Below are positions 1 through 64,000 of a stretch of DNA of 64,000 nucleotides, one piece after another (position 1 is the first letter of the stretch; each line of letters opens with the position of its first letter). The notes beneath the pieces were generated by a model. It saw only the letters and a list, made by a program, of their open reading frames with translations, was not told the origin of the DNA and searched no databases. The stretch is from Atriophallophorus winterbourni (lineage: Eukaryota; Platyhelminthes; Trematoda; Plagiorchiida; Microphallidae). The position numbers and the translations under genes were made by a program. Location: assembly GCA_013407085.1 (NCBI GenBank), contig JACCGJ010000211.1:18130-82129 (forward strand). Reading direction: 5' to 3'.

Positions 1-365
1 GTTTGGATGAAGAAACTCACCGTAGGATTAGCCTCAGTTGGGCGTATTTATTTGCCTGGGTGGGTCAAAAAACCCCACCTAATAGTTGGCTGGAAACCTT
101 ACGAAATATGGCTGCAAACCGAAGTCATTGGTGGCAGTGTATTTTATTATGTTTGTCATAATTTTTAATCTGGTATCATTTTATAAAAAAAATCACATAA
201 TCGTATGGACTGAAACTACATGTGCTTTTTGCATATTTGCTTTTGCATATTCCGCTTGTCTGTTTTCCCTTTTACACGCGCTTGCTTATCTTCTTTTCCT
301 GCTTCATATTACTTGGCACTTTGTCTGGCTCCAGACTAGTGCTTCATGATGATGATGATGATGAC
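1..365 (+). mobile_element. 3' end of a LINE inserted into an older LINE
   Basis: The plus strand encodes a degraded LINE C-terminus (WLETLRNMAANRSHW) followed by an untranslated tail ending in a (TGA)n run near 343-365. A closely similar tail with the same protein end lies at 13470-13965. It abuts minus-strand LINE coding sequence at about 380, so I read it as a 5'-truncated insertion into that element. The left end lies outside the window. Confidence 0.6.
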
Positions 366-379
366 CGCAGGCGGTGCTG

Positions 380-3300
380 TCGTAGTAGGGTGAACATGCT
401 CTGTAGACCAGCTTTTGAAAGCACGTCAGAATCAGTCACTTTGTCTATCTACGATATGTTCAAGATACGACGGATGTTTCGTAGATGGAAAGCATTCAGC
501 TTCCGTTCGTGTCTTGCGTTGGTGGTTCAAGTTTCACTGCTGTACAGTAAAGCATTTAGTACGCACGCGCTGTATACCATCAACTTTTTCTTTACAGTCA
601 ACTTGCGGTTACCCCAAACACAAGAGTTCAATCGGGACAAAATGACAGCTGCTCTGCCAATCCGCTTATCAATCTCCGTGTCTAGCGAGAGGTTATCCGC
701 AATGGTTAAATCAAGGTATGTGAAGTAATGTACTGGTTCAAGCTGACAGTTTACAACAGTGATGATTGGAGGCGATACGATCCCTTGACCAAAGACTTTG
801 GTCTTGTTCATGCTGATTCTTAGCCCAAAGTCTGTGCATATCGACGAAAAACATTCAATTAGCGACTGGAGGTGTTCTTGGGAGTAAGCAATAATGGCTG
901 CATCTTTGGAAACCAGCAGGTCACGAATTAGCACATCCCGTGCCTTGGTTTGTGCTCGCAACCGGTTCAGGTTAACAAGCTTGCCATCACTTCGCGCGCG
1001 TAGGTAAATGCCTTCTGTCCTCGTCCTAAAAGCGTGCTTTATAAACAGAGCAAAAAACGTCGAACAACGTGGGATTAAGAACACACCCTTGTGTGACGCC
1101 TTGACGAATTTCAAAGGCTTCTGAACTGAAACCGTTAGAATGAACGGAGCTCTTCATGCCTGAGCGAAACGAAATAACGAGTTTGAGCAGTCTTGGTGCG
1201 CACCTTGTCAGATCAAGCATTTTGAAAAGACCTTCCCTGCTGCCGCACTCGAATGCATTCGTTAAATCAATAAAAACAGCGTATATTCGCATACGCTGCT
1301 CCCGACGCTTTCCTTGAAGTTGTCTCAGGGAGAAGATCATGTCAACGATTGATCTTCCCCTGCGAAAGCCTCACTGATATTCAGAGTTAACTCTATCAGC
1401 CAAAACCTGTAGCCGGAACTTTAATACTTTAGCAAAAAAATTGCCTACAACATTCAGAAGGAAGATTCCTCTATAATTGTTGCAGTCGTCTCTATCACCA
1501 TTATTCTTTATTACGGTGATGATCTCCGTGTCTCGTATCTATTGTGGGACACACTCCTTCCAGCACTCTTGAAGCAAATAGTGAAAAGGCTGTAATAATG
1601 CTGTTCAACATAGCAGGTGGAATTTCGACGTCACCAGGGGCCTTCCCATTCGCTATGCGGTCGATTGCCCCATTGAGCTCATCAAGAGTAGGGGGAGTAT
1701 CTAGATGTTCAATGGTTCGCAACCGCTCAACATTTTCTAGTATGTGCGGTAAAACCGTACTGTCCCTAGAGTAGAGAGAGAGGAGAAGTGCTCTACCCAC
1801 CTTTCTATCTGCTGAGTTTTGTCGACAATCGGGTTACCAGATACAGACTTGATGGGAGCCGTTTTAAATTTGTTTGGACCAATGGCTCTCCTGACCCCAT
1901 CATACATACCGTGAAAATTTCCAGTAACCGCATCTTTTTGGATACTGAGGTTAATTTCAGTCCAATAGTCATTCGCACATCGTCTTGCAGTCTGTTGACC
2001 TTATTTTTAGCTGCTCTTAGAAGTCGTAAGTTTTCATCTGTTGGCATACCTTTGAACCTCAAGAATGCTGACCGTTTCCCATCCAACACAGCAGTCATCT
2101 CAGAAGCTTTTGCTTCGAACCAGTAGCTCGTTCTAGCTTTCTTCGGACCGTAAGTGGAAAGTGCGACTCGGCAGCTTTTTATCGATTCCCAGTTTTGTGG
2201 AGCCTATTCGAGTGGGGTTGTCTTGTTGAACTCGGCTGTGAAGGCTTTTGCAAATCGCGCAGCTAAATTAGTTTTGCTCATGCGAGTGACAACTATCCAA
2301 GACTTAGCAGACAATTTGTTTCGGTGAAATCTGGTGTGGGGAAGCTTCAGTTTTGCACAAATCACTGAATGATCAGTGTCCCTGTCTGCGCTTTGTTATG
2401 ATCTGGTGAAGAGTACGCTTCCTATATTAGTGCGCCTAACAAGAATAAGATCAAGCTGATGCCAATGCTCAGAGCGAGGATGTTTCCACGAGACTTTATG
2501 CTGTGGTTTTGTTTGAAAGATAGTGTTAATGACACAATGACTGAACTGTGTGCACAATTCTAAAAGGCGTTGTCCATTTACATTGGTTTTACCTACTCCA
2601 AACCTTCCGAGACAGTTTTGCCAAGAATCGTAATCTGCAACAACTGTGGCGTTGAAATCACCCATTACCACTACACCGTTTTTTGTCTCACATTTTTGAG
2701 GACTATTGTGAAGTTATGTTTAAAAGCGTCTTTTTCAGCAGGCGTCGGAGAGAGAACGTTAACCAACGTAGTGGTACCAATAATGCACTTCAGATTTGGA
2801 GTCCAAATACGTTTGCTCCACCTGTTGCTTGGTCTGCTGCTTTTAGTAGGCTGTTCCCATGACAAACCCATCTCTATGCAGTAAAGGCTCATCAGAACCC
2901 CTTCCTTTCCAAAAATGTGTAATCTCTTTCTGTTAGCATACCAGTGTCTGGTAATCGCGTCTCTTACAGGGCAGCCACGTCGACCTTCAGCTTTTTTAGC
3001 TCATTGCTAATCACAGCTAATTTTCCTGGAAACATGGACCAAACGTTCCCAATTTTAGAACTGACCTTTGTTGTTTAGTAATTTGTTTCGCTGGTGCGGA
3101 AAATACAGTCTGCTTGTCGGTTGATTTCTAATCCCCATGCACCCAATGAGGAAAGGAGACCGTGGCATGACTTCACCTTGAGTGGAGGCTGTCCAGCTTG
3201 AGGCGGGTGGTATCCGTCTAATGAGATCTGAAAATATCTCCCACCGTCGGAAGCAGCCCTATTTGAACCATAGCTTTTAACCGGTATCTGTTGCTTCCCG

Positions 3301-3790
3301 TGTTATCCGTAGAAGCGGAATGCAGTGTCCTTTCAATTGGCGCTGCTGAGATGAACGCCAGGGCAGTTAAATATGGAGAACTAGGCGTTGGCCATGCCTC
3401 AAGTGCTCCCTCCACGGCACCAAAGGAACAGCTAGGCTGATACCTTTGGACAACGATACCGTCGCGGAGTTGGCGGGACGAAGTTGAATACAACTTCGGA
3501 CTGCCTAACGGGACTCCAGCTCCGGATTTTTCCCCGAGGGATACTCCTAAAGCCTTTTACCTTGAATGGATGTAGCCATAAGGCAGTGGAGGTTTGAGGT
3601 GAGGGTTTTCCTTCCTTTAGGTGGAACGCCTTCATGGACTTACTAATTCCATCTGTCCGAAGCATGCTGGTTTTAAGCGCCAGTCAGCCGCCTTCGCCCT
3701 TTCTCCTGTCAGTAGAAGCAGCTCCGCCGGTTCACACAGGACCACGCGTGCAGGACAGGAGCTGAACATGGTTGTCAGATGTTGTATGTG
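380..3790 (-). mobile_element. Degraded non-LTR retrotransposon (LINE family Z)
   Basis: Read on the minus strand, the order is: 5' leader (3790-3200), AP-type endonuclease (about 2990-2396, with MGDFNATVVADYDSW and the C-terminal LDLILVRR), linker, then reverse transcriptase (1800-527, with GKAPGD, IFSLRQLQ, DLTNAF, RQGVTQGC and FTYLDLTIADNLSLD). The catalytic FADD box is replaced by a sequence reading SKDAA, and the frame is broken by stops and shifts, so it is inactive. The same family, in better condition, occurs at 60640-62550. The C-terminal part, which carries a zinc finger in other copies, is cut off by the element at 1-365. The clade is RTE-like, but I cannot assign it firmly. Confidence 0.8.
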
Positions 3791-3820
3791 ACGCGTGTCA
3801 TTGGAGAATTTTTCCAATTG

Positions 3821-3919
3821 GTATGAAAGCACAAGCCTGATCCAGGCAAAGTGCCGCACAGTCAGAGATTGCACGTGGGCGATATTACTGTCAGGTTGCC
3901 AAGGCCTAGACAGATATAA
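3821..3919 (-). repeat. SINE-like repeat R1
   Basis: A copy of a short repeat found about twenty times in this window. I define its sense strand as the one ending GGCTTGTGCTTTCAT followed by (ACCAT)n, because the copies vary in length at the other end and carry the short tandem tail here. This copy is truncated just beyond the GTCTAGGCC block. Confidence 0.7.
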
Positions 3920-4229
3920 GAAATCGAGAATAAAGATGGAATTGGGAGCTTATCCCCAAAACCGCCCCGCCGTGACAACCTTGGAATCAGGTTTGATTGA
4001 TGATTAATTAATTCACTAAATGTGGATAAGCTTTGGCGTATGGATTATGCTGTCATTCAATCCCTAATTTAAAATATGATTGGCTATCTCAACTAAGGTA
4101 AATTAATGAAATCCAGTATCCATTCAGCTTCACTTCCGGTCACGCGAACACGCATTATCTGACAACCTAATTTTCATGTTCTTGGAAAATTGGCGTCACA
4201 GGATAGACTTTGACACTTACCGACTTTCG
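3920..4229. other. Spacer without recognised feature
   Basis: AT-rich sequence between repeat R1 and the 3' end of the next LINE. I see no coding signal or structured element here. Confidence 0.4.
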
Positions 4230-7200
4230 ATAAAGATGTGTCATCATCAGCATCATCACAGACAGCATTACACCGGTAGCGCGTACCGAACGCTTAACTG
4301 CCACAACCATGAAAAAGTAAAATCCTAAAAGATAGGGAAGGGTGGGACTTGAATAGCTACGGATTCTATAGAAAAGTAAGTACAAACAAACAGGGTAGAG
4401 GTGCCTACACCTCGAATGGAACATGCATTCAAACAAGTTTCGTGAACGAGTAGAGCGACATCAGCATGGCAGCTTCCTTGCGGCTTTCACTGCCATGCAT
4501 CATAACAAGCTTTTCTCGTCACTCCGCTTGACAACATACAAGGATAAGCAAACACTCCAAGAAGATGCTTAGTGCAAGACCGCCATTGAACACGGTTTCT
4601 GGACATATCCTGAAGCGTAACTATCCATTACGATATCTGATCGCGGGGACACCAGCATGGGAGACGCGCTGCGCCGACTTTAAAAGGTTACTAGTAAAGG
4701 TTTTAACAGCCTATGTCATGTGACGGTTTGGCCACCCCGATATTTACGCCAATCAGGATGTGGTGTCGAAAAAAGAATCTGTTTCGGAAGTCGGTAGTCC
4801 GGCATCCGTAAAACGTGACCCAACCAGCGTTGATTTGCTTCTCTATATCAACATTACTACCGAACAACTTATTTCGGAGAGCATCGGTGCGTATGCGATT
4901 GTAACAGCTAACTCCTAGAATGTTGCGGAGACATCGGTTGTCAAATACTTGAAGACGCTGAATGTGTTCATTACGTAAGGTCCGGGCTCGCACCCATACA
5001 GTAGCACAGCCCGAACTGTCGCTTTATAGACTCTACCCTTGAGTAACAGAGATAGTCCTTTCTGACGCCAGAGGTGACCTAGTTTGCGGAATGCTACGGT
5101 CGCTTTAGAAATACGTGCCGAGACCTCGTCATCTAACGATGCAGAATTATTGATACAACTACCGAGATACGTAAAACGATCGACAATTTCAAGCGCCTGA
5201 TTGTCAAGTAATAAAGTGTTGTTTGATAAGTCAATGTCATGCAGCAGAACACTGAACTTAGAGGGTGCAAAACGCATTCCAAACGCGGGCAAAATACTAG
5301 ATAGCTTGTTCAGTATCGCCTGTGCATCTTTGTACGAATCGAAGAGCAGAACTATATCATCAGCATAGTCCAAGTCGAGAAGCTTGCCCGAAGGTTGGAG
5401 CACCGTCGCTGCATAATTCAATGATAGCATCAATTACGAAATTGAACAAAACGGAGAAATCGGACATCCTTGTCGGACGCCACTAGTAGTGTGGAATTTG
5501 GGAGAAAGTTCGTTGTAAACCCTAACGCATCCGGATGTATGAGCATAAAGTGCACGTAGTATGTTGACATACTTTTGCGGAACGCCTTTGCGCAGCAAGG
5601 TGTTAAACAGGACATTTCGATCAACTGAATCAAATGCTCCTTTGAAGTCTAAAAAGATGGCTATTGTCGGCTGTCGATAGGTGTGCCGCAGTTCTAAGAT
5701 CCGCCGAAAAGTAAAAATATGGTCGACACAGCCTCTGCCAGGTCGGAAGCCAGCTTGCTGCTCTGGGATCTGTGATTCCCTATGCGATGTTAATCTTCGA
5801 AGGCATATGGACGCTAATAATCTCGTAATGATGGGAGTGAGACTTATTCCACGGTGATTAGAGCATGAGCTTCGCACAACTTTTTTAAATATAGGTATGA
5901 TGACCGATTCGCCCCAACTTGGAGGGACGGATTCTGACAACCACACTTCACGGAGGAGATCGCTTAATGTGCTTATTAGGACTTGGCCACCTTCATCATC
6001 GGGGCCAGCGGCTTTGAATCGTTTCATGGATTCGGTACACGCTTTAATTTCTAAATCATTAGGGGGATCTACGCTAACAGGCCAAGGATCACACTGCTTC
6101 AAGTGAGGGAATGATTCTGTTGCAGGCGACCAGCTGAACTGTTCTTCAAAATGTTCGGCCCAGCGTGAGAGGCGGCGATTCTTATTAGTGATAAGAGTAC
6201 CATCTATTTTAGCGATAGTCTCACTCACTCTTTCGTAGGTCCGGTCGATCGAATAAGTTGGAAGAGTTTTCGCACGTTACCCGCATTATTTGCTATTTCC
6301 ATTTCTTCGACCTTATTTAGCCACCACTTTTCTCTATCTAGTCTTAAGCTCCGTTTAAGTTCATGCCTCACGCGTCTACGCTCCGTATTGTGCCCAGGAC
6401 CGTGTGGTATTTGGCATCGCTGGTGAAGAATTTCTATAGAGCGTTGTGAAATCCAGTGGGACTTTTGGGTTGATTGTGTAGTCTCACAGGCTGTTATTGC
6501 GGCGGCTCGCATAATCCCTGCTATTTTGTTCCACCTTTCATCGGCAGTTGCACACTGAGCAACTGGGAGTGAGTTATTCAAGGTGGTCCTATAAATGTCT
6601 TGAACTGCAGGCAGAATGTTTCGACCACAATGCGTTTCCCATTCAAAGGCTTCGTACCGGAGAACTTTAACGAGAACCTACATCGCACAAGAGCATCTTT
6701 TAGGATTTTACTTTTTCATGGTTGTGTGGCAGTTAAGCATTCGGTACGCGCTACCGGTGTAATGCTGTCTGTGATGATGATGATGATGATCTGAATCTAT
6801 GTAGGTATTCCAAAAGGAGCGGCAGTCCTCAATGCAACCTCTCCAGCGAGTACTTATGGCGATATGGTCGATTTGGGCCGAAGGTTGGCTTCTATCCGGC
6901 GAGCGCCATGTGGCACATTGACATTTTTTATGGCTAAAGGAGGTGCTGCTAATGAATAATCGAGATTGTGCACAGAATTGTATAAACCGTTCACCATTAA
7001 ATGTGCGTTGGCTTTCAAGACCAAACATGCCACCTAATTGTGATTCAGATGTATCTAAGCGACCCAGTCTGGCATTCATATCTCCCGCTAAGACAACAAT
7101 ATCGGCGCTTTTTGCACGTCGCAAAAAAGCATAAAGATCGTCGTAGAAGGCGTTTTTCTCGTCGTCGGAATTGGTGTTAATCGGAGCGTAAGTTGCTACA

Positions 7201-8050
7201 ATAAACAAGCATCTCCGAATAAAAAATTTTAAGTTTGGTTTAACATTAGTGGCTAGTCTAACTGCACACATCCTGCTATTGAAAGAAATCCAATCGATTA
7301 GACATGATTCGGCACGTGAATTCAGGACTATACCAACTCCCGCCTGTCCTGAGATGGCAGCTACAGAATCACCAGAGCAGCGAAAAAAATAGCGAGTTGA
7401 AAGGTTTGGGGCAGTAAGTTCAGTAATTATGGACGGATCATATAAGCGCGTTTCCGATAAACAGCAAACATCAATAGGTAGGCTATCTAAGGTAAGAGCC
7501 AGTGCAGCTTACTGGCCTATTTGTCTGAGAGTTCTGACATTCATGGCACCGATGTGAGCTGAAGCCCGTGGTTTTAGAAAGTGGTCTGTAAATTCGCGAA
7601 CAGAAAATGTTCCAACATGTTCAGCGCGGTCTTTTCTAAAGCTGGGATTGACAGACGGAGAGTTGTTAAGAATGGATGGGGGAGGGGAAGGGTAATGTAA
7701 TGGAGCAGGTAAGGCGACCCTGTTTATCGTGCGCGACGGCCGATGCACTATGGAATTGGGTTTCTTAGTAATAGTCATGGTCATGGTTGTATGCGGGCTG
7801 AGATACTGCCAGGTCGCCCATGCCTAGACAGGAGAACAATTAGGGTTCTCGACCAAAGCCTTCGGCTAAAAAGCCTGACCCACAAGGCAGCGGCTTAGGT
7901 TGCGACCGTGTTCGTCTGACCTCTATCCATTGACCTTCCTGGTATGAGTGACTCTGAAGGTGCTCGGAGAGCACCACCCAGCATAGCTCACGCACCATGT
8001 TAAGGTCCAGTCTCAGCGCGACGGACAAACATATGTAGTAAATTATCGAT
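4230..8050 (-). mobile_element. Nearly full-length LINE (family M), inactive
   Basis: On the minus strand: leader with a 5' motif (8050-7790); start of the endonuclease ORF (7784-7509, ending with AHIGAMNVRTLRQIGQ); AP endonuclease (7500-6800, with VVLAGDMNARLGRLD and AQIDHIAISTRW); RT fingers and palm (6228-5434, with PIFKKVV, QAGFRPGRGCVDHIF, FLDFKGAFDSVDR and GVRQGCPISPF); the catalytic YADDIVLL box (about 5365); thumb and C-terminus (5300-4703); and a 3' UTR ending in a TGATGA-like repeat at about 4230-4260. Several frameshifts split it into pieces, and a short element interrupts the endonuclease at 6691-6785. It is the most complete LINE in the window. Confidence 0.85.
6691..6785 (+). 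mobile_element. Very short LINE 3'-end insertion inside a LINE
   Basis: About 95 bp of a LINE 3' UTR ending in (TGA)n, in plus orientation. It is nearly the reverse complement of the 3' end at 4235-4330. It splits an endonuclease sequence that would otherwise read through as SDHALVRC. It is therefore a strongly 5'-truncated copy of the same family, inserted in the opposite orientation. Confidence 0.7.
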
Positions 8051-8149
8051 GCGTTTCCAACAAATTATCTAATTTATACACATCTTATAAATACAATGAG
8101 AAACGAGCACTCATTGTTTCGGTTCTAAGGTTGCCACAATTGGGGGTGG

Positions 8150-8430
8150 TTGTTGGAATGAACCCCTACTATCTATGAAATGATCCCATGTGGCGTGCGT
8201 CTCAAACAGCCTATGACAACCAAGTCCAGCTCTTGGCCTGCATGAGTGGCTTCCACAAGCCTAAAAGAACTGCTTTTACTGACAGGAGAAGAGTCGAAGG
8301 CTGCTGACTGACAACTCAAAATCAGTTTGTTCCGGGTAGTTGGAGCTGATCAGCTACTGGCAGTCCATATGGGGGAAGGATAACTTTAATTCCAACCCCC
8401 CGCTGCCCTGTGAGTTACCCCGCAAGGTGG
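8150..8430 (+). mobile_element. LINE 5'-leader fragment
   Basis: The stretch near 8270-8320 (for example ACTGACAGGAGAAG) matches the reverse complement of the leader of LINE Z at 3640-3780 and the fragment at 33445-33640. No coding part follows. It ends about 150 bp before the F-box gene start. Confidence 0.5.
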
Positions 8431-8577
8431 TTGCTTTTCAACAATAAACGGTGTGTCGCATTTTTATGTGGCTTTATTTTCAGCCGGCGCCAGTCTTTGG
8501 ACACATTTTTTAAATAATGTGGTCAATTTTTTAATAGTTTATCGGTTTACCTGAATCTAATAGATCTGCTTCTTATC

Positions 8578-8788
8578 ATGTTTTCTTCTAGCTTTCCATT
8601 CATGGCCCCAGTTGTTTCCTTGAAAGACCTTCCCGTCGAAGTATTTTATCTTATTTGCGACTACCTCTCTTTTTCGGACGTGGTCTCACTCAAACGGGTT
8701 TGTCGTAATTTCAACGCTTGGCTCAACTCTTCGTTTTGGAGAAACCGCTTGTTACGCCTATGCTCAGCACAATATCCTTGTTTGCCAA
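8578..8788 (+). CDS. FBXW9: FBXW9-like exon 1 (F-box)
   Basis: Encodes residues 1-70 with the whole F-box. The donor is CAA|GTTGGT. Reading on without splicing meets a stop at 8833. Confidence 0.8.
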
Positions 8789-11700
8789 GTTGGTCTAGTT
8801 GTTTCCATATGTATTTATCAAGAACAAAATGTTGATTGGATGAAAGCCTGTGCTCATCGTGAACTTTATGTTTCCATGTTTGGTTTGGAAAACTGCTGCG
8901 TCAGCATAGAACGTCCTCACACAACCGCCTTCGGGATCGATACTCTCCACATTCCCGAGGTAGCCTGTGCAGTCCGTTGACCATATCTCTATCAGGTCTC
9001 GAAAGACTTGCTTCTTGTCGGCGATCGTGGGCGTGTGTTATCAGTTTTTTCGTTCAAAACCGCATGTGAATTAGAACATTGGCAACCCGTATTCACCGAT
9101 TCACGGTCACATTCGGTGAGCTCATATTCCTCATCCTAATCAATGCAGTTTACTTTTCATACGTTTACAGTCCTAATCACTAAATTAAAATGCTACATTT
9201 TTATCCAAACTATTCATAACTCTGCTCACGCCTAGAATACCATTCAGTTGTTGAATATTTCGTTGATTTCAGCTACTAGTTAAGCATAGCTGGAGATAAG
9301 ATAACTAGTTAAGCTTTTGGATAAGCTAATAATAGGAATATGAGAGATGGCGTTCCGATTTTTCATATTTGATCAAAACTATTTCTTTGAACTCGCTCAT
9401 TTCATACAATCATCTAGCTGGCAAAAATGCAACTGTTATGTGAGTTCTTAGTGATTTTTCAATACTGGATTTTTTATACAATTGTGATAGAATTGTGAAT
9501 CTTCATCACCGCGTCATGAACCGCGTTGCACGGATAGCAAGTATTTGGCTTTCATACAACCATGACATCATAAAATCATGAAGATCCGAGGTAGGATTGA
9601 ACCTAGAAAGCTACTGAATTTCCAGAATAATATGCACAGATGCACCAGGTTGAAGTAACTACCTTGAATATAACGCGGATTCAATCAAGTGTTGCGAACG
9701 AGTAGAGGTAGATCAACACGAAAGTTTCGTTGGTACTTTCACTGTAATATATCTTAAAAATTTCTTCATAGCATACAAGCCTGATCAAACACTCATAGAA
9801 GAGTTCTATAGCAACACAGCCGCTGAACGCGATTTTGAGCCATGTATGAAGCCATTGTCCAATCCAGGGAGATGGGGAACCCAAACTGGATCTATGTTCG
9901 CTGTCAAGGCATTCATCTTTTTTATTCACTACCGTTTATATTTTCCTTTCATATATCTGTCTAGGCCTGGGCAACCTGACAGTATTTTAGCCTACGTGCA
10001 GTCTCTGACTGTGCGGCACTTTGCCTGGATTAGGCTCGTGTCAGAATCTGGCCACCGTTACGACGTGACCCTAAGTTAGGAGTGGATAACAAGACCGCGT
10101 TAGGAAAACAATGATTTCGCATTCACAATAACAAGCGAAGTCTATGCATTCGACTTGTTTTTCGGTATCTACGTAGCAACCATTGATTCGATTACCTATA
10201 GCTTTTTTGTATTCAATGTTGCCAATTAACTGTAACAAAAAACGCGAAAACGGTTATTTTTGAATACCCGTTTTTGTTTCATGTTTCACATCCGTACAAG
10301 ACAGCGCAAATTGTTACTTTATAAACTCTGCCATTGAGCTTTAGAGACCGAATCCCTTGACGTCACAGATGATTCGAGTTACGAATCTCAACCACCACTT
10401 TGGAAATTTGAGTTGAAATCTTGTTTGAACAGTTGTTACTAACAATGCAACTACGCAAGTAGGTAAAGCAGTCTGCAGCTTCATTTTCCTCTTTGTTAGG
10501 GCTTAGCACAATTTCTGTCGGATCTAAATCCTGTAACAAGTCTTTTCACTTGGTGCATTCGAAATGATGGTTCTGTACTACAAAATCAGTCCAAAGTGTC
10601 CTAAGCGTCCGGTATCAGTACGACTGAATTACATACCCCCATTTCAGCATCAATTTAAAAAAAGAAAAATGGAGAAATCGGACATCATTGTCGGACAAGA
10701 TTACGGGCAGGAAAGTTGACTGACAGGCTAGTGTTCACCCTAACTCGTCCAGAGGTATTGGAGTAAAGTGCCCGAAATGTGTTAACAATAAATTTACGTG
10801 AGATTTCCGTGAATAAGGCACTAAATAATGCATTCATCTCAACCGAATGTAAGGTACTTTCAGAAGAATGAAAGGTCACTACAGCAGGCTGCTTATAAGT
10901 TAGGGTTATCGGCCGACGCCTTTGGCTAAAGCACCTTATTCGCAAGTCATTGGGTTTAGACTATGTTTGTCTGACAGCTATCCGTTGATCTTCACGGGAT
11001 GACTGGCTCTGCTTTCGACCTAAGGACACAACTCAATATAAATCGATGCGTCCCAGAGGTACACAAATCATCACGGAATTGAGAATAAGTTTTTTGAGCT
11101 AATTCAGCCTTCATCCGAATCAGATACGCGCACAAAATGAGACTAGCGAATACCGTGATCTTCAAGTATCTCCTATAAAAGTCAAACTCTTGATTATCAT
11201 TCTTTTTGTGTTTTTCGTTTGTGTAGAACAAACAGTGCTAATTTCACCCCACTCTACGGGACAATTCAACGAATGCGTTGTTGTTTTCACTGCCGCTTAT
11301 TTTCATCTTCTAGGGTTGGATTTGGAGCATCCAATCCCACGGCCACCACGTTCTTACCGGGTCTTGGGATGGTACACTCCGTCATTGGTTGTTATCTAAC
11401 TCCGGATTAGATTCGGTAAATGTGTACAAGTGAGTTCATTTTAATCCTTACATATTTTTCGATTTTTCTACTAGACTAATAATCTTCTTCTTGAATTATC
11501 TCAGACTCTCTGCCCACGTTTTATGTTCCACCTTTTTGGACGCGCAAACGGTAGCAGCTTCTGCGAATCAAGCGGTTCACATCATTGATCTACGTGCTCC
11601 GTCCCGTAACCGATCGGGTCTTCGTCTGCTGCACAAGAAGTCTGTTTTGTGCATGTGTTCCCGGTCGGATCCAGAGAGCTCCGAATACCTGGATAACGGT

Positions 11701-14700
11701 TGGCTTGATGACAACATTTCTTTGGCAAGCGGAGATGTCTCACCGAGCTTCACCGACTCGGTATTCTCGGATGAGTCTCCCGTCAATTTTAATGACGACG
11801 ATTTGCCCGATTTCCTGGTTTCATCTTACACCGAGCCAAGCGAGAATCACGGACACACACAACCAGCTGACGTTAACGTTCCCGTTCCGCAAGCAAATCC
11901 AACGGGTGACTCGGTCACTGGTTCACACACGAGCCTATTCACCGGTGGTAACGATCGCATATTAGCTGGGTGGGATCTGCGAAACCCCGCTCAACCAGTT
12001 AGAAAATTTGAGGTGAATTCTGTGGGATAATCGTGTCCCTTTTGCACCCAGTATCCGTTACGTGAATAATAACCATATAGCCGTTTGATGTGCATCCACG
12101 TTTGAGAGTAATAATATCGAGATGTAAGCTGCTATTGTTCCGAATATAAACGCAAACCTTTGATAATATCGTTTGTGGGAACAGTGTTTTCGCTATAGTG
12201 CCTTCCAATAAACTTCTTCATATTCGCAAATGGTGAGTGGCCTGTCAGAGAGTTCACAAGATGACGACCCAAAGCTCAAAGTAGAGCGTTTTTGAGAGAA
12301 TTGCTGAACCAAATTCGATAGGGTCTGAAGATGAATCGATGGTACATTCCATTCCTTTTCGTGACCACGTGAGGAAGTGCAAGGGCGGGAGAGATCCTTC
12401 ACGCAAACAGCATTTGACCGAAGTTAGTACTTTCAGGCGAAGTTTGACGACCTATTGACCCTCTGAGAGAGGTTCACCCTCAGAGGGAAAATAAAAACCT
12501 TCTCTTTACCACCTTGTGTGAATTCGAATATTTCTCTAGGTCATATTCTTATGCGTGTTATATATGAAGCATTGAAAATGGCTCTGAATGCTAAACAAGT
12601 TGCGCTTGTATGCCACTGTTGGGTAAGGTTGGTACGACCAACCTGTTCAACAGTGGCATACAAGCGCAACTTGTTAACCATTCTTCCACTGTTTCAACCT
12701 GATGAGTGCAAACAGCACGAAACCGGTCGTGGTGTGTGTGCGATGGAGATGCATGTAAATGAGTATTTTTGCTCTGAATGCTGTTTTGCGTTTTCTATTT
12801 GACTCTCGACTGATTCACAAAAGAGTGGATAAGTAATGTCAATTTAATTTTTATCTGCATATTATTATCCTGGGCTATGTGTAGAAAAATTGACGTCTCT
12901 CTTTCAAATCATTGTAAATCATTTTCCGTCAGTTTTCAAGTTATCCGAGGAAAATGTCGTTGCTCAACAATCAAGAACTGTGGGTTGCCGAACCACCTGG
13001 CTCGCTGCATCTTTTCGACGTAAGACAAGGTCGACTTGGTCATATTCACGTGAGTTGCGCCATTCCACTAAACTATCGATCCCGTGTGATTGTCTCCCAT
13101 TTTTCACTTCCGGTATTTCTGCATGCAGTTACGATGTGTTATCGCTCGCGTTTCTTACGCGTTGTTATCCTCAACGTTGTCTCTGTCGGCCTTATAAGCA
13201 GTTTGTTAATTGCGAGTGCAACATTTTTTTTGGTGTGACATCTTCGCGTATGCGGATGGAAACTAGACATCTACAGTGAAAACCGCTGTACTTTTTAACC
13301 ATTCAGCTCACAGCGTGTTAGAATAAAACTTATTGTACCATTTTAAATTCTTGATCATACCGATCACTGGTAACATAACTTCTCATCTCATGCTTCACAT
13401 GATCCGTGGTAACTCCTGGCTTTGGTGATTATGATATAATAAGTGTCGTTTGGAGTTTAGTTTCGCTATGCTGATGCTTGCTCGTTTGCGATGGTTGGGA
13501 CGTTTTAAGAATACCTCATCACCGTTTACCATACCGCGCCTTATTCGTAGAGCCTAGTAGAAGCTGGGAGAAAAGATCGGGTGGCCAGTCCATGACGTGG
13601 TGCGTTGGGATAAAGAAACTCACCGTAGCGCCATGTTCAGTTGGGCGTATTCGTTTACCTTGGTGGGGTCCAAAAGCTCCACCTAATCGTTGGCTAGAAA
13701 CCTTACGAGATATGGCTGCAAACCGAAGTCAGTGGCAGCAGTGTATTTTATTGTGTCATTTTTCAATCCGGTATTATTTGATGGAAAAAAACATAAAGAC
13801 AACACAAAATCGCAAGCAGTGAGACTACCAAAACAAGCTGCATTTGCTTTTGCACATTCCGCTTGCTTGCTTTCCTGTTTTTCACGCGCTTGCTTATCTG
13901 TCTTTCCCGCTTCATATTGCTTGGCACTTTGTCTGGCCCCAGACGTGTGCCTCATGATGATGATGATGCATGAGTGTGTGGTGTCTAAACGTAGAGATAG
14001 AAGAAATTGTTTAGTACAATCAAAAGTTTATCCAACAATAAAATATTTATATGGAGAATGGGAACAAAATGATTTCAACTGGTTTCCATGATCAAATTTG
14101 GTCCCGTTTGTTCAGTATCAACTGCTTTATTGTTCAACCCGTTTTTATCCGGTTTATCGCTTCCCATTTGCTCAGTCCTCAAATCTTGCTGGTTGGACTC
14201 GAGGTTTCGGAGATTTAGTGGCGGTATCTGGTTGCCTCTACGTTTCCGGGTTACATGGAACTGTCCGCGCGTTCCATCCAACGTGCCCTCCTTGTCCCAT
14301 GCGTTCCACGCCCATCATTAAAAATGTACCACAAAGTCCGACAGCGGTGAGTTCAAGATACTGTCTGTGCTGTTTTGAATGCTCGTCGACTGTGATACGG
14401 TCACGCAGGAAATAGCCTTGATAGTAACGCAGCGATTGCAGTTAACACTAAGCCGCTTGAAGGGTAGGCAGCTGCGCAGGTAAATTCAGTTGCCAAAGGT
14501 ATTAAATGGAATCCTTAGGTTTTAGCAACCTGACAGTATCTGAGCCCACGCGCAATCTCTGACTGTACGGCACTTTGCTTGGATGCGAAATTTTGCTTAC
14601 TCAAAGGATAATAATTTTGCTCAAGCAAATATAAAATACGGCCTTTTGTATTCCTGTTTTTAAAGTTGGGGGTTTTCGTGTTAAACAACCGCGTGCATGA

Positions 14701-16639
14701 ACTTGGTCTCTCTTTGAAGGCGTACGTTCTTCGGTGGTATTTTCGCCCCCCCACACACACATTCGTCACCCATATTTTTCCAGGCGTTTAGGCATGCAGA
14801 ACTGTCTGAAAAATCATGTGTTGAAATTTAAAACTACAATTTGTAGGAATGTTATGTGTTGTCGACCTACTTCAGTCGATGTTGACTATGGATATGGTCC
14901 AACAGTTTCGGATGTCACAAGCTCTCCTGCAACGCTTTCAGCTGCAGTCGATAGGTGTCCGAGAGCACTGTTTACTCTTCTCAACTTGGACACGATGCTT
15001 TCACACATTGCCTCCTCCATAGTGAGCGGCCAAGAATGTTCATATGTATAAACTATATTTATTGTGATGCTATATGCTTTTCGCACGGATGTGCAATCGT
15101 GCAGCATTTCTGTGCTGTACGGCTAACATCGTGCTAAATTGATTGGCCAACGGTAGTGAGCTGCATGCTGAAACACGCTGGAGTCTCACTACCATTTCTA
15201 TTTCTATTCCCCCCTCATATCTGTCTAGGCCTGGGCAACCTGACAGTATATTAGCCCACGTGCAGTCTCTGACTGTGCTGCACTTTGCCTGGATCAGGCT
15301 TGTACTTTCATACATACATATGCTTTTCGCTATGATCCTAGAGTAAATCACCCGTTTGGTAAAAGGTGCCGGGGTGAAGAAACTGAAGAACGACACGCTA
15401 AAAACACCGTTTAGTTATTGTCTCTTAATCTAGGTAAACACACAACACTAGAAAATTCATCAAATACTGAATAACTTCGCGTTATTGAATAGAGCCAAAA
15501 CAATAGATTGACTGCCATATTCACACTTTGGGAAAGAAAGTTAAGTGAACCGGACACCTTCATGTTGTTTGAGGATTAAAAATGAAATCATATTCGTTAG
15601 CTAAAGATTATTAAAACATTGCGCTACGTGCAATGCTTACGTTACTCGGAGCTCCTGCCTACAAACTGACGAAAATTGTAACACCTAATCGAGGAATCAA
15701 TTTCTACAGAAAAATGTGGATGCCGATACAAAAGGCATACGTCTGAGACCTCGTTTGTTCACCTCAATGTACAAAATAAACGCTACATTTCCTTTCTACT
15801 GAACGTAACGAGAATCGACCCAGTGGGCTGCCTATTCACAAGAGTACGAGAAACTTCCTTGGGTTCGCCATTTTTGGGTTTTAATGTAAGCGGTACAGAT
15901 TAAAAAATGGCGCATTCGAAAAGATCGACTTTATGATGAGTGGAGTTCAGGAAGTGACCTTTGGGCAGACCGCACTTGCGTTATAAAGACGTTTGCAAGA
16001 GATATGAAAGCTCTTGGCATTGGGCCGACGATTTCGGAAAAACTTGCTCTTGACCGCTTACTTTGAAGGCACTGTGTAAAACGTCATGTCCATACGGGAT
16101 AACTTCAAAAAACTAGATAAAGCTCATCAGAGCGATCGCAGCACAATAATTTTCACCGAGTAATTCATTGTCCTTTTGGTAACTGAACATTCACAATAAG
16201 GTATAGCGAACTGCAAACTATTAACATGACCACATAATGTAAATCGTTATGCAATCCAGCAAGTATACCGCCATTTTGTTACTTAGTTGGCCTATTCGGA
16301 CTTTGACCATAGTCGTACACTTTCGCGACACAACACATGCAACTTCGGCGTGCCATTCCTGATAGGATTATCAGTTATTTGTAGCACACAATCGTTTCAA
16401 GGTCAAAATTGGCGAATAATTGTTTATCACCATGTTGGTTTGTATAACTCGTGCACTACAAAAATTCCTTTCTAATTCTGTCGAACTCCGATGAGGTGAG
16501 GTGGCACTCATCAAAATCGTGTTGCTTTTTTGATTATTTTGATAGATTGTCTTGTTTGTAGATGGCTGCCCGCATGGGACTGTTAGCTGTTGGAACGGGA
16601 AACGGTACTGTCCACATATGGTCTTCTACCCGCCCGTGA
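8578..16639 (+). CDS. FBXW9: F-box/WD40 repeat protein, FBXW9-like
   Basis: Probable substrate receptor of an SCF (Skp1-Cullin-F-box) ubiquitin ligase; the F-box binds Skp1 and the WD40 propeller binds the substrate. Eight exons join in frame: 8578-8788, 8823-8959, 8996-9115, 11314-11429, 11505-12012, 12933-13049, 14176-14346 and 16562-16639. Together they are 1458 nt (485 residues and a TGA stop), all with GT-AG introns. The F-box is at residues 15-47 (LPVEVFYLICDYLSFSDVVS). WD blades follow, with GSWDGTLRHW, GGNDRILAGWDLRN and the final GTGNGTVHIW. As I recall vertebrate FBXW9, it shares the NxDW motif after the F-box, the GW(V/I)WS motif and the order of blades. An acidic insertion of about 80 residues in exon 5 is unusual. 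Introns 1 and 2 are only 34 and 36 nt. The ATG at 8578 is the first in frame; one at 8602 is the alternative. The family is well supported; orthology rests on remembered sequence. Confidence 0.85.
8789..8822 (+). other. FBXW9: Predicted 34-nt mini-intron 1
   Basis: GT...AG sequence ending TATCAAG. Removing it joins CLPK to QNVDWMKAC and restores the conserved NVDW motif in frame. No other GT/AG pair nearby gives that frame. Confidence 0.7.
8823..8959 (+). CDS. FBXW9: FBXW9-like exon 2
   Basis: Residues 71-116, from QNVDWMKAC to DTLHIPE, linking the F-box to the first WD blade. The donor GAG|GTAGCC ends on a codon boundary. Confidence 0.75.
8960..8995 (+). other. FBXW9: Predicted 36-nt mini-intron 2
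   Basis: GTAGCC...TATCAG. Its removal joins HIPE to VSKDLLLVGDRG in phase 0. Without it, the exon 2 frame ends at a TGA after CAVR. Confidence 0.7.
8996..9115 (+). CDS. FBXW9: FBXW9-like exon 3 (WD blade)
   Basis: Encodes DLLLVGDRGRVLSVFSF, a WD-type strand pair. The donor is TCG|GTGAGC, phase 0. Confidence 0.75.
9490..11060 (-). mobile_element. LINE family M copy with internal deletion, in intron 3
   Basis: From 11060 to 10900 the minus strand matches the leader of the 4.2-8.0 kb element. At about 10900 it jumps directly into reverse transcriptase (FRALYSNTSGRVRV, matching FxALYxxTSG). The endonuclease and the first RT motifs are missing. RT thumb sequence follows (10600-10300), then a C-terminus and 3' UTR to about 9490. 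R1 lies inside it at 9950-10047. The element is antisense to the host gene. Confidence 0.65.
9950..10047 (+). repeat. SINE-like repeat R1
   Basis: Truncated R1 copy starting at ATATCTGTCTAGGCC and running into the TGCCTGGATTAGGCTCGTG end. It sits within LINE M. Confidence 0.7.
11314..11429 (+). CDS. FBXW9: FBXW9-like exon 4 (WD blade)
   Basis: Encodes GWIWSIQSHGHHVL then TGSWDGTLRHW. Acceptor TTCTAG, donor CAA|GTGAGT. The split AAA lysine codon is completed by exon 5. Confidence 0.85.
11505..12012 (+). CDS. FBXW9: FBXW9-like exon 5 (two blades and acidic insertion)
   Basis: Two WD-type segments (LSAHVLCSTF to VHIIDLRAP, and FTGGNDRILAGWDLRN) are separated by a Ser/Asp/Glu-rich stretch starting near SDPESSEYLD. 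It looks disordered, like a loop between blades. Acceptor ATCTCAG, donor GAG|GTGAAT. Confidence 0.85.
12581..12782 (+). mobile_element. Hammerhead-ribozyme retroposon with 12-bp target-site duplication
   Basis: The unit 12593-12770 is flanked by direct repeats GCTCTGAATGCT at 12581-12592 and 12771-12782. It starts with a perfect 28-bp hairpin (12594-12621 with 12648-12675), nested around a second 8-bp hairpin. A hammerhead core follows, then a TG-rich stretch and GATGCATGTAAATGAG. Related units lie at 41300-41610 and 57928-58532. It is in intron 5 of the F-box gene. Confidence 0.85.
12705..12734 (+). ncRNA. Hammerhead ribozyme core, weakened stem I
   Basis: CUGAUGA (12709-12715), stem II GUGC/GCAC with loop AAACA, GAAA, then CCGG and UC before the predicted cleavage point. 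Stem I has only two clear pairs here, because bases before CUGAUGA are missing relative to the 58-kb copy. Probably weak or inactive. Confidence 0.65.
12933..13049 (+). CDS. FBXW9: FBXW9-like exon 6 (WD blade)
   Basis: 39 codons, including NNQELWVAEPPGSLHLFDVR. Acceptor CCGTCAG, donor CAC|GTGAGT, phase 0 at both ends. Confidence 0.85.
13470..13965 (+). mobile_element. LINE 3' end in intron 6
   Basis: Degraded C-terminal coding sequence (RWLGR, then WLETLRDMAANRSQW), then a 3' UTR ending in (TGA)n near 13950. It is the better-preserved partner of the fragment at 1-365. Confidence 0.7.
14176..14346 (+). CDS. FBXW9: FBXW9-like exon 7 (WD blade)
   Basis: 57 codons with GDLVAVSGCLYVSGLHGTVR, a typical blade. 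Acceptor TTGCTCAG, donor GCG|GTGAGT, phase 0 at both ends. Confidence 0.85.
14526..14584 (+). repeat. SINE-like repeat R1, fragment
   Basis: Matches the GCAACCTGACAGT to GCACTTTGCTTGGAT part of R1 only; the tail is lost. Confidence 0.6.
15071..15314 (+). repeat. SINE-like repeat R1, long copy
   Basis: One of the longest R1 copies. It starts with GCACGGATGTGCAATCGTGC, then a CTGTGCTGTACGGCTAACATC block and AACACGCTGGAGTC, and ends TTGTACTTTCATA. Lies in intron 7 of the F-box gene. A copy of similar length is at 30931-31150. Confidence 0.75.
15315..15949. other. Intron 7 sequence without recognised feature
   Basis: AT-rich intronic sequence. I see no splice-supported exon or recognisable repeat. 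Confidence 0.4.
15950..16075 (+). mobile_element. LINE Z C-terminal fragment
   Basis: The plus strand reads FARDMKALGIGP then EKLALDRLL, matching the KDVCKRDMKALGINP segment encoded on the minus strand at 29188-29397. About 125 bp, 5'- and 3'-truncated. Confidence 0.6.
16562..16639 (+). CDS. FBXW9: FBXW9-like exon 8 (terminal)
   Basis: 25 codons and TGA: MAARMGLLAVGTGNG then TVHIWSSTRP, the closing strand of the last WD blade. The acceptor is TTTGTAG, phase 0. No clear AATAAA follows in the next few hundred bases. Confidence 0.85.
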   Translation: MAARMGLLAVGTGNGTVHIWSSTRP

Positions 16640-17047
16640 AATTTGGGCCTCAGCCTACTGAAACGTTCAGATTTCTTTCTGCTTATGACCTGAATATTCT
16701 GTTTTGTTATCACATTTTGTTGTTTATATTTCTTCGTTATACACTGTTCAAATTGATTGAGTTCTGAAGCTTAAAGGATGGTGCTTTGAAAGTAATGTCG
16801 AGCAATAACATCGGCACAATCAGTCGCTTTAACACATTTCACTGGCATCGAGTAAGGTGGCCAAGAAAATTGGAATAAGTGAGCATCGAAAAACTGGAAA
16901 AGAAAAAATCACTTTTATGATCCGCCACAAAGCAAGTATAAAACAAAATCAGTGTCCGTGGTACGTAGAAAAGCGCATGAGAATGAAACGAACCCGCAGA
17001 AAACGGAGGGAGTAAATTACAAGGGTTGCGCCAATAGTGCTGAGCCG
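16640..17047. other. Convergent intergenic region
   Basis: The 408 bp between two convergent stop codons. It must hold both 3' UTRs. I saw no strong polyadenylation hexamer on either strand. Confidence 0.6.
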
Positions 17048-37097
<20,050 letters not shown>

Positions 37098-37299
37098 CTG
37101 AAAATTCGGAATATATGCAGCATGAAAATGGGAAGACAATCATCATCAAGGTATAAATTAAAATGAGGTGATGAAAAATGGCAAGTGGGAATGATGACAG
37201 CTTCTATGTGATTGGCCTGATATATATGTGAGTTGTTTTATGCAATGGTCAAACAGCCGAAAATAAAAGGAAATATTTTACAGTTTTTCCTGGTATCTG

Positions 37300-37730
37300 C
37301 TAAAATAGAATCCAAGGAGAGACATAAAGATTGTTATGGGAGGCCAGAATGCTAAAGTGGAAAGTGGCACACAAACGGGGTATTCAACATGGGCAATCTG
37401 TTAGCAGATTTCTGTTCATTCAGCAATCAAGATATAAATGGTAGCACCATCTGCCCACATTGAAGGATCCACAAGAAAACTGGGACGTTATCAGAGGAAA
37501 AGACAACACAAACATCGACGATGATGGAGAAAAATGTGCTAGGCATCTGAGAAAGACGAGGTTTAGATGCAACCTCCGATCATCATCTAATGACTGCATC
37601 AGTTAAGACAAAGCTGTGATACGTCGTTGATTCTCCGAAAGACCTCACCAAAAGTTCAAAGATGAGAATGCACAAAAGCTCAACTGCGAAATTACGGCAG
37701 CATATTCAAAAATCAAAAGACCAGCGGTGC
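37300..37730 (+). mobile_element. LINE endonuclease fragment (RTE-like)
   Basis: Degraded but readable: MGGQNAKV (for MGDFNAKV), LLADFCSFSNQDINGSTICPH, RIHKKT, and DATSDHHLMTA. Antisense to the TBC gene. Counterpart: 56472-56902. Confidence 0.6.
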
Positions 37731-38273
37731 ATTTGATAACATTAGCTATGTGACCAATAAAAAGAACAAAACTATAAAATCTAACGGTTATTATAGTGGA
37801 ATCGCGATAATTAAAAGCCATGAAATCCTATTCGCGCAAAACGATTTCACTTAAAATAACTACTAGCCAACGACACGTTACGTAAAACGGGGCATAAAAA
37901 TCTGTGAAATTGGAAAAATGAAAAGGAGTACTGAAAGATTGAACTTCTCCAAAACACCGCATGCTATTAACTTCACTAGAACAATCTTTAGAAAGCGTTA
38001 GAAAGAGGATGATCATCCACCATGTTGGGAAAATATCATTATTTTCCCCCAAATCTCATTATATCCTTTAAATTCCTCCGAATTGCTGATTCTCGATTCT
38101 GATCGGCCTGTTGATCGGTTATATTGTTTTCGCCAAAACAGAGTACAAATCCAGACGAGCCGCAGCCTAATAGGCGTTTTGATCAGAGACAGTAAAATCT
38201 CTCCCTGAAAGGTCTGCCTTTGTAGCATTGGGTCTAGTTAGTCTATAGTGAATATTAGTATACAAGTTTGCAG

Positions 38274-38602
38274 TACTTACTTACTTACTTTTTTTGTGCG
38301 GCTGGCTCCCGCGTGGGATTAGCCGGCTTCATTGATGTCTCGGATCGCACCAGCCCACGCACGTCGATCGGAGGCGAGATCGTTTCAGATCGTGATCCAG
38401 TCTCGTTCCCACCTGCGAACTCCGTAGACGGTACGCAGACCCAGGGTGTCTACATCCTCTTTCACAGTTGACAGCCAGGTTTTCACTTGACTACCTTGCC
38501 GTCGACGCCAGGTGCGAACGGGTTTGGGGTCGAGGACGAGTTTTGGAAGTGCTGTGTCTGTCTTTCGGAGGACGTGGCCAAACAATTGCAGCCTTCGCCG
38601 TT
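38274..38602 (-). mobile_element. LINE family Y 3' end, cut by the gap
   Basis: The plus strand shows ACTTACTTACTTACTT at the left edge, the complement of an (AAGT)n tail. The minus strand encodes RRRLQLFGHVLRKT then a C-terminus with VKTWLSTVKEDVDTLGLRTV. Copy 2 has the empty site near 57433. The remainder is lost in the N gap. A related plus-strand copy is at 59470-60320. Confidence 0.8.
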
Positions 38603-39602
38603 NNNNNNNNNNNNNNNNNNNNNNNNNNNNNNNNNNNNNNNNNNNNNNNNNNNNNNNNNNNNNNNNNNNNNNNNNNNNNNNNNNNNNNNNNNNNNNNNNN
38701 NNNNNNNNNNNNNNNNNNNNNNNNNNNNNNNNNNNNNNNNNNNNNNNNNNNNNNNNNNNNNNNNNNNNNNNNNNNNNNNNNNNNNNNNNNNNNNNNNNNN
38801 NNNNNNNNNNNNNNNNNNNNNNNNNNNNNNNNNNNNNNNNNNNNNNNNNNNNNNNNNNNNNNNNNNNNNNNNNNNNNNNNNNNNNNNNNNNNNNNNNNNN
38901 NNNNNNNNNNNNNNNNNNNNNNNNNNNNNNNNNNNNNNNNNNNNNNNNNNNNNNNNNNNNNNNNNNNNNNNNNNNNNNNNNNNNNNNNNNNNNNNNNNNN
39001 NNNNNNNNNNNNNNNNNNNNNNNNNNNNNNNNNNNNNNNNNNNNNNNNNNNNNNNNNNNNNNNNNNNNNNNNNNNNNNNNNNNNNNNNNNNNNNNNNNNN
39101 NNNNNNNNNNNNNNNNNNNNNNNNNNNNNNNNNNNNNNNNNNNNNNNNNNNNNNNNNNNNNNNNNNNNNNNNNNNNNNNNNNNNNNNNNNNNNNNNNNNN
39201 NNNNNNNNNNNNNNNNNNNNNNNNNNNNNNNNNNNNNNNNNNNNNNNNNNNNNNNNNNNNNNNNNNNNNNNNNNNNNNNNNNNNNNNNNNNNNNNNNNNN
39301 NNNNNNNNNNNNNNNNNNNNNNNNNNNNNNNNNNNNNNNNNNNNNNNNNNNNNNNNNNNNNNNNNNNNNNNNNNNNNNNNNNNNNNNNNNNNNNNNNNNN
39401 NNNNNNNNNNNNNNNNNNNNNNNNNNNNNNNNNNNNNNNNNNNNNNNNNNNNNNNNNNNNNNNNNNNNNNNNNNNNNNNNNNNNNNNNNNNNNNNNNNNN
39501 NNNNNNNNNNNNNNNNNNNNNNNNNNNNNNNNNNNNNNNNNNNNNNNNNNNNNNNNNNNNNNNNNNNNNNNNNNNNNNNNNNNNNNNNNNNNNNNNNNNN
39601 NN
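38603..39602. other. Assembly gap of exactly 1000 N
   Basis: 1000 undetermined bases, a conventional size for a gap of unknown length. It separates copy 1 from copy 2 of the duplication. Confidence 0.99.
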
Positions 39603-39742
<140 letters not shown>

Positions 39743-40189
39743 GACGATGCGGGGGTGGGGTCCGTTGCGGCGCCACATCTGAAGAGTCAATGCCCCACTG
39801 AGTTCCGCATCGGTCTTCGAAAAGCACCAATTTAGTTTGTTGTCAGAGACAGAAGAAAAAGACGGCTAACTTTGTTATTTATTCAAGTTACTTGGGCTAC
39901 AAGCTGCCTTCTCGAGTTAGCCATAGCACGACTTGTAGACAGATGAAGCATGCCAGACCCAACGTGGGGCGAGATGAGAAGGAGAACAAGAACAGCCGTT
40001 TCATTCAAGGGAACTATTACAAAAATGTTCAAGACCGAAACTCATGTTATTGCGTTTCGTGATCAAATCTTCCAAAGCGTAAGCTAGAAGAAACCTAACG
40101 TGCCTGATAATCCTGTTGTTACTGCGATGTTGCCCAAAAATGTTCCAAACAGTTACCGGTTCGACATTGCCCCACCACTGCTGCGGACT

Positions 40190-41230
40190 TAGATTAGTCA
40201 CCCATTATCAAAAAGCTAAATTTCAATTTGCAAATGAGGATTATCCTCGAAATCGCCAAATAAATGGGTTTTTTAGCCACAAAGTCAGAACGGCCGTTCG
40301 AACGTCAGGTTCACGGATCGGATACGCACACCTGATGAGCGGCAATAACCGCGAAACCGGTCGTGTGCTTCTGTCCTGCTTTTCGAACGTCATATACTAC
40401 TTATTAATAAAAATCTGACTTTGTACGAAAACTCTGAACCGGTTTGGCGATTCGTTCGGAACGAAATGGTGGAAGTGGTGAGCTACCTCCGCACTCTTGT
40501 GTGCCAAATCATTAACGTAATGTATTGGTCAGTCGAATCTGTTTGGAGCACATGTGTGAAAGGGTGTGTGTTCAACACACACCATTCAACGCGTACCCCT
40601 CTACCGCCCCTTGTACTTCCCCAACGCGAACCGCGTTGAGAAACACAGGTATACAGTCTTGATTCGAATTGGGCACGACTCCGAGAACATTTAGATAAAG
40701 TTCGCAACTGCTTGAGACACGGAGGTTCAACCGTATGTACCACCACCACAGTTATAAAGTGTCACCATAACTCTTTTATCTGGACCAACCAAAAGTTACA
40801 ACGCGCGTGCATAATATTTGCGGGGGATTCGTCTGATTGCAGTTCAATGTGCTTCAGTTTAGCTATTTGAAATATGAACGGAACGAGGCAAAACAAACTT
40901 AGGATGATTGCGTTATGCCTATGGGAATGAAATCAGCCTTGAAGAGTTGCCCCGGTGTTTATATCGGACAAACGTTTAGAGCACGTTGTAATGGAATAAA
41001 CGAATCAGAAGGCAACCCCGGAATTTGAGTGAATATGAATCACTGATGCGGGATTCTGGCCTAGCTTACCACGTTTGAATACCGGTCATCGCGTGGATCT
41101 TGCTAACCTTATAGGGAAAGAATTCGCAGTGAGGCGGCTTAACTAGCCAAAGCTGGTAAGAATTCGGTTGGATGGGCGGTTCTCTCTACAATCTGTCGTC
41201 CGGTTCTGGAGAGGATAAGGATTAATGAGC
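40190..41230 (+). mobile_element. Penelope-like remnant, copy 2
   Basis: Counterpart of 18840-19860, with indels. SCPGVYIGQT is encoded at about 40945-40975. Confidence 0.5.
40326..40368 (+). ncRNA. Hammerhead ribozyme, copy 2
   Basis: The 43-nt core is identical to 18960-19002: stem I GCACAC/GUGUGC, stem II GCGG/CCGC, minimal stem III CCGG. It has survived unchanged although its flanks differ by indels. Confidence 0.85.
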
Positions 41231-41345
41231 ATAACCCCAAGTGTGCACACAGATTAGTTGGGCAGACTCATCGGTCAGTGAACGTTGGTCGCAGCTGCAC
41301 ACAAACTGAACAACATCCCGGGGTATATTAATTGCATGCATTTCC

Positions 41346-41385
41346 GTCCGGCCGATTTTGTGCTGTTTGCAATCATCAGGTAGGG
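41346..41385 (-). ncRNA. Degraded hammerhead ribozyme
   Basis: CUGAUGA and stem I CCCUAC are present, but stem II is mispaired (UUGC/GCAC) and GAAA has become AAAA. Predicted inactive. Confidence 0.6.
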
Positions 41386-41566
41386 ACAGTAAGATCAAGA
41401 TCCGCATGCGCTTGAAACAGTGGAGGAATGGTAAACAAGGACCGCTTGTATGACCCTGTTGGATAAGGCTGGTACGACCAACCTGTTCAATCACATGTGT
41501 GCAAACACATGTTTAATGGGGTAAAACCATGAACCAAAATGCTCATTTGCATGCTTTTGCGTCACA

Positions 41567-41608
41567 CCCCACGACCGGTTTCGTGCTGTTTGCACTCATC
41601 AGGTAGGG
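41567..41608 (-). ncRNA. Hammerhead ribozyme (intact)
   Basis: Stem I CCCUAC/GUGGGG (six pairs including one G-U), CUGAUGA, stem II GUGC/GCAC with loop AAACA, GAAA, minimal stem III CCGG, then UC. Every conserved core base is present. Confidence 0.85.
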
Positions 41609-41887
41609 TAACTTATGATTGGTCAGGTAATGTAAACTTGAACTCTGCTGATACTGATACCATTGATCTGACGAAACTTCTGTCAGAAGCGAAGCGTCAA
41701 CAAAATCTGCTCAAACCTTTTTTATTATTGCAAACTATCTTTCCATGGCTATGAATTCCCGATCGGCCTCAAACATATTCAAATATCTTGCTGAGCTCAG
41801 CCCCTGTTTAAGAGCGGGCATACTGGCATCCGTTCAATGCAAATTTGCACATGTGTAACACCCAAGCGAAAAATTGGGTCCACTCAC

Positions 41888-56269
<14,382 letters not shown>

Positions 56270-57508
56270 CTGAAAATTCGGAATATATGCAGCATGAAAA
56301 TGGGAAGACAATCATCATCAAGGTATAAATTAAAATGAGGTGATGAAAAATGGCAAGTGGGAATGATGACAGCTTCTATGTGATTGGCCTGATATATATG
56401 TGAGTTGTTTTATGCAATGGTCAAACAGCCGAAAATAAAAGGAAATATTTTACAGTTTTTCCTGGTATCTGCTAAAATAGAATCCAAGGAGAGACATAAA
56501 GATTGTTATGGGAGGCCAGAATGCTAAAGTGGAAAGTGGCACACAAACGGGGTATTCAACATGGGCAATCTGTTAGCAGATTTCTGTTCATTCAGCAATC
56601 AAGATATAAATGGTAGCACCATCTGCCCACATTGAAGGATCCACAAGAAAACTGGGACGTTATCAGAGGAAAAGACAACACAAACATCGACGATGATGGA
56701 GAAAAATGTGCTAGGCATCTGAGAAAGACGAGGTTTAGATGCAACCTCCGATCATCATCTAATGACTGCATCAGTTAAGACAAAGCTGTGATACGTCGTT
56801 GATTCTCCGAAAGACCTCACCAAAAGTTCAAAGATGAGAATGCACAAAAGCTCAACTGCGAAATTACGGCAGCATATTCAAAAATCAAAAGACCAGCGGT
56901 GCATTTGATAACATTAGCTATGTGACCAATAAAAAGAACAAAACTATAAAATCTAACGGTTATTATAGTGGAATCGCGATAATTAAAAGCCATGAAATCC
57001 TATTCGCGCAAAACGATTTCACTTAAAATAACTACTAGCCAACGACACGTTACGTAAAACGGGGCATAAAAATCTGTGAAATTGGAAAAATGAAAAGGAG
57101 TACTGAAAGATTGAACTTCTCCAAAACACCGCATGCTATTAACTTCACTAGAACAATCTTTAGAAAGCGTTAGAAAGAGGATGATCATCCACCATGTTGG
57201 GAAAATATCATTATTTTCCCCCAAATCTCATTATATCCTTTAAATTCCTCCGAATTGCTGATTCTCGATTCTGATCGGCCTGTTGATCGGTTATATTGTT
57301 TTCGCCAAAACAGAGTACAAATCCAGACGAGCCGCAGCCTAATAGGTGTTTTGATCAGAGACAGTAAAATCTCTCCCTGAAAGGTCTGCCTTTGTAGCAT
57401 TGGGTCTAGTTAGTCTATAGTGAATAATAGTATACAGGTTTGCAGTGTTACGCATTCGATTAATTATTGCTTGAGTTTATCTCTGGTACAATATAAAAGA
57501 CTGTAAGG

Positions 57509-57660
57509 TCAAACCCTGTCTGAGGTGTTGTAATGTTTACCTCTCAAAATCCAAACATATTTTCCCTGCAAGTCATGTCTCAACAGACAGTTCCTTAAAC
57601 TTTTGCAATCGATTGAATCGAATACCTCTCGATGCCCAGAATACAAGGATAGTATTATGA
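57509..57660 (-). mobile_element. LINE RT fragment
   Basis: Minus strand: REVFDSIDCKSLRNCLLRHD then QGKYVWILRG and YNTSDRV, matching the FDSVDR...LxALYxxTSGRV segment of LINE M. Just beyond the duplication. Confidence 0.6.
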
Positions 57661-57913
57661 ATATTGAAAATGACAAAAGAAAGAGGTGCAATAGGATAAC
57701 AGTTAAAAATAGAATACAGGGACAGTAAAATAACATTCAAGTTAGGTCATGGCTTTCCACAAGTAAATGAAGGAGTGCATATGCTCCTACCGTTTGGTAT
57801 TCAAACGGTGAAGATGGACGCTATTCTTTTAGAAGCCTCTGAAGAAGGGCCTATACACCGATGACTTTCACATGTTGCTTTTTCAAAATAGGAGCAATTA
57901 ATGATTCTTTAAA
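57661..57913. other. Unannotated spacer
   Basis: I recognise no coding or repeat feature here. It includes CCGTTTGGTATTCAAACGG, a near-palindrome at about 57789. Confidence 0.3.
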
Positions 57914-58118
57914 TAAAACTGGAACAACAAGTTGCGCTTGTATGCCACTGTTGGGTAAGGTTGGTACGACCAACCTTTTCAATCACATGAACCTCCACTG
58001 GGTTTAAAACCCATGAACAGGTTGGTCGTACCAACCTTACCTAACAGTGGCATACAAGCACAACTTGTTTACCATTCTTCCACTGTTTCAAGCGCATGCG
58101 GATCCTGACCCTACTGCC

Positions 58119-58158
58119 CCTACCTGATGAGTGCAAACAGCATAAAACCGGTCGTGGG
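58119..58158 (+). ncRNA. Hammerhead ribozyme, core mutated
   Basis: Stem I CCUAC/GUGGG and CUGAUGA are intact, but GCAC-GAAA has become GCAU-AAAA, changing the conserved core G. Predicted inactive. Confidence 0.7.
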
Positions 58159-58275
58159 TGTGGGTGTGATGGAGATGCATGCAAATGAGCTTTTATATTC
58201 ATGGTCATGGGTTTTAAACCCAGTCTACATGAGTGTGGGCTCATTTGATTAAACAGGTTGGTCGTACCAACCTTA

Positions 58276-58358
58276 TGGTATGGTATGAAAGCACAAGCCT
58301 GATCCAGGGAAAGTGCCGCACAGTCAGAGACTGCACGTGGGCGATATTACTGTCAGGT
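58276..58358 (-). repeat. SINE-like repeat R1 with 11-bp target-site duplication
   Basis: 83-bp R1 insertion between TACCAACCTTA at 58265-58275 and 58359-58369, inside the hammerhead element. Its tail is TGGTATGGTATG on the plus strand. The other end is truncated at ACCTGACAGT. Proof that R1 moves by retroposition. Confidence 0.9.
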
Positions 58359-58447
58359 TACCAACCTTACCCAACAGTGGCATACAAGCGCAACTTGTTT
58401 ACCATTCTTCCACTGTTTCAAGCGCATGCGGATCCTGATCCTACTGT

Positions 58448-58489
58448 CCCTACCTCATGAGTGCAAACAGCACGAAACCGTTCGTGGGG
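58448..58489 (+). ncRNA. Hammerhead ribozyme, core mutated
   Basis: CUGAUGA reads CUCAUGA and stem III CCGG reads CCGU. Stem I CCCUAC/GUGGGG and stem II GUGC/GCAC remain paired. Predicted inactive. Confidence 0.7.
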
Positions 58490-58639
58490 TGTGTGTGTGT
58501 GTGTGATGGAGACGCATGCAAATGAGCTTTTATAAAACTGGAACAAGTACTTCAGCTAAGATATTAGCTAACAACACGTAAAGTACTCTATCAAGGGCAC
58601 CAGCGTCATATTTAAAAAGACGGTACCATCATCATCGCT

Positions 58640-60640
58640 TAACTGTCATACAACCATGACATGGTAAAAATTCCAAAATTTTGGGGAAGGGTGGAATATA
58701 AAACGATATTGAACCTGTACAGTAGGCACAGCCATACTCCGATGAGGTGCCTACATCTCGAATCAAACGTGCATTCAAGCAAGCGTTGTGGACAAGTAGA
58801 GCGACATCAGCATGTTAGTTTCATTGAGGCCTTCACTCGACAACATACAAGATGAATCGAATACTCCGAAAAAATGTCTATAGCAAGACATCTTCTGAAA
58901 CGATTTTGAGCCATGTCATTAAGGCTAAGGAACCACGACGAATTCTGCTCTCTCGGACCCCAACCTGGGAGACGAGTCGCTCCAACTGCAACTAGTTTAA
59001 CAGTCAAAGCCTTCATCTGCTTGATTCAAATCAGAGTATGGCCACTTTTACAGCAACGCCACTCCGAGTTAGGAGTAGCAAGCAAACCCGCGTTAGGGGA
59101 ACGATGATTTGACATTCGTAATACGTGACTTAACCCTCCAAGTCTATGCATGTTAATTTTTTTTCCGAGATCTACGTCGCTACTAATGGCTCTATCTAGG
59201 ATATTTGCGTTACGTATCCGATGGTGCAAGTAAGTACTGCGATGGTGCTGAGACAGCAATTGTCAAAGATATATAGACGTCTTATTTCTTTTTTCTTTGT
59301 GTCCATGTTTCACATCGCAAACTGTAGCCTTATAGACCCTGACCTCGAACTTTAGAGACAAGCAGCGTCCGTGACGCCACAGATGATCCAAGTTACGAAA
59401 AGTTACCTTAGCTCCGGAAATGCTAAATTAAATCTCCTAATTTGAACACGCGTTGCTAGTAATGCATTGCCGATTTGGAGTATGCCGACGACATTGTGAT
59501 CTTGGAACGCTTCAGACGCCCCTGGAACGCCTCATCTCATTTGCTTATATGCTGGGGCTACGAATCAGCACGCGCAAAACAAAGTATTTTACCACCGCCA
59601 CCGGACCTCATCTGAATCTCAAGATTGATGGGGAGAACTTGGAGATGGTGAACACTTTTCGTTACCATGGTCCGTGCGTGCTACCGTCAGGCCAAGCCAG
59701 GGATGAGATACCGACCCGTGTACAAGCTGCGCGCACGGCGTTTTTGCGACTGCGTTGGGTTCTATTTAGCCGTAGATAAATCAGCCGACGTACAAAGCTG
59801 CGCGTTTACAGAGCGGCGATTCGCCCAGTTCTAACTTATGGATGCGAGACGTGGACTGTGCGAGTGGAGGATATACCGAAACTAGAGGTTTTAGATCACT
59901 GGTGTCTCCGAAGCATCCTCAATGTTCGATGGGATAAGCGAGTAACGAATGACGAGGTTCGCCACCGTTGTTTTGATATCCCTCGCCTGAGTTCGATATT
60001 GCGACAACACCGAATGAGATGGTTTGGCCACATCCTGAGACGCTCGGACGCTGAACTAACCAGGGTGACACTATGGCCGACACCTTGCGCAGAATGGCGT
60101 TGTCGTCGTGGAGGACAAGTGAAGACTTGGCTCGCCAACGTGAGATCGGATGTGGAGCTGCTTGGTCTACGGATGGCGCACTTGGGACCGGACCTGGCTT
60201 AAAATCTGTGCGGATCTCGCTTCTAACCGCCAAGCGTGGATGGCTGCAATCCGTGACATCAACGAAGCCGATTCATCCTCCAGGAAGAGCTAGTCGCACA
60301 AAAGTAAAGTAAGTAAATAACTACCCAAATAGGTAAAATAGTCTACACTCGCAATTTCCTCATTATTGAGGCTTAGCACAATTTTAATCAGATCAATATC
60401 CAGTAACAAAACGTTGCATTTGGAAGGTGCAATGCGCATACCAAAGGATATTATGAAAATACATAGTCGGTAGTTTGAGCATCCGTATAGGAATCGACAA
60501 GGAGAATTACGTAGTCGGCGTAATCTAAATCAAAATGTATCATATTGCAGCTGATCGGAATCCCTGTGTTACATGTATCCATTATAGCGTCAATCCTCAT
60601 AACTGTGCACACAGTTCTGCTTTTGTGTCACTAACACATT
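58640..60640 (-). mobile_element. LINE family M copy, interrupted
   Basis: Minus strand: RT with LDYADYVILLVDSYTDAQ (catalytic box YADY) at about 60530-60480, thumb near 59400-59260, C-terminus (TRLPGWGPRE, SLNDMAQNR, 59016-58880) and a 3' UTR ending in a short ATGATGATG stretch at about 58635. Interrupted at 59470-60320 by an opposite-strand LINE. The sequence on both sides matches the uninterrupted copy at 10300-10500. Confidence 0.7.
59470..60320 (+). mobile_element. LINE family Y, 5'-truncated at the RT active site
   Basis: Starts directly at EYADDIV, then RISTRKTKYF, VNTFRYHGPCV, RPVLTYGCETW, WCLRSILNVRWDKR, RMRWFGHILRR and VKTWLANVRSDVELLGL, with a tail of AAGTA repeats. One stop separates two frames. 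Its target was LINE M between ATGCATTGC and CTACCCAAATAGG. Confidence 0.8.
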
Positions 60641-62550
60641 CTTTCAAACAAAGACACGACATAAATCTCTTGGAAACATCCTCCGTCTACGCATTGGCAT
60701 CAGCTTGATCAAGTTCTTGTTAGACGCACTAATATAGGAAGCGTACTCTTCACCAGATCATATCAAAGCGCAAAGTGCGAAACTGACCATGCACTGGTTT
60801 GCGCAAAACCGAAGCTTCGCCAGATTAGATTTCACCGGGCCAAACGGACTTTTAAATCAAGGATTATCTTAGTCGTATGCGCGACCTTAATCTTGTGCGT
60901 TTTCAACACGGTTTCAAAACCGAGCTCAACAAAACAAGTCCACCAGATTCAACTTCTGGATATAGCGGATCGCGTACAAATTCCTTATATACACACACCC
61001 ATGTACCCACCAACGAAACATTTACCATACATTCGAATTCTAACGGTTCTCCCACGTCATCCAACTTGCCGGTTGCCACCCTGAAATGTTATTTTGTGGC
61101 TATAACAAACATCCTTGGACTCAGTGTCATGAACGTAATGCTACCTGTAAGGACTGTAGTAAAATCGGACATTATCAGCGCGTATGTAAATCGACTTCCG
61201 TTTCCAAATAGGTAGCGTCCGTATGTCACAGGATTACATCAAACTCATGGATTGCTACAGTTCCTTCTTTTCTTGCACGTGCAGTTATTTCAGCTACCGC
61301 AAATGATGTTGCACTTAGCGCTTTGATCGATACCGGCAGTTCGGAAAGCTATGGTGGGGAAAAAAGCGAAAAGCTATATATCAGGTAATATCGTCCGTTC
61401 TCACAACTGGAAAGTCTATAAATCTCGTACAAACATAACGATGGCTTCTACGAACTTATTGAGTCAGATAGAAAGACATTGTTTTATCGATGTTAATTAT
61501 CGTGATTTAACTTACTGTCTCCGTTATGCCCTGATAACATTCTATGGCATGATTTTCTGATGCTACATATTGGTGGTTCGAAACCAACAATTTTCTTATT
61601 TGCATCAAATCCGGTTACCAACCATTGAACTCAATAGCGCAATCGACCGCTTAGCGAATGGGAAGGCTCCTGGTGACAACGGAATTCCACCTGAGCTCAT
61701 CAAATGCTGTAGAACAGCATTATTATAGCTTCTTCACCAGTTGCTTCTTCAGTGCTGGCAGGAGGAGTGTGACCCACAAGAGATGCGAGACACGAAGATC
61801 AGCACGCTATTTAAGAATAAGCGTGATAGAGGCGACTGCAACAATTACAGAGGAAACTCCCTACTTAATGTTGTAGGCAAATTGTTTGCTAAAGTCCTAC
61901 AGATCCGGCTACAAGTTTTGGCTGACAGAGTTTACGCCGAATCTCAATGTGTCTTCCCCGGGGAAAGATCAACCGTTGACATGATCTTCTCTCTGAGACA
62001 ACTTCAAGAAAAGTGTCGGGAACAGCATATGTCATTATACGCTGGTTTTAGAGATTTAACGAATGCATTCGACTACGTCAACACTGTTCAAACTCCTTAT
62101 TTCGTTTCATTCAGGCATGAAGGTCTCGGTCCATTTTAACGGTTTCAGTTCAGAAGCCTTCGAATTTCGCAGAGGCGTCAAACAAGGGTGAGTTCTTGCT
62201 CCCACGGTGTTCGGCATTTTCTTTGCTCTGATTCTGAAGTACGTTTCAAGGGCGAGGACAGAAGGCATTTACCTACGCAAGCGAAGTGATGGCAAGCTTT
62301 TCAACCCGAACTGGTTGAGAGAACAAACCAAGACACGGGATTTGCTCATCAGTGACCTGCTGTTTGCCAACGATGCAGCTCACTCCAAATAAACCCTCCA
62401 GTCGCTAATGGATTGTTTTTCGTCGACATGCAAAGGCTTTGGGCAACTAATCAGCATGAGCAAAACCAAAGTCCTTGGTCAAGGGATTGTACCGCTTGCA
62501 TTCATCACTGTTGGAAACTGTCAGCTTGAACCAGTATATCATTTTACATA
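60640..62550 (+). mobile_element. LINE family Z, plus strand, interrupted
   Basis: Endonuclease end at 60640-60870 (HWHQLDQVLVRRTNIGSVLF), then a Gypsy insertion, then RT at 61620-62540: GKAPGDNGIPPELIK, IFSLRQLQEKCREQ, RDLTNAFDYV, FGIFFAL, EGIYLRKRSDGKL. The catalytic box reads FANDAA instead of FADD, so it is dead. It is cut at 62550 by a (TG)n run and R1. Confidence 0.75.
60876..61617 (+). mobile_element. Gypsy-like LTR retrotransposon fragment
   Basis: A CCHC zinc knuckle (CKDCSKIGHYQRVC, 61146-61187) is followed by an aspartic protease active-site motif (ALIDTGSSES, 61318-61347) and the post-protease ITMASTNLLSQIERHCFIDV region. No LTR, RT or integrase is visible. Frames are broken. It interrupts the LINE Z copy. 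Confidence 0.75.
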
Positions 62551-62566
62551 TTTTTGTGTGTGTGTG

Positions 62567-62662
62567 TGAAAGCACAAGACTGATCTAGGCAAAGTGCCGC
62601 ACAGTCAGAGACTGCATGTGTGCTGAGATACTGTCAGGTTGCCCAGGCCTAGACAGATATGA
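62567..62662 (-). repeat. SINE-like repeat R1
   Basis: Truncated R1 following a (GT)n stretch at 62555-62568 that replaces the usual tail. Confidence 0.7.
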
Positions 62663-62859
62663 CAAAATGAATAAAAAGAAAATAGAAAAGTGCTGAAGTG
62701 CTTTCGAAAGCTGGTCTACAGAGCACGAATCAAGATTCAAGAATTTATGGTATAAAAAGCTTGTAGCTGTAGAATATTCGTATAAGAAAAAAATCTCTAA
62801 AACGTTGAGGCGTAGGGAAGATAGACACTTCTTGTAGTTAGAAAAACATTCATGTACTG

Positions 62860-64000
62860 TCTCAGTATGATGGAAAATGAATGGATAAATGTCGTGTTAT
62901 ATAAACGGGATGTATAGTGGAATAACTACGCATAAATATATCAAATTTGTTCCTGAAAATCATTTCATTAGATGATTGTACATCTGACGGTAGGAGCTCC
63001 ATAAGAAACGCACACCGAATAGAAGATCCGACGGCAGTTCCGGTTAGAATGTGGGATATCAAATGCCAGTGGGTGAGTACGTGTGACATGGCTTGACCGG
63101 AGGCGAAATAGATGCCTCAGAGGGTGTATCTTTGAGTTCCTTATTTTATAAGTTAGGATTAGATCCAATCGAACCCGTCTGCGAGGCAGTGTATCCAAAT
63201 TAAGATGAACCAGTCGATCCCCATATGACAAGTTGCGGAAACAGCCAACCATTTTAGTTGCTCTGTGATAAATCCTCTCGAGCAGCATGCTGTTCTTTTG
63301 TAGTCATGGTGCCCAAGCTTGCACTGAGTAATCCATCACTGGGTTAATATATGTATTTATGAGCATGGGGAATGTTTCACGGGAAAATGTCCGAAAATAC
63401 GCCGAAGCATACCTAGCATGCGGCTACCTCGGTGGTATACTGATTCGAATTGCAATCATTCTGAAGACTTTCGCTAATCCATACACCGAGATCCTTTTCT
63501 TTTGTTGTCCATTCCAGTTATTGTGATCCAAGTTTGTAGGAGAATGGGACATCATTACCTATTTGCAACATTTTGCACTTTCTGAATTTGAATGAAAGCT
63601 TGTTTCGCTCTTATCAGCTGTTCAATATATCAAAATCACTTTGTAAGCGCAAACAGTCCACGCTTTACGTGATTCGCATCCAAAGTTTAGCATCATCCGC
63701 AAAGAGAACCATTTTAGCTGTGACACGTTTTGGAAGGTCGTTCATGTAGACCAAAAAGAGAACCGGAGCAAGTACCGAACCTTGTCGGACACGCTAGTGG
63801 CTTCGACTTCCATAGACATCACACCATCGACACGTACAGTTGCCTTCCGATCAAGAAGGTAACTTCTGAGCCAAGTAAGAAGGCACCCATTAATACCAAC
63901 ATCCTGCAGCTTGCTCGGGAGTATAGTATCAAAAAATCGACATGTGGAACAATGGACAAAAAAATTCCCCCTCATATTGATCCTTTTTTCTTTCTTTTTC
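62860..64000 (-). mobile_element. CR1-like LINE, runs off the window
   Basis: Minus strand: RFFDTILPSKLQDVGINGCL, LLTWLRSYLLDRKATVRVDG (63900-63810), then VLFADDAKLWMR (catalytic FADD, about 63700), then LLERIYHRATKMVGCFRNLS and a C-terminus to about 62968. Same family as the intronic fragments at 20990 and 42651. Contains frameshifts. Confidence 0.8.

Follow-up and report, generated by a model that had tools for sequence, protein, structure and literature searches.

A probable short retroelement with a hammerhead ribozyme and an inverted half-unit cap in a trematode genome

Metazoan non-LTR retrozymes, reported by Cervera and de la Pena 2020 (PMC7229834) from platyhelminths and many other invertebrates, carry a type I hammerhead in units of ~170-400 nt arranged in tandem, with a GC content below 50% and target duplications longer than 4 bp, according to the extracts of that paper used here. 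Penelope copies, in the extracts of PMC3846280, contain inverted partial pseudo-LTRs (pLTRs), palindromes, and duplications of 8-10 bp. In vitro work on a Penelope-like system (PMC11167929) has shown that the purified protein cuts both strands of the target, extends each of them, and initiates internally on its RNA; the ribozyme cut only with the protein. Because ribozyme mutants left insertion unaffected in that system, with zero reads ending at the ribozyme cut site, the hammerhead cannot simply be assumed to act in transposition. Two further systems are close in some respects. Schistosome SM-alpha and W-elements are, like the element described here, short hammerhead-bearing repeats of a flatworm, but they are satellite repeats with a fast hammerhead that makes tertiary contacts (PMC8490949 and PMC6155905, both in extract; the comparison is by description). 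The dimeric Penelope-like hammerheads of Lunse, Weinberg and Breaker share a palindromic stem III and tandem motifs with ours, dimer cleavage being reported there and predicted here (PMC6466107 and PMC7761336, in extract).

Here we analyze a hammerhead-bearing insert at 12.5 kb of a 64-kb stretch of trematode DNA (the window). Most likely it is a damaged member of a non-autonomous family of short retroelements, of the metazoan retrozyme or Penelope pseudo-LTR kind, and it is equipped with an inverted half-unit cap, for which we propose a dual-priming cycle.

Architecture of the insert and its relatives in the window

A preliminary description had placed at 12.5 kb a 178-bp insert within a 12-bp target-site duplication, composed of a perfect 28-bp hairpin, an inner 8-bp hairpin, and a hammerhead core. 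Recomputation recovered all of these parts, which, together with the results of the unit alignment, are as follows.

12581..12592, plus strand: left target-site duplication GCTCTGAATGCT (chance, 3/20,000 random segments)
12593-12770: insert, 178 bp between the 12-bp repeats, opening with the hairpin and closing with the hammerhead core and a T-rich end
12593..12650, minus strand: 5' half of the unit in inverted orientation, comprising the left hairpin arm and the inner palindrome, from the unit alignment, without the ribozyme
12648..12770, plus strand: direct unit copy, 5'-truncated and with a 31-nt internal deletion, from alignment against units 58a, 58b, and 41b
12699..12728, plus strand: hammerhead catalytic core (CTGATGA, 4-bp stem II, GAAA, CCGG, TC), with a stem I of 2 bp
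12771..12782, plus strand: right target-site duplication GCTCTGAATGCT

The two direct repeats of GCTCTGAATGCT are 100% identical at a spacing of 190, and a string of at least 12 nt common to both 30-nt flanks was found for 3 out of 20,000 random 178-bp segments of the same window, which bears out the claimed duplication. The hairpin arms (12594-12621 and 12648-12675) pair perfectly over 28 bp, or over 36 nt at 94% in a second inverted-repeat comparison, and the inner stem, AGGTTGGT/ACCAACCT, measures 8 bp. An inverted-repeat search of the 64 kb (minimum 20 nt, copies no more than 400 nt apart) returned 8 pairs, of which 3 lie within the 58-kb copy described below, 1 is the 12.5-kb hairpin, and the 4 others are of 20-23 nt and 74-80% identity.

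The insert had also been assigned to an intron of an F-box gene. An F-box domain is present at 8518-8832 (Pfam F-box-like, E = 1e-8), and GT..AG ends in phase 0 are seen at 12013 and 12932 between two open frames; from these we infer a 920-bp intron that holds the insert, on the same strand as the exon with the F-box. The domain and the splice ends were thus observed, while the placement in an F-box gene is a reading of the frames, in which the frame preceding the intron (11434-12027) and the F-box exon (8518-8832) would form one gene. Frame 11434-12027 has no Pfam match, and none of its 64 candidate relatives was accepted.

As the preliminary description had stated, the element recurs at 58 kb with a different target duplication.

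57913..57927, plus strand: left target-site duplication, 15 bp, ATAAAACTGGAACAA, its last two bases also fitting the element
57926..58018, minus strand: inverted 5' half of the unit, with a 56-nt arm, 95% complementary
58014..58197, plus strand: first direct unit (58a), with a mutated core at 58124 (CGAAAC to TAAAAC)
58198..58531, plus strand: second direct unit (58b), with a mutated core at 58454 (CTGATGA to CTCATGA, GGTC to GTTC), interrupted by a nested repeat
58276..58359, plus strand: nested short repeat interrupting 58b, bordered by a separate 10-bp duplication, ACCAACCTTA (58266-58275, 58360-58369)
58532..58546, plus strand: right target-site duplication, 15 bp, ATAAAACTGGAACAA

A 12-nt flank match was found in 0/20,000 random 608-bp segments. 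The nested repeat (58281-58364 in this comparison) is one copy of a short repeat, ~85-110 bp long, that occurs many times in the window on both strands, for example at 3819-3902, 24739-24851, 31051-31158, and 62564-62679.

The third copy lies at 41 kb.

41302..41605, minus strand: third copy, with two cores 223 nt apart; some flank bases are included
41567..41608, minus strand: best-preserved ribozyme of the family, with a stem I of 6-8 bp, the 8-bp version lying partly in the flank

Here, the profile described below matches 41328-41534 and 41536-41612, and the second unit lacks the GAGCTTTT end. The copy has no inverted cap, and comparison of the flanks and of the paralogous site (~19925-19945), from which the element is absent, reveals no visible target duplication. 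As a clean filled/empty pair the locus is usable only in part: because no duplication is seen and some target bases differ, loss from one duplicate is as possible as gain in the other. The paralogy reflects a stretch of ~20 kb that is repeated directly in pieces (18478-38274 versus 39796-57446, 84-98% identity) across a gap of 1000 N (38603-39602), and that is either a real duplication or two haplotypes placed consecutively by the assembler. Beside the gap, at ~39603-39780, glycine-codon runs on the plus strand and proline-codon runs on the minus strand, in several frames, amount to a G-rich simple repeat.

A profile built from the units matches the three loci, at 12.5 kb (plus), 41 kb (minus), and 58 kb (plus); the family is accordingly defined by three loci in one 64-kb window, the same three from which the profile was built. 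Next in rank come the cores of a second ribozyme family, at 40.3 kb (E = 0.006) and 18.9 kb (E = 0.007), followed by matches with E of at least 0.067. Across the three loci, the alignment shows that the unit opens with a variable 5' part, followed by the palindrome GGTTGGTCGTACCAACC and a conserved middle; after the hammerhead comes a tail, at most ~50 nt long, that ends in GAGCTTTT or a variant. The hammerhead, near the 3' end of the unit, is of type I with a vestigial stem III (ACCGGT). Core-to-core spacings put the native unit at ~223-236 nt: the 41-kb cores are 223 nt apart and the 58-kb cores 330 nt, or 236 nt once the 94-nt nested insertion (the repeat of 84 nt together with a single copy of the 10-bp duplication) is subtracted. 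Partial tandem units are thus seen at 2 of the 3 loci (41 and 58 kb), the 12.5-kb locus not being dimeric.

The 178 bp of the 12.5-kb insert had been taken for the unit itself. This can be ruled out, since 31 nt present in all 3 other units that cover the stretch (58a, 58b, and 41b) are missing at 12.5 kb, between 12696 and 12697 (uncertain by ~1 base), and with them the 5' strand of stem I. Judged from the alignment, the 12.5-kb copy is a deletion derivative of the ~223-236-nt unit. No match was returned from viral or prokaryote contigs in scans for the exact pattern.

Ribozyme cores and their predicted cleavage

The 12.5-kb core reads CTGATGA-GTGC-AAACA-GCAC-GAAA-CCGG-TC. A descriptor written from the known hammerhead motif, placing no demand on stem I, hits the window at 12699, 18966, 40332, and, on the minus strand, 41602; these 4 sites compare with an average of 0.025 over 40 first-order Markov randomisations. 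When a stem I of at least 4 bp is required, 3 sites are kept, 2 of which are the same insertion in duplicated DNA, and the 12.5-kb copy is lost. The hammerhead claimed for the latter is therefore present as a core motif, but with a stem I of only 2 bp.

Of the 5 family cores, 1 combines an intact core with a stem I of at least 4 bp, namely 41602 (minus), the first of the 41-kb pair. The second of that pair and the two at 58 kb have changes in the core, and GAAA-CCGG-TC, with its reduced stem III, is present in the 12.5-kb and first 41-kb cores. Rfam calls nothing in the window at gathering scores. Under relaxed thresholds on short chosen stretches, to which the following sub-gathering scores apply, the first 41-kb core reaches 32.9 bits with Hammerhead_1 (gathering 34; E = 1.3e-6 for a 341-base search), the 58-kb cores 21.0 and 18.4 bits with the same model (gathering 34), and the 12.5-kb core 19.4 bits with HH9 (gathering 52; E = 0.028 in a chosen 401-bp stretch).

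The 31 nt deleted at 12.5 kb carry CCCTA, which is part of the stem I 5' strand, and the outer GCATGCG, which base-pairs with the tail when the 58-kb units are folded. Because this loss leaves 2 bp of stem I, the 12.5-kb ribozyme is probably inactive and is predicted not to cleave. Forcing the hammerhead shape costs +3.1 kcal/mol for this core versus -6.6 for the 41-kb core.

The second hammerhead family, at 18966-18996 and 40332-40362 (both plus), has a different stem II and a perfect 6-bp stem I, with the same ACCGGT stem III. Its cores were considered as members of the 12.5-kb family and rejected, as their stem II and surroundings differ; since 18478-38274 and 39796-57446 are repeated, the two represent one insertion seen twice. 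The 18.9-kb site scores 46.2 bits with HH9 (gathering 52; E = 3.1e-11 for a 181-base search), and the 40.3-kb core is flanked by CAAAGTCAGA and TCTGACTTTG, its possible ends.

The hammerhead is not the minimum-energy fold of the monomer. Only CCGG lies between GAAA and TC, which is too short for a hairpin, and ACCGGU is self-complementary. When cofolded, the 18.9-kb second-family ribozyme adopts a double-hammerhead pattern with a 6-bp ACCGGU stem III at a small gain in energy (-37.9 versus 2 x -17.9 kcal/mol), and the 41-kb core shows a larger gain with a less clean shape (-34.1 versus 2 x -14.7 kcal/mol). These models suggest that the ACCGGT stem III suits cleavage as a dimer, the cleavage itself being predicted. 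Dimeric cleavage of such hammerheads is described for newt, viroid, and Penelope-like RNAs in the extracts of PMC6155905, PMC6466107, and PMC7761336.

Structure and origin of the inverted cap

In the preliminary description, a hairpin is joined to a hammerhead core. The hairpin proves to be no module of its own: the left arm is the reverse complement of the unit from position ~110 (58-kb second-unit numbering) back towards the unit start, and the inner 8-bp hairpin is the unit's own palindrome. On the strength of the alignment, the 12.5-kb hairpin is a head-to-head inverted copy of the front half of the unit, without the ribozyme, hereafter the cap. Hairpin and ribozyme had been held to move as one piece; they go together at 12.5 and 58 kb, where the cap lies inside the target duplications, but the 41-kb copy (1 of the 3 loci) has two cores and no hairpin, which goes part of the way towards independent boundaries for the two. 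Nor is the arrangement unrecorded, as had been supposed: head-to-head inverted 5' copies with junction palindromes and short target duplications are described for Penelope pseudo-LTRs in the extracts of PMC3846280.

A long near-perfect hairpin would also suit a foldback or MITE-type DNA transposon or a microRNA precursor, and several Rfam microRNA models match the hairpins here, all below gathering: mir-5880 at 37.9 (gathering 97) in the 12.5-kb stretch, and MIR474 at 42 (gathering 48) and mir-552 at 43.2 (gathering 100) in the 58-kb stretch, with no microRNA family above its gathering score in the Rfam search of the hairpin stretches. However, these matches fall in unrelated families, as expected of a long hairpin, and a foldback element is at odds with an inverted arm at one end alone, a 3' end made of ribozyme and tail, and an arm that copies the element's own interior. 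We consider an origin of either kind extremely improbable.

At 12.5 and 58 kb, the cap's outer end falls at the same unit position within ~1-3 nt, and the inverted arms are 98% identical over 57 nt; the inner joins differ. Inspected by eye, the inverted and direct copies have CAA in common at 12.5 kb (the last 3 bases of the inverted copy 12593..12650 recurring in the direct copy) and TGAAC at 58 kb if 41b serves as the template; if 58b does, the overlap drops to no base at 12.5 kb and one at 58 kb. Beside the inverted arm, the 12.5-kb target reads GAATGCT where the unit has GAATGGT, a match at 6 of 7 bases that was noticed post hoc and whose level is reached at 202 of 125,974 window positions. 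At 58 kb, agreement between target and unit at the cap end is limited to AA.

These observations bear on whether the cap arises anew at insertion or is, in line with the preliminary description, an inherited part of one master element copied whole, in which case the 12.5-kb copy would later have lost part of the loop. The two readings part solely on how the cap arises. Formation at insertion is favoured by the 6-of-7 match at 12.5 kb and by the in vitro activity of the Penelope-like protein on both strands, with starts inside its RNA (PMC11167929), and disfavoured by the 58-kb target, with its AA only. The near-coincidence of the arm starts and the similarity of the arms fit inheritance, as does the fact that, with a 41b-type template, the 12.5-kb junction equals a 58-kb-type hairpin minus one deletion between CAA repeats. 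Against it stand the 41-kb copy, which has cores but no cap, the unlike inner joins, and the arms themselves, in which no change sets the two caps apart from direct units, although the sites are too few to decide. An inherited cap thus seems possible but rather unlikely to us.

Relation to known elements and a proposed insertion cycle

With metazoan retrozymes, the element shares a type I hammerhead, recognized in 1 of the 5 cores (41602, minus) and broken in stem I at 12.5 kb; tandem units within a range of ~150-450 bp (223 and 236 nt, with partial dimers at 2 of the 3 loci); target duplications of more than 4 bp (12 bp at 12.5 kb and 15 bp at 58 kb, none being seen at 41 kb); and a GC content below 50% (0.44-0.49 in the aligned pieces) without coding capacity. 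It differs in its vestigial stem III, whereas in the retrozyme work most invertebrate hammerheads cleave well as monomers and the vertebrate ones need dimers, and in the head-to-head inverted half-unit cap, which goes unmentioned for retrozymes in the extracts of PMC7229834. Expression as linear and circular RNA, a further retrozyme trait, is a prediction for this element.

The likeness to Penelope pseudo-LTRs extends to the hammerhead and to insertions ending shortly past the ribozyme (PMC11167929), to the partial tandem, inverted partial 5' copy, palindrome, and short target duplications (PMC3846280, in extract), and to the reduced stem III (PMC6155905 and PMC7761336, in extract). An inverted partial pLTR at the 5' end within target duplications has its counterpart at 2 of the 3 loci, here without the ribozyme half of the unit. 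The inverted part differs, however, in beginning mid-unit and lacking the ribozyme: the inverted pLTR of A. vaga can bear a 31-bp tail at its 3' end and is just slightly shorter than the full pLTR, in the extracts of PMC3846280. The same combination of a hammerhead without stem III, partial tandem, inverted 5' partial copy, palindrome, and short target duplications (PMC3846280, PMC6155905, and PMC7761336, in extract) could also mark the copies as fragments of a full Penelope-like element, with an autonomous family of this genome contributing its pseudo-LTRs singly or in tandem, rather than as a separate non-autonomous family. Yet the units have no reverse transcriptase ORF between them, nor would one fit into the 223 and 330 nt that separate paired cores. 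Four frames of at least 70 codons overlap the 41- and 58-kb copies, and the one scanned has no Pfam match. We take this alternative seriously, while judging it the less probable of the two.

A SINE moved by a LINE, its hammerhead owed to descent from an older satellite, is a further candidate. Duplications of 12-15 bp and T-rich 3' ends, both seen at two loci, fit LINE-type insertion, and the window contains RVT_1 fragments. The element, however, has tandem ribozyme units and a head-to-head inverted cap, both to our knowledge foreign to SINEs. The RNA polymerase III promoter of a SINE derives from tRNA, 5S, or 7SL RNA; ARAGORN, run with the bacterial code, calls no tRNA in the window. We hold this origin to be unlikely.

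For the preferred reading, a short non-autonomous retroelement, the mobilizer is probably a Penelope-type reverse transcriptase, an enzyme of telomerase-like type that usually comes with a GIY-YIG endonuclease. A Pfam scan of 10 window ORFs yielded RVT_1 in 4, one of them under its cut-off, and no Penelope reverse transcriptase or GIY-YIG domain; another retroelement could therefore be the mobilizer. One reverse transcriptase ORF (26945-27919, plus; RVT_1 and DUF6451) is 78% identical to a protein of the snail Littorina and 85% to a nameless protein, with weaker schistosome matches. Among the best 120 of its 1,762 relatives, snails rank top among those named, and schistosomes, fish, and coral rank lower, a pattern that may reflect host-parasite transfer or simply the group of the window's own organism. 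The other reverse transcriptase ORF searched gave 5 matches.

In the cycle that we propose, a multimeric transcript would be cut by hammerhead pairs sharing an extended ACCGGU stem III. A reverse transcriptase acting in trans, most likely Penelope-like, would nick both strands of the target; the main cDNA would start from the 3' tail, and the other target strand would prime a second one internally, following CTTGTTT (position ~110 of the unit). Joining of the two antisense cDNAs would leave an inverted 5' half-unit head-to-head with a direct copy, inside target duplications of 12-15 bp, and the 12.5-kb copy would then have lost the 5' strand of stem I with the 31-nt deletion. This two-primer reading differs from the self-priming on an antisense template that the authors of PMC3846280 preferred, according to the extracts of their paper. 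For the Anolis Penelope-like protein, the start site is equal for both strands, and the starts are not homologous to the target (PMC11167929); by analogy, these data count against two primers, as the cycle assumes two priming sites ~130 nt apart.

The almost constant outer cap end may mark a second, sequence-defined priming site in the RNA, one enzyme complex extending, at every insertion, both target strands on a single RNA from two set points, an idea that we put forward as speculative and, on balance, doubtful. If true, the element would naturally document target-primed reverse transcription from both strands on a hammerhead RNA, and the cap would be a regular 5' hairpin that lacks the ribozyme. 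What had appeared to be a new mobile element of ribozyme plus hairpin becomes a readable insertion record of a known class. Routine priming from both target strands is a step still awaiting validation after the 2024 in vitro study (PMC11167929), and many copies with a common outer cap end and varied inner joins would test from sequence whether Penelope-type enzymes routinely prime in this way.
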